DNA from: Clostridium thermobutyricum
GTDB lineage: Bacteria; Bacillota; Clostridia; Ch29
Reading direction: 5' to 3'
Assembly: GCA_016842005.1 (NCBI GenBank)
Contig: JAENYD010000002.1
Coordinates: 1 to 64,000, forward strand
DNA length: 64,000 bases
A program made the position numbers and the translations under genes. Shown in pieces: positions 1 through 64,000 of this stretch; position 1 is the stretch's first letter; each line of letters starts with the position of its first letter. The notes beneath the pieces are model-generated. The model ran no database searches and was not told where the DNA came from. It was given only the letters and a program-made list of their open reading frames with translations.

Positions 1-88
1 GCATATATTGCCTAAACTCCCCTATTAGGTATCAACTTGTGGCATTCTGTACTAGTACAATATATGCATGGGTAGGAATTTTTATGTC

Positions 89-189
89 CTGTCAAGGAGA
101 GTGTCAAGGCTGTCAAGGGGACGGTTCTTCTGACAAGGTTGTCAGAAGAACCGTCCCCTTGACAGTCCCCTTGACAGTCCCCTTGACAG
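89..189. repeat. REP-like palindromic element with tandem 12-mers
   Basis: Positions 111-135 and 140-164 are perfect 25-base inverted arms around a 4-base AGGT loop; the core reads GGGGACGGTTCTTCTGACA. The right arm runs into three head-to-tail copies of GTCCCCTTGACA (153-188), and degenerate GTCAAGG copies lie to the left (91-117). It sits just past the 3' end of the minus-strand gene ending at 205. There is no T-run on either strand, so it looks like an interspersed REP element rather than an ordinary terminator. Confidence 0.8.
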
Positions 190-204
190 CTTTGGTCGGA
201 GTTT

Positions 205-1686
205 TTATCTTACGGCTTGTTCCGAATACCTGTTGCTGGCGTTCCACAGCATGAACTCGTCTATTCCGTTTTCCTCAAGGGCCCTTATCTGGGCTTTGAC
301 CTGTTCCGGCCCGTATTCTATATGGCCCTTCACCCATGGGGCGGTGAAGTCCTGGATCCAGGGCCTGATAATGGCCGGCGTCTCAATATTCTTATTTCTT
401 CCCACGGAGTCCCTGGCAGAGTTGTAGACAGTCTCATAGGGATAGGCGTCCGGCACCAGCAGGCCGTAGGTACCGTTGGCATAGTGGCTGGGGTACATCA
501 TGGGGCTGACGTAATCCACCACATTGCTGATGGCCTCCCAGTACTGACCCAGGGCCATGTCATCGGCCACCGAACCCACCAGCCCGTATATATCGGCTGA
601 TACATAGACATTTTTGGCAGAAAGCTCTTTATAGGCATACTTCAGGAAATCCTGTATGGTCCGGGGTTTGGAATGACCGGTAGTGTTTCTGTAATCCAGC
701 AGGCTGTCCAGCTTACCGCCATCGGATGCCGGGAAACGGACATAGTCAAACTGGATTTCATTGAATCCGGCCTCCGCAGCTTCTTTGGCCACTGCCACAT
801 CGTATTCCCACAACCGTCGGTCGTAGGGAGAAGCCCATATCAGCCCGTCGCTGTTGGTGAAAGGTTTGCCCGAGTCCTTATAGACAATGGCCTTGTCCGG
901 ATTATGGGCTATATAGGTTGGGTCCTTGAAGGTCACTATCCTTGCAATGGCATATATGTCGTTGTCCTTAAGCTTTTTCATCAGGGTCCCGATATCCTTG
1001 ACCGTAGCCTTGTCATTGGCTTCAGGGCTGTATTTTTCGGCAGCTTCTGTCCTGAACAGCATGTACCCCTTATCGTCCTTCACATCTATGACAAAGGTAT
1101 TTATTCCTGTCCTGCTGGCCATATCGATTAACCGGTCCACCCGGCTACCCGATGCAGAGTATATGGTCAGGTAGATGCCCTTCACCTTCACCCTCGGATT
1201 GTCCGGGTATTCTTTCACTTTCTCCTGTGGTGAAAAGTCCAGGGTCCGCAGGGTCTCATCCAGCAGATCAAACCTGTCGGCTACCGTATATTCTCCGGCT
1301 ATCCAGCCAAGGGCCTGGTCGCTGGCGGTATCTGCCGATATCAGGTACCATACTGCACTGCTCTCATCCGTTTTTTCTTCCAGTATTTTTACGGCTGTTC
1401 CCTTCATAAGGGCGGTGATTATCGGTGAGGATACGGATGCCTCCTGACGCACATTGAGCTTACCGGCGCTGATATATACGAGATTGGTCTTATCTTCCTT
1501 TTCCTGCGGGTCTTCACCGGGATCGTCATTTTGTTCACCGGTTTTGTCGTCAATGTCCTGGCTGTCATCCCGGTTTCCCGTAGAAGGTTCCAGGACGGGG
1601 AACAATCCCCCTGCCGAACAGGATGTGATTAAGAGTGCGAAAGCTAAAAAAAGCAATAAAAGAATAAGTCGTCTATTTTTCTTCAT
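205..1686 (-). CDS. SH3-domain lipoprotein with glycoside-hydrolase-like (DUF4015) domain
   Basis: Predicted exported lipoprotein of 493 residues. A basic N-terminus, a hydrophobic stretch and the lipobox ITSC place the lipidated Cys at residue 23. Residues about 30-65 form an acidic, low-complexity linker. About 68-135 resemble a bacterial SH3 domain (KLNVRQEASVSSPII), often a wall-binding module. From about 165 to the end the protein matches the putative glycoside hydrolase family PF13200/DUF4015, a TIM-barrel group, with FVIDVKDDKGY, EIQFDYVRFP and VSPMMYPSHY segments. It probably acts outside the membrane on wall or capsule polysaccharide, but no substrate can be read from the sequence. 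It appears monocistronic. Family call firm, substrate unknown. Confidence 0.85.
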   Translation of the reverse strand: MKKNRRLILLLLFLAFALLITSCSAGGLFPVLEPSTGNRDDSQDIDDKTGEQNDDPGEDPQEKEDKTNLVYISAGKLNVRQEASVSSPIITALMKGTAVKILEEKTDESSAVWYLISADTASDQALGWIAGEYTVADRFDLLDETLRTLDFSPQEKVKEYPDNPRVKVKGIYLTIYSASGSRVDRLIDMASRTGINTFVIDVKDDKGYMLFRTEAAEKYSPEANDKATVKDIGTLMKKLKDNDIYAIARIVTFKDPTYIAHNPDKAIVYKDSGKPFTNSDGLIWASPYDRRLWEYDVAVAKEAAEAGFNEIQFDYVRFPASDGGKLDSLLDYRNTTGHSKPRTIQDFLKYAYKELSAKNVYVSADIYGLVGSVADDMALGQYWEAISNVVDYVSPMMYPSHYANGTYGLLVPDAYPYETVYNSARDSVGRNKNIETPAIIRPWIQDFTAPWVKGHIEYGPEQVKAQIRALEENGIDEFMLWNASNRYSEQAVR

Positions 1687-1778
1687 TTGAGACCCCTGTC
1701 TAATATTATGTTAACCAAATTATATCACGGCAGGGACCGCATTTCAGTATTTATGCTACATGTAATTTTATCCTGCTG

Positions 1779-1787
1779 TGGTATAAT
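1779..1787 (+). promoter_or_regulatory. Extended -10 promoter for the VOC gene
   Basis: TGGTATAAT is a perfect -10 with the extended TGn motif, about 25 bases before the VOC start codon. No good -35 lies 16-18 bases upstream, which is tolerable for an extended -10 promoter. Confidence 0.5.
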
Positions 1788-1811
1788 TGTATTTGAGAGA
1801 GGAGGATGACT

Positions 1812-2222
1812 ATGAAGAATTTCAAGGGTCTTGCTCATATTGGCGTATTTACGCCGGACCTGGAGAGATCAAAGAATTTTTATATCCATGACCTTGGATT
1901 CGAGCTGGAATACGAGACCACTCTGCAAAAATCCGAAAATCTCAAACTGGAAATGGCCTTTGTGCGGTTAGACAACCTGGTGATTGAACTGCTGGAGCCG
2001 TCGGATTCAACAATGATCAAACCGGAGAGCGGAGGTGCTGTGAATCATATCGCCATTGAAGTGGAAGACCTGCCAGGGATAGTCAAAGAACTGAAGGGCA
2101 AAGGTATTGTCTTTGAGACTGAAGAGCTGTCATACATGGAAAAGCTGTTCAGGGGCGTACGGAACATCTTTCTCAGGGGTCCGTCCGGGGAGAGGCTGGA
2201 GCTTTTTGAATTTCTCGGCTGA
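1812..2222 (+). CDS. VOC/glyoxalase-family protein
   Basis: A 136-residue single-domain protein of the vicinal oxygen chelate superfamily. It opens LAHIGVFTPDLERSKNFY, the usual first beta-alpha unit with a metal-ligand His. It continues through HIAIEVEDLPGIVKELKGKG and ends GPSGERLELFEF with the C-terminal Glu ligand. Members include glyoxalase I, methylmalonyl-CoA epimerase and dioxygenases, and the sequence alone does not choose between them. The ATG at 1812 is preferred over 1806 because AGGAGG (1800-1805) then has 6-base spacing. A terminator follows, so it is probably transcribed alone. Confidence 0.85.
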   Translation: MKNFKGLAHIGVFTPDLERSKNFYIHDLGFELEYETTLQKSENLKLEMAFVRLDNLVIELLEPSDSTMIKPESGGAVNHIAIEVEDLPGIVKELKGKGIVFETEELSYMEKLFRGVRNIFLRGPSGERLELFEFLG

Positions 2223-2252
2223 AGCTGAAGGTTTACAGGCACTCAATACGGA

Positions 2253-2277
2253 AGAGTACTTTTCAGTACTCTTTTTT
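2253..2277 (+). terminator. Rho-independent terminator after the VOC gene
   Basis: Stem AGAGTAC/GTACTCT with a 5-base loop, followed by a run of T. Confidence 0.85.
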
Positions 2278-2377
2278 ACATTTTGAACTCAGACGGTTTG
2301 CAGACCGGGTCTGAATGGGGATGTATACTTGTGTAAAGACTATATTACCGGAACGGATATGCTGGTGGAATGTGGGA

Positions 2378-2476
2378 ATGAGGATATATATAAAGGAAAA
2401 ATCTTATGCCGATGGTGATTATGGGGTTATATATTACGGGGAAATCCTCAATGCGTATATGAGGGAGCGGGAATAA
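2378..2476 (+). CDS. Possible 32-residue small protein (uncertain)
   Basis: An open frame starting MRIYIKEKSYADGDYG and ending MRERE, within the gap between the VOC terminator and iadA. GTGGGA lies directly upstream but is too close to the ATG to be a good ribosome site. The frame stays open further upstream to about 2321. Composition looks protein-like (aromatic and charged residues), but there is no homology I recognise. It could be a remnant or chance. The rest of 2223-2529 shows only the terminator and no other structure. Confidence 0.2.
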   Translation: MRIYIKEKSYADGDYGVIYYGEILNAYMRERE

Positions 2477-2529
2477 ACTGCAGAGTTTTTGCGGGAAAGC
2501 ATATGGGAAATCGGAGGGGATATTGCAAG

Positions 2530-3702
2530 ATGTTGAAGCTTATTAAAGGCGGTAGGGTATACAGCGCCGAATACCAAGGGCAAAAGGATGTTCTGATTGT
2601 CGGCGATAAAATAGGGATGATAGACGAGGATATCGATCCTTCAGTGGGTATCCTGGAAGTGGAGGTGATTGACGCTGCAGGGAAGCTGGTGGTGCCGGGA
2701 TTTATAGACCAGCATGTGCATATTATCGGTGGCGGGGGAGAGATGGGCTTTGCAAGCCGTACCCCTGAGATAATGCTGTCTCAGGTAGTTCGGGCAGGGG
2801 TTACAACACTGGTGGGGCTGCTGGGCACCGACGGTACCACCAGGCAGGTGCATTCACTGCTGGCCAAGACAAGGGGCCTGGAGATTGAAGGGATTACCAC
2901 CTATATATACACCGGCGCTTATGAGATTCCCACCAGGACCATAACCGGCAATGTACGGTCGGATATAATTCTGATAGACAAGGTATTGGGTACCGGAGAG
3001 GTTGCCATATCCGACCACCGCTCGTCACAGCCTTCCAGGCAGGAACTGAAGAGGCTTGTGGCAGAGGCCAGGGTGGGGGGCATACTGAGCGGCAAGCCGG
3101 GGATGGTGCATCTCCACGTTGGGGACGGCAGGGACGGGCTTGAGATGGTCTTCGAGATTGTGGAGGAAAGCGAGATACCCGTATCACAGTTTGTCCCCAC
3201 CCATGTCAACAGGCGGGAGAAACTGCTGGAGCAGGCAGTGCGGTTTGCCCTCATGGGCGGGGTAATAGACATTACGGCGGGGGTTAGCCCCACGTCCGGG
3301 GACGGGGACTCGGTCAAATCCAGTACTGCTGTCAGGAGGTGCATAGAGAAAGGAGTGCCTGCAGACAGGATAACCATGAGCTCGGACGGTAACGGCAGTC
3401 TGCCGGAGTTTGACGGGAAAGGGAATGTGGTGGGTATGATGGTCGGCAGTATGGATACCCTGCACCGTGAACTGAAGGACCTGGTGAGGGAGGAAGGGCT
3501 GGACCTGTCCCTGGCTCTGAAGACGGTCACTTCCAATGTAGCCGGAGTGTTGGGCCTGTACCCCCGCAAAGGGCGCATATGTGCCGGCGCGGATGCGGAT
3601 ATAACGGTCCTGGATGAAGGACTGGATATAGAGATGGTATTTGCCAAGGGAAGGAAGATGATGGACAGGGGAGAGGTCATTGTGAAAGGGACTTTTGAGT
3701 AG
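2530..3702 (+). CDS. iadA: Beta-aspartyl (isoaspartyl) dipeptidase
   Basis: A metal-dependent amidohydrolase of 390 residues, the usual size of IadA, which cleaves beta-aspartyl dipeptides left by degradation of damaged proteins. Visible landmarks are the HxH metal motif in FIDQHVHIIGGG (His62, His64), the TGAYEIPTRTITG substrate segment, SDHRSSQPS, the histidine-bearing HLHVGDGRDG and VPTHVNR, and the catalytic Asp in SSDGNGSLPEF. Where E. coli IadA has the carboxylated bridging Lys (GVKCAISDHR) this protein reads GTGEVAISDHR, suggesting Glu there. The ATG at 2530 follows GGAGG (2514-2518) and matches the family N-terminus; an in-frame ATG at 2503 has a poor ribosome site. It fits the peptide-scavenging theme of the window. 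Confidence 0.92.
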   Translation: MLKLIKGGRVYSAEYQGQKDVLIVGDKIGMIDEDIDPSVGILEVEVIDAAGKLVVPGFIDQHVHIIGGGGEMGFASRTPEIMLSQVVRAGVTTLVGLLGTDGTTRQVHSLLAKTRGLEIEGITTYIYTGAYEIPTRTITGNVRSDIILIDKVLGTGEVAISDHRSSQPSRQELKRLVAEARVGGILSGKPGMVHLHVGDGRDGLEMVFEIVEESEIPVSQFVPTHVNRREKLLEQAVRFALMGGVIDITAGVSPTSGDGDSVKSSTAVRRCIEKGVPADRITMSSDGNGSLPEFDGKGNVVGMMVGSMDTLHRELKDLVREEGLDLSLALKTVTSNVAGVLGLYPRKGRICAGADADITVLDEGLDIEMVFAKGRKMMDRGEVIVKGTFE

Positions 3703-3732
3703 AAACCGGAGGCGCGGGCTTCCGGTTTTTTT
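3703..3732 (+). terminator. Terminator after iadA
   Basis: AAACCGGA/TCCGGTTT stem (3703-3710 with 3721-3728) followed by a T tract. Confidence 0.85.
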
Positions 3733-3841
3733 CTGCCCATCCGTGCCTGCTGGCGGTGGTTTTACAGAAGAAGGTTCAACTATATCGGAACTAAAAAGAG
3801 GAAAAAGGGGAGGACCCAAAGAATTAAACAGTTATTATCCT

Positions 3842-3896
3842 GTGGCCAACCACCACTTATCTACCATTTTTTAGCGGCGGATAAGCGGTGCCAAGC
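3842..3896. repeat. Interspersed palindromic element, copy 1
   Basis: TGGCCAACCACCACTTATC is followed about 15 bases later by GGATAAGCGGTGCCAAG. The two halves are imperfect inverted repeats of each other (CACCACTTATC versus GATAAGCGGTG). A clearly related copy lies at 35229-35290 and a half-copy at 27155-27177. It lies in the leader of the symporter cluster. Confidence 0.6.
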
Positions 3897-3979
3897 TTCT
3901 GGATTGATTCAACTAACATTCAGTGAAGCTAAACTCTGTCTGAATGAAGGTTCATTTTATCCATATGGGGTTGATAGGA

Positions 3980-4126
3980 ATGGATTTTTTAGAAAAAATC
4001 GGGTGGCTGGGACTTCCCGTAAAGACATGGCTGATTATAGGACTGCCATTTGTGCTGTCGGCAGCAGCTCCTTATCTGATAGGCAATCTCCTGATCAAAT
4101 GGGGGAGGGCGGATGACCATGAATAA
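3980..4126 (+). CDS. Small membrane protein preceding the symporter
   Basis: A 48-residue protein with one hydrophobic helix (WLIIGLPFVLSAAAPYLIG) and a polar tail ending RADDHE. It overlaps the start of the sodium/solute symporter by 8 bases, so the two are translationally coupled. Tiny one-helix proteins encoded immediately upstream of SSS-family symporters are a known arrangement (symporter small accessory protein, or DUF3311-type partners); I infer that role from position and size. The start is uncertain: in-frame ATGs at 3944 and 3965 exist, and 3980 has GGGGT at modest spacing. Confidence 0.6.
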   Translation: MDFLEKIGWLGLPVKTWLIIGLPFVLSAAAPYLIGNLLIKWGRADDHE

Positions 4127-5618
4127 ATCCCTTATATATCTCATCTATTTCACCCTTTACACCATATTGATACTGTGGTTCGGCAAGTACGGCATACGCC
4201 GGACCAAGTCAACCCGGGACTTCTACGTGGCGGGGAATTCCCTGGGGCTGGCCGCCAGTATATTCACCTTTGCGGCCACCTGGTTCAGCGCGGCTTCCAT
4301 GCAGGGCCTTACCGGGTCAATGTATGCCTATGGCTATTCAGCGGCTTTGTATGCCGTTATAAGCTGGTTTCTGGGGGCCTCCCTACTGGTGGTCATGTCG
4401 GTGCGTTTAAAGGATTATGATATAGTTACCATTCCCGAATTCTTCAGAGTAAGGTACCAGAGCAGGCTTCTCCAGGCCATGGGGGGTGTGGTGATCCTCA
4501 TCAGCTATATTTTCTATATGATAATACAGATCAGGGGCTTCGGCATAGTCATGACCCAGCTCCTGGACATACCGTATACCCTTTCCATATTCCTGGTATA
4601 CCTGTTCATATTGTATACCACTTTTGGGGGCCTTTTTTCGGTGGCAAGGACGGACGGGGTGAACTTCATACTGATAATACTGGGCACCCTGGTGGCTCTT
4701 TCCCTCATTCTCGGGAACCTGGGCAGTATAACCGATATACACCGCCAGGCCATGCTTATTGATACCCGGCCCTTTGAAGCCTTTCCCACCGCCACTCCGA
4801 GGGGGTCACTGCTGGATCCCTTTGCCCACGGGCTGCAGCCCCTCCTTCTGATTATTACGGTATTCTTCGGCTGGGGCCTGGGTCTTGCAGCCAATCCCCA
4901 GTATGCCATAAGGGTGATTTCCGCCAAGGACAAAAGGACTGCCGTGAGGATGATAGGCCTGTCGGTGCTTGTACTGGCCCTTATATATGTATGCATATTC
5001 ATAATCGGTATAGGCTCAAGGGTGCTGGCACCCAGCATATCCGGCATTACTTCCATTGACGAGGTATTTCCCTATGTAATAAACAATATCGTATACTCAC
5101 CCCTGAGCGGGTTTGTGCTCATAAGTGTAATAGCAGTGGCCATATCCACCGCCAATTCCCAGCTGCTTCTGATAGCCAGCGGTTTCAGCTATGACATATA
5201 TAAAAACTATGTGAATCCTCTGGTCAGCGAACATAAACTGCTCACCATCAACAGGGTGGTAATCTGCGTCGGGGGCACCCTTTCCCTGTTCTTATCCATC
5301 AATCCCCCCAGCAATCTCTTAACCTTCGGGGGTCATGTGTGGGGCATATTTTCATCATCCTTTCTGTTTCCCCTGTACGGCGGCCTGTTCTGGAAGAAGG
5401 CTACCAGGGAAGGGGCTGTGGCATCCTTTTGCGGGGGACTGGCGGGTCTCCTCCTGTTCTACCTTGTATCCCTGTATATAAGGGGCAAATCAGGGTTTTT
5501 AGAGGGTTTTACGGTACACCCCGCTATTTTCGGTGTCTTAACGGCATTCCTGCTGTTTTATCTGGTGAGTATTTTTACTTACAGGGCCGACCGGGGAGGT
5601 AGTGACTTTGAGGTTTGA
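4119..5618 (+). CDS. Sodium:solute symporter (SSS family)
   Basis: A 499-residue polytopic membrane protein with about 13 hydrophobic segments, of the SSS/SLC5 family that includes PutP and PanF. The signature stretch GNSLGLAASIFTFAATWFSAAS near residues 39-60 (TM2) and ISTANSQLLLIASGFSYDIYKNY (about 343-365) are typical. It couples Na+ entry to uptake of an organic solute. Overlap with the following kinase and the adjacent oxoprolinase operon suggest an amino acid or 5-oxoproline-like substrate, but that is inference. The ATG at 4119 is favoured over 4113 by spacing from GGGGGAGGG (4101-4109). Confidence 0.88.
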   Translation: MNKSLIYLIYFTLYTILILWFGKYGIRRTKSTRDFYVAGNSLGLAASIFTFAATWFSAASMQGLTGSMYAYGYSAALYAVISWFLGASLLVVMSVRLKDYDIVTIPEFFRVRYQSRLLQAMGGVVILISYIFYMIIQIRGFGIVMTQLLDIPYTLSIFLVYLFILYTTFGGLFSVARTDGVNFILIILGTLVALSLILGNLGSITDIHRQAMLIDTRPFEAFPTATPRGSLLDPFAHGLQPLLLIITVFFGWGLGLAANPQYAIRVISAKDKRTAVRMIGLSVLVLALIYVCIFIIGIGSRVLAPSISGITSIDEVFPYVINNIVYSPLSGFVLISVIAVAISTANSQLLLIASGFSYDIYKNYVNPLVSEHKLLTINRVVICVGGTLSLFLSINPPSNLLTFGGHVWGIFSSSFLFPLYGGLFWKKATREGAVASFCGGLAGLLLFYLVSLYIRGKSGFLEGFTVHPAIFGVLTAFLLFYLVSIFTYRADRGGSDFEV

Positions 5619-7377
5619 TATAGAGAATAAGATACTTATACCCTTTCTTATCCTGATTATTATACCTACCCTTGTGGTGGGAGGGGTGTTTTACTGGAAC
5701 AGCTACAGGCTTCTTGTAGACAGCCAGACGGATGGGATGGCCAAGGACCTGGATATGATGATGAATTACCTGGACGCCCTGTCCCAGGAAGCGGAGGAAG
5801 GCTTCATATCACGGGGTGAGGCCCAGGACAAGGCGTTGAACTACCTGAAAGAATACTCTGGGAATCGGATCAGTGTTGTGGATAAAAGCGGGATATTGCT
5901 GATCGGTTCGGGGGATATGGACATACCGCCGGCAGAAACAGCGGAAACCCGGTTCAAACAGGTAAATTCCAGTATAATGGCTTTTGCCGAATATCCCCGG
6001 TGGGGATGGACCATAGGCATTGTATCCACCACCCGCAAATTTACCTATGAACTGCTGGAAATGCAGAAATATACTCTGCTGGTAGCCATAATAGGTATTA
6101 TTATAGCGGTGGAATTGAGCATACTGCTGGCCCATAACATTTCCCGCCCCATAAAATCCCTGGCGGAGGTATGTGACAATATTTCGGCGGGGAGGTTTGA
6201 CGGATGGATTCCCATTGAACGGAAGGACGAGATAGGGGTACTGGCCCGGGCCCTCAATAATATGCTTATAAAGCAAAAGGAAAACAATAAGAAACTGGTG
6301 GAAATGAAAAAATCCAATGAGGACATCCTGAGGAGTATAGATATAGGGATAATAGCCATCAATAAGGGGGGCAGGGTAATAGGTATCAACCAGGCAGCGG
6401 AAAATTTCCTTGCAGCAAGGTATATTGTACGGGAAAAGAACGAATACCTGGGGACCTTCTTTTCTCAACTGATGAGGCATCTGAATGCCACCCTGGTAAA
6501 CCAGAGACCGGAATACAATATGGTCTGGCAGCTGGAAGGAGAAGGAGGTATCAGGTATATAGAGGTGAATACCAGTCTCCTCCGCAGTGAGGATGGAAGC
6601 GTAAACGGGGCAATCTGCAGTTTCAGCGATATTACCAACAGGAAAAAGGTGGAGAACAGGATAGAGAGGGTAAACAGGCTGGTGTCCCTGGGTGAACTGG
6701 CTGCGGGATTGGCCCACGAAATAAGGAATCCCCTGGCAGGGATGAAGACAAGCTCCCAGGTGCTGTATAACAGATTCGGCGACAATCCCTCCAACCTGTC
6801 CCTTATCGAAGGAATACTGCATGAGATCGACCGGTTGAATTTTCTGATCACAGACCTGCTGAATTTCGCCAGGCCGCATCCGCCCGATCGCAGGGAGACG
6901 AATATAGCAGAGGTGGTTAAGAAGGCGGTGGAGCTTACCGAAAACAGGATGATCAAGCATGGCATAAAACTGGATATGGAGGTCGGGACGTCAGATACCC
7001 GTGTATATGTGGACAGGAACCAGATGGAACAGGTATTTCTGAATATAATCATAAATGCCATCAAGGCCATGGAAGACGGAGGGGTACTTTCCATAAAGAT
7101 CTATCACAAGGGGGAAGGGCAGCCCCGCAGGCTCAAGATTGCCTTTTCGGATACGGGGACGGGTATAGACAGCGAAAATATAAACAGGATTTTTGACCCC
7201 TTTTATACTACCGACCCCGGGGGAACCGGTCTTGGGTTATCGGTGGTTCACAAGCTTGTTACAGAGAATGATGGGGATATAGAGGTGTTCAGCAAGGTTG
7301 ACCATGGGACTACTTTTGTGTTAGGATTGCCCCTTTCCGGAGGTGAAGACAGTGAAGAAAAGAATTCTGATAATTGA
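5608..7377 (+). CDS. Membrane sensor histidine kinase with HAMP and PAS domains
   Basis: About 589 residues. A first membrane helix (about 10-30), an extracytoplasmic sensor of about 120 residues and a second helix (about 155-178) are followed by HAMP (SRPIKSLAEVCDNISAG), a PAS domain (about 240-350), the phosphoacceptor helix LAHEIRNPLAG with His370, and a GHKL ATPase domain (N box NIIINAIKAM, G boxes DTGTGI and GGTGLGLS). The start overlaps the symporter stop. TTG at 5608 has proper spacing from GGGGAGG, whereas GTG at 5602 is too close. It probably senses the substrate carried by the symporter and phosphorylates the overlapping response regulator. Confidence 0.93.
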   Translation: MRFDIENKILIPFLILIIIPTLVVGGVFYWNSYRLLVDSQTDGMAKDLDMMMNYLDALSQEAEEGFISRGEAQDKALNYLKEYSGNRISVVDKSGILLIGSGDMDIPPAETAETRFKQVNSSIMAFAEYPRWGWTIGIVSTTRKFTYELLEMQKYTLLVAIIGIIIAVELSILLAHNISRPIKSLAEVCDNISAGRFDGWIPIERKDEIGVLARALNNMLIKQKENNKKLVEMKKSNEDILRSIDIGIIAINKGGRVIGINQAAENFLAARYIVREKNEYLGTFFSQLMRHLNATLVNQRPEYNMVWQLEGEGGIRYIEVNTSLLRSEDGSVNGAICSFSDITNRKKVENRIERVNRLVSLGELAAGLAHEIRNPLAGMKTSSQVLYNRFGDNPSNLSLIEGILHEIDRLNFLITDLLNFARPHPPDRRETNIAEVVKKAVELTENRMIKHGIKLDMEVGTSDTRVYVDRNQMEQVFLNIIINAIKAMEDGGVLSIKIYHKGEGQPRRLKIAFSDTGTGIDSENINRIFDPFYTTDPGGTGLGLSVVHKLVTENDGDIEVFSKVDHGTTFVLGLPLSGGEDSEEKNSDN

Positions 7378-8758
7378 CGATGAAAGAACCCTGTGTATCT
7401 CCATGCAGGAAGGCCTTAAAGATATGGGCTACTGCGTCCAGACTGCCCTGACTGGTGAAGAGGGACTCAGCAAAGTGATATCCTTCCAGCCCCATCTCGT
7501 TTTCCTGGATTTGAGGCTTCCCGGCATGGGTGGTCTGGAGGTGCTGAAAGAGATAAAGAATATTGACAGTAATACCGAGGTAATAATAATGACCGCCTAT
7601 GCGGATATTAAAACAGCGGTATCAGCCATAAAACACGGGGCCCTGGATTATTTCACCAAGCCCTTTGAACTGGAGCAGGTGGAAGTGATTATTCAAAAGG
7701 CCTTCGAAAACATCAGCCTGAAGGAGCAGACATACCTGTTAAAGGAGGACAAGAAGAGAAGAATAACGCCCATAATAGGAAAACACCCGTCCATGATGGA
7801 GGTTATGAAACAGATCAGGATACTGGCCCGGCACGATGATGCCACAGTTCTGATAAGGGGGGAAACCGGAACAGGCAAGGGACGGGTGGCATATGACCTC
7901 CACTACTGCAGTAAGAGGAAGGACAAGCCTTTTGTGGAGATAAACTGCGGCACCATACCCGCGAACCTGATAGAAAGCGAACTGTTCGGGTTCGAAAGGA
8001 ATGCCTTCACCGGTGCCCGGCAGTCCAAAAAAGGGCTCATGGAACTGGCTGATGAAGGCAGTGTATTTCTGGATGAGATAGGGGAGCTTTTCCCGGATAT
8101 GCAGGTAAAACTCCTGCGGTTCCTGGAGGAGAGGAGGTTCAAAAGGATAGGGGGTCTCCGGGACATTGAAGTGGATGTGAGAATAATAGCTGCAACCAAT
8201 ATGGACCTGGAGAAAGCCATTGAGAGGAAGGAATTCAGGGAAGACCTCTACTACAGACTGAATGTGGTTCCAATCAATCTCCCCCCTTTGAGGGAAAGAG
8301 GAAAGGATGTTATACTGCTGGCTGAGTATTACCTGCAGGAGTACAGCCGGAAGATGGGCAAGTCCATGTCCGGCCTTTCCCCCGAAGTGGAGAAATTATT
8401 CCTTGAATACCGCTGGCCGGGAAACATACGGGAATTGAGGAACATCATCGAAAGAGTGCTTATACTCTATAATGGTGAAAGGCTTGAATTGAAGCACCTG
8501 CCCGAGGAAATCACAGAAGGGAAATATACGGGGGAAGCTTTACGGAATGGTGTGCCCGGAGAGGGCGGTTATCCTTCCGGTGACGGTTTTTCCCTGGAAA
8601 AAATACTGGAGGACATAGAGAAGAAATATATACGGGAGGCCCTGGAGAAGACCCGCTGGAATAATACCAGGGCGGCGGAACTGCTGGGCATCAGCAGGTA
8701 CAGCCTCCAGAGGAGGATAGAGAAGTATTTTGGCAAACCGGGTGATTGCGCACAATAA
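7352..8758 (+). CDS. NtrC-family sigma-54-dependent response regulator
   Basis: A 468-residue activator. The receiver domain (1-120) carries the Asp9-Asp10 acidic pair and phosphoacceptor Asp53 (VFLDLRLPG). The AAA+ domain (about 135-375) has Walker A GETGTGKG and Walker B VFLDEIGE. A Fis-type helix-turn-helix closes the protein (NNTRAAELLGISRYSLQRRI). The sigma-54-contacting loop reads NAFTGA instead of the usual GAFTGA. GTG at 7352 lies 8 bases after GGAGG (7339-7343) and is preferred over GTG at 7343; the gene overlaps the kinase. Likely target: the -24/-12 promoter at 8928 and the ycsI-Nramp-pxpABC operon. Confidence 0.94.
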   Translation: MKKRILIIDDERTLCISMQEGLKDMGYCVQTALTGEEGLSKVISFQPHLVFLDLRLPGMGGLEVLKEIKNIDSNTEVIIMTAYADIKTAVSAIKHGALDYFTKPFELEQVEVIIQKAFENISLKEQTYLLKEDKKRRITPIIGKHPSMMEVMKQIRILARHDDATVLIRGETGTGKGRVAYDLHYCSKRKDKPFVEINCGTIPANLIESELFGFERNAFTGARQSKKGLMELADEGSVFLDEIGELFPDMQVKLLRFLEERRFKRIGGLRDIEVDVRIIAATNMDLEKAIERKEFREDLYYRLNVVPINLPPLRERGKDVILLAEYYLQEYSRKMGKSMSGLSPEVEKLFLEYRWPGNIRELRNIIERVLILYNGERLELKHLPEEITEGKYTGEALRNGVPGEGGYPSGDGFSLEKILEDIEKKYIREALEKTRWNNTRAAELLGISRYSLQRRIEKYFGKPGDCAQ

Positions 8759-8784
8759 GTGCGAAATCACCCGGTTTTTATTTT
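8738..8784 (+). terminator. Terminator overlapping the end of the response regulator gene
   Basis: CCGGGTGATT...AATCACCCGG stem with an added GCGCAC/GTGCG pairing around the stop codon, followed by TTTTTATTTT. It separates the regulator genes from the downstream operon. Confidence 0.9.
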
Positions 8785-8863
8785 ATGAAAAGGCATTTTC
8801 CGGGGACAGCAGCAGCATGTCAACGGGATGGACAGGAAGGAGAGCAGGGAACCAGAAAGGCTT

Positions 8864-8897
8864 ACCGCCAGGGTTTGCGGTGATCTTTTTTTCTTTT
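8864..8897 (+). other. Hairpin with T-rich tract, or activator site
   Basis: ACCGC (8864-8868) and GCGGT (8877-8881) are inverted with an 8-base spacer and are followed by a T-rich run. It could be a second terminator or the half-sites of an upstream activating sequence, as it lies about 50-65 bases before the sigma-54 promoter. Confidence 0.35.
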
Positions 8898-8927
8898 TGA
8901 AGACTTACGTCATTCAGGACCACGGTA

Positions 8928-8943
8928 TGGCATGCAAATTGCT
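8928..8943 (+). promoter_or_regulatory. Sigma-54 (-24/-12) promoter for the 5-oxoproline operon
   Basis: TGGCATGCAAATTGCT matches TGGCACG-N4-TTGCW, with the invariant GG and GC in the right register. It lies about 75 bases before the ycsI-like start and just downstream of a sigma-54-type response regulator gene. Confidence 0.8.
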
Positions 8944-9018
8944 CTTAGATATACGGATATATGGACAGACACACTGAACTGTACGACATTCTAACCTTTC
9001 AGGAAGGAGGCAAGAGGC

Positions 9019-9807
9019 TTGAGCGAATATAGAGACGCAACGCCGGCCAGAATGAGGGAACTGATCAGGAAAGAGCAATACACAGAACCCACTTCGGGGG
9101 TTTGTTCCGGTTATGCCCAGGCAAACCTGGTGATACTGCCCCGGGACCTGGCCCTGGATTTTATGATATTCGCCCAGAGAAATCCGAAGCCGTGTCCCGT
9201 ACTGGACGTGACCGAAGCAGGAAATCCGGAGCCAAAACTAATGGCCCCGGGGGCGGATATAAGGACGGATATACCGAGGTACAGGGTATACCGGAAAGGG
9301 ATAATGGTGGATGAGCCCCTGAATATCCTGGATTACTGGAGAGAAGACCTGGTGGGTTTCCTGCTGGGATGCAGCTTTACCTTTGAGAGGGCCCTGATGG
9401 ATGCGGGCATTCCCGTGAGAAACATTGAGGAAAACTGTAATGTTCCCATGTACATAACCAGGATACAGTGCACAGAGGGCGGGGTTTTCCGGGGACCCCT
9501 GGTGGTGAGTATGAGGCCTGTTCCCGGAAGGCTGGTACCGGAAGCCATAAGAAGCACCGCGAGGTATCCTGCCGTTCACGGTGCCCCGGTGCATGTGGGA
9601 GACCCGGAGGCCATAGGTATAAAAGACATTGATAAACCCGACTTCGGAGACAGGGTTACCATCAACAAAGGGGAGATACCGGTTTTCTGGGCGTGCGGTG
9701 TTACGCCCCAGGCCGTCGCAATGAATGTGAAGCCGGAAATAATGATAACCCATTCGCCGGGCCATATGTTCATAACCGACATCAGTGACAGAGAACTGCA
9801 AACCTAA
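9019..9807 (+). CDS. YcsI/DUF1445 putative hydro-lyase
   Basis: A 262-residue cytosolic protein of the UPF0317/DUF1445 family (B. subtilis YcsI; the mammalian relative is D-glutamate cyclase, which converts D-glutamate to 5-oxo-D-proline). Family-like segments include TSGVCSGYAQANLVILP, FLLGCSFTFERAL, YITRIQCTEGG, FWACGVTPQAVAM and ITHSPGHMFITD. It is the first gene after the sigma-54 promoter and precedes an Nramp-like transporter and pxpABC. The same association is seen in the B. subtilis ycs/kip region, which ties it to 5-oxoproline metabolism; the exact reaction is inferred. TTG at 9019 is chosen because AGGAAGGAGG (9001-9010) sits 8 bases upstream. Confidence 0.88.
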   Translation: MSEYRDATPARMRELIRKEQYTEPTSGVCSGYAQANLVILPRDLALDFMIFAQRNPKPCPVLDVTEAGNPEPKLMAPGADIRTDIPRYRVYRKGIMVDEPLNILDYWREDLVGFLLGCSFTFERALMDAGIPVRNIEENCNVPMYITRIQCTEGGVFRGPLVVSMRPVPGRLVPEAIRSTARYPAVHGAPVHVGDPEAIGIKDIDKPDFGDRVTINKGEIPVFWACGVTPQAVAMNVKPEIMITHSPGHMFITDISDRELQT

Positions 9808-9851
9808 AAGGAAACAGCAGGAACCGTGCCTGGTGTTTTTGGGAGGGGGTG

Positions 9852-9908
9852 ATGAAAGGCAGAGGGGATGAATTTGTTACAGTTATTCAGGGGGTAAGTA
9901 AAATATGA
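9852..9908 (+). CDS. Possible 18-residue leader ORF
   Basis: ATG at 9852 follows GGGAGGGGGTG and encodes MKGRGDEFVTVIQGVSKI, with its stop just before the Nramp-like gene's ribosome site (GAGGAGG). The strong ribosome site argues for translation; the short length and lack of any known homologue argue for caution. It could serve translational coupling. Confidence 0.25.
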   Translation: MKGRGDEFVTVIQGVSKI

Positions 9909-9923
9909 AGAGGAGGACTGTGA

Positions 9924-11180
9924 ATGAGTACTGAAGTTGAAGTCAAAAAAGGCGGGTTTGCCGAAAAACTGAAGAATATCGGGCCCGGGGCACTGGTAGC
10001 CGCGGCTTTCATCGGCCCGGGGACTGTCACCACATGTACCATTTCCGGGGCGAGTTTCGGCTATGCACTGCTGTGGGCAATGCTTTTCTCCATTATTGCC
10101 ACAATGGTGCTGCAGGAGATGTCAGCCAGGCTGGGCATTGTAACCAGAGAGGGGCTGGGAGAGGCCATCAGAAACCAGTTTGAAAATCCCACTTTGAAAT
10201 GGATTGGCATAGCACTGGTTATATCGGCTATAGGTATAGGATGTGCCGCCTATGAAACAGGCAATATACTGGGAGGGGCCATGGGGCTGGCTACCCTGTC
10301 CGGTATAAAAGGCACCGTGTGGGGACCTCTTATGGGTATCGTTGCCTTCGGATTCCTCTGGAAAGGAAGCTACAAGGCCATAGAAAAGGTGCTTATAAGT
10401 CTTGTAATAATCATGAGCATCACCTTTATTCTCACAGCAATCATAATTAAACCTGATTTCGGGGCAATAATGAAAGGATTCTTCGTACCCAGCATCCCGG
10501 AAGGGGGACTTGTGCTGGCCATATCCCTCATAGGTACAACGGTTGTTCCTTACAACCTGTTCCTCCATGCCTCCGCGGTGCAGGAGAAATGGAGCGATGC
10601 CGCTGAACTTTCCAATTCCAGGCTGGATACAGTTTTATCCATTGGCCTTGGCGGACTGATATCGGCTGCCATAATAATCACTGCTGCCGCAGCCTTCCAT
10701 GGTACAGGGGTCAAACCGGCCAATGCCGGTGAAATGGCGGTACAGCTGGAGCCTCTTCTGGGGTCATGGGCAAAATGGTTCTTTGCCATAGGCCTGTTTT
10801 CAGCGGGTTTCTCTTCCTCCATTACCGCTCCGCTGGCAGCAGCCTATGCCACTGCGGGAGCCCTTGGCTGGAAAAGGAATATGCAGGCTACGAACTTCAA
10901 GTCAATATGGATTATAGTACTGCTGGTTGGCATAATAGGTTCAGCCCTGGGCAAGAGTCCCGTTCCCGTTATAATATTCGCCCAGGCCGCCAACGGCATA
11001 CTTCTTCCCATAGTTGCAATATTCCTTATCCTTGTAATGAACAACAGGAATAGACTGAAAGAATATGCCAACAGCGGACTGCAGAATCTACTGGGCGGCA
11101 TTGTGGTTCTGGTGGCTTTGATGCTGGGAATAAGGGGCCTGTATTATGCGTTCGTTAAATTAATGGATATGATAGGCTAA
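9924..11180 (+). CDS. Nramp-family transporter lacking canonical metal ligands
   Basis: A 418-residue membrane protein with about 11 helices and the Nramp fold: TM1 region IGPGALVAAAFIGPGTVTTC and TM6 region GTTVVPYNLFLHASAV. Metal-transporting Nramps have DPGN in TM1 and MPHN in TM6. Here these read GPGT and VPYN, so the Asp, Asn and Met ligands are missing. With its position between ycsI and pxpA, as for B. subtilis ycsG, this suggests that it carries an organic substrate such as 5-oxoproline rather than Mn2+ or Fe2+. The fold assignment is firm, the substrate is inference. The ATG follows GAGGAGG with good spacing. Confidence 0.9.
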   Translation: MSTEVEVKKGGFAEKLKNIGPGALVAAAFIGPGTVTTCTISGASFGYALLWAMLFSIIATMVLQEMSARLGIVTREGLGEAIRNQFENPTLKWIGIALVISAIGIGCAAYETGNILGGAMGLATLSGIKGTVWGPLMGIVAFGFLWKGSYKAIEKVLISLVIIMSITFILTAIIIKPDFGAIMKGFFVPSIPEGGLVLAISLIGTTVVPYNLFLHASAVQEKWSDAAELSNSRLDTVLSIGLGGLISAAIIITAAAAFHGTGVKPANAGEMAVQLEPLLGSWAKWFFAIGLFSAGFSSSITAPLAAAYATAGALGWKRNMQATNFKSIWIIVLLVGIIGSALGKSPVPVIIFAQAANGILLPIVAIFLILVMNNRNRLKEYANSGLQNLLGGIVVLVALMLGIRGLYYAFVKLMDMIG

Positions 11181-11187
11181 AATACCT

Positions 11188-11215
11188 GCGGCCTGCTCAA
11201 TCCCGGGCAGGCTGC
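11188..11215 (+). other. Intra-operon hairpin
   Basis: GCGGCCTGC/GCAGGCTGC pair across an 10-base loop between the Nramp-like gene and pxpA, without a strong T-run. It probably acts as an mRNA-stability or partial-termination element. Confidence 0.45.
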
Positions 11216-11245
11216 ATTATTTCAACCAGTGGGAGGTGATTGTTT

Positions 11246-12010
11246 TTGATAACTGTTGATATTAACAGTGACCTTGGAGAAAGTTTCGGCAGCTATAGAA
11301 TAGGGAACGACCAGCAGGTTATCCGGCATGTAACTTCGGTGAACATTGCCTGCGGCTTTCATGCAGGGGACCCCCTGGTAATGGAGAAAACGGTAAAATC
11401 CGCCCTTGAAGAAGGGGTGGCGGTTGGAGCCCATCCCGGGTTCCCCGACCTCATGGGTTTCGGCCGGCGCAATATGGTCATAAGCGCTGAAGAGGCAAGG
11501 GCCTATATCATATATCAGGTAGGAGCCCTGTACGGGTTTGTGAAGGCGCTGGGAGGAGAGATGCAGCATGTGAAGCCCCACGGTGCTTTCTACAATATGG
11601 CTGCAAAGGACTATAAACTGGCACGGGCCGTTGCCGAAGGGGTATATTCGCTGGACAGCGGGTTGATACTCATGGGTCTTGCGGGATCCCAGCTTATAAA
11701 GGCGGGACAGGACGCGGGCCTGCGTACTGCCAGTGAAGTGTTTGCAGACAGGGCCTATGCCGCTGACGGCACCCTTGTACCCAGGGGTACCCCGGGAGCC
11801 CTGATAGAGGATAAACAGCTTGCCATATCAAGGGTACTGGATATGGTGTTGAGAGGAAAGGTAGAGGCAATAGAAGGAACCGAAATTGACATCAGGGCGG
11901 AAACCATCTGTATTCACGGTGACAGCCAGGATGCCCTGGATTTTGCCGTGAGCATCCGGGAAGCCCTGCATCAAGCCGGTGTGGAGTTAAAGGCATTAAA
12001 ACAGAGGTGA
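11246..12010 (+). CDS. pxpA: 5-oxoprolinase subunit A
   Basis: LamB/YcsF family, 254 residues. With PxpB and PxpC it forms the prokaryotic ATP-dependent 5-oxoprolinase that opens 5-oxo-L-proline to L-glutamate. Characteristic segments are VDINSDLGESFG at the N-terminus, NIACGFHAGDP, VGAHPGFPDLMGFGRR and KPHGAFYN. TTG at 11246 gives the family-typical N-terminus and sits about 7 bases after GGGAGGTGA; TTG at 11240 is too close. It lies in tight order with pxpB and pxpC. Confidence 0.95.
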   Translation: MITVDINSDLGESFGSYRIGNDQQVIRHVTSVNIACGFHAGDPLVMEKTVKSALEEGVAVGAHPGFPDLMGFGRRNMVISAEEARAYIIYQVGALYGFVKALGGEMQHVKPHGAFYNMAAKDYKLARAVAEGVYSLDSGLILMGLAGSQLIKAGQDAGLRTASEVFADRAYAADGTLVPRGTPGALIEDKQLAISRVLDMVLRGKVEAIEGTEIDIRAETICIHGDSQDALDFAVSIREALHQAGVELKALKQR

Positions 12011-12016
12011 TACGGT

Positions 12017-12766
12017 ATGTATGAAAAGCCAAGATACCTGCCCTCGGGGGACAGCGCACTGATTATTGAACTGGGGAACAGCATAGAACCGCAAATAAAC
12101 CGGAACATCAGGCAGATTGTTTATCTGCTGGAAAAAGAAGCCATTGACGGGGTTGTTGAATGGGTTCCCACCTACCGTTCCATAATGTTGCTGTACGACC
12201 CGGCAAAAATAGAGTATGGTCAACTGGTGAACAAACTGGAAGAGATAGAGCGCCGGAGGGAGGACATAAAATTTCCCCCTCCCCTGGTAACCGAAATTCC
12301 CACAGCATACGGAGGGGAATATGGTCCGGACATTGAATATGTAGCCGAATATAACAATATTTCGGTTGAAAGAATTATCCATGTCCACAGCAGCACAAAC
12401 TATCTTATCTATATGCTCGGGTTTACACCCGGATTTGTCTATCTTGGTGGGATGGACGACGGGATTGCGACCCCCAGGCTGGAAACCCCCAGGGAGCGGA
12501 TTACGGCAGGAAGTGTGGGTATTGCAGGCAAGCAGACGGGTATCTATCCTATAGACAGTCCCGGTGGCTGGCGCCTTATCGGCAGGACGCCGGTGAAGCT
12601 GTTTGACCCTGACAGGGATGAACCGGTACTGTTGAAGGCGGGAAATTATCTGAGGTTTATCCCAATAGACACGGATGAGTACAGGGAAATCGAAGAAGCA
12701 GTACGGCAGAAAAGTTACCGGGTAAAGACTTATCCCCTTAAGGAAGGTGAAGCGCATGGGTACTAA
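12017..12766 (+). CDS. pxpB: 5-oxoprolinase subunit B
   Basis: A 249-residue protein of the allophanate hydrolase subunit 1/KipI family. It contains LPSGDSALIIELG at the N-terminus and the family core LGFTPGFVYLGGMD followed by PRLETPRERI, AGSVGIAGKQTGIYP and SPGGWRLIGRTP. The B. subtilis homologue KipI also inhibits the sporulation kinase KinA; whether that applies here cannot be told. Six bases separate it from pxpA, and its 3' end overlaps pxpC by 11 bases. Confidence 0.95.
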   Translation: MYEKPRYLPSGDSALIIELGNSIEPQINRNIRQIVYLLEKEAIDGVVEWVPTYRSIMLLYDPAKIEYGQLVNKLEEIERRREDIKFPPPLVTEIPTAYGGEYGPDIEYVAEYNNISVERIIHVHSSTNYLIYMLGFTPGFVYLGGMDDGIATPRLETPRERITAGSVGIAGKQTGIYPIDSPGGWRLIGRTPVKLFDPDRDEPVLLKAGNYLRFIPIDTDEYREIEEAVRQKSYRVKTYPLKEGEAHGY

Positions 12767-13781
12767 AATGATTGTGGAGCACCCCGGGCTGCTTACAACA
12801 GTACAGGACCTGGGGCGTTTCGGATACCAGCAGTACGGTATGCCTGTAGCGGGAGCCATGGACGGTTATGCTCTGCAGGCAGCCAATATACTGGCAGGAA
12901 CCCCCCGGGGGGAAGGGGCTCTTGAGATAACATTTTCCGGTTTTTCGGTAAGGTTCCAGGGTAGCTGCAGGGTGGCAATAACAGGAGGAGACCTGGGACC
13001 CCGGCTGAATAACAGGGATATCGAACCATGGCAGTCTTTACAGGTAGAATCCGGTGACGTGCTCGGTTTTACCGGGGTTAAAAAGGGATGCAGGGCATAC
13101 CTGGCGGTGGAAGGCGGTATCAAGGTCCCTGCTGTTATGGGAAGTAAATCCACATATATCAGAGGAAGGCTTGGAGGCTACAGCGGGAGAAAACTTTTAA
13201 AGGGAGATGTGCTGGAAGCGGGGGATACCGATACGGTCGATGTGTTGCCCTGTATTAAGGTGCCCCGGGAATTCATACCCGATTATGACAGTGAAGTTAC
13301 GGTCCGGGCCATAGCGGGGCCCCAGGATGATTATTTTGAAGAAGAACAGGTCAGAAAATTTTTTTCGGCACAGTACCGGGTAACCCATCAGTGCGACAGG
13401 ATGGGATACAGGCTTGAGGGGCCTGAGATAAAGCACAAAAAAGGGCCGGATATAATCTCTGACGGGATAGCCCTCGGAGCTGTTCAGGTACCGGGGCACG
13501 GTCAGCCCATCGTAATGATGGCGGACAGGCAGACAACAGGGGGCTATACCAAGATCGCAAACGTAATCTCGGTGGATATACCCTATCTTGCCCAGTTGAA
13601 GCCGGGAGACAGGGTCAGTTTTAAAGAGACAGACATGGAAGAGGCCCGGAAGCTTTATATGGAAAGGGAAAGGCTCCTGGACAGACTGTCCCGTTTTGTG
13701 GAGAACAGGGACAATGTGACCCGTTACCTCATAAGGGTGAAGGGCAGAGAATTCAGTGTAACGGTCCGGGAGATAGAGTGA
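12756..13781 (+). CDS. pxpC: 5-oxoprolinase subunit C
   Basis: A 341-residue protein of the allophanate hydrolase subunit 2/KipA family, the third subunit of 5-oxoprolinase. It opens with EHPGLLTTVQDLGRFGYQ and PVAGAMDGYALQAAN, both family hallmarks, and contains GAVQVPGHGQPIVMMADRQTTGGY. The ATG at 12756 is preferred to the GTG at 12747 because AAGGAAGG then has suitable spacing. A terminator follows at 13821, closing the operon. Confidence 0.95.
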   Translation: MGTKMIVEHPGLLTTVQDLGRFGYQQYGMPVAGAMDGYALQAANILAGTPRGEGALEITFSGFSVRFQGSCRVAITGGDLGPRLNNRDIEPWQSLQVESGDVLGFTGVKKGCRAYLAVEGGIKVPAVMGSKSTYIRGRLGGYSGRKLLKGDVLEAGDTDTVDVLPCIKVPREFIPDYDSEVTVRAIAGPQDDYFEEEQVRKFFSAQYRVTHQCDRMGYRLEGPEIKHKKGPDIISDGIALGAVQVPGHGQPIVMMADRQTTGGYTKIANVISVDIPYLAQLKPGDRVSFKETDMEEARKLYMERERLLDRLSRFVENRDNVTRYLIRVKGREFSVTVREIE

Positions 13782-13805
13782 AACCTGAGTATTAAGGAGA
13801 GGCGT

Positions 13806-13827
13806 CTATTATCAATTTAAGTCCTGG
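13806..13827. repeat. 22-bp repeat, copy 1
   Basis: CTATTATCAATTTAAGTCC plus TGG matches 31212-31233 at 20 of 22 positions. Both copies lie just after the last gene of a catabolic gene series. Confidence 0.5.
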
Positions 13828-13847
13828 GGTAGCCCAGGACTTTTTTC
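13821..13847 (+). terminator. Terminator of the 5-oxoproline operon
   Basis: GTCCTGGG/CCCAGGAC stem with a 4-base loop and a T6 run. Confidence 0.9.
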
Positions 13848-13863
13848 GGTTACTTTTGTTTGA

Positions 13864-13892
13864 TTGACATGGGATATTTTTTCATATATAAT
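13864..13892 (+). promoter_or_regulatory. Consensus sigma-70/A promoter of the TetR-efflux operon
   Basis: TTGACA (13864-13869) and TATAAT (13887-13892) are both perfect hexamers with an ideal 17-base spacer. Predicted transcription starts near 13899, inside or beside the operator at 13902-13919. Confidence 0.85.
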
Positions 13893-13901
13893 AACAATAA
13901 A

Positions 13902-13919
13902 AATGAACGGGTGTTTATT
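13902..13919 (+). promoter_or_regulatory. TetR operator O1 (autoregulatory)
   Basis: AATGAACGGGTGTTTATT is an imperfect palindrome with the same half-sites and spacing as the perfect site at 14535-14552. It sits at the predicted transcription start, where bound repressor would block initiation. Confidence 0.7.
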
Positions 13920-13921
13920 AT

Positions 13922-14518
13922 ATGCAGGTACTTAAGGAAGAGGTCAGGGCAAAAATACTGAAAGCAGCCCGGGCTGAGTTTAAAGAGAAGGGGTTCCAGC
14001 GGTCGTCCATGCGAAACATCGCCGGAAGGGCCGGTATGACGGCGGGTAATCTGTACAGGTATTTTGAAAATAAAGAGGAATTGTTTTATGCAGTGACAAA
14101 CCCGGCTTTTGATAAGATTGTCGAGCTGGTTGACCAGAACAAGAAGGAAGAATTTAAAAACAGCAGTGAGTTCAACAGTTTTATGGAATATATCACCGGG
14201 TGTATAGGACAGATATACGAAGATTACAAAGATGAGCTGACTATCCTGGTGGACGGCAGTAAGGGAACCAGTCACGAGCATGCCAAAGAGAACATGATTG
14301 ACCTGTTTGAAAACAGGCTGAAGCAGTTTTTAAAGAAGGGCCTGGCCGGGGAAGGCATTGTTATTCAGGACCAATTTATTTTTCATCTGATAGCGGCCAG
14401 CTATATAGACAGTTTTATCAAGATTTTGAAGCATTACGAAGACAGGGAGCAGATGAGGGAAATGATATCTCAATGTATGAGGTTCTATCTGAAAGACATT
14501 TTTGAGAGGTTCAGATAA
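13922..14518 (+). CDS. TetR-family repressor
   Basis: A 198-residue regulator. The N-terminal DNA-binding domain (about 1-55) includes the helix-turn-helix MRNIAGRAGMTAGNLYRYF and the following KEELFYAV. The C-terminal helical domain is diverged, as expected for ligand binding. The ATG lies only about 20 bases after the predicted transcription start, and the ribosome site (GGGTG) is weak, which would keep expression low. It is followed by an adaptor and RND pump, with operator-like palindromes before itself and before the adaptor, so it most likely represses its own gene and the efflux genes. Confidence 0.92.
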   Translation: MQVLKEEVRAKILKAARAEFKEKGFQRSSMRNIAGRAGMTAGNLYRYFENKEELFYAVTNPAFDKIVELVDQNKKEEFKNSSEFNSFMEYITGCIGQIYEDYKDELTILVDGSKGTSHEHAKENMIDLFENRLKQFLKKGLAGEGIVIQDQFIFHLIAASYIDSFIKILKHYEDREQMREMISQCMRFYLKDIFERFR

Positions 14519-14534
14519 TTTTTTTTGTTCTAAA

Positions 14535-14552
14535 AATGAACATATGTTCATT
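14535..14552 (+). promoter_or_regulatory. TetR operator O2 (efflux genes)
   Basis: AATGAACATATGTTCATT is a perfect 18-base palindrome between the tetR stop codon and the adaptor gene. Its ATGAAC half-site is shared with O1. An upstream TGTTC (14526-14530) may form a further partial half-site. Confidence 0.75.
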
Positions 14553-14575
14553 GGGTGGCGGAAGGGGGTCGGGAA

Positions 14576-15613
14576 ATGAGCAGGAGAAGCATATTTTTGT
14601 TTATCATTCTCGCACTGCTCTCAGTATCATGTTCGAAACAGGAGACAGCATATCGTGACAGCACCAGGCCTGTCAGGGTTATGGAAGCAAGAGAACAGAC
14701 CAGAGATGTAATACTGGATTATACCGGGATAATAGTAGCCGATGAGATGAAGAAAATAGCCTTCAAAAGCTCCGGAAAAATTGAAAGGATACTTGTGGAA
14801 AAAGGAGATGCGGTGGGGAAAGGGCAGGTACTTGCCCGTATGGATACCACCGACCTGGAGTATGCCCTTGAAGCGGCAAAGGCCCAAATGGACGGTGCAC
14901 GGCAGGCATATGAGTTTGCCCTGGACACTTATAAACGGATGGAAAAACTGTATGAAGACGGAGCAATTGCCGGACATGACCTGGACAAAGCCGGACTGGA
15001 GCTTGACCTCAGGGTGTCACAGCTGGACCAGGCGACGGCTGATTACGAACAGAAGAAAAGTCTGATGGAAGATGCCGTGGTCAAATCGGACCTGGAGGGA
15101 TATGTGGTTGAGGTTTTATGTGAGGAGGGAGAACTGGTATCTGCCGGTACCCCGGTTATTGTGGTGAGGGGCAGGGACCAGACGGCAGTCGTGGGTTTAT
15201 CCGGCAAAGACCTGACGGAGGTTGTACCGGGTACCAGGGCGAAGGTTACGGTTGACGATGTGGAGGTTTCGGGGGAGGTCACCTGCATAGCCCAGGTGCC
15301 TGACGACAATACCCTGACATACAGTACGGAGATTGCCCTGCCCCGGGACAGTTTCAGCCTGGGTTCTGTTGCCCGGGTACAAATCATTCTGGGCAAGGAA
15401 AAGGGTATATGGGTTCCCATCACATCCGTTATGACCGATGGAGAGGATTATGTTTTTATTGTCCGTGGGAACAGAGCGGAGAAAAGGAAAATTACTATTG
15501 AAGATATAAGGGGAACGGAAGTCAGGCTGAAAGGCATAAATCCGGGAGAGCTACTGGTGACAGAGGGTATGAGCAGGCTGGGAAACGGGGATGAAGTGAA
15601 AATAGTCAATTAA
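14576..15613 (+). CDS. RND efflux membrane-fusion lipoprotein (HlyD/AcrA type)
   Basis: A 345-residue adaptor. A hydrophobic signal ends in the lipobox LSVSC, lipidating Cys near residue 20. It is followed by a biotinyl-lipoyl-like hairpin split around a coiled-coil (GKIERILVEKGDAVGKGQVLARMD ... VVEVLCEEGELVSAGTPVIVV, each a recognisable half-motif) and C-terminal beta-barrel domains. It links to the RND pump encoded 23 bases downstream. The ATG at 14576, 8 bases after AAGGGGG, gives the lipoprotein signal directly; GTG at 14555 would put polar residues in front of it. No outer-membrane channel gene is nearby. Confidence 0.92.
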   Translation: MSRRSIFLFIILALLSVSCSKQETAYRDSTRPVRVMEAREQTRDVILDYTGIIVADEMKKIAFKSSGKIERILVEKGDAVGKGQVLARMDTTDLEYALEAAKAQMDGARQAYEFALDTYKRMEKLYEDGAIAGHDLDKAGLELDLRVSQLDQATADYEQKKSLMEDAVVKSDLEGYVVEVLCEEGELVSAGTPVIVVRGRDQTAVVGLSGKDLTEVVPGTRAKVTVDDVEVSGEVTCIAQVPDDNTLTYSTEIALPRDSFSLGSVARVQIILGKEKGIWVPITSVMTDGEDYVFIVRGNRAEKRKITIEDIRGTEVRLKGINPGELLVTEGMSRLGNGDEVKIVN

Positions 15614-15635
15614 AGATTATTGAGGAAGAGATTAT

Positions 15636-18600
15636 ATGGATAAAGGATTCATCTATACAGTAATCAAGAACAGGAAGATAACTCTGGCTGTGGTGGTTTT
15701 CCTTATGCTTATGGGTATGTACAGCTACTATGTGACCCCCAAGCAGGAGGACCCGGATTTCAATGCTCCGGTGGCCATGATTACCGCCGTTTATCCGGGA
15801 GCCTCCCCGGAGGATGTGGAGAGGCTGGTGACCTGCAAAATAGAGGACGAGGCAGCCGAGGTTGACGGGTATGATTACTGCACATCAGAGTCAAAGAACA
15901 GTCTTTCGGTGGTAATACTTTTTCTGGACCAGGATGCCGATACAGACCAGGCATGGGCCCAGCTGAGACAGAAGATGGATGACCTGCAGAGCCGGCTGCC
16001 TGCAGGATGCGGTAATATTGAGATAAATACCGACCTGCATGAAACCGCAGGCATAATTATAAGCATGTCCGGAGAAAATTATTCCTATGAAGAACTGGCC
16101 TCATATGCAGAAGATTTCAAGAAACAGCTGAGCAGGATAAAGGGGATAGCAAGGTTTGACCTGGCGGGAAAACAGGAGAAAGAGGTTAAGGTGGAGGTGG
16201 ATGCCGCAAGATTGAATTTCTTCAACCTGTCCCTGGAAGATGTTATAAAGGTAATCAGCGTCCAGAACATGAAGATGCCTTCCGGCCGTATTGACGACGG
16301 CAATGTGCGAATAACGGTTAATGCTCCCGGTGACTATGCGTCATTAACCGAAATTGAAAATACAATTATCGCGGTATCTGAAAAAACCGGGGCAGCAGTG
16401 AGGATAAAGGATATAGCAGAGGTATACATGGGTCTGGAGGATGCTGCATATAAAATCAAGCAGAACGGCAGGAATGCCGTACTGCTTGTGGGATATTTCA
16501 AAGAGGATGAGAATATTGTAATGGTGGGGCGGGATGTTGAGAAAAGGCTTGAGGAATTGAAGGCGGGACTACCTGAAGATATTGTTTTTGACCGGGTATT
16601 GTACCAGCCGGAAGATATAAGCAGGTCGGTCAACGGGTTTATGATAAATCTTCTGGAGGGTATGCTGTTTGTTATTGTTGTAGTCTTTGCCGGTATGGGA
16701 TTTCGGAATGCGCTGATTGTCTCAACCGCAATACCGGTCTCCATACTGCTGACCTTCATGGGCATGGGCATCATGGGGATAAAGATACACCAGATATCAA
16801 TCACCGCTTTGCTGATAGCGCTGGGAATGCTGGTGGACAATGCCATAGTTGTCAGCGACGCAATTCAGGTGAGGATGGACAGCGGGCAGGATAAACTGGA
16901 CGCATGTATAGAAGGGGTTAAAGAAGTGGCAGTACCGGTACTCACATCCACCCTGACAACCATTGGTGCTTTTGTTCCCCTCCTGACCCTGAATTCAATG
17001 GCGGGGGACTATATATCCAGTATCCCCCGGATAGTCATCCTGGCACTGGCATCATCCTATCTGGTGGCACTGTTTGTCGCACCTACCGTATCCTATCTGT
17101 TTTTTGAGAAGGGCAACAGCGCGGAAAGAGTTTCCTGGGCCCGGAGGCTGTACAGCCATGTACTCCATATGGGATTCAGGAATACGAAAATCACCATACT
17201 GGCGGCGCTGATAGCCTTTAGCCTGGCCATGTGTATAGCAGGGCAAATGGGATTGCAGTTTTTCCCTAAAGCGGATAAGGATATTATTTATATTGACATA
17301 TCCGCGGACCGTAATGGAAACCTGTCCAGGACAGAAGAAATTGCCGATACGGTGTCGGGGATACTGGAGCAACAGGAAGAGGTTAAAGGCTACACCGCTG
17401 CAATAGGCGGCAAAATGCCAAAGTTTTATGATACTGTACCTCCCCCCGTACAATCGCAGGACACTGCACAGGTCCTTGTAAGGGTTGATTTAGACAGGGG
17501 AAAGAGGTTCCGGACCAACTCCCAGTTGGCAGATTACCTGCAGGGCATCTTTGATGCCACTATCACCGGGGGCACTGCCACTGTAAAATTACTGGAAAAG
17601 GCCAAGCCTATCGGTGCTCCCATACGGGTCAGGATTTCGGGAGATGATATGGAGAGACTGGGGGAAGTATCCCGGGAAATTAAGGAGATGCTGAGGGAGG
17701 TCAGCGGTACGATTAACGTAAGGGATGACTTCACCGAGAAGACCTATGAGTTCTATATCCAGGTTGATGAGGACAAGGCAAGCCGATATGGTGTCTCAAA
17801 ATACGATATACAGAAGGAAGTCAGTATTGCGCTGATGGGAAATCAGGCATCCATATTCAGAAAGAATGGAAACGAATATGATATTGTTGTGAAAAGTGAC
17901 ATAGCCTCCAGGGAGGATTTGGAAAACTTTGCGATAAAATCGTCCGCCACCGGCCGCAAGGTGCTTTTAAAGGAAATCGCGGATATAAGTATGATAACCC
18001 GGCTTCCAAGCATCAGGAAGTATGACAGGGATATGTGCTTAACGGTTTACAGCGATCTGCGGTCAGGCTACGGGCCGGTTGAAATTGAAGAACGTCTTAA
18101 AGAAAAACTGGAAGAAGCGGATATGCATGATGTGAATATTGAGTTTGCCGGGGAGACAAAGGAGATAAGGGATAATTTCGGAGATATAGGGGTCTCCGCT
18201 GTATTTGCAGTGCTGGTGGTATACGGTATTTTGCTGATTCAGTTCAATTCGTTCATACAGCCATTGATAATACTGCTGACAATACCCCTGGCTTCCATTG
18301 GCTCCATACTGGGGTTATGGCTGTTCAGGCAGCCCCTGTCCTTTACAGGGCTTCTGGGTATAGTGAGCCTCCTGGGTATAGTGGTAAACAACGCCATAAT
18401 ACTGACCGACTTTATCAATAGTGAGAGAAGGCGGGGGGCAGCGGTGGAGAGGGCCTGCGTGAAGGCTGTGGATAAAAGGCTCAGGCCCATTATCCTCAGC
18501 ACAGCCACAACGGCTGTAGGATTAATACCGCTGGCGGTATCCGGAGGGGATTTGTTCAGGCCTCTGGCCATAGCTCTGATAGGCGGCCTGATGGTGTCAA

Positions 18601-18683
18601 CACTGCTTACCCTCGTGGTCATACCCGTGGTATACAATGCGGTGGAAAACAGGGTGATTACACCGTTCAAGGCATCATCATAG
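15636..18683 (+). CDS. RND-family efflux permease (AcrB/MexB-like)
   Basis: A 1015-residue proton-driven exporter with the family layout: TM1 near residue 12-32, a large extracytoplasmic loop, TM2-6 (about 335-540), a second large loop, and TM7-12 (about 860-1005). The TM4 proton-relay motif reads GMLVDNAIVVSDAI, with one Asp followed by Asn, a common variant. LSVVILFLDQDAD in the first loop is typical of the group. Transcribed with the adaptor under the TetR-type repressor; substrates cannot be read from sequence. Confidence 0.94.
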   Translation: MDKGFIYTVIKNRKITLAVVVFLMLMGMYSYYVTPKQEDPDFNAPVAMITAVYPGASPEDVERLVTCKIEDEAAEVDGYDYCTSESKNSLSVVILFLDQDADTDQAWAQLRQKMDDLQSRLPAGCGNIEINTDLHETAGIIISMSGENYSYEELASYAEDFKKQLSRIKGIARFDLAGKQEKEVKVEVDAARLNFFNLSLEDVIKVISVQNMKMPSGRIDDGNVRITVNAPGDYASLTEIENTIIAVSEKTGAAVRIKDIAEVYMGLEDAAYKIKQNGRNAVLLVGYFKEDENIVMVGRDVEKRLEELKAGLPEDIVFDRVLYQPEDISRSVNGFMINLLEGMLFVIVVVFAGMGFRNALIVSTAIPVSILLTFMGMGIMGIKIHQISITALLIALGMLVDNAIVVSDAIQVRMDSGQDKLDACIEGVKEVAVPVLTSTLTTIGAFVPLLTLNSMAGDYISSIPRIVILALASSYLVALFVAPTVSYLFFEKGNSAERVSWARRLYSHVLHMGFRNTKITILAALIAFSLAMCIAGQMGLQFFPKADKDIIYIDISADRNGNLSRTEEIADTVSGILEQQEEVKGYTAAIGGKMPKFYDTVPPPVQSQDTAQVLVRVDLDRGKRFRTNSQLADYLQGIFDATITGGTATVKLLEKAKPIGAPIRVRISGDDMERLGEVSREIKEMLREVSGTINVRDDFTEKTYEFYIQVDEDKASRYGVSKYDIQKEVSIALMGNQASIFRKNGNEYDIVVKSDIASREDLENFAIKSSATGRKVLLKEIADISMITRLPSIRKYDRDMCLTVYSDLRSGYGPVEIEERLKEKLEEADMHDVNIEFAGETKEIRDNFGDIGVSAVFAVLVVYGILLIQFNSFIQPLIILLTIPLASIGSILGLWLFRQPLSFTGLLGIVSLLGIVVNNAIILTDFINSERRRGAAVERACVKAVDKRLRPIILSTATTAVGLIPLAVSGGDLFRPLAIALIGGLMVSTLLTLVVIPVVYNAVENRVITPFKASS

Positions 18684-18721
18684 AAGGTGTGTACCCTGAT
18701 TCAACGGCGGAATACAAGCAG

Positions 18722-18745
18722 GCCGGGGAGCGTCATTCCCCGGCT
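18722..18745. terminator. Hairpin between the RND gene and DUF1657 gene
   Basis: CCGGGGA/TCCCCGG arms between two converging genes, with a weak T-rich tail (CTTCTCT) on the plus strand. Probably a terminator for the efflux operon. Confidence 0.5.
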
Positions 18746-18752
18746 TCTCTGG

Positions 18753-18989
18753 TTACTGGTTCTGCTGATTGCCCTGCATCATCTGCTGCTGTTGATAAAG
18801 GGTGTTGTTTTCGGTGATGTAGTTAAGCCTGTTGTTAAGCATATCCACATGACGCTGGGCATCCTGCTGCATCTGCTGGAACATTTGCCTGGCGGTGGGG
18901 TCGTCTGTTGATTCGGCAAACATTGCGTAGGTTCCCACCATTGATTCTGCAGACGCTACCGCCTTTTTAAGGTCTTTTTTTACTGTCAT
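18753..18989 (-). CDS. DUF1657 protein (spore-associated family)
   Basis: A 78-residue helical protein starting MTVKKDLKKAVASAESMVG and containing FAESTDDPTARQMFQQM, which matches the DUF1657 family common in endospore formers, where it often accompanies spoVA-type genes. The C-terminal tail is Gln-rich (YQQQQMMQGNQQNQ). The ATG at 18989 is preceded by GGGAGG at 7-base spacing. No sporulation genes lie beside it here, so its role rests on the family only. Confidence 0.85.
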   Translation of the reverse strand: MTVKKDLKKAVASAESMVGTYAMFAESTDDPTARQMFQQMQQDAQRHVDMLNNRLNYITENNTLYQQQQMMQGNQQNQ

Positions 18990-19089
18990 CAAAAAACCTC
19001 CCGGAAATTTGTTCGCAATCTTATTGTTTCTGCCGGAAGGCCTTTAAAAACATGTAATTTATGATTTGAATGCAAAAAAATTCATGTTC

Positions 19090-20745
19090 CTATAAACGGA
19101 GCGATGGATTTCTGGCTTTGAGCAAATCCATTATATTTATGCCGATATACAGCAGGTACTGGTCTGAAGCTTCCAGGGGGTCCATCCCGGTTATCTCGCA
19201 GATTTTATTCAGCCTGTACCTCAGGGTATGCCGGTGTATAAAAAGCCTGTCGGCGGTTTTGGTCAGGTTGAGATTGTCCAGGAACACCCTGAGGGTGTCC
19301 AGAAGGTCGGTTTTGTGCACTTTGTCATATTCGGCTATTTTTTTTACCGTATCCCTGTAAAAGGAGCTGAGTATCCCAGTATCCTCGATTTCGACAAGGA
19401 GCCTGTATATGCCCAGGTCCCTGTAAAATACGGTATTTTCTTTCATTTTGCAGAGTTTGTGCACTTTCAGGGCTTTTTCCGCTTCCTGGTAGCTCCTGCG
19501 GAGGGTGAGGAGATTTCCGTGGCAGGACCCCACGCCTATCAGCACCTTTATTACCGGAAAATACTTGTTGACCTCGTCGTGTATATATCCTGACAGCCTG
19601 TAGATGTATTCTTTTTCATCGGGGTAGTCGGTCAGGAACAAAAGAAAACTGTCATTATGCTCACACAGAATAACGGGCAGATGTTTCTGCTGTATTATAA
19701 GGCTCAGAAGCTTATGCATCTTTTTTCTCAGATTTTGCATGTACTTTGTTTCGGGCTCCGACTGCCGCCGGTTGGTTTTTATCTTAATCATCATAGCCGA
19801 ATATCTGCTGTTGGCATCGTATCCCAGTATCTCCGCCTTTTGCTGGATTGTATCCAGAGGCGGAGGATTTTCGGACAGCAGTCTTGATACCAGGTCATTG
19901 GTCATCTTTGACCGCGTTTTCAGGGGATTGTCTTCTTTCATCAGTTCCAGAGCACAGATGGACGCTGCATGTTTCAGGGCGGCTATATCTTCTTCCTGGA
20001 ATTTTTTACCGTTTTTCAGTGCTGAGATATATCCGTATATTTCGTAGTTTGCCTTTATGGGGATAATCATCTGCTCCTGTATCCCTTTCTGTTCCAGGCC
20101 CGTGACTTCGTAAAAAGGGTGCCCGGAGTTGACAAGCTCCATGATGCCTTCCTTAACCAGAGGGGTGAGGTCTGTTTCGTTTTCGGCGTTTTCCCCGGAG
20201 GAACTGATGGGCTGGTATATACAGTCGTAAATCCTGATGGGCCGCTCAATTATTCTGGAGAGCACCTGGGCGATGATGGAAAAGCCCTGCTGGTCAAGAA
20301 TGACCTCGGTCAGCTGGCGGCCGACCTTGGAGGTGTATTCGTAATACAGTATCTGTTTGTTGCTCAGTTCTTTCAGGATTACCCGGGTGATTTCCTTAAA
20401 GCTGGTACCGGGGGGAAGCTCAATCAGAGGGATGTTGTAACCGTCAGCCAGCTTTATGAAACTGTCCGGGATGCTGTCGATGTAATGGCCCACCTGGACC
20501 GCCAGCGCTGCAATGCCCCCGGAATACATCTGCCTGATTATGTTCTCCTGATAACTGCTGTCGTCGCCTTTGAAACCGTATGCAGTGGTTATAAGGAATT
20601 CCCCTTTCTGCAGATGGCTCAAATCGTCCAGAATTTCAAGGATGTTCACACAGACGATTTCATTGTATATTCCCGGATTGTTCGAAATAATCCTGGCGTC
20701 TTTGAAGACGTCAAGTTTCAGGACCTCGGATACCGTCAAAGGCAT
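19090..20745 (-). CDS. PucR-family transcriptional regulator
   Basis: A 551-residue regulator. The N-terminal PucR domain (about 1-130) begins PLTVSEVLKLD and includes the NILEILDDLSHLQKGEFLITT region. A central diverged region (about 150-400) follows. The C-terminal HTH_30 domain reads LDNLNLTKTADRLFIHRHTLRYRLNKI. PucR/CdaR-type proteins typically activate purine, sugar-acid or amino-acid catabolic genes in response to a metabolite. This gene is divergent from kdd and the kam genes, separated by 200 bases of regulatory DNA, which makes lysine-pathway control the natural inference. The ATG at 20745 is better spaced from AAGGGGG than the GTG at 20754. Confidence 0.9.
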   Translation of the reverse strand: MPLTVSEVLKLDVFKDARIISNNPGIYNEIVCVNILEILDDLSHLQKGEFLITTAYGFKGDDSSYQENIIRQMYSGGIAALAVQVGHYIDSIPDSFIKLADGYNIPLIELPPGTSFKEITRVILKELSNKQILYYEYTSKVGRQLTEVILDQQGFSIIAQVLSRIIERPIRIYDCIYQPISSSGENAENETDLTPLVKEGIMELVNSGHPFYEVTGLEQKGIQEQMIIPIKANYEIYGYISALKNGKKFQEEDIAALKHAASICALELMKEDNPLKTRSKMTNDLVSRLLSENPPPLDTIQQKAEILGYDANSRYSAMMIKIKTNRRQSEPETKYMQNLRKKMHKLLSLIIQQKHLPVILCEHNDSFLLFLTDYPDEKEYIYRLSGYIHDEVNKYFPVIKVLIGVGSCHGNLLTLRRSYQEAEKALKVHKLCKMKENTVFYRDLGIYRLLVEIEDTGILSSFYRDTVKKIAEYDKVHKTDLLDTLRVFLDNLNLTKTADRLFIHRHTLRYRLNKICEITGMDPLEASDQYLLYIGINIMDLLKARNPSLRL

Positions 20746-20945
20746 CCTTTCCACCCCCTTATACTTATATTATACAATACTCTGTCAATCTTTTGTAAAT
20801 CATTTATACATTTTGTACAATGGACATATCTTATTTTTATAGCTAATGAATAAAGAACTGTTTGAATTTTTCAAATATAATTAAAGCAGGTGCAAGAATA
20901 TTATTTACGTCCTGCAGGACAACATTTAGTTTAGGAGGGCTTATC
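20746..20945. promoter_or_regulatory. Divergent regulatory region of pucR-like gene and kdd
   Basis: On the minus strand TATAAT (20777-20772) with an upstream TTTACA at a long 19-base spacing could start the regulator transcript. Two perfect palindromes stand out: TTGTACAA (20813-20820) and GTCCTGCAGGAC (20909-20920), the latter about 25 bases before the kdd start and a candidate operator. No riboswitch-like structure was recognised. Confidence 0.45.
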
Positions 20946-21983
20946 ATGAAAAAAGGCTGTAAATACGGAACCCACAGGGTGATCGAGCCAAAGGGGACAT
21001 TTCCCCAGGCGGCATGGAAGATAGATAATACCATGAACATATACGACAATGAAATACTCATTGACGTACAGACACTGAACATAGATTCCGCCAGTTTTAC
21101 GCAGATAGAGGAACATGCAGGAGGGGACACGGGCAAAATCAAAGAGAGAATTCTGGAGATAGTTGCCGAAAGGGGAAAACACCATAACCCTGTTACAGGC
21201 TCCGGCGGGATGCTGATAGGGAAGGTAAAGGAGATAGGCAGCGACCTGGCGGGCAGAACCGACCTGAAGGCAGGGGACAGGATAGCCACCCTTGTATCCC
21301 TCTCTTTAACGCCCCTGGTCATCAATGAAATAAAGGAGATACGTCCCGAAATAGACCAGGTGGATATAGACGGGCAGGCCATACTGTTCGAGAGCGGTAT
21401 CTACGCCAGGCTGCCGGATGACATGACAGAAACCCTTGCCCTTGCCGTGCTGGATGTTGCAGGGGCTCCCGCCCAGACTGCAAGGCTTGTAAAACCGGGA
21501 GATACCGTGTTTATCGTGGGCGCCGGGGGCAAGTCGGGGATGCTGTGCCTCCACGAAGCAAGAAAACGTGCGGGGATAACCGGTAAGGTCATAGGTATGG
21601 GGCACAGTGATGCCAGCTGCAGCAGGATTGTCCGGACCGGTCTGGCGGATGTGGTGATACAGGGCGATGCTGCCAACCCCGTCGAGGTGATGAATAAGGT
21701 TTCGGAGGTTACCGGGGGGAAAATGGCTGATATCACAATAAACTGTGTCAATATACCCGGAACAGAAATGTCGTCAATAATGGCGACCAGAGAGGGAGGG
21801 CTCATATATTTCTTCAGCATGGCCACAAGCTTTACCGCAGCGGCCCTGGGCGCCGAAGGAGTAGGCAAGGATGTAACCATGATTATAGGAAACGGTTATG
21901 CAAAAGACCATGCGGAGATTTCCCTGAATGTCCTGAGGGAAAATGCGGTGCTGAGGGACATGTTCCAAAAGCTTTATGCCTAG
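20946..21983 (+). CDS. kdd: L-erythro-3,5-diaminohexanoate dehydrogenase
   Basis: A 345-residue NAD(P)-dependent dehydrogenase of lysine fermentation. It oxidatively deaminates 3,5-diaminohexanoate to 5-amino-3-oxohexanoate. The N-terminus KKGCKYGTHRVIEPKGTFPQ is characteristic of this enzyme, and a Rossmann dinucleotide motif lies at about 188-200 (VFIVGAGGKSGML). The ATG at 20946 follows AGGAGGG. It heads the gene series kdd-kamB-kamC-kamD-kamE, whose product KamDE supplies its substrate, and Kce further downstream uses its product. Confidence 0.93.
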   Translation: MKKGCKYGTHRVIEPKGTFPQAAWKIDNTMNIYDNEILIDVQTLNIDSASFTQIEEHAGGDTGKIKERILEIVAERGKHHNPVTGSGGMLIGKVKEIGSDLAGRTDLKAGDRIATLVSLSLTPLVINEIKEIRPEIDQVDIDGQAILFESGIYARLPDDMTETLALAVLDVAGAPAQTARLVKPGDTVFIVGAGGKSGMLCLHEARKRAGITGKVIGMGHSDASCSRIVRTGLADVVIQGDAANPVEVMNKVSEVTGGKMADITINCVNIPGTEMSSIMATREGGLIYFFSMATSFTAAALGAEGVGKDVTMIIGNGYAKDHAEISLNVLRENAVLRDMFQKLYA

Positions 21984-22001
21984 CGGCGAGGTGGAAGCAT
22001 A

Positions 22002-23054
22002 TTGAATCTGATGGATATAGTTGTCACCAGCAATATTTCGGACCTTTCCATAGTCGGCATGGCGAAGAATGCGGGTAAGACGGTCGCATTGAACTATCTT
22101 ATTAAAGAGGGGAGCATGAGGAATTTTACCCTGGGGCTCACGTCAACGGGAAGGGACGGGGAGAAAAAGGACCTGTTCACCCGGCAGAAGAAACCGCTGA
22201 TTGTGGCACCTGCCGGCAGTATTGTAGCCACTGCCAGGGAATGTTTCAGGAAAGCCGATGCCAGGATGGAAGTACTGCAGACAACCGGATACCATACTCC
22301 CCTTGGTGAAATTGTAATCGGAAGGGTGAGGGAAGAGGGTCTTGTGGAGATTGCAGGTCCTCCTACCAGTTCCCAGATAAGAAAAGTGATAGAGATTATG
22401 AAAGAGCTGGGCGGGAATCTGGTGCTTGTTGACGGGGCGCTGGACAGGGTTGCATCCGCAGCCCCCACTGTGACCCATGCCACTGTACTGGCTACAGGGG
22501 CGGTAGTTGGGAACAGTATGGAGGCGGTTATAGAGAGAACGGCACTGGTGAAAGAATTTTTTTGTCTGGAGAAGGTCGATAACGGGTGCCTTTATGATAA
22601 AGCTTCAGAAATAGTAACGGGAAAAAAAACAGCCTTATATAGCGAAAACAACGGTCAGACCACCGTTGAAGAGCTCAATGTGGAAACGGCCCTGCGGTTG
22701 GGCAAGCTGTTGTCTGCCAGGGCAGGCCAGGGCACCCGCGGTATTATTATTGGCGGGGCGCTGGTGGACGGTATGGTCCGGGACATTATGAACACCATGA
22801 CATACAATAAATTAAAAGACGGGATGGATATCATAGTTCCGGACGGGACCAAGGTATTCCTGAGTCCGGAAGTGTACAGGAGATTTACAGCAAAGGGAGG
22901 GCGTATCAGGGTAATCCATGATATCAACCTTCTGGCAGTGACAGTCAATCCTTTTTCATCAACGGGTTACAGCTATGATCCGGTTGAGTTTCTGGACAGA
23001 CTGAGAAGGGCTCTTGTTCCTGTTCCGGTGTTTGATTTAATGCTGGGAGAGTAA
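22002..23054 (+). CDS. kamB: Lysine 5,6-aminomutase accessory/reactivase subunit KamB
   Basis: A 350-residue P-loop protein lying between kdd and the MutS-like gene in a conserved lysine-fermentation neighbourhood. A Walker A-like GMAKNAGKT occurs at residues 19-27 and TLGLTSTGRDGE follows; no other domain is obvious. Proteins in this position are annotated as partners of the MutS-like ATPase in reactivating the B12/PLP aminomutase after cofactor inactivation. That role is known for the family by context and analogy, not visible in the sequence. TTG at 22002 with GAGGTGG upstream is the likely start; ATG at 22011 is possible. Confidence 0.75.
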   Translation: MNLMDIVVTSNISDLSIVGMAKNAGKTVALNYLIKEGSMRNFTLGLTSTGRDGEKKDLFTRQKKPLIVAPAGSIVATARECFRKADARMEVLQTTGYHTPLGEIVIGRVREEGLVEIAGPPTSSQIRKVIEIMKELGGNLVLVDGALDRVASAAPTVTHATVLATGAVVGNSMEAVIERTALVKEFFCLEKVDNGCLYDKASEIVTGKKTALYSENNGQTTVEELNVETALRLGKLLSARAGQGTRGIIIGGALVDGMVRDIMNTMTYNKLKDGMDIIVPDGTKVFLSPEVYRRFTAKGGRIRVIHDINLLAVTVNPFSSTGYSYDPVEFLDRLRRALVPVPVFDLMLGE

Positions 23055-23080
23055 TAAACAGCTCAAAGGGGGTATGGTCG

Positions 23081-24748
23081 GTGACACAGTTTTTGATGCC
23101 TTCCACAGCGAAGGACCTGGGATTTGATTATGTGATGGATAAGCTCCAGCCGGTAAGCCCTTACGGCAGAGAGGCGAAAGAGGGCATGAGGCCCTTTTTG
23201 CCCGGCATGGAGGAAGAACTGGAAGAAGAACTGGACAGGCTTGAATGTTTTTATAACAGGTACAGGGAAAATCCCGGTGCATTTGCCGATATCAGGGCTT
23301 TGCTGGCCAAACTGAAGGAAATCAGGAATTCAATAAACAAAACTGCAGCGGGCGTCCTGGATGATGTTGAACTGTTCGAAATAAAGAGTTTTCTTTTCAT
23401 ACTCCATGAAATCAGTCAGCTGGTGCTTGAAACCGGACTGGGAGAAATAATAGAGCTGTATCCCCTCCCGTATCTTCAAAGGCTGTTTGACCCTGAGGAT
23501 AAGGGCAGGAGAGGTTTTTTCATTGAGGATAAATACTCCGAAGACCTCAGGGACATCCGGAAGAAACGCAGGGAGACTGAAAGAAAAATCAGGAGCGAAA
23601 ACGCAAAGCTCCACAGCGCATTTTATCAGAGTTTCAGAACAAAACTGAATCCCAACGGCGAGATTGAAGTGAGCAAGAGCAGTGTGAAGTTGATGGAAAA
23701 AATGAAACAATCCGGCCTGCTTATGTACTCTCGGGAGAATTTTGCTACGGTTACCTTTGCGATAAAACCCACCCCCCGGCTGGAAGAACTGAACTCGCAG
23801 CTTGCTTCCCTGAAGGCGGAGGAAGATGAAGAAGAGCAAAAGATAAGAAAGATGCTCACCGCGGAAGTGAGCATGCACAAGGATGTACTGATGGAGAACA
23901 TTAACAGCCTGGCCATACTGGATTTGCTGATAGCAAAGGTCTGCCTGGCTGTCGGGACAAAATCAGTGAGACCGCTTATCACAGGGAAAAGGGCCATAAT
24001 GATAAAAAACGGCAGGCACGTGCTGCTGGAAGATATATTAAGGCAGAAGGGACTTGAATTCATACCGGTTTCCATAAATATGCACTCCCCGGTTTCCATA
24101 ATAACAGGGGCAAATATGGGCGGCAAGACGGTGGATTTGAAGCTGGTGGGGCTTCTTACCGTGATGGCCCAGTACGGATTGTTTGTCCCTGCCGATGAGA
24201 TGAGCCTGGGCCTGCGGCGGTTCATATTCTTCTCCGGGAGCTTCAGGGAGTCCCTGACCGAAGGGCTGAGCAGTTTCGGAGCGGAGATAAAGGCCATTGG
24301 CGAGGTGATAAGCCATGGACCTTCGGAGGGACTTATACTGATTGACGAGCTGGCAAGGGGCACCAATCCTCCGGAAGCCATCAGTATTGCCACGGCACTG
24401 ATAGAGAGGCTTATGGAATGCAGTTGCCTGACGCTGATAACAACACATTTTCACCAGCTTACGTCAATAAGGGGGGTTTCCCATTTCAGGGTGAAGGGTC
24501 TTGCAAACCTGAATCTGGAAAGTCTTTCACAGGAAATCAGCTGCAATTTTGCAGAGGGTGTGGAGACCTTGAACCGCTATATGGACTATCACCTTGAGGA
24601 AGTGGAAGACCAGAAGGATATGCCCAAAGATGCAATAAAAGTAGCCCGTATCATGGGCTTTGACGATGAAATACTGGATGAAGCCGAAAAAATTCTGGCC
24701 GGCATTTGTGCTACAGACAGGGAGGTATTGACGTGTCAAAAAAATTGA
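23081..24748 (+). CDS. kamC: MutS-like ATPase, lysine 5,6-aminomutase reactivase KamC
   Basis: A 555-residue protein with the MutS core and ATPase domains but no mismatch-recognition domain. The C-terminal half carries Walker A GANMGGKT (about 345), the following VDLKLVGLLTVMAQYG, Walker B LILIDELARGTNP (about 425), and TTHFHQL. Despite the MutS resemblance, its position before kamD and translational closeness (16-base overlap) argue for service to the aminomutase rather than DNA repair. GTG at 23081 is 8 bases after AAAGGGGG. Confidence 0.82.
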   Translation: MTQFLMPSTAKDLGFDYVMDKLQPVSPYGREAKEGMRPFLPGMEEELEEELDRLECFYNRYRENPGAFADIRALLAKLKEIRNSINKTAAGVLDDVELFEIKSFLFILHEISQLVLETGLGEIIELYPLPYLQRLFDPEDKGRRGFFIEDKYSEDLRDIRKKRRETERKIRSENAKLHSAFYQSFRTKLNPNGEIEVSKSSVKLMEKMKQSGLLMYSRENFATVTFAIKPTPRLEELNSQLASLKAEEDEEEQKIRKMLTAEVSMHKDVLMENINSLAILDLLIAKVCLAVGTKSVRPLITGKRAIMIKNGRHVLLEDILRQKGLEFIPVSINMHSPVSIITGANMGGKTVDLKLVGLLTVMAQYGLFVPADEMSLGLRRFIFFSGSFRESLTEGLSSFGAEIKAIGEVISHGPSEGLILIDELARGTNPPEAISIATALIERLMECSCLTLITTHFHQLTSIRGVSHFRVKGLANLNLESLSQEISCNFAEGVETLNRYMDYHLEEVEDQKDMPKDAIKVARIMGFDDEILDEAEKILAGICATDREVLTCQKN

Positions 24749-26295
24749 ACCTGGACGATTCAATAATCAGGGAGGCCCGGGCTGCTGCCGGGAATATAGC
24801 CCGTGAACTTCAAAAGATGATAGATGTTCATACAACAGTAAGTGTTGAGCGGACGGTCGCAAGGTTATTCGGGGTGGATGGAGTGGATGCCACCGGCATA
24901 CCCCTGCCAAACGTACTGGTGGATCAGGTCCATGCGGAAGGTGAACTGGGGCGCGGGATTGCATTCTGGCTGGGCAATGCCATGGTATACTATAATGATT
25001 CAGCCCGGGCCATTGCCGAAGAGGTAGGAAAAGGCAATATAAACCTCCTGGAGATTCCCCTGCAGGACAGTGATGAAGTCAGGAGAACGGTGGACCGGCA
25101 GGCAGAGGCATCTGCCCGGATGATCCGGAACAAAAGGATGGAACGCTCCGACCTGATGAAAAAGGTGGGTCTGGGACAGAAACCCTATCTCTATGTAATA
25201 GTTGCAACGGGGAACATATATGAGGATGTGGTGCAGGCCCAGGCGGCGGCACGGCAGGGGGCGGATATTATCGCAGTCATAAGGACGACCGGTCAGAGCC
25301 TGCTGGACTATGTGCCCTACGGCCCGACAACCGAAGGGTTCGGAGGGACATATGCCACCCAGGAGAATTTCAAGATCATGCGGAAGGCCCTGGATGAAAC
25401 GGGTAAGGAAATAGGGCGGTATATACAGCTTGTAAACTACTGCTCGGGTCTGTGCATGCCTGAAATAGCCGCCATGGGGGCTGTGGAGCGGCTGGACATG
25501 ATGCTCAATGATTCCATGTACGGTATCCTGTTCAGGGACATAAACATGCTGAGGACCTTCATTGACCAGCATTTCTCAAGGATGATAAACGCCTTTTCAG
25601 GCATAGTGATAAACACGGGGGAAGACAACTATCTTACCACTGCCGATGCATACCAGGAGGCCCATACTGTCCTGGCATCCCAGCTGATTAACGAGCAGAT
25701 GGCGTTAAAATCCGGTCTGCCCGAGGAGCAGATGGGACTGGGGCATGCCTTTGAGATGAATCCGGATATGGAGGACGGTCTGTTATGGGAAATGGCCCAG
25801 GCGCAGATGGCCAGGGAAATATTTCCCAAAGCGCCCCTGAAATACATGCCTCCCACGAAATATATGACCGGGAACATCTTTAAGGGGCATCTCATGGATG
25901 CAATGTTCAACCTGGTATCCGTGACAACCGGACAGGAGATACAGCTTCTGGGCATGCTCACCGAGGCCATCCATACTCCCTTTATGCACGACAGGTATCT
26001 CAGCATAGAAAATGCCAAATACATATTCAACAATGCACGGCACCTGGGGGACGAAATCGTGTTCAAAGAAGGAGGGCGGATGCAGAAGCGGGCATCCCGG
26101 GTCCTCAGTGATGCGCACAGCATGCTGAAAGAGATAGAAAAGATCGGACTGATGGAAGCCATTGAACGGGGCATGTTTGCGGACATCAAACGTTCCAGGG
26201 ACGGAGGCAAAGGCCTTGAAGGGGTCATTGAAAAAGACGACAACTATTATAATCCTTTCTATCATATATTTATGGACAGGGGGGTCAGTGAATGA
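24733..26295 (+). CDS. kamD: Lysine 5,6-aminomutase alpha subunit
   Basis: The 520-residue large subunit of the adenosylcobalamin- and PLP-dependent D-lysine/beta-lysine 5,6-aminomutase, close to the known length of about 516. It carries conserved stretches such as YGPTTEGFGGTYATQENFKIM, GLCMPEIAAMGAVERLDMML and INTGEDNYLTTADA (quoted in part). The enzyme moves the terminal amino group of beta-lysine from C6 to C5, giving 3,5-diaminohexanoate for Kdd. GTG at 24733 lies 6 bases after GGAGGT inside the end of kamC, and its stop overlaps the kamE start by 4 bases. Confidence 0.95.
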   Translation: MSKKLNLDDSIIREARAAAGNIARELQKMIDVHTTVSVERTVARLFGVDGVDATGIPLPNVLVDQVHAEGELGRGIAFWLGNAMVYYNDSARAIAEEVGKGNINLLEIPLQDSDEVRRTVDRQAEASARMIRNKRMERSDLMKKVGLGQKPYLYVIVATGNIYEDVVQAQAAARQGADIIAVIRTTGQSLLDYVPYGPTTEGFGGTYATQENFKIMRKALDETGKEIGRYIQLVNYCSGLCMPEIAAMGAVERLDMMLNDSMYGILFRDINMLRTFIDQHFSRMINAFSGIVINTGEDNYLTTADAYQEAHTVLASQLINEQMALKSGLPEEQMGLGHAFEMNPDMEDGLLWEMAQAQMAREIFPKAPLKYMPPTKYMTGNIFKGHLMDAMFNLVSVTTGQEIQLLGMLTEAIHTPFMHDRYLSIENAKYIFNNARHLGDEIVFKEGGRMQKRASRVLSDAHSMLKEIEKIGLMEAIERGMFADIKRSRDGGKGLEGVIEKDDNYYNPFYHIFMDRGVSE

Positions 26296-27047
26296 ACATA
26301 GATTATTCCAACATAAAACCCTATGGGGATACCCTGAATGACGGGGCGGTGCAGTTAAGCTTCACCCTTCCGGTTGAGTACAGTGACGAGGCCCGGGAGG
26401 CCTCCAGGCAGCTGGCAATAAAGATGGGACTGGATGACCCCCAGACTGTATATATGAAAGACCTGGGAGTGGGCTACACCTTCTTTGTAGTTTACGGGAA
26501 GTGCAGTCATACCGTGGATTTTACTTCTATCAGCGTGCCCAAGGTGGACTGCAAGGAGATGGACTTTTATGAGATTAATGATTTCATAAAAAAGGAGATC
26601 GGGCGAAAAATCACTGTCATAGCCGCGTGTACGGGAACAGACGCCCATACTGTGGGGATAGATGCCATAATGAATATGAAGGGCTATGCGGGGGAGTACG
26701 GTCTTGAGCGGTACCCCCAGATAAATGCCTACAATCTTGGGAGCCAGGTTCTGAACGAGGAGCTGCTGGCCAGGGCCATAGAGCTGAAGGCGGATGCCAT
26801 ATTGGTTTCCCAGGTGGTAACCCAGAAGAATGTGCATATACAGAACCTCACCCGGCTTGTGGAACTTGTTGAAGCGGAAGGCATCAGAGACAGGGTGTTG
26901 CTGATAGCGGGAGGGCCAAGGATTTCCCACGAACTGGCCATTGAGCTGGGTTACGATGCGGGCTTTGGTCCCGGTACCCTTCCACCCCACGTGGCATCGT
27001 ATATTGTAAGGGAACTGGCAGGCCGGTTGAAGAAAGGTACCGAATAG
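26292..27047 (+). CDS. kamE: Lysine 5,6-aminomutase beta subunit (B12-binding)
   Basis: The 251-residue small subunit. The cobalamin motif DxHxxG is present as DAHTVG (Asp117, His119, Gly122; His119 is the axial ligand). Lys130 in NMKGYAG sits 11 residues after it, as does Lys144 after His133 in the C. sticklandii enzyme, where that Lys holds PLP in the open state. NLGSQV follows. The ATG overlaps the kamD stop, so the subunits are coupled. A hairpin element follows at 27092. Confidence 0.96.
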   Translation: MNIDYSNIKPYGDTLNDGAVQLSFTLPVEYSDEAREASRQLAIKMGLDDPQTVYMKDLGVGYTFFVVYGKCSHTVDFTSISVPKVDCKEMDFYEINDFIKKEIGRKITVIAACTGTDAHTVGIDAIMNMKGYAGEYGLERYPQINAYNLGSQVLNEELLARAIELKADAILVSQVVTQKNVHIQNLTRLVELVEAEGIRDRVLLIAGGPRISHELAIELGYDAGFGPGTLPPHVASYIVRELAGRLKKGTE

Positions 27048-27091
27048 GTCAGCCTGTACAAGCCCGTCCAATATAGGTTTAAACAGTTAAT

Positions 27092-27149
27092 AAACGGATT
27101 CCTGGCTTCAGGCGGGGGTTTAACCCCATCTGAAGCTTAGAAACCGTTA
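27092..27149. other. Large multi-segment hairpin after kamE
   Basis: Nested arms AACGG/CCGTT (27093-27097 with 27144-27148), GCTTCAG/CTGAAGC (27105-27111 with 27130-27136) and GGGGTT/AACCCC (27115-27120 with 27122-27127). No T-run follows, so it resembles a repeat-type hairpin or a weak terminator. Confidence 0.55.
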
Positions 27150-27154
27150 TTCAG

Positions 27155-27177
27155 GGGCGTAGCGCCGCTTATCTTTA
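27155..27177 (-). repeat. Interspersed palindromic element, half-copy
   Basis: On the minus strand this reads GATAAGCGGCGCTACG, matching the right half of the elements at 3842 and 35229 (GATAAG-Y-GG-Y-GC). Confidence 0.4.
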
Positions 27178-27180
27178 GTT

Positions 27181-27307
27181 GGGGACATTCCGATGGGGAC
27201 ATTCCGATGGGGACATTCCTGCCCACAGAGGAATACCGGAGCTTCAGCAGGTGTGTCCCCTGACCGCTGACAGGAATACCGGAGCTTCAGCAGGTGTGTC
27301 CCCTGAC
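27181..27307. repeat. Direct repeats: 3 x 14 bp and 2 x 35 bp
   Basis: GGGGACATTCCGAT occurs at 27181 and 27195, with a third copy from 27209 that diverges after GGGGACATTCC. An identical 35-base unit, starting GGAATACCGGAGCTTCAGC and ending TGTCCCCTGAC, occupies 27230-27264 and 27273-27307. GGGGACA and TGTCCCC face each other, resembling the GGGGAC core of the element at 111-164. The gap 27048-27460 holds these repeats and a weak promoter and no gene. Confidence 0.8.
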
Positions 27308-27376
27308 AGGACGGGAGTATTAGCGGAGGTAGCCATCGGATAAAAGTAATCTTTTTTGTTGCGGACATAAATGTTT

Positions 27377-27407
27377 TTGACGGGGAAGGGTATATTTATG
27401 TTAGAAT
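27377..27407 (+). promoter_or_regulatory. Possible promoter before the amidohydrolase
   Basis: TTGACG and TAGAAT with a 19-base spacer, wider than ideal, about 55 bases before the start codon. Confidence 0.3.
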
Positions 27408-27460
27408 AAATATAAGTAATTTTGTATATTAATGCATTAAGTAAACAAGGGGGCTTTTTT

Positions 27461-29002
27461 ATGGAATATGCTGACCTGATTTTCTATAACGGGAACATAT
27501 TGACTATGGATAAATCAAATCCTGCTGTCAGGGCGGTTGCAGTGAAGGATGGCCTGATTCAGGCGGTGGGGGAGACTGAAGCGGTAAAGCAGTATTCCGG
27601 TCCGGAAACAGAAATGTTTGACCTTAAGGGAAAGACCCTCCTCCCCGGATTTATCGACAGCCATGTGCACTTTGTCCAGACAGGCCTCAACGCACTGGGG
27701 GTTGACCTTGGCAGATGCGGCAGCCTTGGTGATGTTTTTCGGGTTCTCAGAGATGGCGCTGAAAAGGCTGAGAAGGATACATTTGTCAGGGGTATCTGTT
27801 TTGACGAAACCATGCTGGCAGAGGGGCGTTTTCCCACCATACAGGAACTGGACAGCATAATGCCGGATAAACCCCTATGGATATGCCGGGTGGATTCCCA
27901 TTCCTGCGCAGTAAACAGTAAGGCCCTGGAATTGATGGACATAGACGAAAATACAGACGGAGTGGAAAAGGACCGGTCGGGAAAGCCCACCGGAGTGCTG
28001 CGGACCAGGGCGAATTTCATAGCGCGGAACACTGTAATGGATACCATTCCTACAGCAATGCGTCTGAAGGGAATGGAGATTGCCAGTCAAATGGCGCTGA
28101 AAGCGGGTATAACCGCGTTAAACGCCCTGGAAGGCGGAGAGCTTTTTTCGGATAAGGATGCGGAAGCTCTGCATGAATTCCAGGACAGACTTCCCATAGA
28201 TACCTTCCTGTTTTACCAGATTACAGACGTGGACAGGGTCCTGGAAAAGGGCCTCAGGCGGATAGGCGGCTGTCTCATACTTGATGGTTCTTTCGGGTCC
28301 CGTACCGCTGCCCTGATGGAGCCTTACGCCGATGACCCGTCCACCAGCGGTGTGCTGTATTTTTCTGATGAAGAGCTGGAACGTCTGGTGTTCCGAGCCC
28401 ACCGGGAAGGGCTGCAGATAACCTTCCACGCTCTGGGAGACAGGGCCATTGAGCAGCTCATAAGTGTATATGAAAAGGCCCAGAGGCTTTACCCCAGGAA
28501 GGATGCCCGGCACCGGATCGAGCATTTTGAATTTCCCACCCTTGACCATATAAAGAGGGCAGCCAGGCTGGGGGTAATCTGTTCGGTACAGCCGGCCTTC
28601 GAGTATTTCTGGGGCGGCGGAGGCATGTACGGTATGCGGCTGGGGGCTGAAAGGGCGGCAAAGACCAATCCCTTCAGGACAATAATTGACTGCGGTGCTA
28701 TGCTGGTAGGCGGGTCGGACAGTGATGTCACACCGATGAATCCCCTGCTCGGCATCCAGGGAGCCCTGACCCATTCCAATCCGGTACACAGGATTACAAT
28801 ACAGGAAGCCCTTGAGATGTTTACCATTAACGGGGCCTATGCGGTATTTGAAGAGGACAGGAGAGGCTCCATAGAGAGGGGAAAACTGGGCGATTTTGTC
28901 GTACTGTCGTCAAATCCCATAGAGACGCCACCGGAAGAGATAGAGAACATAGAGGTGCTGTACACCATTAAAGAGGGAAAAATCCTGTATTCTAAATACT
29001 AG
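27461..29002 (+). CDS. Amidohydrolase of the YtcJ/DUF-type exoenzyme family
   Basis: A 513-residue metal-dependent hydrolase (amidohydrolase_3). It begins ADLIFYNGNILTMDKSNPAVRAVAVKDG, has the metal motif FIDSHVHFVQTG near residue 62, RVDSHSCAVN, FHALGDRAIEQ and the ligand-bearing RHRIEHFEF, and ends with the usual composite beta-sandwich. Characterised relatives deacylate N-substituted amides. Lying between kamE and kce, it may release lysine or an intermediate from an acylated form, but this is conjecture. The ATG at 27461 follows AAGGGGGC at 7-8 bases. Confidence 0.88.
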   Translation: MEYADLIFYNGNILTMDKSNPAVRAVAVKDGLIQAVGETEAVKQYSGPETEMFDLKGKTLLPGFIDSHVHFVQTGLNALGVDLGRCGSLGDVFRVLRDGAEKAEKDTFVRGICFDETMLAEGRFPTIQELDSIMPDKPLWICRVDSHSCAVNSKALELMDIDENTDGVEKDRSGKPTGVLRTRANFIARNTVMDTIPTAMRLKGMEIASQMALKAGITALNALEGGELFSDKDAEALHEFQDRLPIDTFLFYQITDVDRVLEKGLRRIGGCLILDGSFGSRTAALMEPYADDPSTSGVLYFSDEELERLVFRAHREGLQITFHALGDRAIEQLISVYEKAQRLYPRKDARHRIEHFEFPTLDHIKRAARLGVICSVQPAFEYFWGGGGMYGMRLGAERAAKTNPFRTIIDCGAMLVGGSDSDVTPMNPLLGIQGALTHSNPVHRITIQEALEMFTINGAYAVFEEDRRGSIERGKLGDFVVLSSNPIETPPEEIENIEVLYTIKEGKILYSKY

Positions 29003-29042
29003 GGATGTATTTCCAACATGTATTTTGAGGGGGGTGTTGTTG

Positions 29043-29864
29043 ATGGAGAAACTGATTATTACCTGTTGTGTGACAGGAGCAGAGGTTACAAAGCAGCATA
29101 ATCCCGCAGTGCCGTACACGCCGGAAGAGATTTCCCGGTCAACGTACGAGGCCTACAATGCAGGGGCTTCCATAGTACACCTTCATGTCAGGGAGGACGA
29201 TGGCACTCCCACCCAGGATGCAGAGGTCTACAGGAGAAATATGGAGCTGATAAGGGAGAAATGCCCTGACATCATCATACAGGTTTCCACGGGCGGAGCT
29301 GTATGGATGTCCGACGGGGACAGGATTCAGCCGGTGAAACTCAAGCCCGAAATGGCATCTCTGGATTGCGGTACATGCAATTTCGGGAACCAGATATTTA
29401 AAAACACCCCGGACACCATGAGGTTTTTCGCAGAAGAGATGAAAAAACACGGTGTAAAACCCGAGTTCGAGATATTTGAGCGGGGATGGGTTGAGAATGC
29501 AAAGTGGCTGGCAAGAGAAGGCCTGGTGGATGAACCCCTTCACTTTGATTTTATCATGGGTGCCCCGGGGACAATGACCGCAGGGCTGAAGGACCTTATA
29601 TACATGACAGAGAGCATTCCTCCGGGTTCCACATGGACTGTGGGGGGCATAGGCAGATATCAGCTTCCCATGGCAGCGGCGGCTATTATGCTTGGCGGCC
29701 ATGTGAGAGTGGGTTTTGAGGATAATGTATATTATTCAAAGGATGTTCTGGCGAAGAGCAATGCCCAGCTGGTGGAGCGGGTTGTCAGACTCGCAGGGGA
29801 GCTGGGGAGGGAAATAGCCACGCCGGATGAGGCAAGAGAAATATTAAATATAAGGAGGGCTTGA
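29043..29864 (+). CDS. kce: 3-keto-5-aminohexanoate cleavage enzyme (BKACE family)
   Basis: A 273-residue DUF849/BKACE protein. Kce condenses 5-amino-3-oxohexanoate with acetyl-CoA to give acetoacetate and 3-aminobutyryl-CoA. It shows the family Zn2+ motif VHLHVRE (His-x-His) early and reads EMASLDCGTCNFG, GTMTAGLKDLIYM, WTVGGIGRYQLPMAA and VRVGFEDNVYYSKDVLAKSNAQLV in order, closely following the characterised Cloacimonas enzyme as I remember it. Related BKACE enzymes act on other beta-keto acids, but the kdd/kam context supports Kce. The ATG at 29043 follows GAGGGGGG. Confidence 0.9.
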   Translation: MEKLIITCCVTGAEVTKQHNPAVPYTPEEISRSTYEAYNAGASIVHLHVREDDGTPTQDAEVYRRNMELIREKCPDIIIQVSTGGAVWMSDGDRIQPVKLKPEMASLDCGTCNFGNQIFKNTPDTMRFFAEEMKKHGVKPEFEIFERGWVENAKWLAREGLVDEPLHFDFIMGAPGTMTAGLKDLIYMTESIPPGSTWTVGGIGRYQLPMAAAAIMLGGHVRVGFEDNVYYSKDVLAKSNAQLVERVVRLAGELGREIATPDEAREILNIRRA

Positions 29865-29865
29865 T

Positions 29866-31203
29866 ATGACTGTAAAAGACTTTACCATTCATCCCAATCT
29901 GAACAGGGAGATGCCTGTGATTGACTACGGCAAGGGTAGCTATCTTTACGACAAATCAGGAAAGAAGTATCTGGACGGCTGCGGAGGGGCCATGACAGCA
30001 GCACTGGGTCATGCGGTACCCGAAATAATTGAGGCCATGAAGGAACAGGCGGAGAAAATCTGTTTTGCATACCGTTTTCAGTTCACCAGTGAGCCTGCCC
30101 GGAAGCTTTCAGAAGCTATATCACAGATGGCTCCGGGAAGTCTGAACTGGTCCTTCTATTCCAACAGCGGGTCGGAAGCCACCGAACTGGCAATCAAAAT
30201 GGCCAGGAAATACTGGCTGGACACCGGAGTGGAGAGCAAATACTGGGTAATATCCAGGTGGTCCAGTTATCACGGGATCACTATGGGAGCCCTGTCCCTG
30301 TCGGGGAACATAAGGAGGCGGATGAGATTTGAGCCCATGCTTCACAAGTTTCCCCAGCTGCAACCGCCTTACTGCTACAACTGCCTCTTTGAAAAGACAT
30401 ATCCCGAATGCGGGGTATACTGCGCCAGGCAGCTGGAGCATGCAATCCAGCAGATCGGGCCGCAGTACGTAGCGGCATTTATATCCGAGCCCTTCATCGG
30501 AGCTTCGGGGGCGGCTATTGGCGGGCCTCCCGAGTATTATAAAATAATACGGGAGATATGTGACAAATATGACGTGCTGATGATATCCGATGAAGTAATA
30601 ACAGGCTTCGGACGTACCGGGAAGAATTTCGGTATAGAGCATTATGGCGTGGAACCGGATATAATTGCCTTCGGCAAAGGGGTAAGCGCCGGATATGTAC
30701 CTCTCTCGGGGATTACCGTAAGTGACAGGGTATATAACACAATCAAAAACGGGTCAGGCACATGGGCGCCGGGTCACACCCTGGGGGCGAATCCCCTGGC
30801 AACGGCAGTGGGATACAGGGTGGTCAAATATATAATGGACAACAACCTTGTGGAGGCCTCCAGGGAGAAAGGCGAATACCTTAAGGAAGAGTTCCTGAAA
30901 CTGCAGGCAAAGCATCCCATCATAGGTGAAGTGAGGGGTAAAGGCCTGATGCTGGGCATCGAGTTTGTCAAGGACCGGGATAATAAGGTATTCTTCGAGG
31001 CAAAAGAGGGGGCAACCGAGACCGTCATCAGGAAGAGCACCGAGAACGGTCTGATAATATATCCTGCCAAGGGGGCCTTCAACGGCGACAAGGGAGATTC
31101 GGTACTTATTACACCTCCCCTTACCATAAGCAGGGAGGAGATGGATGAGATGGTATCCATTCTTGACCATGTCATAGGGGAGACAGAAAAGGAACTGCTC
31201 TAA
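29866..31203 (+). CDS. Class III PLP-dependent aminotransferase
   Basis: A 445-residue omega-type aminotransferase. SNSGSEATELAIKMAR is the PLP phosphate-binding cup, LMISDEVITGFGRTG carries the Asp contacting the pyridine nitrogen, and Lys271 in AFGKGVSAGYVPLSG is the Schiff-base lysine. Its start lies one base after the kce stop, so it belongs to that transcript. The family commonly handles beta- and omega-amino acids (beta-alanine, 3-aminobutyrate, taurine, lysine). No 3-aminobutyryl-CoA ammonia-lyase (kal) is present here, so it could remove that amino group by transamination; lysine or diamine transamination are alternatives. Confidence 0.9.
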   Translation: MTVKDFTIHPNLNREMPVIDYGKGSYLYDKSGKKYLDGCGGAMTAALGHAVPEIIEAMKEQAEKICFAYRFQFTSEPARKLSEAISQMAPGSLNWSFYSNSGSEATELAIKMARKYWLDTGVESKYWVISRWSSYHGITMGALSLSGNIRRRMRFEPMLHKFPQLQPPYCYNCLFEKTYPECGVYCARQLEHAIQQIGPQYVAAFISEPFIGASGAAIGGPPEYYKIIREICDKYDVLMISDEVITGFGRTGKNFGIEHYGVEPDIIAFGKGVSAGYVPLSGITVSDRVYNTIKNGSGTWAPGHTLGANPLATAVGYRVVKYIMDNNLVEASREKGEYLKEEFLKLQAKHPIIGEVRGKGLMLGIEFVKDRDNKVFFEAKEGATETVIRKSTENGLIIYPAKGAFNGDKGDSVLITPPLTISREEMDEMVSILDHVIGETEKELL

Positions 31204-31849
31204 GCAGTCGCCTATTATCAATTTAAATCCCGGTGCGGTCAAGACATTTTCCGGAAGATGAGGAGTGGGAAGCGTGAATGGAAGAAATAACCTCACACAT
31301 CCCACATCCCATCCACGCCCGGGTATACTCCAAAGTGTAAATAAAAAGAAGCGTCCCTTCTGTTTTGCACATAAAGGAGGTGATGTAAATCTAGAAAAAC
31401 GGAATAAATTCAAGCTGTAAGGGGTGTCGGTCGGGAAACATTTGTCTGACATGATACATGAGGAGGAATGTTCAGACCGGGTATTTATTAATCTTATTGG
31501 TCAGGGTTCAGGTTGCTTCACGCATTCTTGGTTTTATTTTATACTTCCTTGACATGACCGGTAATATTCCGGTGGTTTTCAGCAAGTCTGCAATCATGGA
31601 TTGGGATCTGTATTCCAATCAGGTCTAAAGCGGTTCTGGTGCAAAAACCTATCTAACCACAATGTAAATAATTGAGTCTATGACATCTCAGCGGTACATT
31701 TACAATTCTATTTGCAGTATTCAGGTGTATTGATGCATAAAATCCCTAAAAGTGGCTGCCTGCACAAGGGCGCAATTTATAACAGTACCGCTTTACCAAA
31801 TTAAACTATCATCGATTTATCAAATTAATGATTAAAAGGAGGATGTTTA
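31204..31849. other. Long intergenic leader before the NhaC-type gene
   Basis: No gene is supported here. It holds the second copy of the 22-bp repeat (31212-31233), a ribosome-site-like AAAGGAGGTGATG (31373-31385) followed at once by a stop, a small hairpin ACCGG/CCGGT near 31558-31575, and AGCGGTAC (31690-31697) complementary to GTACCGCT (31785-31792), which could close a folded leader. The antiporter's ribosome site AAAAGGAGG ends the region. Confidence 0.4.
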
Positions 31850-33304
31850 ATGAGTAACGAAAAACCGGTGAAAGAGAAAAAACCTGGTTTTGCTGGATCG
31901 CTGCTTGTAATTCTGTTCCTGTGTGTTGCCATGTTTGTTCAGATTTTTGTAATACACCAGGACTGGGTTACTCACATTACCCTGTTGTTTGCCATAGTTG
32001 TTGCTATCATTGTGGCAATGATTTCAGGATTTACATGGGATGAGGTCCAGGACGGTATTCTTTACGGATGTCAGATTGCGATGCTGCCCATGCTGATACT
32101 TATGATGGTTGGCGTACTGGTAGCCTCATGGATACCGGCCGGAACCATACCCACGCTGATTTATTACGGACTTAAGATACTTTCACCTTCCATATTCCTG
32201 CTTACTGTGTGTTTTGTGTGTTGTATAGCTTCTCTGGCTACCGGCAGTTCATGGACAACAGGTGCAACATTCGGAGTTGCTTTCATGGGTATTGGCCTTG
32301 GCCTGGGGATACCCGAAGCCATGACGGCAGGTGCGGTTATTTCGGGTGCCATTTTCGGAGATAAAATGTCTCCTCTGTCGGATTCCACCAACCTTGCGGC
32401 CGGTGTTGCAGAAGCGGATTTATTCGACCATATTAAGAGTATGATTTATACAACAGGACCTGCGATATTAATTTCACTGGTAATCTACGGTATTATAGGG
32501 GCCCGCTTCGGTAGCGGTACTATAGATACAGCACAGGTAGACAGTATACTGAACGGACTGAAGGAAAACTATTATATTTCTCCTATAACCCTGATTCCTG
32601 CCATAGTGGTTATTGTTCTCGCCGTTAAGAGAGTGGGCGGACTGGCGGTAATGGTTATTGCATCACTGCTGGGAATGGCTTTCGCCATGATATTCCAGGG
32701 ATACAGTATAGGCGATATGATGAATTATATGAACTATGGATTTACATCAGAAACAGGTATAGCCGCTGTGGATTCGCTCCTCAGCCGGGGCGGACTGCAG
32801 AGCATGATGTGGACCATTTCTCTGGGCTTTATAGCCTTAAGCCTGGGGGGAGTTCTGGAAAAGACAAGAATGTTGGAAGTATTGCTGGATAAGATCTCGG
32901 CACTGGTCAACAACGTAAAAGGACTTATTGTAACACACATATTGTCAAGCATCGTGGTTAACCTGTTCTCCGCCAGCCAGTACATGGCGATTATCATACC
33001 CGGCCGTATGCTGGTTCCTGCATATAAGAAGCTGAGGATACTGCCCCAGGTCTGTTCGAGAACCTGCGAGGATTCAGCCACAGTTACCTCCCCGCTGGTA
33101 CCCTGGGGACTGTGCGGTGTTTACTTCACAGGGGTTCTGGGGGTAGCTACCACCGACTATCTGCCATACGTATACCTGGCTTTCCTTTCTCCCATAATTT
33201 CCATAATATACGGGTTGACCGGAAAGTTCATATTCAAAGAGGGAGAGATCCCCTCTGTCAGGACATACCATGACGATGAAAAGGAGGCTTTAGCCGGGAA
33301 ATAG
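31850..33304 (+). CDS. NhaC-family Na+/H+ antiporter-type transporter
   Basis: A 484-residue protein with about 11-12 membrane helices. The family signature appears as IFGDKMSPLSDSTNLAAG around residue 167-184, with ATGSSWTTGATFG before it. NhaC-family proteins exchange Na+ and H+, and some exchange organic acids or amino acids (for example malate/lactate). Its place after the lysine genes suggests lysine uptake or balancing of ion gradients during fermentation. It is separated from the aminotransferase by 646 bases, so it probably has its own promoter. RBS AAAAGGAGG is well placed. Confidence 0.9.
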   Translation: MSNEKPVKEKKPGFAGSLLVILFLCVAMFVQIFVIHQDWVTHITLLFAIVVAIIVAMISGFTWDEVQDGILYGCQIAMLPMLILMMVGVLVASWIPAGTIPTLIYYGLKILSPSIFLLTVCFVCCIASLATGSSWTTGATFGVAFMGIGLGLGIPEAMTAGAVISGAIFGDKMSPLSDSTNLAAGVAEADLFDHIKSMIYTTGPAILISLVIYGIIGARFGSGTIDTAQVDSILNGLKENYYISPITLIPAIVVIVLAVKRVGGLAVMVIASLLGMAFAMIFQGYSIGDMMNYMNYGFTSETGIAAVDSLLSRGGLQSMMWTISLGFIALSLGGVLEKTRMLEVLLDKISALVNNVKGLIVTHILSSIVVNLFSASQYMAIIIPGRMLVPAYKKLRILPQVCSRTCEDSATVTSPLVPWGLCGVYFTGVLGVATTDYLPYVYLAFLSPIISIIYGLTGKFIFKEGEIPSVRTYHDDEKEALAGK

Positions 33305-33380
33305 GCAGAACAGCACAGTCAAACGTTAAAAGAAACTAACATATACAACTGGTATACAGCCAAACCTTCTTTCAATTGAA

Positions 33381-33421
33381 CAGATTGCGGTTCGGATATT
33401 TTTCCGAACCGCAATCTGCTT
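33381..33421. terminator. Bidirectional hairpin between converging genes
   Basis: 16-base arms (33381-33396 with 33404-33419, core GATTGCGGTTCGG) around a T-rich loop, with only short T-rich flanks on both strands. Confidence 0.7.
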
Positions 33422-33454
33422 TGCCGGGTGACAGGGAACGGTACAATAGTGTAA

Positions 33455-33940
33455 TCAGATGATTATGCAGAAGTTTTTGTTCAGGGTGTCTGTAACCTTT
33501 TTCCTGGCAGCAGAGATATGGTATACGGTAAGAAGGTAGTCTCCCTCCGTCACGTCGCCGGCGGGCAGTATCATATATGCCATGGAGGCGATAAAAGCGC
33601 CCAGAATAGCCCCGGCAAACAGACCGGTGAATAAAAGGGGATATATCCCTCCTGCGGAAAGGGGGATGAGGAGCGGCGGGGATACCGTGCCGGAGGCTAT
33701 AAGGTAGGACAGCACCAGCCCTGCCAGTCCTCCAAGCGCCATGCCGGTAATGATACCCAGTATTTCCTTCCTGGTGAGGAAGGCTTCTTCCTTTACGGCT
33801 TTATGGCAATCCCTGCCCAGTTTTTTGGTGTGTATATCGTATACACCTGCATCTTTCAGGGTCTTGACCGCTTCATCCATCCGGGATTTGTCCTTGAACA
33901 GGGCAACTGTTTTTGTGCGCCTGTATATCATATTGTCCAT
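33455..33940 (-). CDS. Glycine-rich two-helix membrane protein (stress-protein-like N-terminus)
   Basis: 161 residues. The N-terminal 50 residues (VALFKDKSRMDEAVKTLKDAG) resemble the fold of general-stress-17M/YflT-type proteins. Two Gly/Ala-rich membrane helices follow (about 62-84 and 95-122), and a short cytoplasmic tail ends the protein. Its ribosome site AGGAGGG lies directly after the stop of the upstream CWB2-like gene, so the three minus-strand genes look like one operon. Function unknown; the family link is tentative. Confidence 0.65.
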   Translation of the reverse strand: MDNMIYRRTKTVALFKDKSRMDEAVKTLKDAGVYDIHTKKLGRDCHKAVKEEAFLTRKEILGIITGMALGGLAGLVLSYLIASGTVSPPLLIPLSAGGIYPLLFTGLFAGAILGAFIASMAYMILPAGDVTEGDYLLTVYHISAARKKVTDTLNKNFCIII

Positions 33941-33950
33941 GGTTTCCCTC

Positions 33951-35144
33951 CTATTCTGCCGACAGAAGGCTGTCCAGCCTGTACTGGGTTTCGGGGGATA
34001 TGATATCCGGGCCTCCGATTATCCAGCCGTGGTTGACCAACTGTTGTGATGTCGACGTAAGGCCGGGCCGTACGCTATTGAGAAAGTTTTCTGTCTCCTG
34101 GGGGATGAAGTCCCGGTATACGTACAATACCGGGCCGTGTTTGCCCTTATGGGACAGTACGGCGGCGGGAAGGGCATACTGCCATTCCCCGGGGTTCACA
34201 AAGATAAAGTTGTGACCCCCTTCGGATATACCCCATCCATAGTCTCTGGATGTTTTTCCCACCCACCATCCCTGGTTTTTGCCTGTATCCTTGAAGCCGG
34301 CATAAGCAGCCGAAAGACCTGCAGGGGTATCGCCGGGTATGCGCTGGACATGGCCCAGGGTTGCCAGCTCCTCTGCCAGGTTACGGCTTATAACATCCTC
34401 GGGCCCCATTAAATAGATGTAGGCGCCGCCGAAGCGGGATTTGAGCATCTGTTTTGTGGGCGAAGGCAGGGTATCACCCCACACATAGGCCAGACCGTCT
34501 CCCATGTGGGCATTCCAGAAGGCGGCGGGGAGGGCGTATTCCGTGAAGTACAGGGAAGCCACAGCCACGGCGTCCCTATGGTCTCCGTGTATGGCGGATA
34601 TGTAGGTATCTATTTTCAGTGACAGGTCTGCAGGGTCGGATGATTTAATCAAACGGGTTTTGAGACCCATTTCCTTCAGTTGTTTCATAAGGCTGTCTTC
34701 CAGTTCTCCTATGGCAATGACCTGCACCCTGCCGTCCTGCTGAATGCCCTGGGGGTCCAGCCTCTTTATCTCATCGGCGGTAACCGATGGCAGTTTATCC
34801 CTTTCGGTATAGAGTATGGGTGCATCTATGGGATGATGTATTACAGCCGCAGCAAGGAGGGCTTCTTCCTCCCGGTCCGGTCTCACCAGTATAACGGCAT
34901 TGGGTTTGTTATCCTCAAAGGTAGCCGGATATGCAGACCGGGAGATGGCCACGGCGGTTTCAAAGGGGTCTTGGCCGTATATCCTCACCGTGTTTGGGGT
35001 GATATAGCTTTCCCGGGGAATGTCGGGACTGACCTGACCTGAATACAAATCAGGCTTTGATGCAAATATTATAATTATCAGGGCAAGGGTAAGGACCCCT
35101 GCCAGTGAAAAAGCCTTTATGGCTCTTACAGTATTATAGTTCAA
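33951..35144 (-). CDS. Membrane-anchored protein with CWB2-like repeats
   Basis: 397 residues: one N-terminal helix (about 11-29), then an extracytoplasmic portion. NTVRIYGQDPFETAVAISRSAYP, ALLAAAVIHHPIDAPILYT and VQVIAIGE follow the pattern of cell-wall-binding repeat 2 (PF04122: R-x-x-G-x-x-R/P-x-x-TA-x-x-IS ... DALaa ... GG). The C-terminal GGPDIISPETQYRLDSL is another repeat end. CWB2 modules bind anionic wall polymers in Clostridia. Here the typical triple repeat is diverged and no enzymatic domain is evident. It is a paralogue of the next minus-strand gene upstream. RBS AGGAGG is present. Confidence 0.7.
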   Translation of the reverse strand: MNYNTVRAIKAFSLAGVLTLALIIIIFASKPDLYSGQVSPDIPRESYITPNTVRIYGQDPFETAVAISRSAYPATFEDNKPNAVILVRPDREEEALLAAAVIHHPIDAPILYTERDKLPSVTADEIKRLDPQGIQQDGRVQVIAIGELEDSLMKQLKEMGLKTRLIKSSDPADLSLKIDTYISAIHGDHRDAVAVASLYFTEYALPAAFWNAHMGDGLAYVWGDTLPSPTKQMLKSRFGGAYIYLMGPEDVISRNLAEELATLGHVQRIPGDTPAGLSAAYAGFKDTGKNQGWWVGKTSRDYGWGISEGGHNFIFVNPGEWQYALPAAVLSHKGKHGPVLYVYRDFIPQETENFLNSVRPGLTSTSQQLVNHGWIIGGPDIISPETQYRLDSLLSAE

Positions 35145-35228
35145 TGGTATTCCTCCTTATCCGACGGTCTGACCAAGTCAGGCTTCATTCGGCCGGAATA
35201 GCGGGTGGGGCAGGTTTTGTTCTGCCCG

Positions 35229-35313
35229 ATGGCCAACCGCCACTAATATCCCGTTTTTTTCAAAGGATAGATAAGTGGCGCTAAGTCCCTGGTCTGGCTC
35301 CGCCAGGTTTAAG
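35229..35313. repeat. Interspersed palindromic element, copy 2
   Basis: TGGCCAACCGCCACTAATA and, about 25 bases on, GGATAGATAAGTGGCGCTAAG match copy 1 at 3842-3896. It is followed by a small hairpin, CTGGCTCCGCCAG. It lies between two CWB2-like genes. Confidence 0.6.
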
Positions 35314-35346
35314 CAGGATAAAGTTTCGAATGAAGCAAGTTTCATC

Positions 35347-37209
35347 CTATCCGTTGCCTTCCTTGAGGTTAAGCCTCACCATCTCCCAGTTGGCAATAAA
35401 GGACAGCAGGGCTCCGGCAAGTATTGATACCAGCAGTGTGCCCCACCACAGTATGGTATCAGGTTCCGGCATGGAGGGGAGATATTTCATCTGCAGCCAC
35501 CACATGACGGGTATCATACCCAGGGATACGGCTGTCATGGAAATGAACACCGGCAAAAGGGTCCTGTTTAACGCCTGGATGTAGGGGATATCTTTCTTCC
35601 TGGAGGTTATCACCGACTGAAACAACAGCAGGTTGATTGTGAGAGCTACTATATAAGAAAGTATCATCTGTATGACCATGGGATTCCCTATCCAGAAGAA
35701 GGGACCCTGAAGCTGCAGCAGAGGCATTCCGCCTGCATACCAGAAAAAATCAAAAGCCGCCATCAGTGCTGCGCCAAAGGCCAGCCCGCTGGCAGTGGCA
35801 AAGGCCGCCTGGTTCCACACCGGTCTTACCCAGGCTATCTTCCCGTCGTCCATATAGACAGGTTTACGGCTTTTATAGGACAGGATGTAGACCGCCAGGC
35901 CCACAATACCTGTTACAGATACCAGGAGGGGCCACATGATGCGTGTCCCCCAGAACATGCCCGGTTTTCTCATGTGGACATGGATACCGGTCCACAGGGA
36001 ACCGAAGACACATGTGAGTATGTGTGCCAGCAGCAACGCCTCCAGGCCGCTCAGCCCCTGTTTTCCCAGGGTGAAGTAGTGCTGTATTTCATTGATGTAA
36101 TCCACCCGGGCCTGGACACTATAGCTTATACTGTCACCGATGACCCAGGTGTGGTTGTAGGGTCCTTCCGCAGGTGTCACCCAGAAACGGGGCTTCCTGC
36201 TCCACAGCAGGTTTTCAACTGCCGGGGACAGCCTGTCCCCGGCAGTAATCAGCAGGGGGCCAAATTTGTCGGACGAATTGAGGGATGCGCCCAGGAGGGC
36301 GTTATACCACCGGTCATCGGTAAGTATAGTGTTGAAACTCCCGTTCCCCCGGGATGCCCTGTTGTACCACCCCGGTCCTGCCGGTGGACTGTAATACCCG
36401 GCAAACCTGGCCGACTGGACGGCAGGGTCCGGGTGGGAAATGATATCCACTTCCCCCAGCTTGTCCAGCTTTTCTTCCAGCTTTTCATCCAGTTGGCCGA
36501 AGAACAATATCCTGAGCTTATTGTGCTCCTGGTCCGCTATATGTTTCAATTCAGACGGGACCTGATTCTCCCTGAGGAAGAATATACTGTCGCCGGTGCG
36601 GGTGCTCCAGGCCAGACCGGGAAGCAGGGGTTTCCAATCCTTTATATCTGCTGCCAGCACGGTTTTACTGCCGAAGCCCAGCAGGCTGTTCCTGAACTCG
36701 CTTATTTTGGCAGAAAGCTCTACCGGGTCTTTTCCGGACAATATCCTGTAACTCAGCCCTTCTTTGGTGAAGGTGTCAAAATAGTCACGGGGAAGGTCTC
36801 CTACTGTAATTACCTGGTACCCGTTGATACCCACAGGAGAGAGCCTTTTAATCTCTCCCATGATTTTATCCATATCTCCCACGCTCCGGGATATAAGTAA
36901 AACTGAGCGGAAGGGCGGAGCGAGGAGAGAAGCCGTCGGCAGTGCGGAAAGAGGATTGCTGTCCGATATCACAATGAAATTGGGCTGTGAGTGATATCCG
37001 CTTCCGGGGAATTTGGTCCTGGAAATCTGCATGGAAAGCTCCACAGGATTGTTCCCCCGTATCCTGACGGTATTGCCTGTATGGGTTACATTCACAAGGA
37101 CCCCTTCAGAAGGTTTTCCGGGATGCAGGAATGACAGCAGTATGTAAAGGGGTATCAGCAGCATGACAAACCACAGTACGATTCCTGCCCTGTAACTCCA
37201 CCTGGTCAA
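35347..37209 (-). CDS. CWB2-like domain fused to a six-helix membrane domain
   Basis: 620 residues. A first helix (about 8-27) leads to an extracytoplasmic region of about 350 residues, whose start (NTVRIRGNNPVELSMQISRTKFP) parallels the downstream paralogue and a diverged CWB2 repeat. From about 385 onward six hydrophobic helices alternate with short loops; the segment GPFFWIGNPMVIQMILSYIV recalls DUF4396, tentatively. No catalytic motif was found. The fusion of a wall-binding-type repeat to a polytopic membrane module is unusual. It heads the minus-strand operon that includes 33951-35144 and 33455-33940. Confidence 0.65.
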   Translation of the reverse strand: MTRWSYRAGIVLWFVMLLIPLYILLSFLHPGKPSEGVLVNVTHTGNTVRIRGNNPVELSMQISRTKFPGSGYHSQPNFIVISDSNPLSALPTASLLAPPFRSVLLISRSVGDMDKIMGEIKRLSPVGINGYQVITVGDLPRDYFDTFTKEGLSYRILSGKDPVELSAKISEFRNSLLGFGSKTVLAADIKDWKPLLPGLAWSTRTGDSIFFLRENQVPSELKHIADQEHNKLRILFFGQLDEKLEEKLDKLGEVDIISHPDPAVQSARFAGYYSPPAGPGWYNRASRGNGSFNTILTDDRWYNALLGASLNSSDKFGPLLITAGDRLSPAVENLLWSRKPRFWVTPAEGPYNHTWVIGDSISYSVQARVDYINEIQHYFTLGKQGLSGLEALLLAHILTCVFGSLWTGIHVHMRKPGMFWGTRIMWPLLVSVTGIVGLAVYILSYKSRKPVYMDDGKIAWVRPVWNQAAFATASGLAFGAALMAAFDFFWYAGGMPLLQLQGPFFWIGNPMVIQMILSYIVALTINLLLFQSVITSRKKDIPYIQALNRTLLPVFISMTAVSLGMIPVMWWLQMKYLPSMPEPDTILWWGTLLVSILAGALLSFIANWEMVRLNLKEGNG

Positions 37210-37362
37210 AAAAATCCCTCCAGATTGACTGAATTCATAATATATTTTTCCTAGAGGGAGAATATATATTCCTGTAATAGTTTTGCATTATAGAGGTAAT
37301 CACATTTTTTCATCGAAATAGTATTTAATCCGAGAATAGTAAGACAGTAGAGGTGATATGTC

Positions 37363-38499
37363 ATGGAAAGGATAAAGATACTTCACACCGGTGACCTGCA
37401 TCTGGGGGCTTCATTTGCACATTCCAGGCTTCCCGGCAGGATAGGGAGGATAAGGCGTCAGGAGCTGTGGGAAACTTTCAGCAGTATTATTGAAACGGTA
37501 AAAAGGGAGAAGGTTCAGATCCTGTTGATTGCCGGTGATTTGCTGGAGTACAATTACTGCAACCCGGCGGATGTAAGAAGGATTGACAGTAAATTTGGCG
37601 AAATCAGGGACGTACATGTTTGTATCTCCCCGGGAAACCATGACCCTGTAGTGGCGGATGCCCTGTACAATACGTACCGGTGGAGTCCTAATGTACATAT
37701 CTTCAGGGAGGAAAGATTTGAGAAGGTAAGGTTTGACCATATGGGAACAGTGGTATGGGGTATGGGATGGAACCGAAGTGAAATAAAGGACCCCCTTCTG
37801 GAAGGCTTCCGGGCGGATGATGAAGGTATGATAAACATACTGCTGCTGCACTGTGACGTGGTGACAAGGGGGAGGTCCTCCCCATATCTGCCGGTATACC
37901 CTGAGCAACTGGCCGGATGCGGTGTTGATTATTCAGCCCTGGGGCATATTCATAAAAATGGAGAAATATCCTTTGGAGGAAGGGTTGTGGGCAGGTACTG
38001 CGGCAGTCCGGAACCACTGGACTTCGGTGAGACCGGATGTCACGGCGTATACATAGGGGAAGTGGGAAGGGATGTATGCCGGGTGGAGTTCAGGTCTATG
38101 GCAAAAAGGAATTTTATAAGCTCTACCATAAAGGTTGACCCATATACCACCATTGATGAAATAACCGGGGCTATAGGACAGAAAATAGCCAGCGAGGGAG
38201 AGCACAACCTGTACAGGTTCGAACTGGCAGGTATCCTGGAGAGGGGTGTTGAACCGGATACCGGCAGTATGGAGGAGAAGGGGGGAGCCTTTTACATAGA
38301 AGTGGAAGACAATACCCGGCCGGACTACGACCTGGAGGCCATGGCAGAAAGCCGGGAAACAGGGGTAAGGAGCAGATTTGTGGCCCGCATACTGCACAGA
38401 CTGGAAAAAGAGACCGACCCGGAAAGAAAGGCTGTACTGGAGAGGGCGCTGTACATGGGTCTGGATGCACTGGACGGCAGGAAGGTGATCGTTAAATGA
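37363..38499 (+). CDS. yhaO: SbcD/Mre11-like metallophosphoesterase (YhaO-type)
   Basis: A 378-residue nuclease-type phosphoesterase. The five metal motifs are in order: HTGDLHLG (Asp11, His13), IAGDLLEYN, SPGNHDPV, LLHCDV and LGHIHK. The C-terminal cap is diverged, as in B. subtilis YhaO. Together with the following ATPase it resembles the SbcCD/Rad50-Mre11 DNA-end-processing pair. ATG at 37363 follows GAGGTGATATGTC. Its stop overlaps the next start (ATGA), a sign of stoichiometric expression. Confidence 0.9.
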   Translation: MERIKILHTGDLHLGASFAHSRLPGRIGRIRRQELWETFSSIIETVKREKVQILLIAGDLLEYNYCNPADVRRIDSKFGEIRDVHVCISPGNHDPVVADALYNTYRWSPNVHIFREERFEKVRFDHMGTVVWGMGWNRSEIKDPLLEGFRADDEGMINILLLHCDVVTRGRSSPYLPVYPEQLAGCGVDYSALGHIHKNGEISFGGRVVGRYCGSPEPLDFGETGCHGVYIGEVGRDVCRVEFRSMAKRNFISSTIKVDPYTTIDEITGAIGQKIASEGEHNLYRFELAGILERGVEPDTGSMEEKGGAFYIEVEDNTRPDYDLEAMAESRETGVRSRFVARILHRLEKETDPERKAVLERALYMGLDALDGRKVIVK

Positions 38500-41240
38500 T
38501 AATCAGAGAGCTGTATATGAAGGGTTTTGGAAAGTTCAGGGATAAAAAACTTGTGCTGGAAGAAGGATTGAATATAATATACGGGGTCAATGAAGGGGGA
38601 AAATCCACCCTGCACCGGTTTATTGAGGGGATGTTCTTCGGGTTTGTCAGGCCGGGGGTAAAGGGAAGAAGACTTCTGGAAGACCACGGGAGATATCGGC
38701 CCTGGATCGGGGAGTTCTATGAAGGATATATGATATACGAGACCCGCGGCAGGAGATACAGGGTGGAGAGGAACTTTGCCAGGGGCCGGGAAGAGGTAAG
38801 GGTCTTTGATGATATCAGCGGTGAGGACCTGACCGGTTGTTTCAGTTATGATAAAAATACCAGGGAATATCTCTTTTGCGAGGAGCACCTGGGACTGAAC
38901 CAGACAGTTTACAGGAATACCATCAGTATCAGCCAGCAGGGGTGCGCAAACAGTGACAAAGAGATGGTAAGGGAAATAGGAACCCGCCTCAGTAATCTGA
39001 GCAGTTCGGGGGATGTGGAGATATCCATTGCCGCAGCAGAGAAACTGCTTAAAGAGGTGCTGGACGCAGTAGGCACGGAGAAGGCCCGTACCAGGGAGTA
39101 CGGAAAGCTTGTGAGACAGAGGGACCGGTTGAAGGAAGAACTGGACACCTGCCGGGACCGGCTGGGGCATTTAAGGATGCTGTACCGGCAACTGAGGGAG
39201 ATGGAGAAGCAGATGGCATCTCTTGTTGCGGAGAAGGAAGCTGTGGAGCAGAGGATAAAGGATGCGGAAGGACAGCTGTACCTGAAGCTGTGGAAGGAAT
39301 TGCAGGACCTGAGGGGGAAAGAAACCGGGCTGTCCGTAAAACTGGAATCGCTCCGGGATTACAGGGATTTTCCCGGGCAATATTATGAAGACATAGTAGC
39401 CCTTCAGGAGACAATAGAGAGCAAAAAAGAGGAAATAGCCTGTATGGAAAAGAGGATCGGGGAAACCGCCTGCGATATGGAGGAACTGGCCGGCGGCAGG
39501 GGAAATGGGCGGTCTGCCGGTGTGTACTATGAGAAGGGGATTGAAGCCGGAGGCCTTTTTTCCCAGTACGGGACCCTTAAAGAAAGGGAGGAGGAGCTGA
39601 CCAGGGAACTGGAAGGACTTGTGGAACAGCTTGAAGGGATAAAGAGTTGCAGATTTCCGGATCAGGAAGACCTGGCCAGGGCAGAAGAACTGGACAGGAG
39701 GATAGCCAGGCTTGAAAGGGAAAAGCAGGACCCCGTCTACCTGAAACTCATGGCAGAGAAGGCATCCATGGAGCAGGAGCTGAAGAGCTATGCATGGAGA
39801 TTTTTACTGCCGGTAGTTATCGCCATGGCATCCGTACCACTGGGACTTTATGTCCACAAGCTGTTGTATGGTGTGGGCGTGGTGGCAGCAGCAGCTTTTG
39901 CGTATATTCTCAGAGGCCTGTGGCGCATAAGAGAGAGAATTAACAAACAGGTCAGGGCTTTGAAAGGAATGGAAAGGGATAACCGGCGAAGAGACGAAGA
40001 ACTGCGGCAGTGCAGAGAAGAGATGGAGAGGACCTTATCCCTGTGGGGGGTTGACAGCCTGTTGGGGATGAGGCTGAAAGCAGGGGAATACAGGATGCTT
40101 CAGGAAAAAGTCCACTGGCTGGAAGACAGGATTGAAGACAGGAACAGGGAGCTTGACCGGATTTGCAGGGATATGATGCAGTCCAGGATAAAGCTGGCCG
40201 GACTGATGGAGGAACACGGTATTTCGGTTGAAGGGGATATTGACCCTGCCCTTTTCAGGGAGCTGAATGACAGATTTAGCAGGGGACAAAAGACCAGCGA
40301 GATGCTGATTGGGCTTAGAAGCAGGCTTGAAGATATGGAAGACAGCCTTGGCAGGGCCCGCCGGGTTTTACAGGAAAAAGAGGAGCGCCTTGCAGAAGTC
40401 CTTCTGAAGGCCGGGGCATCCAGTGTGGAGGACTACAGGGCAAAACTGGCGAAACACAACCTGTATAAGAATGTACTGCGGGAACTGGAAGAAGTGCGGA
40501 ATCTACTGGAGCTAAGGCTGGACGGCCGGGATTTTGATGCCGTTCAGACCATGGCAGGAGAACTGGGAACCGGGGTTCCGGTAAAGGAGGTCAAAAAAGA
40601 AGAGCTTGCCTCCCTGAAGTCCCGGCTGGAAGACATCAGGGAAAGACAGGGTGAGATAACGGCTGCTGCCGAGAAGGTCAGGGGAAGTATTGAAGCCCTG
40701 GAAAAGGATTTTGTATCTCCAGCGGACCTGGAGGAAGACCTGGAGAAGACTGAACGGAGGCTGAGGGTGCTGGAGAGGGAGAGGGAGGCCGCTGTTACAG
40801 CCCTGGATATTATAAAAGAGGCCTCGGGGGAAGTGCACAATGAGTTTGCCCCCCTTCTCAATCAAAAGGTGAGTGAGATGGTGGAGAGGATTACCGGCGG
40901 ACGTTACAGCAAACTCAAGATAACCAGGGACCTGGATATATATGCGGAATCTCCCGAAACAGGGAGATATGTAAAGGCGGACCTGCTCAGCGGGGGAACA
41001 CTGGACCAGTTTTATTTTGCATGCCGGATGGCAATTGCGGATATAGTCTCCGGGAGGGGGGACCTGCCTGTGATACTGGATGACAGCTTTGTGCAGTATG
41101 ATATTGAGCGTCTGGAGAACATAATGGCATTTTTATTTGAGGCTTCCAGGGCCAGGCAGGTATTGATATTTACCTGTCATCACCGTGACAGGGCTGTTGC
41201 CGTGAAGCTGGGGGGAAGGTTCCACTACCTGGAATTATAG
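38496..41240 (+). CDS. yhaN: SbcC/Rad50-like membrane-associated ATPase (YhaN-type)
   Basis: 914 residues. Walker A is GVNEGGKST (residues 30-38); the ABC signature LSGGTLDQFYFA and Walker B PVILDDSFVQYD lie near the C-terminus. Long coiled coils fill 190-430 and 480-780. A hydrophobic hairpin at about 433-478 (FLLPVVIAMASVPLG ... VVAAAAFAYIL) interrupts the coil, as in B. subtilis YhaN, suggesting membrane association in place of a zinc hook. Partner of the upstream phosphoesterase. Confidence 0.9.
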   Translation: MIIRELYMKGFGKFRDKKLVLEEGLNIIYGVNEGGKSTLHRFIEGMFFGFVRPGVKGRRLLEDHGRYRPWIGEFYEGYMIYETRGRRYRVERNFARGREEVRVFDDISGEDLTGCFSYDKNTREYLFCEEHLGLNQTVYRNTISISQQGCANSDKEMVREIGTRLSNLSSSGDVEISIAAAEKLLKEVLDAVGTEKARTREYGKLVRQRDRLKEELDTCRDRLGHLRMLYRQLREMEKQMASLVAEKEAVEQRIKDAEGQLYLKLWKELQDLRGKETGLSVKLESLRDYRDFPGQYYEDIVALQETIESKKEEIACMEKRIGETACDMEELAGGRGNGRSAGVYYEKGIEAGGLFSQYGTLKEREEELTRELEGLVEQLEGIKSCRFPDQEDLARAEELDRRIARLEREKQDPVYLKLMAEKASMEQELKSYAWRFLLPVVIAMASVPLGLYVHKLLYGVGVVAAAAFAYILRGLWRIRERINKQVRALKGMERDNRRRDEELRQCREEMERTLSLWGVDSLLGMRLKAGEYRMLQEKVHWLEDRIEDRNRELDRICRDMMQSRIKLAGLMEEHGISVEGDIDPALFRELNDRFSRGQKTSEMLIGLRSRLEDMEDSLGRARRVLQEKEERLAEVLLKAGASSVEDYRAKLAKHNLYKNVLRELEEVRNLLELRLDGRDFDAVQTMAGELGTGVPVKEVKKEELASLKSRLEDIRERQGEITAAAEKVRGSIEALEKDFVSPADLEEDLEKTERRLRVLEREREAAVTALDIIKEASGEVHNEFAPLLNQKVSEMVERITGGRYSKLKITRDLDIYAESPETGRYVKADLLSGGTLDQFYFACRMAIADIVSGRGDLPVILDDSFVQYDIERLENIMAFLFEASRARQVLIFTCHHRDRAVAVKLGGRFHYLEL

Positions 41241-41312
41241 GGCAGCAGGGCCGTGGTTGGGCAAAATAGTGATTTTCATGGAAACCATGAGGTTTTACAG
41301 TTCTAATTGCGG

Positions 41313-41341
41313 TTTACAACTTCAAATATAATAGCTATACT
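41313..41341 (+). promoter_or_regulatory. Promoter before the EamA gene
   Basis: TTTACA and TATACT with a 17-base spacer, ending about 55 bases before the start codon. Confidence 0.55.
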
Positions 41342-41395
41342 ATAACTATATCATTAACAGAATAAACTTAATTCCGTCTGGAAGAAGGTTGTTAT

Positions 41396-42358
41396 ATGAC
41401 GCTGAATAAGGGCCACTGGGGAGCGATTGCCGCAGGTATGCTGTGGGGTACTGCCGCCCTTTTCATCAGGCGGCTGCTGGAGGCGGGGCTGAACCCCATG
41501 CATATTGCCGCATACCGTTCGCTGCTGACAGCCATGGTTGTTGGCATTATTATATTTTTTCAGGACAGGGGCATGTTCAGGATTAAGAGGGAGGACCTGC
41601 CTTATCTTTTGCTTTTTGGAGTTCTGGGTATCGGTCTGGGATACATAACAAACAATTCCGCCATAAAGCATACCACACTGGCCACCGCTATTATCCTCAG
41701 CTATACCCATCCCATATATACAACCCTGCTGGCGGCTTTGCTCTTCAAAGAAAAGATTTACAGGGGCAAAATAGCGGGTCTGGTCATGCTGGTGCTGGGG
41801 TGTCTTCTCCTGGTAAAGGCCTATGACGGAACCTATTTCAGGTTGAACCTGTACGGCATACTGTTCGGCCTGAGTACAGGGATATGCATCAGTACGGCTG
41901 CCCTGTGCGCTAAAAAACTGTCGGGGGATTACCACCCCTTTACCACCCTGTTTTATACCTTTCTTTTCGGGGGCGTTTTCCTGCTGTTTTTTGTGATACC
42001 GGGAGGCATTACAGCAGTCCATTATACATCTGATGTCCTGGTATCCATTGTACTGCTCATAGGCATGTCCACCGTGGCGGCCTATTCCCTCTACCTGTAT
42101 TCGGTAAAGAGAATAGAGGTGAGCCAGGCGGGCATGTGCGCCACGGTGGAGCCGGTAACTGCTGCTGTTCTGGGTTTCCTGTCCTTCGGAGAAATGCTGG
42201 ACAGCATTCAGATGACGGGGGGCCTGGTGATGATCGCAGGTATCGTAACATACAATAATGCATGGTCTGTACTCTCCGCCAGGATGACATGGATGACTAA
42301 AGGGGGAATTGACAATGGAGATGGAACTGAAAGTAGCAGTGAAAGCTGCAATCATTAA
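41396..42358 (+). CDS. EamA/DMT-family exporter
   Basis: A 320-residue drug/metabolite transporter with ten hydrophobic helices in two EamA repeats. The first repeat contains GMLWGTAALFIRRLLEAG and ALLFKEKIYRGKIAGLVMLVLG; the second contains VEPVTAAVLGFLSFGE. Such proteins export amino acids, metabolites or nucleotide derivatives. The C-terminal polar tail overlaps the Nudix gene by 44 bases, so the two are co-transcribed. Confidence 0.88.
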   Translation: MTLNKGHWGAIAAGMLWGTAALFIRRLLEAGLNPMHIAAYRSLLTAMVVGIIIFFQDRGMFRIKREDLPYLLLFGVLGIGLGYITNNSAIKHTTLATAIILSYTHPIYTTLLAALLFKEKIYRGKIAGLVMLVLGCLLLVKAYDGTYFRLNLYGILFGLSTGICISTAALCAKKLSGDYHPFTTLFYTFLFGGVFLLFFVIPGGITAVHYTSDVLVSIVLLIGMSTVAAYSLYLYSVKRIEVSQAGMCATVEPVTAAVLGFLSFGEMLDSIQMTGGLVMIAGIVTYNNAWSVLSARMTWMTKGGIDNGDGTESSSESCNH

Positions 42359-42752
42359 GGAAGACAGGGTACTTGTCATTACCCGTTCCCGGGAAGAGAT
42401 GGAAAACGGGGAATTTGAAGGCATAGAGGTAATAGACCTGCCCGGCGGTGTCATTGAAGCCGGAGAAGGGGTGGAAGAAGGGCTGCGCAGGGAAATAGAG
42501 GAGGAAGTGGGACTGGAGGTTTCCATTATAAAGCCGCTGATGGTGTCCGACCATTTTGGAGAAGGTATTCACGTAGTAGGTATACTGTATCTCTGTAAAT
42601 ATATAAACGGTGAAGTTGTGCTGGGACCCGAACATGATGAGTATTACTGGGTGGACGTATATGAGTTGGAGAGCATGGACAGCTCTTCCTGGGCCATTGA
42701 GAGGGTGGAACTCGCATTAAGAGAGTACAACAGGATATGCAATTCCCATTAA
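42315..42752 (+). CDS. Nudix hydrolase
   Basis: A 145-residue Nudix protein. The Nudix box is complete: GVIEAGEGVEEGLRREIEEE continuing VGLE, matching G-x5-E-x7-REUxEExGU. These enzymes hydrolyse nucleoside diphosphate derivatives; the substrate is not predictable. ATG at 42315 lies 8 bases after GGGGG; TTG at 42309 is the alternative. Confidence 0.93.
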   Translation: MEMELKVAVKAAIIKEDRVLVITRSREEMENGEFEGIEVIDLPGGVIEAGEGVEEGLRREIEEEVGLEVSIIKPLMVSDHFGEGIHVVGILYLCKYINGEVVLGPEHDEYYWVDVYELESMDSSSWAIERVELALREYNRICNSH

Positions 42753-42777
42753 GTGCGGCAAACCGCACTTTTTTTAT
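42751..42777 (+). terminator. Terminator after the Nudix gene
   Basis: AAGTGCGG/CCGCACTT with a CAAA loop and a T run; it begins at the stop codon. Confidence 0.92.
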
Positions 42778-42863
42778 TGACACCAAAAAAAATTTTTCAT
42801 CAACCGACAAATTTTACTAAGACCTTACGAAATACTATAGCAAAAGCCAGAGGAGGTATGAAT

Positions 42864-44207
42864 ATGAGAAAGTTTCTGAAATATGTAGCCATTATTATGG
42901 TCTTAACGCTGATTTTTTCCGGTACCGCTTTGGCCAAGCCCAAAGATACCCCGCCGGGGAAAGCTAAAGGACAGACAAGCGGAAACAAGACACAGACTGT
43001 AGAAGAGAAAAAATTGCGCATAACTGAGGAGACCAGGGAAAGGGCCCGGGTACTGGATACTCTTCTTGAGGAGATGCTTGATGAAGAACTGATGGAAGAA
43101 GAGAAAACAGCGGATGAAGACCAGGATGCAGATGAAGCTGTGGATACCGATGAGGAAGTTGACCAGGATACCGCTGAAGATGGTGACCAAGACCAGGATG
43201 CTGACGGGGAAGAAGATGCAGACCAGGATGTCGATGAAGAGCAGTCAGGAGAGGAAGAAGAGGACGATGCAGGGTTGCTCCGGCAGGAAGAACAATTGAG
43301 GCTTCGACTTCAGGAGAATCCCGGCGATGCCAAAGCAATGAGGAAACTTGCCATAATCCAGAAGAACCTGGGCAAGTATGACGAAGCCCTGGAAACATGC
43401 AATTCCCTGGTTAACAGCGAAGGTGAACAGCAAAAGGCGATGATAATCATGGCCCAGACCTACAAGTTGATGGGAGATTACGAGGGAGCCATGGCCAGGC
43501 TGCAGGAGATACTGGCATACAATCCCGATGCGAAAGTAAGGGCCTATATGGCCATCCTCCAGGAAGAAGAGGGGGAAGTGGAAGAAGCGGTTGAAAATAT
43601 GGAACAAGCCCTGGAGGAAGACCCTGAAAACGGAGAATACTATGAAGCTCTGGGCAGAATGTATCAGAAGACCAACAGGCACGGGATGAAGGTATTTGTC
43701 GAAGGCAAGAAACCCGAGTTTGACGTGCCCCCGGTTATCAAAGACGGAAGGACACTGATACCCGTGAGGGCAATAGTCAATACCATGGGTGCCGATGTTG
43801 ACTGGGACCCCGAAAATAAAATCGTTACCATTGTTAAGGATGATAAAACCATTACACTGCAGATCGACAGCAACGAAGTCTTTGTGAACGGCGTACCGGT
43901 TACCCTGGATGTACCGGCTACAATAGTAGAGGGAAGAACCATGGTACCCGGAAGGTTCGTATCCGAGGCCTTCAATGCCATAGTAGAGTGGATAGGCGAA
44001 TATGAAATGGTTGTAATCGATATGCCGGAAGAAGAAACCGGCGAGGAAACCGTCGAAGAAGGTACCGAAGGGGACCAGACTGACGAGACCGGTGATGAGA
44101 CTGATACCGGTGATGATACCGGCGACCAGACAGGGGACGAAACCGGTGATGGTACAGCAGACAGTACATCGGATGAAGGCGGAGAGGAAACAGCCCAGGA
44201 GCAGTAG
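42864..44207 (+). CDS. Secreted acidic protein with TPRs and a copper-amine-oxidase-N domain
   Basis: 447 residues. The signal peptide MRKFLKYVAIIMVLTLIFSG ends at about TALA/KPKD. A highly acidic stretch rich in DQDADEE-like units (about 65-145) is followed by tetratricopeptide repeats (about 150-265; AIIQKNLGKYDEALETCNSL). A copper amine oxidase N-terminal-like domain (PF07833; VIKDGRTLIPVRAIVNTMGADVDW and MVPGRFVSEAFNA) lies at about 285-390, and a C-terminal Thr/Asp/Gly/Glu repeat tail ends the protein (TGDETDTGDDTGDQTGDETG). The last two are typical of clostridial surface proteins; no sortase motif is present. ATG at 42864 is 8 bases after GGAGG. Confidence 0.87.
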   Translation: MRKFLKYVAIIMVLTLIFSGTALAKPKDTPPGKAKGQTSGNKTQTVEEKKLRITEETRERARVLDTLLEEMLDEELMEEEKTADEDQDADEAVDTDEEVDQDTAEDGDQDQDADGEEDADQDVDEEQSGEEEEDDAGLLRQEEQLRLRLQENPGDAKAMRKLAIIQKNLGKYDEALETCNSLVNSEGEQQKAMIIMAQTYKLMGDYEGAMARLQEILAYNPDAKVRAYMAILQEEEGEVEEAVENMEQALEEDPENGEYYEALGRMYQKTNRHGMKVFVEGKKPEFDVPPVIKDGRTLIPVRAIVNTMGADVDWDPENKIVTIVKDDKTITLQIDSNEVFVNGVPVTLDVPATIVEGRTMVPGRFVSEAFNAIVEWIGEYEMVVIDMPEEETGEETVEEGTEGDQTDETGDETDTGDDTGDQTGDETGDGTADSTSDEGGEETAQEQ

Positions 44208-44248
44208 TCTAATGGACAACTTAATATATGTACCCATAAATACTTCAG

Positions 44249-44271
44249 GGCCGCTGTTTTTAACGGCGGCC
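44249..44271. terminator. Hairpin between converging genes
   Basis: GGCCGC...GGCGGCC arms around TGTTTTTAAC. Probably serves the surface-protein gene or both converging transcripts. Confidence 0.5.
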
Positions 44272-44329
44272 TCCCTCATTCAAGCAAACAAAAAGAACTG
44301 TTCCTTTTGTATCCTTTTGTTTCACGGGG

Positions 44330-45838
44330 TTATAGGATGGGGGACAGCAATCTGGCCAGGGATTCTGCCAGATTATGCCTCAGTCCCCTCTTTTCCCATT
44401 GCTGACTGTCTATTTCAATGCTGTGTCTCAAATCCCTCATGAAGTCCTCTTCCAGTCTGGCAACCGTCCCGCTGTCGTAAATGAGTGCATTGACCTCAAA
44501 GTCCAGGTGAAGACTCCGGATATCGAGATTTGCAGTACCCACTGATGCTATGTGGTGGTCCACCTGTACAACCTTTGCGTGAATGAAGCCCCTCTGGTAC
44601 TCATAGATCCTGACCCCTGCCTCCATCAGTTCCTGGTAGTAGGACCGGGATGCCCACTGGACTATCTTTTTGTCAGGTATCCCCGGTACCAGCAGCCTCA
44701 CATCCACACCCGACAGGGCGGATACCTTGAGGGCTGTCAGCAGGCTTTCATCCGGTATAAGGTAGGGGGTGGTTATGTATAGTTTCCGTTCTGCCATGAA
44801 AACCATCTGTAGATACAGCTGCAGTATGGAGTGCCAGTTTGAGTCCGGACCGCTTTCAACTATCTGTATACAGGTCTGGTCTGTCACATCATGGGGCTGG
44901 AAATATGGTTCATGCTCAGGGTGCTCCCCGGTGGAAAAGGCCCAGTCCTGTAAAAATATTGTCTGCAGGGACTGAACGCTGTCCCCTTCCAGCTTGAGGT
45001 GGGTGTCCCTCCAGAATTTGAAGTTCCTGCTTTTTCCCAGGTATTCATCTCCTATATTCAGCCCCCCCAGGAAGCCGGTTTTCCCGTCAACAACAAGAAT
45101 TTTTCTGTGGTTGCGGTAGTTTGCCCTGTAATCAATATATGGAAATTTCACCGGCAGGAAGACCGTCACCTTCCCTCCCGCATCTTGCAGCGGCTGGAAA
45201 AATTCCGGGGGAAGTTTCAGAGAGCCTATGCCGTCATACAGAATACGTATTTCAACTCCCTTCCTGGCTTTTTCCATAAGGATTTCCCTTATACGTCTGC
45301 CCAGTTTATCGTCCCTTATTATGTAATATTCCATGTGGATATGGTGAGAGGCCTTTTTCAGGGCCTTGATTATCTCCCTGAAGGTGGCGGGGCCGTTTGT
45401 CAGCACCTTCACCCTGTTATTGAACTGCAGCGGCAGGTCCGAACTGTTGTCCATGAGTCTGAAAATTCTTGAATCCAGCAGCGGATACCCGTGCCGGTCC
45501 CGGGGCCCGCTGCTGCGGAGTATTTTTTTACACCTGCTGCACATATGGATGTCTTTGAGTATTTTTTCCTTTCTTATATTTCTGCCGAAAAACACATACA
45601 GTATGTACCCGCCCAGGGGGAATACGATAAATATCAGCAGCCAGGCAATTGTCTTGTACGGGTTCCGTTTCTCCAGCAGGATAACGGCCGCTATAAGGAA
45701 GATGTTGAGCAGAAAGATTATAACCACAATCCTCCAGGACAGCTGAAGGGGGTTCAGTTCTACGTTCAAAAAGTAATACCCTGCCATTATTCCCAGGGCT
45801 ATTACTATATAGAGTGTTATCTTTTTTCTCTGGCTCAT
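44330..45838 (-). CDS. cls: Cardiolipin synthase (phospholipase D type)
   Basis: 502 residues with two to three N-terminal membrane helices (about 7-60) and two phospholipase-D domains, each with an HKD motif: HRKILVVDGKTGFLGG (about residue 243) and HAKVVQVDHHIASVGT (about 423). It condenses two phosphatidylglycerol molecules to cardiolipin and glycerol. Length and layout match bacterial Cls. It appears monocistronic, convergent with the surface-protein gene. Confidence 0.93.
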   Translation of the reverse strand: MSQRKKITLYIVIALGIMAGYYFLNVELNPLQLSWRIVVIIFLLNIFLIAAVILLEKRNPYKTIAWLLIFIVFPLGGYILYVFFGRNIRKEKILKDIHMCSRCKKILRSSGPRDRHGYPLLDSRIFRLMDNSSDLPLQFNNRVKVLTNGPATFREIIKALKKASHHIHMEYYIIRDDKLGRRIREILMEKARKGVEIRILYDGIGSLKLPPEFFQPLQDAGGKVTVFLPVKFPYIDYRANYRNHRKILVVDGKTGFLGGLNIGDEYLGKSRNFKFWRDTHLKLEGDSVQSLQTIFLQDWAFSTGEHPEHEPYFQPHDVTDQTCIQIVESGPDSNWHSILQLYLQMVFMAERKLYITTPYLIPDESLLTALKVSALSGVDVRLLVPGIPDKKIVQWASRSYYQELMEAGVRIYEYQRGFIHAKVVQVDHHIASVGTANLDIRSLHLDFEVNALIYDSGTVARLEEDFMRDLRHSIEIDSQQWEKRGLRHNLAESLARLLSPIL

Positions 45839-46059
45839 GACCTTTCCACCTCCTGCCTTACCTGTAATATCATATTACCATTAGTTTACCCGCTGGTAAA
45901 CCGGCAAATTATCCGCTTTATATGTCTTTAAAGGGCTTAAGATGACGGATAATGGGCTAATTTGTAGGATAATTTTTCCTTTGAATACAAGGAAATGCAA
46001 ACCCGGGTGTAAAATATGTTTATAATTAAGAAAATTTTATAGGGAAGGGGGTACAGGGC

Positions 46060-46500
46060 ATGCTGCTTCCTGATAAAACCTTGCGGGATATAGAGCTGAA
46101 AATTATTTTAAGCCTGAAAAGGGAAATGATTTTGGACGACCTCCTGGAAGAGAGGGATGTCTATTCTTTTGAAAAAAAGAGGAGATGGCTGGACCAATGG
46201 GAGAATGCAATGGCAGAAAGGACCGGGTACGGACGGGAGGACCTGTACTTAAGCTTTCAGGGCCTGAAGGAGCTGGTTGTAAATCATATGATAATTCATG
46301 AAGATGAGAAGTATAAAGAGAAGGTGCTGGAGCAGTGCTGCAGATTCCGGCCCTATTATCCCATGCCGGGCTGGGATGACAGAGAACTGCGAAATGTAAA
46401 GGTTAATACCGGCGCCAGGGAATTAACCCTGGAAAAGGTCTGCATCCTGCTGGGACTGGAGGAGAATGGCTGCAGGCATGTGAAGGAGGACGTAATATAA
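46060..46500 (+). CDS. Unrecognised 146-residue protein
   Basis: I recognise no family. The protein is charged and mainly helical in appearance (LEERDVYSFEKKRRWLDQWENAM), lacks a signal or membrane segment, and has three Cys (two adjacent, EQCCRFRP). It is preceded by AGGGAAGGGGGT and ends 92 bases before the AcoR-like gene, which has its own promoter. Open frame length, ribosome site and codon use like neighbours support a real gene. Confidence 0.65.
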   Translation: MLLPDKTLRDIELKIILSLKREMILDDLLEERDVYSFEKKRRWLDQWENAMAERTGYGREDLYLSFQGLKELVVNHMIIHEDEKYKEKVLEQCCRFRPYYPMPGWDDRELRNVKVNTGARELTLEKVCILLGLEENGCRHVKEDVI

Positions 46501-46540
46501 GTCACCGTCAGAGGAATATTCAGAATAATAAGAAATTGTG

Positions 46541-46569
46541 TTCAAAAAATTAGCACTCTGTGGTATAAT
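46541..46569 (+). promoter_or_regulatory. Promoter of the AcoR-like gene
   Basis: TTCAAA, 17-base spacer, then TGGTATAAT, a perfect extended -10 (46564-46569). Confidence 0.6.
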
Positions 46570-46592
46570 GTTCCCAGCAGGGAGGGATAGGT

Positions 46593-48572
46593 ATGGGAGT
46601 GGATAAAGTATCTTTCCAACCGGATTATGATGAAGGTATTAAAACACTACTGGTAAGGGCTGAAGAAAACAGGGACAAACCCTATGTTGCCAGAGGATGG
46701 AGAAGGTGTATCAAGGCAGGGATTAATCCTTACGGCGGAAAATGTCCGAAGATAATAGCGGGGGAAGAACTGGAAGCCATCATAGAGGAAAACAGGGAGC
46801 TTATAGATTTTGCAAAACCCTTCATGGAAGACCTGTACTCATTTGTGAAAGGCTCGGGATTTGTTGTGGTGCTGGCGGACAGAAAGGCAAGGGTCCTGGA
46901 AGTGCTGGGAGATGAGGACATACTGAAAAATGCGGCAGAACAGCTCAGTTTCGTAAGGGGTGCCTGCTGGGATGAGCAGTATGTGGGGAACACCGCCATC
47001 AATTCTGCTCTGATAGAGGACAAACCCGTCCAGATATGCGGCGGGGAGCATTTCTGTATGCCCCATAAGGACTGGGCCTGTTCGGCTGCTCCTATCCACA
47101 GTCATGGTGAGATTACGGGCATATTGAATATGAGCGGATACCAGAATATGGTTCACCCCCATACCCTGGGTATGGTGGTGGCTGCTGCAAGGGCTATAGA
47201 GACCAGGATAAAGGCGGAGATTGCATCCAGCGAACTGAAAATACAGAACAAGTACCAGAATGCTATTGTGGAGTCCATGTCCGACGGGCTGCTTACCATT
47301 GACAGCAAAGGGTATGTAACGTATATAAACGAAATAGGCGCCGAGATTCTGAATGTGGACAGGAAGATGGCTGTGGGCAGGCACGTGTCCGCACTGGTGG
47401 ACTTCAAGCCTGTTATACTTGACGTGCTGGAAACGGGTAAGGGATATATTGACAAGGAATTCATAATAACCAATAAATACGGTGCAAAGATGCATTTTAT
47501 CAAGACAGCGGTACCTATCAGGGATGCCAGCGGAAATATAACCGGCGTCGTAGACACATTCCGCAAGATAAAAAGGGTCCAGAAAATGGTAAATGAAATG
47601 GTGGGGGCCCATGCCAATTTTACTTTTGCTGATATTGTAGGTAACAGTGAGAGGCTGAAGGAAAGCGTCAGACTGGCCAAAATAGCGGCAAAGAGTTCTT
47701 CCAATGTACTGGTGCAGGGGGAAAGCGGCACCGGCAAGGAACTGTTTGCCCATGCTATTCACAATGCCAGCAGCCGTAAGGACCAGCCCTTTATTACGGT
47801 CAACTGTGCCGCCATTCCCAGGGAACTGATTGAGAGCGAACTGTTCGGATATGAAGGGGGCGCTTTTACCGGGGCCCTGAAGAACGGCCGGCCGGGGAAG
47901 TTTGAACTGGCCAACGGCGGGACCATTTTTCTTGATGAGATAGGGGATATGCCCCTTGATATGCAGTCCAAGCTCCTGAGAGTGCTGCAGGAGAAGAAGA
48001 TAACCCGTATCGGAGGCAGCAATGTATTTGATATTGATGTAAGGATAATTGCAGCCACCAACAAAAACCTGCTGCAGAGCTGTGAACAGGGTAATTTCAG
48101 GAGAGACCTTTATTACAGGTTGAATGTTCTGAATATCAATATCCCTCCCCTCAGGGAAAGAAAAGGGGATATTGAAGAACTGGCCATATACCTTATGAAG
48201 AAGATTAACCGCAGGCTGGATAAAAATGTGGAAGAAATATCCGGCGCGGCCATGGTTTATCTGACAAATTACAACTGGCCGGGAAATGTGAGGGAACTGG
48301 AGAATACCATTGAAAGGGCTATAAATATTTGCCGGACCCGTAAGATTGATGTAAACGACCTGCCCGCAGGCATTCTGAGAAACAGCGAGGAGACTGAAAG
48401 CCGGGAGGAAGACAGGGGAGTGCCTGTAATAGAAAGTATTGATGAAATGGAAAAAAGGGCTATAAAGAAGGCCCTGGAGGTCATGAACGGAAATATCAGC
48501 CAGACTGCAAGCGTGTTGAAGGTCAGCAGGAACACCCTTTACAACAAGATCAGAAAGTACGGCCTGGTATAG
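46593..48572 (+). CDS. AcoR-like sigma-54-dependent activator
   Basis: 659 residues. A GAF-type sensory domain (about 75-210) with the AcoR-family flow GACWDEQYVGNTAINSAL and WACSAAPIHSHGEITG is followed by a PAS domain (about 218-320), an AAA+ domain (about 345-585; Walker A GESGTGKE, GAFTGA loop intact, Walker B IFLDEIGD) and a Fis-type HTH (ISQTASVLKVSRNTLYNKI). AcoR proteins activate acetoin dehydrogenase operons. A -24/-12 promoter lies between this gene and acoA, making the downstream operon the target. Confidence 0.93.
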   Translation: MGVDKVSFQPDYDEGIKTLLVRAEENRDKPYVARGWRRCIKAGINPYGGKCPKIIAGEELEAIIEENRELIDFAKPFMEDLYSFVKGSGFVVVLADRKARVLEVLGDEDILKNAAEQLSFVRGACWDEQYVGNTAINSALIEDKPVQICGGEHFCMPHKDWACSAAPIHSHGEITGILNMSGYQNMVHPHTLGMVVAAARAIETRIKAEIASSELKIQNKYQNAIVESMSDGLLTIDSKGYVTYINEIGAEILNVDRKMAVGRHVSALVDFKPVILDVLETGKGYIDKEFIITNKYGAKMHFIKTAVPIRDASGNITGVVDTFRKIKRVQKMVNEMVGAHANFTFADIVGNSERLKESVRLAKIAAKSSSNVLVQGESGTGKELFAHAIHNASSRKDQPFITVNCAAIPRELIESELFGYEGGAFTGALKNGRPGKFELANGGTIFLDEIGDMPLDMQSKLLRVLQEKKITRIGGSNVFDIDVRIIAATNKNLLQSCEQGNFRRDLYYRLNVLNINIPPLRERKGDIEELAIYLMKKINRRLDKNVEEISGAAMVYLTNYNWPGNVRELENTIERAINICRTRKIDVNDLPAGILRNSEETESREEDRGVPVIESIDEMEKRAIKKALEVMNGNISQTASVLKVSRNTLYNKIRKYGLV

Positions 48573-48593
48573 GCGATTGTGAAATTTTTATAC

Positions 48594-48643
48594 AGTGCTC
48601 AATTATTGAACATTAAAATGCTCAATAATTGAGCACTTTTTTT
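48594..48643 (+). terminator. Terminator after the AcoR-like gene
   Basis: Perfect 16-base arms (48594-48609 with 48622-48637) with a T7 run. Confidence 0.93.
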
Positions 48644-48829
48644 ATCCGGGTACAGTTGGTCACAGGCATATGGGACGTTCCTTGAATTTGACTTCACCCG
48701 GCCCATTCTATGTCAACGGTAATATTCCTATTCCATTTGCTTCTTTCCGTTTCCCATCTGCCTCCAATCACCCGTCTACTGCACAGTATAGCTCCTGGCC
48801 AATGAACGGATGCAGAAATTCCATTTCTT

Positions 48830-48845
48830 TGGCATGGTTTTTGTA
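48830..48845 (+). promoter_or_regulatory. Sigma-54 promoter of the aco-TRAP operon
   Basis: TGGCATGGTTTTTGTA has the GG and register of a -24/-12 promoter; the -12 GC is GT here. It lies 55 bases before acoA. The region 48644-48829 shows no gene and presumably holds activator sites, none of which I could define. Confidence 0.65.
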
Positions 48846-48899
48846 TGTTATATATACCAGATACAGACGTAATACTGACGAGAGGAGTTGAAGGTATAT

Positions 48900-49904
48900 A
48901 TGGGCAGGGGAGGATGCAAAAAAGAGGAAGCGGGCAGTTTGGCAGCAGTGGACAGGAAACAGCTTGAATATTTTTACGGGACGATGCTGAAGATCAGGTT
49001 CTTCGAAAAAGCTGTTGAAGAAAACTTCCTGGCGGGAGAAATTCCCGGGTTTGTTCACCTTTATATAGGGGAAGAAGCGATTGCAACAGGGGTATGCGCA
49101 AATCTTACCAAGAAGGATTATATCCAGAGTACCCACCGGGGACACGGCCACACTATAGCCAAAGGCGCCGATATAAACAGGGCGATGGCCGAGATATTCG
49201 GGCGAAGGAACGGGCATTGCAAGGGTAAAGGCGGTTCGATGCATATAGCCGATTTCAGCGTTGGCATGCTTGGTGCCAACGGAGTGGTGGGAGGCGGATA
49301 TACTCTTGCCACGGGAGCTGCCCTTGCAATCAAGATGCAGAAGAGGGACGAGGTTGCAGTAGTGTTCTTCGGAGACGGGGCTTCCAACAGAGGTACCTTT
49401 CACGAGGCAGCAAATATGGCGGCTGTCTGGAAGCTGCCGGTCATATTTGTCTGTGAGAACAACGAATGGGCTTCCACGACTCCTTACACGACTACTACAT
49501 CGGTGAGGGATATTGCCGATAGGGCGGTGGGATACGGGATGCCCGGGATAATAGTGGACGGTAACGATGTTTTCGAGGTTTATAATGCTGCAAAGGAAGC
49601 GGTGGAAAGGGCAAGACAGGGGGGAGGTCCCACGCTTATAGAGGCAAAGACCTACAGGATAAAGGGACATTTTGTGGGGGACCCGGAAATGTACAGGACA
49701 AAGGAAGAGGTACGGGAAAGATTTGAAAAAAATGACCCCATTAAACGTTTTGAGAAAAAGGTTTTATCCGAAAAACTCATGAAGCAGGAAGAGATGGACA
49801 GGATCAGGGATAAAGCCAGAAAAACTGTTGAAGATGCTCTGGAATTCGCCAGAAACAGTTCGTATCCGGACCCGGAGGAACTGTACGAAGATCTGTATGT
49901 ATAG
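48900..49904 (+). CDS. acoA: TPP-dependent dehydrogenase E1 alpha (acetoin dehydrogenase type)
   Basis: A 334-residue E1 alpha subunit. The thiamine-diphosphate motif runs from GDGASNRGTFHEAAN to the NN of FVCENNEW, about 30 residues apart. STHRGHGHTIAKGAD and GRRNGHCKGKGGSMH are typical of acetoin and pyruvate E1 alpha chains. With AcoB it decarboxylates or cleaves the substrate and passes the acyl group to lipoyl-E2. ATG at 48900 (GAAGG just upstream) is preferred; TTG at 48888 abuts its ribosome site. Confidence 0.92.
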   Translation: MGRGGCKKEEAGSLAAVDRKQLEYFYGTMLKIRFFEKAVEENFLAGEIPGFVHLYIGEEAIATGVCANLTKKDYIQSTHRGHGHTIAKGADINRAMAEIFGRRNGHCKGKGGSMHIADFSVGMLGANGVVGGGYTLATGAALAIKMQKRDEVAVVFFGDGASNRGTFHEAANMAAVWKLPVIFVCENNEWASTTPYTTTTSVRDIADRAVGYGMPGIIVDGNDVFEVYNAAKEAVERARQGGGPTLIEAKTYRIKGHFVGDPEMYRTKEEVRERFEKNDPIKRFEKKVLSEKLMKQEEMDRIRDKARKTVEDALEFARNSSYPDPEELYEDLYV

Positions 49905-49919
49905 GGAGGGGACTGGTAT

Positions 49920-50891
49920 ATGAGGGAAATCACATTTTCGCAGGCAACCCTTGAAGCAATGGATGAGGAAATGACAAGGGATGACAAGGTATTTGTCATG
50001 GGTGAAGACATAGCAAGGCAGGGGGGGATATTCGGGCAGTTCAAGGGCCTTCCGCAGAAATTCGGTTATGAGAGGGTCAAGGACACTCCTATAACCGAAA
50101 CGGCAATAGTAGGGGCAGCTATTGGGGCCGCTCTTGCGGGCATGAGACCGGTGGCGGACATGCACTTTGCTGATTTTATGGGAGTTTGCATGGATGAGAT
50201 ATTCAACCAGATGGCAAAAATCCGGTATATGTTCGGGGGGCAGACCACGGTTCCTGTTGTTGTAAGGGCCCCTGACGGTATAGTGAACCAGGCTGCGGCA
50301 CAGCATTCCCAGAGTATAGAGGCATGGTTTCTGCATATTCCCGGCTTGAAGGTTGTCACACCGTCAAATCCTTATGATGCCAAGGGGCTCCTGAAATCAG
50401 CCATAAGGGATGACAATCCAGTCATATATTTTGAAAACAAGGTACTTTTCAGTCGGAGCGGACCTGTACCCGAAGAAGAATTTCTCGTGCCCATCGGTAA
50501 GGCCAGAGTGGTAAAAGAGGGTAGTGATGTGACCATAGTATCTTACTCGGTTATGATGCTTCAGGCCCTGGAGGCTGCGGAAATACTGGAAAAAGAAGGT
50601 ATAAACGCAGAAGTTATTGACCTGAGAACCATATCCCCCATAGACAGGGAAACCATACTGACTTCTGTGGCCAAAACAAAGAGGCTGTCCGTAGCCCACG
50701 AGGCGGTGAAAACAGGAGGAGTGGGAGCGGAAATAGCTGCCATGGTGGCAGAAGAGGGTATTGATTATCTTGATGCGCCCATACTCAGATTTGGGGCCCC
50801 TTATACGCCCATACCCTTCAGTCCGCCCCTGGAAAAGGCTTACAGGGTAACTGCCCGACAGATTGCGGAAGGCATAAAGGGAATGTTTTAG
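49920..50891 (+). CDS. acoB: TPP-dependent dehydrogenase E1 beta
   Basis: A 323-residue transketolase-type subunit: MGEDIARQGGIFGQFKGL, TPITETAIVGAAIGAALAG, ADFMGVCMDEIFNQMAKI and the C-terminal transketolase domain with EVIDLRTISPIDRETI. It pairs with AcoA encoded 15 bases upstream. The 2-oxoisovalerate and pyruvate E1 beta chains are close relatives, so acetoin is the best but not the only substrate. Confidence 0.93.
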   Translation: MREITFSQATLEAMDEEMTRDDKVFVMGEDIARQGGIFGQFKGLPQKFGYERVKDTPITETAIVGAAIGAALAGMRPVADMHFADFMGVCMDEIFNQMAKIRYMFGGQTTVPVVVRAPDGIVNQAAAQHSQSIEAWFLHIPGLKVVTPSNPYDAKGLLKSAIRDDNPVIYFENKVLFSRSGPVPEEEFLVPIGKARVVKEGSDVTIVSYSVMMLQALEAAEILEKEGINAEVIDLRTISPIDRETILTSVAKTKRLSVAHEAVKTGGVGAEIAAMVAEEGIDYLDAPILRFGAPYTPIPFSPPLEKAYRVTARQIAEGIKGMF

Positions 50892-50892
50892 C

Positions 50893-51381
50893 ATGCTTGA
50901 TGAAATCAGAACTGTGTCAGTTGTGTCAAAACCGGGCAGGGTGGTATTCGGCAGGATACTGCCGGGGACGGACGCAATAGAAGGGATATTGAAGATTTGT
51001 GCGGAAAACGATATAAGATATGGTAATATTGTGACAATGATAGGCAGTCTGGCCAGGGGTACGTTTGTGTATGCGGTGCCGCGGGAAGGCGTTAAAATGG
51101 GTATCATATACAGCCAGCCCTTTGAGGTGGAAGGTCCTCTGGAGTTTCTGGGCGGTCAGGGCGTTATAGGGACCTCTGACCAAGGCATTCCTTCGGTTCA
51201 CCTGCATGGCCTGCTGTCTGACCGGAACAGGAATATATACGGAGGACACATCACTGATAAGGGGAACCCGGTGCTTGTCACCATGGAAGTGGTTATACAG
51301 GTACTGGATGATGTGAAACTTATCAGGTCCCGGGACGGAGAAACCGATTTTCCTTTATTCAAGCCGTATCCGGCGGTATAA
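50893..51381 (+). CDS. PPC/DUF296-domain protein
   Basis: A 162-residue protein of the plant-and-prokaryote-conserved (PPC/PCC, DUF296) fold: GNIVTMIGSLARGTFVYA, an inserted strand region, and the His-rich segment VHLHGLLSDRNRNIYGGHI, which in relatives can bind metal. It starts two bases after acoB and sits before the TRAP genes, inside the operon. Bacterial members have no settled function; a substrate-processing or regulatory role is possible. Its conserved placement in the catabolic operon is the strongest clue. Confidence 0.85.
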   Translation: MLDEIRTVSVVSKPGRVVFGRILPGTDAIEGILKICAENDIRYGNIVTMIGSLARGTFVYAVPREGVKMGIIYSQPFEVEGPLEFLGGQGVIGTSDQGIPSVHLHGLLSDRNRNIYGGHITDKGNPVLVTMEVVIQVLDDVKLIRSRDGETDFPLFKPYPAV

Positions 51382-51456
51382 GCCGGCATGGCGGGGATAA
51401 AAGGATTGTTATATACTGACCTGAAATCACCAAAAATTATAAAAGGAGGAGAAAGG

Positions 51457-52464
51457 ATGTTAAAGAAAAGTTTGGTTCTGTGTCTGGCAATTCTTATGAT
51501 AGCATCCCTTACGGCAGGGTGCTCGGGAAATGGGGGAGAAGAGGAAGCCGTCAAGCCGGTTACCCTGAAAATGAGCGTAACCACTGCAGAAAGTTCTTCC
51601 TGGACAAAGGGCGCCCAGAAATTTGCCGAGCTGGTAGAGGAGAGAACCGGAGGAAAGGTAAAAGTCCAGGTCTACCCCAACGAGCAGCTTTCCGGCGGCA
51701 ACCAGGGCAAGGGTATAGAGATGCTTATGAACGGTGCTAGAGACCTCAGCTTCCACTCAAATATAATCTATTCAATCATGGACGAGCGATTTGGAGTAAT
51801 AAGCCTGCCGTGGCTGTTGCCCACCTATGAAAAGGCAGATGAAAAAATCCAGGGGGCGGGAGGCCAAAAAATTGCTGAAATGCTGCTGGAGAAAAACGTT
51901 GTAGCGTTAGGATTTGGGGAAAACGGCTTCAGACAGATAACAAACAATAAGAGACCTATCCAGACACCAAAAGACATTGAAGGATTGAAGATAAGGATAC
52001 CCGGTATCAAGATGTATATATCTCTCTTCAAAGCACTGGGTGCGGACCCCACAGCCATGAATTTCGCAGAAGTGTTCACTTCCCTGCAGCAGGGCGCCAT
52101 AGACGGGCAGGAAAATCCGCTGGACGTAATATATTCATCCAAATTTGAAGAAGTACAAAAATACATCTCTTTATGGAATTATTCCTATGATGCAATAATA
52201 CTCGGTATGAACAAAGACAGATTTGAGAGCTTTGACGAAGAAACCCAGAACATACTGAGAGAATGCGCTGTGGAAGCATGCGAATACCAACGTACCATTA
52301 ACCGTGAAAAAGGAGAAGAACAGCTTGAATATTTCAAAGAGGCAGGTATGCAGGTAACCGAACTGACAGACGAGCAGATTGCGGCATTCCAGGCGAAGGT
52401 ACAGCCTGTTTATGACGAATATGAGCCTATTATCGGGAAAGAAATTATTGACCTCTTCAGATAA
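51457..52464 (+). CDS. dctP: TRAP transporter solute-binding lipoprotein
   Basis: A 335-residue DctP-family binding protein. A signal with lipobox LTAGC gives a lipidated Cys, as expected in Gram-positive bacteria. The body includes FAELVEERTGGKVKVQVYPN and the substrate-binding segment MNFAEVFTSLQQGAIDGQENP. It captures an organic acid and hands it to DctQM. ATG at 51457 sits 7 bases after AGGAGG; an upstream ATG would put hydrophilic residues before the signal. Confidence 0.94.
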   Translation: MLKKSLVLCLAILMIASLTAGCSGNGGEEEAVKPVTLKMSVTTAESSSWTKGAQKFAELVEERTGGKVKVQVYPNEQLSGGNQGKGIEMLMNGARDLSFHSNIIYSIMDERFGVISLPWLLPTYEKADEKIQGAGGQKIAEMLLEKNVVALGFGENGFRQITNNKRPIQTPKDIEGLKIRIPGIKMYISLFKALGADPTAMNFAEVFTSLQQGAIDGQENPLDVIYSSKFEEVQKYISLWNYSYDAIILGMNKDRFESFDEETQNILRECAVEACEYQRTINREKGEEQLEYFKEAGMQVTELTDEQIAAFQAKVQPVYDEYEPIIGKEIIDLFR

Positions 52465-52472
52465 TGTATCAG

Positions 52473-52508
52473 TACAAGCCTTGGGGGTCAATACCTCCAG
52501 GGCTTGTA
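52473..52508 (+). other. Hairpin between dctP and dctQ
   Basis: TACAAGCC/GGCTTGTA outer arms and GGGGGT/ACCTCC inner pairing, without a T-run. Probably stabilises the upstream message so that the binding protein is made in excess of the permease. Confidence 0.6.
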
Positions 52509-52545
52509 TCATGACAAATCAAGCCAAAACATTAGGGGTGTCCAT

Positions 52546-53019
52546 ATGATTAAAAAAATACTGAATAATCTTGAAGAATATATAATCGGTATAAGTCTTC
52601 TTATTATGACAACCATTGCTTTTGCCAACGTGGTTTCCCGTAAAGTGCTTCACGCATCCTGGGCCTTTACAGAGGAGATTACCACAAATCTGTTTATCCT
52701 TTCCAGTCTGCTGGGGGCTGCTGTGGCAGCCAAGAGGGGCAGCCATCTGGGCCTGAGCGTATTAACAGATTTTATTCCGCGGAAGTACCAGAAATACGTG
52801 ACCCTTTTCAGCGTTATATGCGCTGTTGTACTTTTTATTCTTTTATTCAGATACGGTATTGTAATGATCCAATCCCAGATAAAATACGGGCAAACCACTC
52901 CGGCCCTCGGGTGGCCGGAATGGGTATTCGGGCTTTCGGTCCCCATAGGTGCATTTTTTCTTATAGTAAGGTTTATTCAACTGGGGATAACCGAATTTAT
53001 GAAGAAGGAGGGGAATTAA
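52546..53019 (+). CDS. dctQ: TRAP transporter small permease
   Basis: 157 residues with four membrane helices, of the DctQ family. The second helix region carries the typical WAFTEEITTNLFIL segment. Works with DctM to couple Na+ to uptake. ATG at 52546 gives the family N-terminus; its stop is directly followed by the dctM ATG. Confidence 0.92.
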   Translation: MIKKILNNLEEYIIGISLLIMTTIAFANVVSRKVLHASWAFTEEITTNLFILSSLLGAAVAAKRGSHLGLSVLTDFIPRKYQKYVTLFSVICAVVLFILLFRYGIVMIQSQIKYGQTTPALGWPEWVFGLSVPIGAFFLIVRFIQLGITEFMKKEGN

Positions 53020-54303
53020 ATGTCTGTAGCAGGTGTTTTGTTTCTGGTTTTTACAGTACTTCTGTTCCTTAACGTACCTATAGCCGTGGCCCTGGGATTT
53101 TCCAGCATTGTTGCCCTGTTCATGACAGGTACGCCCCTGGACATGTTTCCTATGATAATATCTGCTGCTATAGGTAAGTTTACGCTTCTTGCCATCCCCT
53201 TCTTTATTCTTGCAGGTATAATTATGGAGAAGTCGGGTATTTCCGAAAGGCTGATAAGCTTTGCCAACAAGGCCATCGGTCATGTAACGGCCGGGCTTGC
53301 CATTGTAGGAGTGCTTACTTCCTGTTTCTTTGCCGCCATATCCGGTTCGGGGCCTGCCACTGTTGCCGCCCTGGGGGTTATACTGATACCCGCCATGGTT
53401 AAGGCGGGATACGGTAAAGGGATGTCATCGGCCCTGCTGGCCACCTCCGGAGCCATAGGCATAATAATTCCTCCGAGTATAGCTTTTGTGATATACGGGG
53501 TTGTTGCGGAGGTATCCATAGGGAAGCTGTTTATCGCAGGCGTTATCCCGGGACTGCTGGTGGGGGCTGCCCTGATAGCAGCATCGTTGATAATATCCAT
53601 AAGGAAAGACTACGGTCTGCAGGAAAAGGCCTCCGGCAGGGAGGTATGGGCTGCATTCAAGGATGCCTTCTGGGGACTTATGACCCCTGTCATAATTCTG
53701 GGAGGAATATACGGCGGTATTTTTACGCCCACCGAAGCTGCAGCGGTGGCGGCGGTTTACGGACTGTTTGTGGGTGTATTCATATACAGGAAGATCAAAT
53801 GGAAGCAGTTTTTCGAGGTGCTGGTAGAATCATCGGTATCTTCGGCTGTGGTAATGCTGATAGTAGCCAATGCCAGTCTTTTCGCATGGATAATAACTAC
53901 CGAAGGTATAGCGGCATCTGCCGGAGCATTATTGCTGAATATAGCAGGCAACAGGGTTGTTTTGCTGCTTATAATAAACATACTGCTGCTCATTGCCGGT
54001 TGCTTCATTGATGCAATTTCCGCCTATATGATACTGGTACCCATTTTGCTGCCGGTTGTTTTAGAGGTGGGTTATGACCCTGTGGCCTTCGGGGTGATGA
54101 TGACGGTTAACCTTGCCATAGGCCAGATAACTCCGCCTGTGGGGGTAAATCTGTATGTCGCATGCGGCATTTCCAAGATTTCACTGAAGGAGATTTCCCG
54201 GGCCCTTACCCCCTTCTTCATAGCTGCCATTGTAGCACTGCTCATAATAACATACTTCCCGGCGGTATCACTGTGGCTGCCGAATGTTATGGGTATCAAG
54301 TAG
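53020..54303 (+). CDS. dctM: TRAP transporter large permease
   Basis: 427 residues with about 12 helices. Family segments include FILAGIIMEKSGISERLI, SGSGPATVAALGVILIPAM, ATSGAIGIIIPPSIAFVIYG and IGQITPPVGVNLYVACGI. Forms the transport channel with DctQ; substrate set by DctP. Embedded between E1 and E2 genes of the dehydrogenase complex. Confidence 0.95.
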   Translation: MSVAGVLFLVFTVLLFLNVPIAVALGFSSIVALFMTGTPLDMFPMIISAAIGKFTLLAIPFFILAGIIMEKSGISERLISFANKAIGHVTAGLAIVGVLTSCFFAAISGSGPATVAALGVILIPAMVKAGYGKGMSSALLATSGAIGIIIPPSIAFVIYGVVAEVSIGKLFIAGVIPGLLVGAALIAASLIISIRKDYGLQEKASGREVWAAFKDAFWGLMTPVIILGGIYGGIFTPTEAAAVAAVYGLFVGVFIYRKIKWKQFFEVLVESSVSSAVVMLIVANASLFAWIITTEGIAASAGALLLNIAGNRVVLLLIINILLLIAGCFIDAISAYMILVPILLPVVLEVGYDPVAFGVMMTVNLAIGQITPPVGVNLYVACGISKISLKEISRALTPFFIAAIVALLIITYFPAVSLWLPNVMGIK

Positions 54304-54333
54304 TATTGACCGACGTAAAGGAGGGAGAGGAAA

Positions 54334-55656
54334 ATGGCGACACTGGTAACAATGCCCAAGCTTGGACTAACAATGACCGAAGGCGTGGTGTCCAGGTGGC
54401 ACAAAAAAGAAGGGGACGCGGTTGAAAAAGGCGACCTTCTTCTAGAGGTTTCAACAGATAAGATAACAAATGAGGTAGAAGCCGGTGACAGCGGCGTGCT
54501 TCGCAGAATTCTGGCTGCCGAAGGGGAAGTTGCACAGGTCGGTCAGGTTCTGGCAATTATTGCCGGGGCGGATGAAGATATATCAGAACTGCTGGGCCAG
54601 GCAAATAGCGGTACAGGGGTGGAATACAGCGACACTGCGAAGGCGGAACAGGAACTCTCATACAGACAGAAACAGGACAGCGGACCTGTACAGCGAAAAG
54701 GATTTATCAAGGCTTCCCCGGCGGCTAAAAAATGCGCCAGAGACAATGACATTGACCTGTCCCTTGTAACGGGAACAGGTCCCGGAGGCAGGATAGTGGA
54801 GAAGGATGTACAGGCCTTTGTTGAGAATAACCGGAAGAAAATCAAGGTATCTCCTGCGGCAGCCAGGATGGCGGAGGATACCGGGGTGAGTCTGGAGACC
54901 ATCCGCAAGGATGGCAGAATCATGAAAGAAGATGTGGCGGCTGCCGTGAAATCTTCCGCCTTACAGGCAGAAGACAGGAGAATAGCGGCAACAGCCATGA
55001 GACAGGTGATTGCCGACAGAATGACCCGGAGCTGGCATACTGCGCCCATGGTGACCCTTAACATAGAGACGGATGTCAGCGAGCTCAAGGCATTCAGGGA
55101 ACGGCTGCGGGGAGCTTGCGAAGCCAGGGGGGTAAAACTGTCCTATAATGATATCTTCATAAAGATGTGCGCCAGGGGGCTTATGGAATACCCCATGCTG
55201 AATGCCGGTTATGAGGGAGATAAAATCGTACTGCATGCTAATGCCAATATAGGCCTGGCTGTTGCACTGGAAGGCGGGCTTATAGTACCGAATGTGAAGG
55301 CTGCACAGCGTAAAACCCTGACAGAAATAGCGGCCGAGACCGATGACCTTGTGGAAAAGGCGCAAAACGGCAGACTCACCAAAGACGAGATGACAGGAGG
55401 AACTTTTACCATAACCAATCTCGGGATGTTCGGCATCACATCTTTCAGTCCCATAATAAACCAGCCGGAGTCTGCCATACTGGGAATAAACGCCATGATA
55501 GACAGACCGGTGCTTGTGAACGGAGAGATTGCCGTAAGGCCTGTTATGAACCTGAGCCTGACCTTTGACCACAGGATTGTTGACGGGGCGGATGCTGCAA
55601 GATTTCTGGCAAGAATTAAAGAGCTTGTGGAGAACCCGCTGCTGCTCTTACTATAG
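54334..55656 (+). CDS. acoC: Dihydrolipoamide acyltransferase E2 with two E3-binding domains
   Basis: 440 residues. The N-terminal lipoyl domain (2-77) carries the lipoylated Lys43 in VSTDKITNEV. A first peripheral-subunit-binding domain at about 124-162 (KASPAAKKCARDNDIDL ... GRIVEKDV) is followed by a second, related one at about 169-206 (KVSPAAARMAEDTGVSL ... GRIMKEDV). The catalytic domain (215-440) has His413 and Asp417 in DHRIVDG. It transfers the acyl group to CoA. Two binding domains in tandem are unusual; most E2 chains have one. Confidence 0.92.
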   Translation: MATLVTMPKLGLTMTEGVVSRWHKKEGDAVEKGDLLLEVSTDKITNEVEAGDSGVLRRILAAEGEVAQVGQVLAIIAGADEDISELLGQANSGTGVEYSDTAKAEQELSYRQKQDSGPVQRKGFIKASPAAKKCARDNDIDLSLVTGTGPGGRIVEKDVQAFVENNRKKIKVSPAAARMAEDTGVSLETIRKDGRIMKEDVAAAVKSSALQAEDRRIAATAMRQVIADRMTRSWHTAPMVTLNIETDVSELKAFRERLRGACEARGVKLSYNDIFIKMCARGLMEYPMLNAGYEGDKIVLHANANIGLAVALEGGLIVPNVKAAQRKTLTEIAAETDDLVEKAQNGRLTKDEMTGGTFTITNLGMFGITSFSPIINQPESAILGINAMIDRPVLVNGEIAVRPVMNLSLTFDHRIVDGADAARFLARIKELVENPLLLLL

Positions 55657-55667
55657 GAGGGACTTAT

Positions 55668-57074
55668 ATGGACAACAGGCGCAGCGTAGCTGTTATCGGA
55701 GGGGGACCCGGAGGGTACGTGGCTGCCATAAAAGCGGCACAGCTTGGTGCCCGAGTGACCCTTGTGGAGAAAGGCAGACTGGGAGGGACCTGTCTAAATG
55801 CAGGATGCATTCCTACCAAGATCCTGCTCCATACCGCGGAACTGTACAATCAGCTCAGGGCATCAAAGAGCCTGGGTCTGAAAGTGGATAATTTTGAGGT
55901 GGACTGGAAGGGCCTTATGGAAAGAAAAGAAGAGGTGGTAAATGGGCTTGTGAAGGGTGTGACAGGCCTTATGAAAGCCAATGGCATAGATGTTGTGGAA
56001 GGAACGGCTTCCTTCAAAAGCCCCGGAGAGATTATGGTGGAACTCCCCGGCGGCGGAAACCGCAGTATAGAAACGGATGCCTTTATAATAGCCACCGGCT
56101 CGGCACCTTTCATACCACCCATTGAGGGAACGGAGCTTGAGGGGGTCATTGGAAGTACCAGGGCCCTGTCTCTGGACCAGGTACCCGAAAGCATGGTAAT
56201 AATAGGCGGTGGCGTCATAGGGGTGGAATTTGCCACCATTTATTCCAGCCTGGGCTGTGATGTAACCGTCCTGGAGATGATGCCCCGGATACTGCCGAAT
56301 ATGGAGGAGGAAATGACGGAAATATTGAAAAACAGTCTCGCAATGCGGGGAGTGAAGGTGTTCAACGGTGCCAGGGTTACTTCTATTGACGGGAAGGGCA
56401 GGGGGCTTATGGTTCATTTTGAACTGGACGGGAAGAACCGGACGGCAGATGCAGAGAAGGTCCTTGTAGCGGTAGGAAGGAAACCCTTCACCGAAGGATT
56501 GAACCTGGAAGCCGCCGGAGTAAAACTGGTGAAAGGCTGTGTTAATGTCAACGACAGGATGGAGACCAACGTGGGGAACATATTTGCCATAGGGGACTGT
56601 ACCGGGAAAAACATGCTGGCCCATGTGGCCTCCGCCCAGGGAGAGGTGGCTGCCAGGAATATTATGGGGCAAAACACCGGGATGGATTACAGGACCGTAC
56701 CGGCGTGTGTATATACACAGCCTGAAATGGCCGGTGTGGGCCTGACCGAAAGACAGGCCCGGGAGAAGGGCTATGATGTAAAAGTGGGTAAATTTCCCCT
56801 TGCGGCCAGTGGAAAGGCCCTTATCATGAACGATACGGGGGGGATGGTGAAAATAGTGGCTGACAGGCGGTATGATGAGGTGCTGGGTGTTCACATACTG
56901 GGCCCCCGGGCTACCGACCTGATAGCTGAAGGTGCCCTGGCCCTGCGGCTGGAGGCCACCCTGGAGGAAATAGCAACCACCATACATGCCCATCCCACGG
57001 TAGGGGAAGCAGTCATGGAAGCGGCTCTGGCAGCAGACAATGCAGCAGTACACATACCGAATAAAAAAGGATGA
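55668..57074 (+). CDS. lpdA: Dihydrolipoamide dehydrogenase (E3)
   Basis: A 468-residue flavoprotein disulfide reductase. FAD motif GGGPGGYVAAIKAAQLG, redox-active Cys pair in GGTCLNAGCIPTK, NAD motif GGGVIGVEFATIYSSLG, and the C-terminal interface with the active-site His in HAHPTVGEAV. It reoxidises lipoyl-E2 with NAD+. No extra lipoyl domain at its N-terminus. It follows acoC by 11 bases. Confidence 0.96.
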   Translation: MDNRRSVAVIGGGPGGYVAAIKAAQLGARVTLVEKGRLGGTCLNAGCIPTKILLHTAELYNQLRASKSLGLKVDNFEVDWKGLMERKEEVVNGLVKGVTGLMKANGIDVVEGTASFKSPGEIMVELPGGGNRSIETDAFIIATGSAPFIPPIEGTELEGVIGSTRALSLDQVPESMVIIGGGVIGVEFATIYSSLGCDVTVLEMMPRILPNMEEEMTEILKNSLAMRGVKVFNGARVTSIDGKGRGLMVHFELDGKNRTADAEKVLVAVGRKPFTEGLNLEAAGVKLVKGCVNVNDRMETNVGNIFAIGDCTGKNMLAHVASAQGEVAARNIMGQNTGMDYRTVPACVYTQPEMAGVGLTERQAREKGYDVKVGKFPLAASGKALIMNDTGGMVKIVADRRYDEVLGVHILGPRATDLIAEGALALRLEATLEEIATTIHAHPTVGEAVMEAALAADNAAVHIPNKKG

Positions 57075-57080
57075 TACCGA

Positions 57081-57773
57081 TTGAAACACTGCCACGTAAT
57101 AAAATTTGACCGTCTGGTGGGTTATTCTGAGGGAATGGCGCTCCAGCAGAGGGCCTTTGACATTTTACACAATAAGGAAGCGGACGGTATAGTGCTTGTA
57201 CTGCAGCACAAACCGGTGCTGACCATAGGCACCGCCGGCGGCCGGGAGAATATATTAATATCGGAAGAAGCCCTGGAGGATATGGGGATAGAAGTATGCC
57301 AGACCAGCCGGGGAGGGAATATAACCTATCACGGCCCGGGGCAGATGGTGGTCTATCCTGTTATTAACCTGGAAAAATGGGGCAGGGATGTACACGGGTA
57401 TGTAAACATGCTGGAGGAAGTGATTATCAGGACATTGAAAGAGTACGGCATTACTGCGGGACGCAAACCCAGATATACGGGCGTATGGATAGGTGACGGC
57501 AAGGTTGCCGCCCTGGGAATAGCCGTTAAACACTGGATTACCATGCATGGTTTTGCCCTGAATGTGCAGGTTAACAAAGAACACTTCCGGCTTATCAATC
57601 CCTGCGGCATCACTGAATTCGGCGTGGCGTCCCTGGATGATTACATTGACGGGGTGGAGTATGAAATACTGGTAAATCGGGTAATAAAAAATTTTGCCCG
57701 TGTCTTTGATACGAACATCCGGTACGGGGATGAGCGTTTCCTGAGGGGTGAGTATAATGCTATCAAGACCTGA
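57081..57773 (+). CDS. lipB: Octanoyltransferase LipB
   Basis: 230 residues. RGGNITYHGPGQMVVYP is the LipB signature; GKVAALGIAVKHWITMHGFALNV contains the catalytic Lys, and NPCGITEFGVAS the catalytic Cys. It moves octanoyl groups from acyl carrier protein to lipoyl domains. TTG start with AAGG upstream, 6 bases after lpdA. It most likely serves the E2 encoded in the same operon. Confidence 0.94.
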   Translation: MKHCHVIKFDRLVGYSEGMALQQRAFDILHNKEADGIVLVLQHKPVLTIGTAGGRENILISEEALEDMGIEVCQTSRGGNITYHGPGQMVVYPVINLEKWGRDVHGYVNMLEEVIIRTLKEYGITAGRKPRYTGVWIGDGKVAALGIAVKHWITMHGFALNVQVNKEHFRLINPCGITEFGVASLDDYIDGVEYEILVNRVIKNFARVFDTNIRYGDERFLRGEYNAIKT

Positions 57774-58617
57774 CTGGCTGAAGAAAAAAGCCCCCGACGA
57801 AAGAGCGCTTGAAAACATGGAAGAGCTGCTGGCCGGGCTTTCGTTGCATACTGTATGCGAAGAGGCTGATTGCCCGAATATAGGGGAATGCTTTGCATGC
57901 AGGACTGCCACGTTCATGATAATGGGGAATGTCTGCACCAGGGGGTGCAGATTCTGTGCGGTGGGCAAAGGAATACCCGGGCCCCTGGATCCGGAAGAGC
58001 CGGAGAATGTTGCAAAGGCCGTAAGGGTACTGGGGTTGAGGCATATTGTAATCACATCGGTTACAAGGGATGACCTGCCGGATGGAGGGGCGGCGCATTT
58101 TGCCCGTACCCTCCATGCTGTACGCGGACTGAATCCCGGTTCAACCGTAGAGCTGCTGATTCCGGACCTGAAAGGGGACTGGAATGCCCTCAGGGTTATT
58201 GCGGACGGGAGACCGGATATTATCAATCATAATACCGAGACGGTACCCTCCCTGTACCCGGAGGTCAGACCGCAGGCAGTATACGAAAGAACTGTTTGCC
58301 TTCTGAAGAAGGTAAAGGAAATAAACGGTGGCATTTATACCAAGTCCGGTCTGATGCTGGGACTTGGAGAGCGAGAGACGGAGGTGGAAGGGGTAATGCA
58401 TGACCTCCTGGAGGCGGGGTGTGATATTCTCACCCTGGGACAGTATCTGCAGCCGTCTCCGGACCATATTCCGGTCAGGGAATATGTACGCCCCGAACAG
58501 TTCGACAAATACAGAGATATGGCCCTTGACATGGGCTTTAAATATGTGGCCGCAGGACCCTTGGTGCGCAGTTCCTACAGGGCGGCGGATAATATTGGGG
58601 CATTGAAAAGGTCCTGA
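57757..58617 (+). CDS. lipA: Lipoyl synthase LipA
   Basis: A 286-residue radical-SAM enzyme. The auxiliary cluster motif CEEADCPNIGEC (C-x4-C-x5-C) and the radical-SAM motif CTRGCRFC (C-x3-C-x2-C) are both complete. It inserts two sulfur atoms into octanoyl-E2. ATG at 57757 is 8 bases after GAGGGG; GTG at 57748 is the alternative. The gene overlaps lipB, and its last codons form one arm of the terminator palindrome. Confidence 0.96.
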   Translation: MLSRPDWLKKKAPDERALENMEELLAGLSLHTVCEEADCPNIGECFACRTATFMIMGNVCTRGCRFCAVGKGIPGPLDPEEPENVAKAVRVLGLRHIVITSVTRDDLPDGGAAHFARTLHAVRGLNPGSTVELLIPDLKGDWNALRVIADGRPDIINHNTETVPSLYPEVRPQAVYERTVCLLKKVKEINGGIYTKSGLMLGLGERETEVEGVMHDLLEAGCDILTLGQYLQPSPDHIPVREYVRPEQFDKYRDMALDMGFKYVAAGPLVRSSYRAADNIGALKRS

Positions 58618-58652
58618 AGAACCGGTTCTTCAGGACCTTTTCAATTTTCAGT
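58606..58652 (+). terminator. Terminator of the aco-TRAP-lip operon
   Basis: A perfect 36-base palindrome (58606-58641, 18-base arms meeting at AACCGGTT) spanning the lipA stop, followed by the T-rich TCAATTTTCAG. Confidence 0.85.
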
Positions 58653-58994
58653 TTCTTATTTTGCAAGGTCTAACCCGCCCGGCAATGAGGCCGGATTTTT
58701 GATTTTTTTCCCGTAATGATAAATAGAGGCTTTTAAACACACCGCCGGCTTAACTATGTACCCGAAAATAAAATTACAATTAAATTACAGAAGGGTTAAG
58801 GGGAGTATATGATGAAATAATCTAATAGCATAACTTTGGATGCAAAGAAACAGCTTTCAAACAAAGAAATGGCCTGGTGGTCCAAGATCGATTCAGGCGT
58901 ATAATTCCCTGATACCAAAGCCTCTGTGTATAATTCCATAAAGCAAAGGCGGGCCTGGAAGCTATAAGCGGATACACTGGAAGGAGGTACACAG
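58653..58994. other. Intergenic region before the third activator
   Basis: Contains a second hairpin, CCGGC/GCCGG (about 58679-58694), followed by T-rich sequence that could be a further terminator. The remaining AT-rich 250 bases must include the activator's promoter, but no hexamer pair convinced me. No gene seen. Confidence 0.4.
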
Positions 58995-61013
58995 TTGAAA
59001 AAGATTGTAGTCATAAGCATTGAAAGAAGAGCGAAGGAAAAATACATGGAGAATTTAAAATTCTTTTTCGATGGTTATGCGGAGGTAACGGGAATCAGTA
59101 TAAAGGATACAGATACCATCGAAAAGGTAGATGCTGACGTGGCGGTTGTGGCCAACCAAACCATTTTGAACAAAGCCAAGGCCTTCATCAAAGACAACAC
59201 GCGAATAGTCTATGTGGATATTTCCTTTTGTCATGAAAATATTGAAAAACTGAAGAAAATTGACCGGGGTGCCAAAGTGCTGTTGGTTGATTATAAAGAG
59301 TACATGGCCATATCGCTGGTTGGACTTCTAAGTGAATATGGCATTCAGCATGTGGATTTTATTCCCTTTGCTCCCGATATGAGACTGGAAAGCATTGGCA
59401 ACATAGATGAAATTAAAACCATTGTGACCCCCGGGCTCTTTAACTGTATTCCGCCCAATCTGCTGAGTGCAGGGAAAAGAATTATAGACATCGGTTACAG
59501 GAAAATAGATATTTCAACCATAAGCAATATAGCTTCAAAGCTGGAAATCAATGATGAGATTTTCAATGAAAAAATCATAAACTATTCCCGTGGTCTCGTC
59601 CATAAGAGCAACAGTATCACGAATATCCTGAAAAATTTGAAGGAAAACAGCAGTCAGATTGATGCCATATTGAGAAATATTGATGATGGCGTTATTATCG
59701 TCAACGGAGAAAACAAAATCCTTCACTGTAACAGGTTTGTATGCTCTATAATGGGAGAAAAGGACTGCTACCCCAATAGCAGTGCATGTAAAACGAACCA
59801 TATATGCAAAAAGTTTTTAGTCATGGAGCCTGTGGAAAACCGTATAATCAAGCTGGATGGAAACCAAAGGGTCCTTATAGTTACAAAGAAAATCACCAAA
59901 GTATACAATGAGCTGAGGAGTTCCACCATTATAGTAAAAAACGCAGAGAAGATTCATGATATGGAGATAAGCCTCAGGAAGAATCTGTTCGCCCGCGGAT
60001 ATGTTGCCAAGTACACCTTTGACGATATAGTCTATAAGGGAAATGCCATGACCGACTGTGTGCAAAAGGCAAAAAAAATAGCAGCCATCGACTCGACGAC
60101 TCTGATAACCGGCGATACCGGTACCGGCAAAGAACTGTTGGCCCACGCTATCCACAATAGTTCAAAACGAAGGGAATTTCCGTTTATAGCAATAAACTGT
60201 GCAGCTATATCGGAAAATCTGCTGGAAAGCGAACTTTTCGGATATGAGGAAGGAGCCTTTACAGGCGCAAAAAAAGGCGGCAAGAAAGGCCTTTTTGAGC
60301 TGGCCCATAAAGGTACGATTTTCCTGGATGAAATAGGCGACATTTCCCAGGCTACTCAGGTAAAGCTCCTGCGGGTTCTGCAGGAAAAAGAGGTTATGCG
60401 GATAGGCGGAATAAATATTGTTCCTGTGGACGTGAGAGTTATTGTTGCTACCAACAGAGACCTGGAAGAACTGGTAGAAAAGAAGGTATTCAGAAAAGAC
60501 CTGTATTACAGGCTCAATGTTTTCACCATCAATATACCCCCGTTAACAGCCCGCAAAGAAGACATTCCCCTGCTGATAGAATCAATCATGGACGAGTATC
60601 GGGTGCATAATAAGAAAATCAGCGTCGGACTGATGAAATATCTTATTGATTATGAATGGAAGGGGAATGTCAGGGAATTGCGTAACTGTATCGAATACCT
60701 TATTTTTATGGGAGGCAATGAACTTACCTTTGACGACCTTCCTGTTTCCATGAAGATATCCGAGGACAATGGAGATAAAAAAGGCAATGTCTTGATGGGG
60801 GAGCTGTTTGAAGAAGAAAAACAGATAGCGGATAAGGTGCTGGAAATCTGTACTTATAGGAGCGTTGGCCGCCGCGGTTTGAAAAAATTAATTTCCCAGC
60901 AGGGGTTTGAAATTTCCGAATATAGACTGCGCAAGATACTGGAATATCTCAGGAAGAAGAACCTGATCTATTATGGTAAGGGGAGAGAGGGGATTAAGAA
61001 AGTCGGATATTAA
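58995..61013 (+). CDS. Sigma-54-dependent activator with winged-helix-like C-terminus
   Basis: 672 residues. An N-terminal sensor of about 200 residues made of alternating strands and helices (possibly PrpR_N-like, uncertain) is followed by a PAS domain from about 221, with several Cys (DCYPNSSACKTNHICKKF). The AAA+ domain (about 342-580) has Walker A GDTGTGKE, intact GAFTGA and Walker B IFLDEIGD. The C-terminal 65 residues (RRGLKKLISQQGFEISEYRLRKIL, in part) look like a winged helix, not the usual Fis motif. TTG start with AAGGAGG. The target is probably the sigma-54 promoter at 61228. Confidence 0.9.
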   Translation: MKKIVVISIERRAKEKYMENLKFFFDGYAEVTGISIKDTDTIEKVDADVAVVANQTILNKAKAFIKDNTRIVYVDISFCHENIEKLKKIDRGAKVLLVDYKEYMAISLVGLLSEYGIQHVDFIPFAPDMRLESIGNIDEIKTIVTPGLFNCIPPNLLSAGKRIIDIGYRKIDISTISNIASKLEINDEIFNEKIINYSRGLVHKSNSITNILKNLKENSSQIDAILRNIDDGVIIVNGENKILHCNRFVCSIMGEKDCYPNSSACKTNHICKKFLVMEPVENRIIKLDGNQRVLIVTKKITKVYNELRSSTIIVKNAEKIHDMEISLRKNLFARGYVAKYTFDDIVYKGNAMTDCVQKAKKIAAIDSTTLITGDTGTGKELLAHAIHNSSKRREFPFIAINCAAISENLLESELFGYEEGAFTGAKKGGKKGLFELAHKGTIFLDEIGDISQATQVKLLRVLQEKEVMRIGGINIVPVDVRVIVATNRDLEELVEKKVFRKDLYYRLNVFTINIPPLTARKEDIPLLIESIMDEYRVHNKKISVGLMKYLIDYEWKGNVRELRNCIEYLIFMGGNELTFDDLPVSMKISEDNGDKKGNVLMGELFEEEKQIADKVLEICTYRSVGRRGLKKLISQQGFEISEYRLRKILEYLRKKNLIYYGKGREGIKKVGY

Positions 61014-61023
61014 CGGGATGGTT

Positions 61024-61062
61024 AACGGGATGGTTTTACCAAACACCATCCCGTTTTTTTTG
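61024..61062 (+). terminator. Terminator after the third activator
   Basis: AACGGGATGGT/ACCATCCCGTT stem with a 10-base loop and a T-run; TTAACGGGATGG also occurs once more just upstream (61012-61022). Confidence 0.9.
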
Positions 61063-61227
61063 TTCTTTCTGTCAAAGATGCCGCCCCGGCAGGCGGACGG
61101 CAAACAAAGCCCTGCTTAAAAATACATCAACCATACAATTCTGTTCCCACCAGATGTCTTAAGGGCAGATGCCTCACCTGTAGTTTTACCTTATACAAAC
61201 ATATAGAAAAGAGAATGGAAGAAAAGA

Positions 61228-61243
61228 TGGCATAATTATTGCT
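61228..61243 (+). promoter_or_regulatory. Sigma-54 promoter of the DUF5058 operon
   Basis: TGGCATAATTATTGCT fits the -24/-12 consensus with both GG and GC in register, 65 bases before the first gene. Upstream, CCGCC/GGCGG near 61082-61097 is a possible activator site. Confidence 0.8.
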
Positions 61244-61307
61244 TATATCAGTACCAGAGTACATTCAATGTCATAAATTGATCAGGTGAGGAGGATAATG
61301 AAAGGAA

Positions 61308-62288
61308 ATGGAAAAGAAGCTTATACTGGATGACACAGTCAGAACCATTGGCAAAAGGACGGATGGTTACATTAACTTTGGACAAAAGCCCGATGGTTCC
61401 CAATTCAGAATTCCTGTTATTGTCATAGAAGGTGATAAAGACGGACCTACGCTGCTGGTCGATGCCTGTACCCATGGCGATGAATACGAAGGAGCTGAAG
61501 CCATCATTCAGATGGCTGACAAATTGCAGACAGAGACCTTTGCAGGCACCTTTATAGGCGTTCCTGCATTGAACTTTGAAGCCTTCAGTTGCATAAGCAG
61601 GGTATCTCTCTCGGACGGGTTCAATCTTAACAGAATTTTTCCGGGTAACAAAGAAACCTATATCACTCACAGGCTGGCCTATATCTATATGGAGCGTGTG
61701 GTAGAATATGCAGACTTTGTTATTACATTTCATGGAGGAGGGGATGTTCTTCACCTGGAGCCTATCATTGGCTATCTGCCGGGCGATGACGAGATAAGCA
61801 GGAAAACTCTGGAACTGGCAAAGGCCTTCAACCAGAAATTTATCTGGCGTATGCAGAATCTGCCCTTTAACGGGGTTAGCAGCATTGAATATAAGAATAT
61901 ACTGGGCATTCCTTCGATTCTGCCCGAAGTGGGTTCCCATTGCGGCAGACTGTATGACAGGGAGAAGAATGTAAAGATTTGCTATGACGGCATCACCAAT
62001 GTAATGCTCGCATTAAAGATGCTGGATGGAGAGTTGCCGGTACCTGTGGAGAAGATGCATGTGGAGCTGCACTATCTGCATTCCCGCAACGGCGGTATAC
62101 AACGGCTTGTCAAGAAGAAGGGGGAAATTGTTGAGGAAGGCGAAATCCTCGGTGAAATCTATGATGTGTTTGGGAACAAGATAGAAGAATTGAAGGCTCC
62201 CTATAGGGGCGTTGTGATCGGCTTCTGGAGTGTTCCGGTTATCCGTCCTGGAGACTGGTGGTATCTATATGCCAAAATTCTGGATTGA
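61308..62288 (+). CDS. Succinylglutamate desuccinylase/aspartoacylase-family hydrolase
   Basis: A 326-residue M14-like zinc hydrolase. CTHGDEYEG gives the His and Glu zinc ligands, and VITFHGGGDVLHLEP the third histidine region; LPEVGSHCGRL is near the catalytic Glu. It probably removes an N-acyl or related group from an amino acid. First gene behind the sigma-54 promoter and before two membrane proteins. ATG at 61308; GAGGAGGA lies upstream at 11 bases and AAAGGAA closer. Confidence 0.87.
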   Translation: MEKKLILDDTVRTIGKRTDGYINFGQKPDGSQFRIPVIVIEGDKDGPTLLVDACTHGDEYEGAEAIIQMADKLQTETFAGTFIGVPALNFEAFSCISRVSLSDGFNLNRIFPGNKETYITHRLAYIYMERVVEYADFVITFHGGGDVLHLEPIIGYLPGDDEISRKTLELAKAFNQKFIWRMQNLPFNGVSSIEYKNILGIPSILPEVGSHCGRLYDREKNVKICYDGITNVMLALKMLDGELPVPVEKMHVELHYLHSRNGGIQRLVKKKGEIVEEGEILGEIYDVFGNKIEELKAPYRGVVIGFWSVPVIRPGDWWYLYAKILD

Positions 62289-62353
62289 TAATAACACCGG
62301 TTTCTCACGGTGTTTATATAAAGGGACGCAATATTAAAAGAAGGAGGTATTTT

Positions 62354-63049
62354 ATGAATTATCAAGAAATTGCCAACAGTCCATTACTATGGATGGCATG
62401 CGGACTCTGTGTAGGCCTTGTACTGTTTCAATCGGCTTTATTTGTTAGGAAATCAATTACTGTCGGCAGACAACTGGAAATCACTGATGCGCAAATGAAG
62501 AGCGCTGTGAAGAGCAGTATCAGCTCGTCCATAGGACCATCTCTGGCTATTCTGGCCGGTATGGTATCTCTACTGGTGGCAATGGGCGGGCCTATCTCCT
62601 GGTTCAGGCTCTCTTATATCGGTTCGGTTGCCTATGAACTGATGGCTGCCGGTTTCGGGGCTGATGCCGTGGGCGTAACCCTGGGTGGTCCGGACATGAA
62701 TGCTGTAGCCTTTGCCAATGGCGTCTGGACTATGACACTGGGGTCCATTGGCTGGGTGTTGTTCACCGCCCTGGCCACTCCAAAGCTTGACCAGTTCCGC
62801 AACGTTCTGGCAGGAGGAAGAAAAGCGATGCTTCCCATTGTATCTGCCGGTGCCATGTGCGGGGCATTCTCCTACCTGAGTCTGGACAGAGTATTCCGAT
62901 TCAACAGTCAGACCACTGCTGCCGTATCAGGTTTTGTTATTATGTCTCTCTTCATGATTTACAACAAAAAGCATAAAAAGCAGTGGATCAAGGAATGGGC
63001 CTTTACAATTTCCATGTTTGCAGGCATGGCCATTTCCATCTTATTTTAG
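62354..63049 (+). CDS. DUF5058-family membrane protein
   Basis: 231 residues with about five or six helices. The start NYQEIANSPLLWMACGLCVGLV matches the DUF5058 family as I know it; GGPDMNAVAFANGVWTM is a conserved-looking loop. No function is established for the family. Ribosome site AAGGAGG is ideal for the ATG at 62354. It is paired with a second membrane protein gene, suggesting a two-subunit transporter for the hydrolase's substrate. Confidence 0.8.
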   Translation: MNYQEIANSPLLWMACGLCVGLVLFQSALFVRKSITVGRQLEITDAQMKSAVKSSISSSIGPSLAILAGMVSLLVAMGGPISWFRLSYIGSVAYELMAAGFGADAVGVTLGGPDMNAVAFANGVWTMTLGSIGWVLFTALATPKLDQFRNVLAGGRKAMLPIVSAGAMCGAFSYLSLDRVFRFNSQTTAAVSGFVIMSLFMIYNKKHKKQWIKEWAFTISMFAGMAISILF

Positions 63050-63063
63050 AGAGGAGGAACAAT

Positions 63064-63783
63064 ATGGATAATAATATGGAAAAAACCACTACCATGTATA
63101 ATGAGGAATATATTCCGTATATAATTAAATGGGGCAGGGCAACCAACCTGCTGGGTGTGCTTCTGGCCTTTGTGCCGGCTTTGATTTGCACATTCGTTTT
63201 TGACCTTCATCCCGGTATAGGCGCCATTACGGCAGGCTTTATCATGCAGGCCAGCGTGAGCGGTGTATTCTGGTTTGTAGAGCCTATTTCCTATTTCCCG
63301 GTCCTCGGGGTGCCGGCCACTTATATGTCCTTCCTTTCCGGTAATATAGGCAATCTGCGTTTGCCTGCGTCGGTGGCAGCCCTGGAGGCATCGGACATTG
63401 AACCTGGAACCGAAAAGGGTGCGGTTATCGCAACTATAGGTGTTGCCATTTCCATTATTGTCAATATTGCGATGCTTACAATCGGTGCTATTCTTGGGGC
63501 TTCGGTGCTGGGTATGATGCCGGCCGGTGTCGTTGCTGCCCTGAACAATATCCTGCCGGCACTGTTCGGTGCCATGCTGGCGCAGCAGTTCGTGGCCAAT
63601 CCTAAAATCGGTACGGTGGCTGTTATACTGGCCGGAACTATGATTGCACTGAATAAGGCCGGGGCTCTGTCTTTCCTTCCCGGATATCCGGTTTACCTGG
63701 TCATCATCGTATCTGTATTCGGCAGTATTTTAATCGGCAGAAAGATGCATGAAATGGGGTTGCTGGACAAAAAGACAGAATAA
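63064..63783 (+). CDS. Polytopic membrane protein, partner of DUF5058
   Basis: 239 residues with about six to seven helices and no family I can name. NEEYIPYIIKWGRATNLLG begins the first cytoplasmic segment; PISYFPVLGVPATYMSFLSGNIGNLRLP is a striking polar loop between helices, possibly lining a pore. It follows the DUF5058 gene by 14 bases with GGAGG at good spacing. Likely a second transporter subunit; inference from pairing. Confidence 0.78.
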   Translation: MDNNMEKTTTMYNEEYIPYIIKWGRATNLLGVLLAFVPALICTFVFDLHPGIGAITAGFIMQASVSGVFWFVEPISYFPVLGVPATYMSFLSGNIGNLRLPASVAALEASDIEPGTEKGAVIATIGVAISIIVNIAMLTIGAILGASVLGMMPAGVVAALNNILPALFGAMLAQQFVANPKIGTVAVILAGTMIALNKAGALSFLPGYPVYLVIIVSVFGSILIGRKMHEMGLLDKKTE

Positions 63784-63940
63784 CTGAGCGGAGGGAAATA
63801 ACCAGGACTTCTTTAACGGTATTCTAATATAATAATCATAATAGAATAATGAGGAAAGTTTTTCGTGGTTTTCTGCGGTGCAACAAATTCTTTGCAAGCA
63901 ACTATCGGTAGTGTTGATTATTTACAGGGGGAGGATCGCT

Positions 63941-64000
63941 ATGGGCAAAAAAACACTGTTTGACCTTATCGATCAAAATGAGAAAGTCTTAAAAGACATG
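63941..64000 (+). CDS. Start of a gene cut by the window end
   Basis: ATG at 63941 after GGGGGAGGA opens a frame MGKKTLFDLIDQNEKVLKDM that runs off the window. Only 20 residues are visible. The look and the setting suit an M20-type amidohydrolase or peptidase, but this cannot be confirmed here. The 157 bases before it hold no terminator I can see, so it may belong to the same operon. Confidence 0.6.
   Translation, partial: MGKKTLFDLIDQNEKVLKDM

Follow-up and report, generated by a model that had tools for sequence, protein, structure and literature searches.

A conserved Nramp-superfamily protein without metal ligands, encoded with 5-oxoprolinase in Clostridium thermobutyricum, is a proposed 5-oxoproline importer

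The pxp operon and its regulatory features

In Clostridium thermobutyricum, an intact open reading frame (ORF) of 418 aa was listed at positions 9924-11180 of the forward strand of the window, i.e. of the whole 64,000-nucleotide stretch of DNA analysed. Its product is an Nramp protein by Pfam, matching PF01566 over the full length of the model (profile positions 1-356 of 357) with 351.8 bits against a curated cut-off of 29.8, and NCBIfam, like Pfam, names it as a metal transporter. We refer to the group of this protein as lineage W. The features at the locus are the following:

4113..5618, +, SSS-family (sodium:solute symporter) protein, 501 aa (Pfam PF00474, 171.7 bits)
5602..7377, +, AtoS-like sensor histidine kinase with HAMP, PAS and HisKA domains and a weak sCache_2 match (Pfam; NCBIfam AtoS-like model below cut-off)
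7343..8758, +, AtoC-like response regulator with sigma-54 interaction domain (Pfam Sigma54_activat, 224 bits)
8735..8777, +, strong intrinsic terminator over the regulator stop codon (-29.8 kcal/mol, z -7.5, followed by a U-rich tail)
8928..8943, +, sigma-54 promoter TGGCATGCAAATTGCT, an exact match to the consensus TGGCAYRNNNNTTGCW
9019..9807, +, ycsI, D-glutamate cyclase family (Pfam PF07286, 225 bits; NCBIfam PRK05463, 418 bits)
9924..11180, +, lineage W transporter of the Nramp superfamily, lacking metal ligands; a proposed importer of 5-oxoproline
10014..10025, +, TM1 motif GPGT, residues 31-34, in place of DPGN (alignments; AlphaFold helix break 30-31)
10263..10265, +, Asn114 at the TM3 Glu position (DraNramp E134, BfraNramp E116; alignments)
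10545..10556, +, TM6 motif VPYN, residues 208-211, in place of MPH (alignments; AlphaFold helix break 208)
11187..11216, +, stable hairpin in the transporter-pxpA intergenic region (-23.7 kcal/mol, z -4.5, with a weak U tract)
11240..12010, +, pxpA, 5-oxoprolinase subunit (Pfam LamB_YcsF, 338.6 bits; NCBIfam PxpA)
12017..12766, +, pxpB, 5-oxoprolinase subunit (NCBIfam TIGR00370, 214 bits, over cut-off)
12747..13781, +, pxpC, 5-oxoprolinase subunit (NCBIfam TIGR00724, 324.5 bits, over cut-off; PxpC equivalog model below cut-off)
13819..13842, +, intrinsic terminator at the operon end (-18.3 kcal/mol, z -4.7, T tail)

An earlier note on this DNA had placed the transporter gene between ycsI and pxpA under a sigma-54 promoter. 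Both points were confirmed: ORFs, Pfam and NCBIfam give the order ycsI-Nramp-pxpA-pxpB-pxpC, and the exact consensus site lies 75 bp upstream of the ycsI start, with the gene for a sigma-54 activator ending at 8758. A chance match is unlikely, because an exact site (TGGCACAAAAATTGCT) also lies 58 bp upstream of the first operon gene at the locus of the closest relative (L244, transporter 72% identical to the window protein), and more exact sites occur near the transporter gene in L228, L231, L233, and L243. The order at L244 is SSS-kinase-regulator, sigma-54 site, pxpA, ycsI, transporter, pxpB, pxpC. The hairpin behind the transporter gene is a possible attenuator or processing site, and it might tune the ratio of enzyme to transporter expression. 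A Mn-sensing riboswitch was rejected, as no Rfam family reached its gathering score anywhere in the window.

The SSS gene shares 17 bp with the next ORF and starts an overlapping SSS-kinase-regulator unit. The same unit, with AtoS-like kinase and sigma-54 regulator, recurs by pxp operons of both Nramp lineages described below (L210, L228, L231, L233, L244, L250, L253), a recurrence that points to a transporter-coupled sensor. Two other parts of the window were inspected by eye. Upstream of the SSS gene, ORF 2503-3702 resembles an isoaspartyl-dipeptidase-type amidohydrolase. A second exact sigma-54 site (61228-61243) lies ~65 bp upstream of ORF 61308-62288, which resembles an AstE/AspA-type deacylase and is itself preceded by a sigma-54 activator-like ORF (58995-61013).

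Central site and place in the Nramp superfamily

Ligand positions were mapped through a sequence alignment to BfraNramp and profile alignments to BfraNramp, EleNRMT and DraNramp. TM1 of the window protein reads F-I-G31-P32-G33-T34, with G31 aligned to the TM1 Asp and T34 to the TM1 Asn; TM6 reads T205-T-V-V208-P-Y210-N211, with V208 at the Met and Y210 at the His; the TM3 Glu pairs with N114. Confidence in the register is lowest for TM3, where Cellier's alignment may instead pair the Glu with E111, three residues before N114; 35 of 50 W proteins have Glu at position 111. The three structure-anchored alignments agree and place no Asp, Glu or Met near the ligand positions in TM1 or TM6, so a shifted ligand set was rejected and the replacement of both metal motifs, as the earlier note had read them, stands. 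The window protein thus has GPGT where canonical Nramp/MntH proteins have DPGN, and VPYN and N114 where they have MPH in TM6 and Glu in TM3. The NRMT signature (DxxG in TM1 with TxxA/T in TM6) is absent as well, the corresponding residues being GxxT and TxxV, with no Asp.

The earlier note had also proposed modelling the central site. The AlphaFold model (pLDDT 89.6, pTM 0.89) predicts an Nramp-like fold with helix breaks at residues 30-31 and 208. Together with the structure search, it assigns the protein to the LeuT fold/APC superfamily, with TM1 and TM6 predicted to be unwound. Its closest PDB structures are Nramps, then other LeuT-fold transporters, with the amino-acid transporter ApcT first among these.

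Across 50 W proteins, G31, T205, V208, Y210, and N211 are each invariant and T34 is found in 49. For the 80 named loci this conservation is partly built in, since they were retrieved by TM1 and TM6 peptide patterns. However, all 19 W members collected without motif selection carry Gly31, Thr or Ser34, Val208, and Tyr210, and none of the 76 canonical or NRMT-like relatives shows this motif state; it is therefore not a chance state. Judged from these alignments, the W central site is conserved, not decayed. H215 and D235, equivalent to H216 and D238 of E. coli MntH, are retained in W, and position 209 varies among W sub-branches (P/G/T), being Gly in all 11 haloarchaeal proteins of the neighbourhood set.

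Maximum-likelihood trees of 85 and 82 proteins, unrooted and midpoint-drawn, place the metal-type proteins (canonical and NRMT-like) on one side of a branch with SH-aLRT 98, or 95 with ligand columns removed. W is a single group (97 and 95, respectively), and together with one further relative (L008) it joins the metal group (95 and 93). No other group in the unrooted tree lies closer than W to the metal-carrying Nramps as a whole. In a published NSS-rooted tree, Nramp-related proteins are paraphyletic to canonical Nramps (PMC12873925). Given these two placements, the absence of metal ligands in W is probably ancestral and not a loss within the metal-transporter family. The description "without metal ligands" in the earlier note was correct for the protein, but the absence was already known at group level (PMC12873925, PMC10606218).

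By its residues, W appears to correspond to the Slc11 "orphan" outgroup of Cellier. The available part of that paper describes Y-N in TM3, V-Y in TM6 and invariant TM3 glycines (PMC10606218), and Y110, N114, V208, Y210, and the TM3 glycines of W fit this description, the comparison being one of published residues. No substrate is proposed for the orphan group in that part of the text, and a preprint treats such Nramp relatives as likely metal transporters (PMC13060092). The NRMT Mg2+ transporters (EleNRMT, PDB 7QIA) share with W the fold (TM-score 0.84 and 0.88) and the replacement of M230, but they keep the TM1 Asp and, in EleNRMT, also the TM3 Glu (PMC8806188), neither of which is found in W. 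The closest PDB sequence is a canonical Nramp/MntH protein (clade B BfraNramp, PDB 10KY); these proteins have the same fold but carry the DPGN and MPH ligands and show no oxoprolinase linkage in our set.

Two pxp-linked lineages and their gene neighbourhoods

The earlier note named ycsG-type homologues for alignment, a kinship that was not borne out. The window protein is ~23% identical to the B. subtilis-type YcsG protein, and orthology was rejected given this identity and a separate lineage in the tree. In a search of 150 Bacillales-order genomes, the window type was found in only four, and a second type, ~25% identical to it, was also found within pxp operons. One genome (L249), with its genes arranged as in B. 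subtilis (pxpA, Nramp, ycsI, pxpB, pxpC), carries the second type, as do all 44 genomes of its genus; one of these has a 404-residue ORF at 457.8 kb of its contig, which we take to be the position of ycsG in B. subtilis 168. A 404-residue YcsG-like chain in PDB 9A52, a model of the YcsG-FabL pair, is 20% identical to the window model by Foldseek. From the gene order, the genus-wide occurrence, the ORF position and this chain, YcsG was placed in the second lineage, which we call Y. C. glutamicum PxpT was placed there by its 50% identity to YcsG, as given in the available text of PMC13274462; no close YcsG-type protein was found among 296 actinobacterial genomes.

The resemblance between the lineages is in context and site. 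YcsG (= MntG), PxpT and C. difficile PxpG are, like W, Nramp-superfamily proteins encoded with pxpABC, as the window gene is, and often with ycsI, and the YcsG-type proteins examined have no metal ligands (site residues GPGF/GGYI/N). In contrast, they are only ~23% identical to W and form a separate long branch (SH-aLRT 100). A single W plus Y clade is not rejected by the AU test (p 0.43) and has no support in the trees. Alkalihalobacillus algicola has both W and Y, each with its own pxp genes. The separation of W from YcsG/PxpT is apparently first made here and is new as far as we searched.

We compared neighbourhoods within 1.45 kb for 100 distinct W, 49 Y, 38 canonical, and 38 NRMT-like proteins. 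PxpABC or hydantoinase A/B adjoins W in 75 cases out of 100, compared with none of the canonical (0/38) or Mg-type, NRMT-like (0/38) Nramps (0/76; Fisher p 3e-28, uncorrected for kinship). The W neighbours are pxp genes in 57, hydantoinase A/B in 18, an arginase-family gene in 6 and none of these in 19; Y lies beside pxp in 47 of 49. Hydantoinase A/B was identified by Pfam and from an annotated plasmid of Haloferax, on which the stop of the Nramp gene overlaps the hydantoinase start. This family is unrelated to PxpABC and includes the OplAH-type 5-oxoprolinases; for Haloferax HydA/HydB the best models are caprolactamase, far below cut-off, and 5-oxoproline is a putative substrate. The hydantoinase context requires at least four changes on the W tree, occurring in haloarchaea, Bacteroidia, and Actinobacteria; in the last, ycsI is often present too (four hydantoinase loci). 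A lactam substrate is argued for most strongly by the occurrence of two unrelated enzyme families with a shared reaction type next to one and the same carrier. As far as our searches went, the assignment of W to oxoprolinase operons and its double linkage to PxpABC and hydantoinase A/B are new.

N114 is replaced by Asp in one single-origin Bacillales group of W, with an arginase-family gene adjacent in six of eight cases; no named ureohydrolase model scores this enzyme above its cut-off. This sub-branch, whose description here is new within the scope of our searches, likely has a different substrate, perhaps a guanidino compound. Asp114 together with the arginase-family neighbour was seen in L058, L059, L060, L062, L075, and L083, some of which also adjoin a YheO-like PAS regulator. 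In one SAR324 locus (L033), the W gene adjoins a nitrilase-family enzyme, a DUF2848 protein and a GntR regulator, a possible substrate clue.

Proposed 5-oxoproline import and alternative readings

We consider it likely that the window gene encodes a LeuT-fold importer of 5-oxoproline feeding the PxpABC of its own operon, with the sigma-54 activator and sensor kinase encoded upstream switching the operon on. PxpABC is 5-oxo-L-prolinase. Imported 5-oxoproline (pyroglutamate) would be converted by this ATP-dependent enzyme to glutamate as a nitrogen and carbon source, and the upstream regulator would act at the sigma-54 site. The backbone of unwound TM1 (G31-P32-G33-T34) may bind the substrate carboxylate in the manner of APC-superfamily amino-acid transporters, while N114, T205, T206, Y210, and N211 would contact the lactam, and H+ or Na+ could serve as the driving ion. 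Observed or computed here are the order of the genes, the exact match to the sigma-54 consensus, an Nramp fold by prediction, the lack of metal ligands, the conserved alternative site and the two enzyme neighbours.

B. subtilis YcsG has reportedly been linked to 5-oxoproline use in earlier work. In C. glutamicum, deletion of PxpT, called an NRAMP-family protein, abolished growth on 5-oxoproline and complementation restored it, and a pxp-linked Nramp protein is needed for 5-oxoproline use in two species, according to the available text, whose authors "cannot exclude" metal transport (PMC13274462). An organic substrate such as 5-oxoproline, which the earlier note had raised, is a proposal well supported by neighbourhood, conserved non-metal site and tree; PxpT and YcsG precede it as proposals. 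Against import, the 5-oxoproline genetics come from a lineage only ~23% identical to W, and some W members have neither PxpABC nor hydantoinase nearby. In the literature we found no measured transport activity of any lineage W protein.

A divalent-metal importer supplying Mn2+ or Mg2+ as cofactor to the adjacent ATP-dependent enzymes would agree with the Pfam and NCBIfam labels, with the retained H215 and D235, and with the window's genome, which has no other Nramp and thus no canonical MntH. A 2023 study, in the text available, takes YcsG as a Mn2+ importer, mainly from raised cell Mn on overexpression, and suggests a polar effect as a possible cause of the earlier 5-oxoproline phenotype (PMC10448178); A. 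baumannii MumT, an Nramp protein in a related operon, was also reported to import Mn2+ (PMC5050338). Missing metal ligands are not discussed in the available parts of PMC13274462 or PMC10448178. We nevertheless regard metal import as quite unlikely: other, conserved residues stand in place of the TM1 Asp and Asn, the TM6 Met and His and the TM3 Glu, whereas even the Mg2+ carrier EleNRMT retains its Asp and Glu (PMC8806188); none of the 76 canonical or NRMT-like Nramps lies beside these enzymes; and the genome has one ZnuA-type metal ABC binding protein. Import of a related compound (5-oxo-D-proline, another lactam, a hydantoin or a pyroglutamyl peptide), differing by sub-branch, is unlikely too, but a little less so. 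It is favored by ycsI within the operon, by the range of hydantoinase A/B (hydantoins, lactams, oxoproline), and by sub-branch variation at P209 (P/G/T) and N114 (N/D), one sub-branch lying by an arginase-family gene, whereas PxpABC is by far the commonest neighbour. We give very little credence to the SSS symporter (4113-5618) being the 5-oxoproline importer, with the Nramp protein doing another job such as efflux. Its unit does accompany pxp operons of either Nramp lineage, but most W-pxp loci have no SSS homologue nearby, and the SSS gene stands in its own terminator-closed unit with the kinase, from which we suggest a role as sensing partner.

Import of 5-oxoproline by W would give a testable substrate to the orphan group beside the metal-carrying Nramps. 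It also bears on the conflict over YcsG (5-oxoproline versus Mn2+, "MntG"), since neither pxp-linked lineage has the aspartate of TM1 or the metal-binding methionine of TM6; our site analysis, made on sequences, favors an organic substrate for both W and Y. Such import further bears on the evolutionary origin of a metal transporter out of an organic-solute fold. We tentatively entertain, with more doubt than belief, that the Asp-less branch beside the metal Nramps comprises carriers of 5-oxoproline and related organic acids, that metal transport arose by gain of the TM1 aspartate on an organic scaffold, and that Asn to Asp at TM3 marks a switch to a cationic guanidino-type substrate. For a large number of bacterial and archaeal proteins, the name "Nramp family divalent metal transporter" given by automatic annotation is probably incorrect; the RefSeq name of the Haloferax W protein is divalent metal transporter.

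More Nramp-superfamily lineages without the TM1 Asp were also seen (L180-L184, L121, L148-L152), with the motif pairs GPGT/VPNT, GPGS/SIVG, and GAGD/GTLT.
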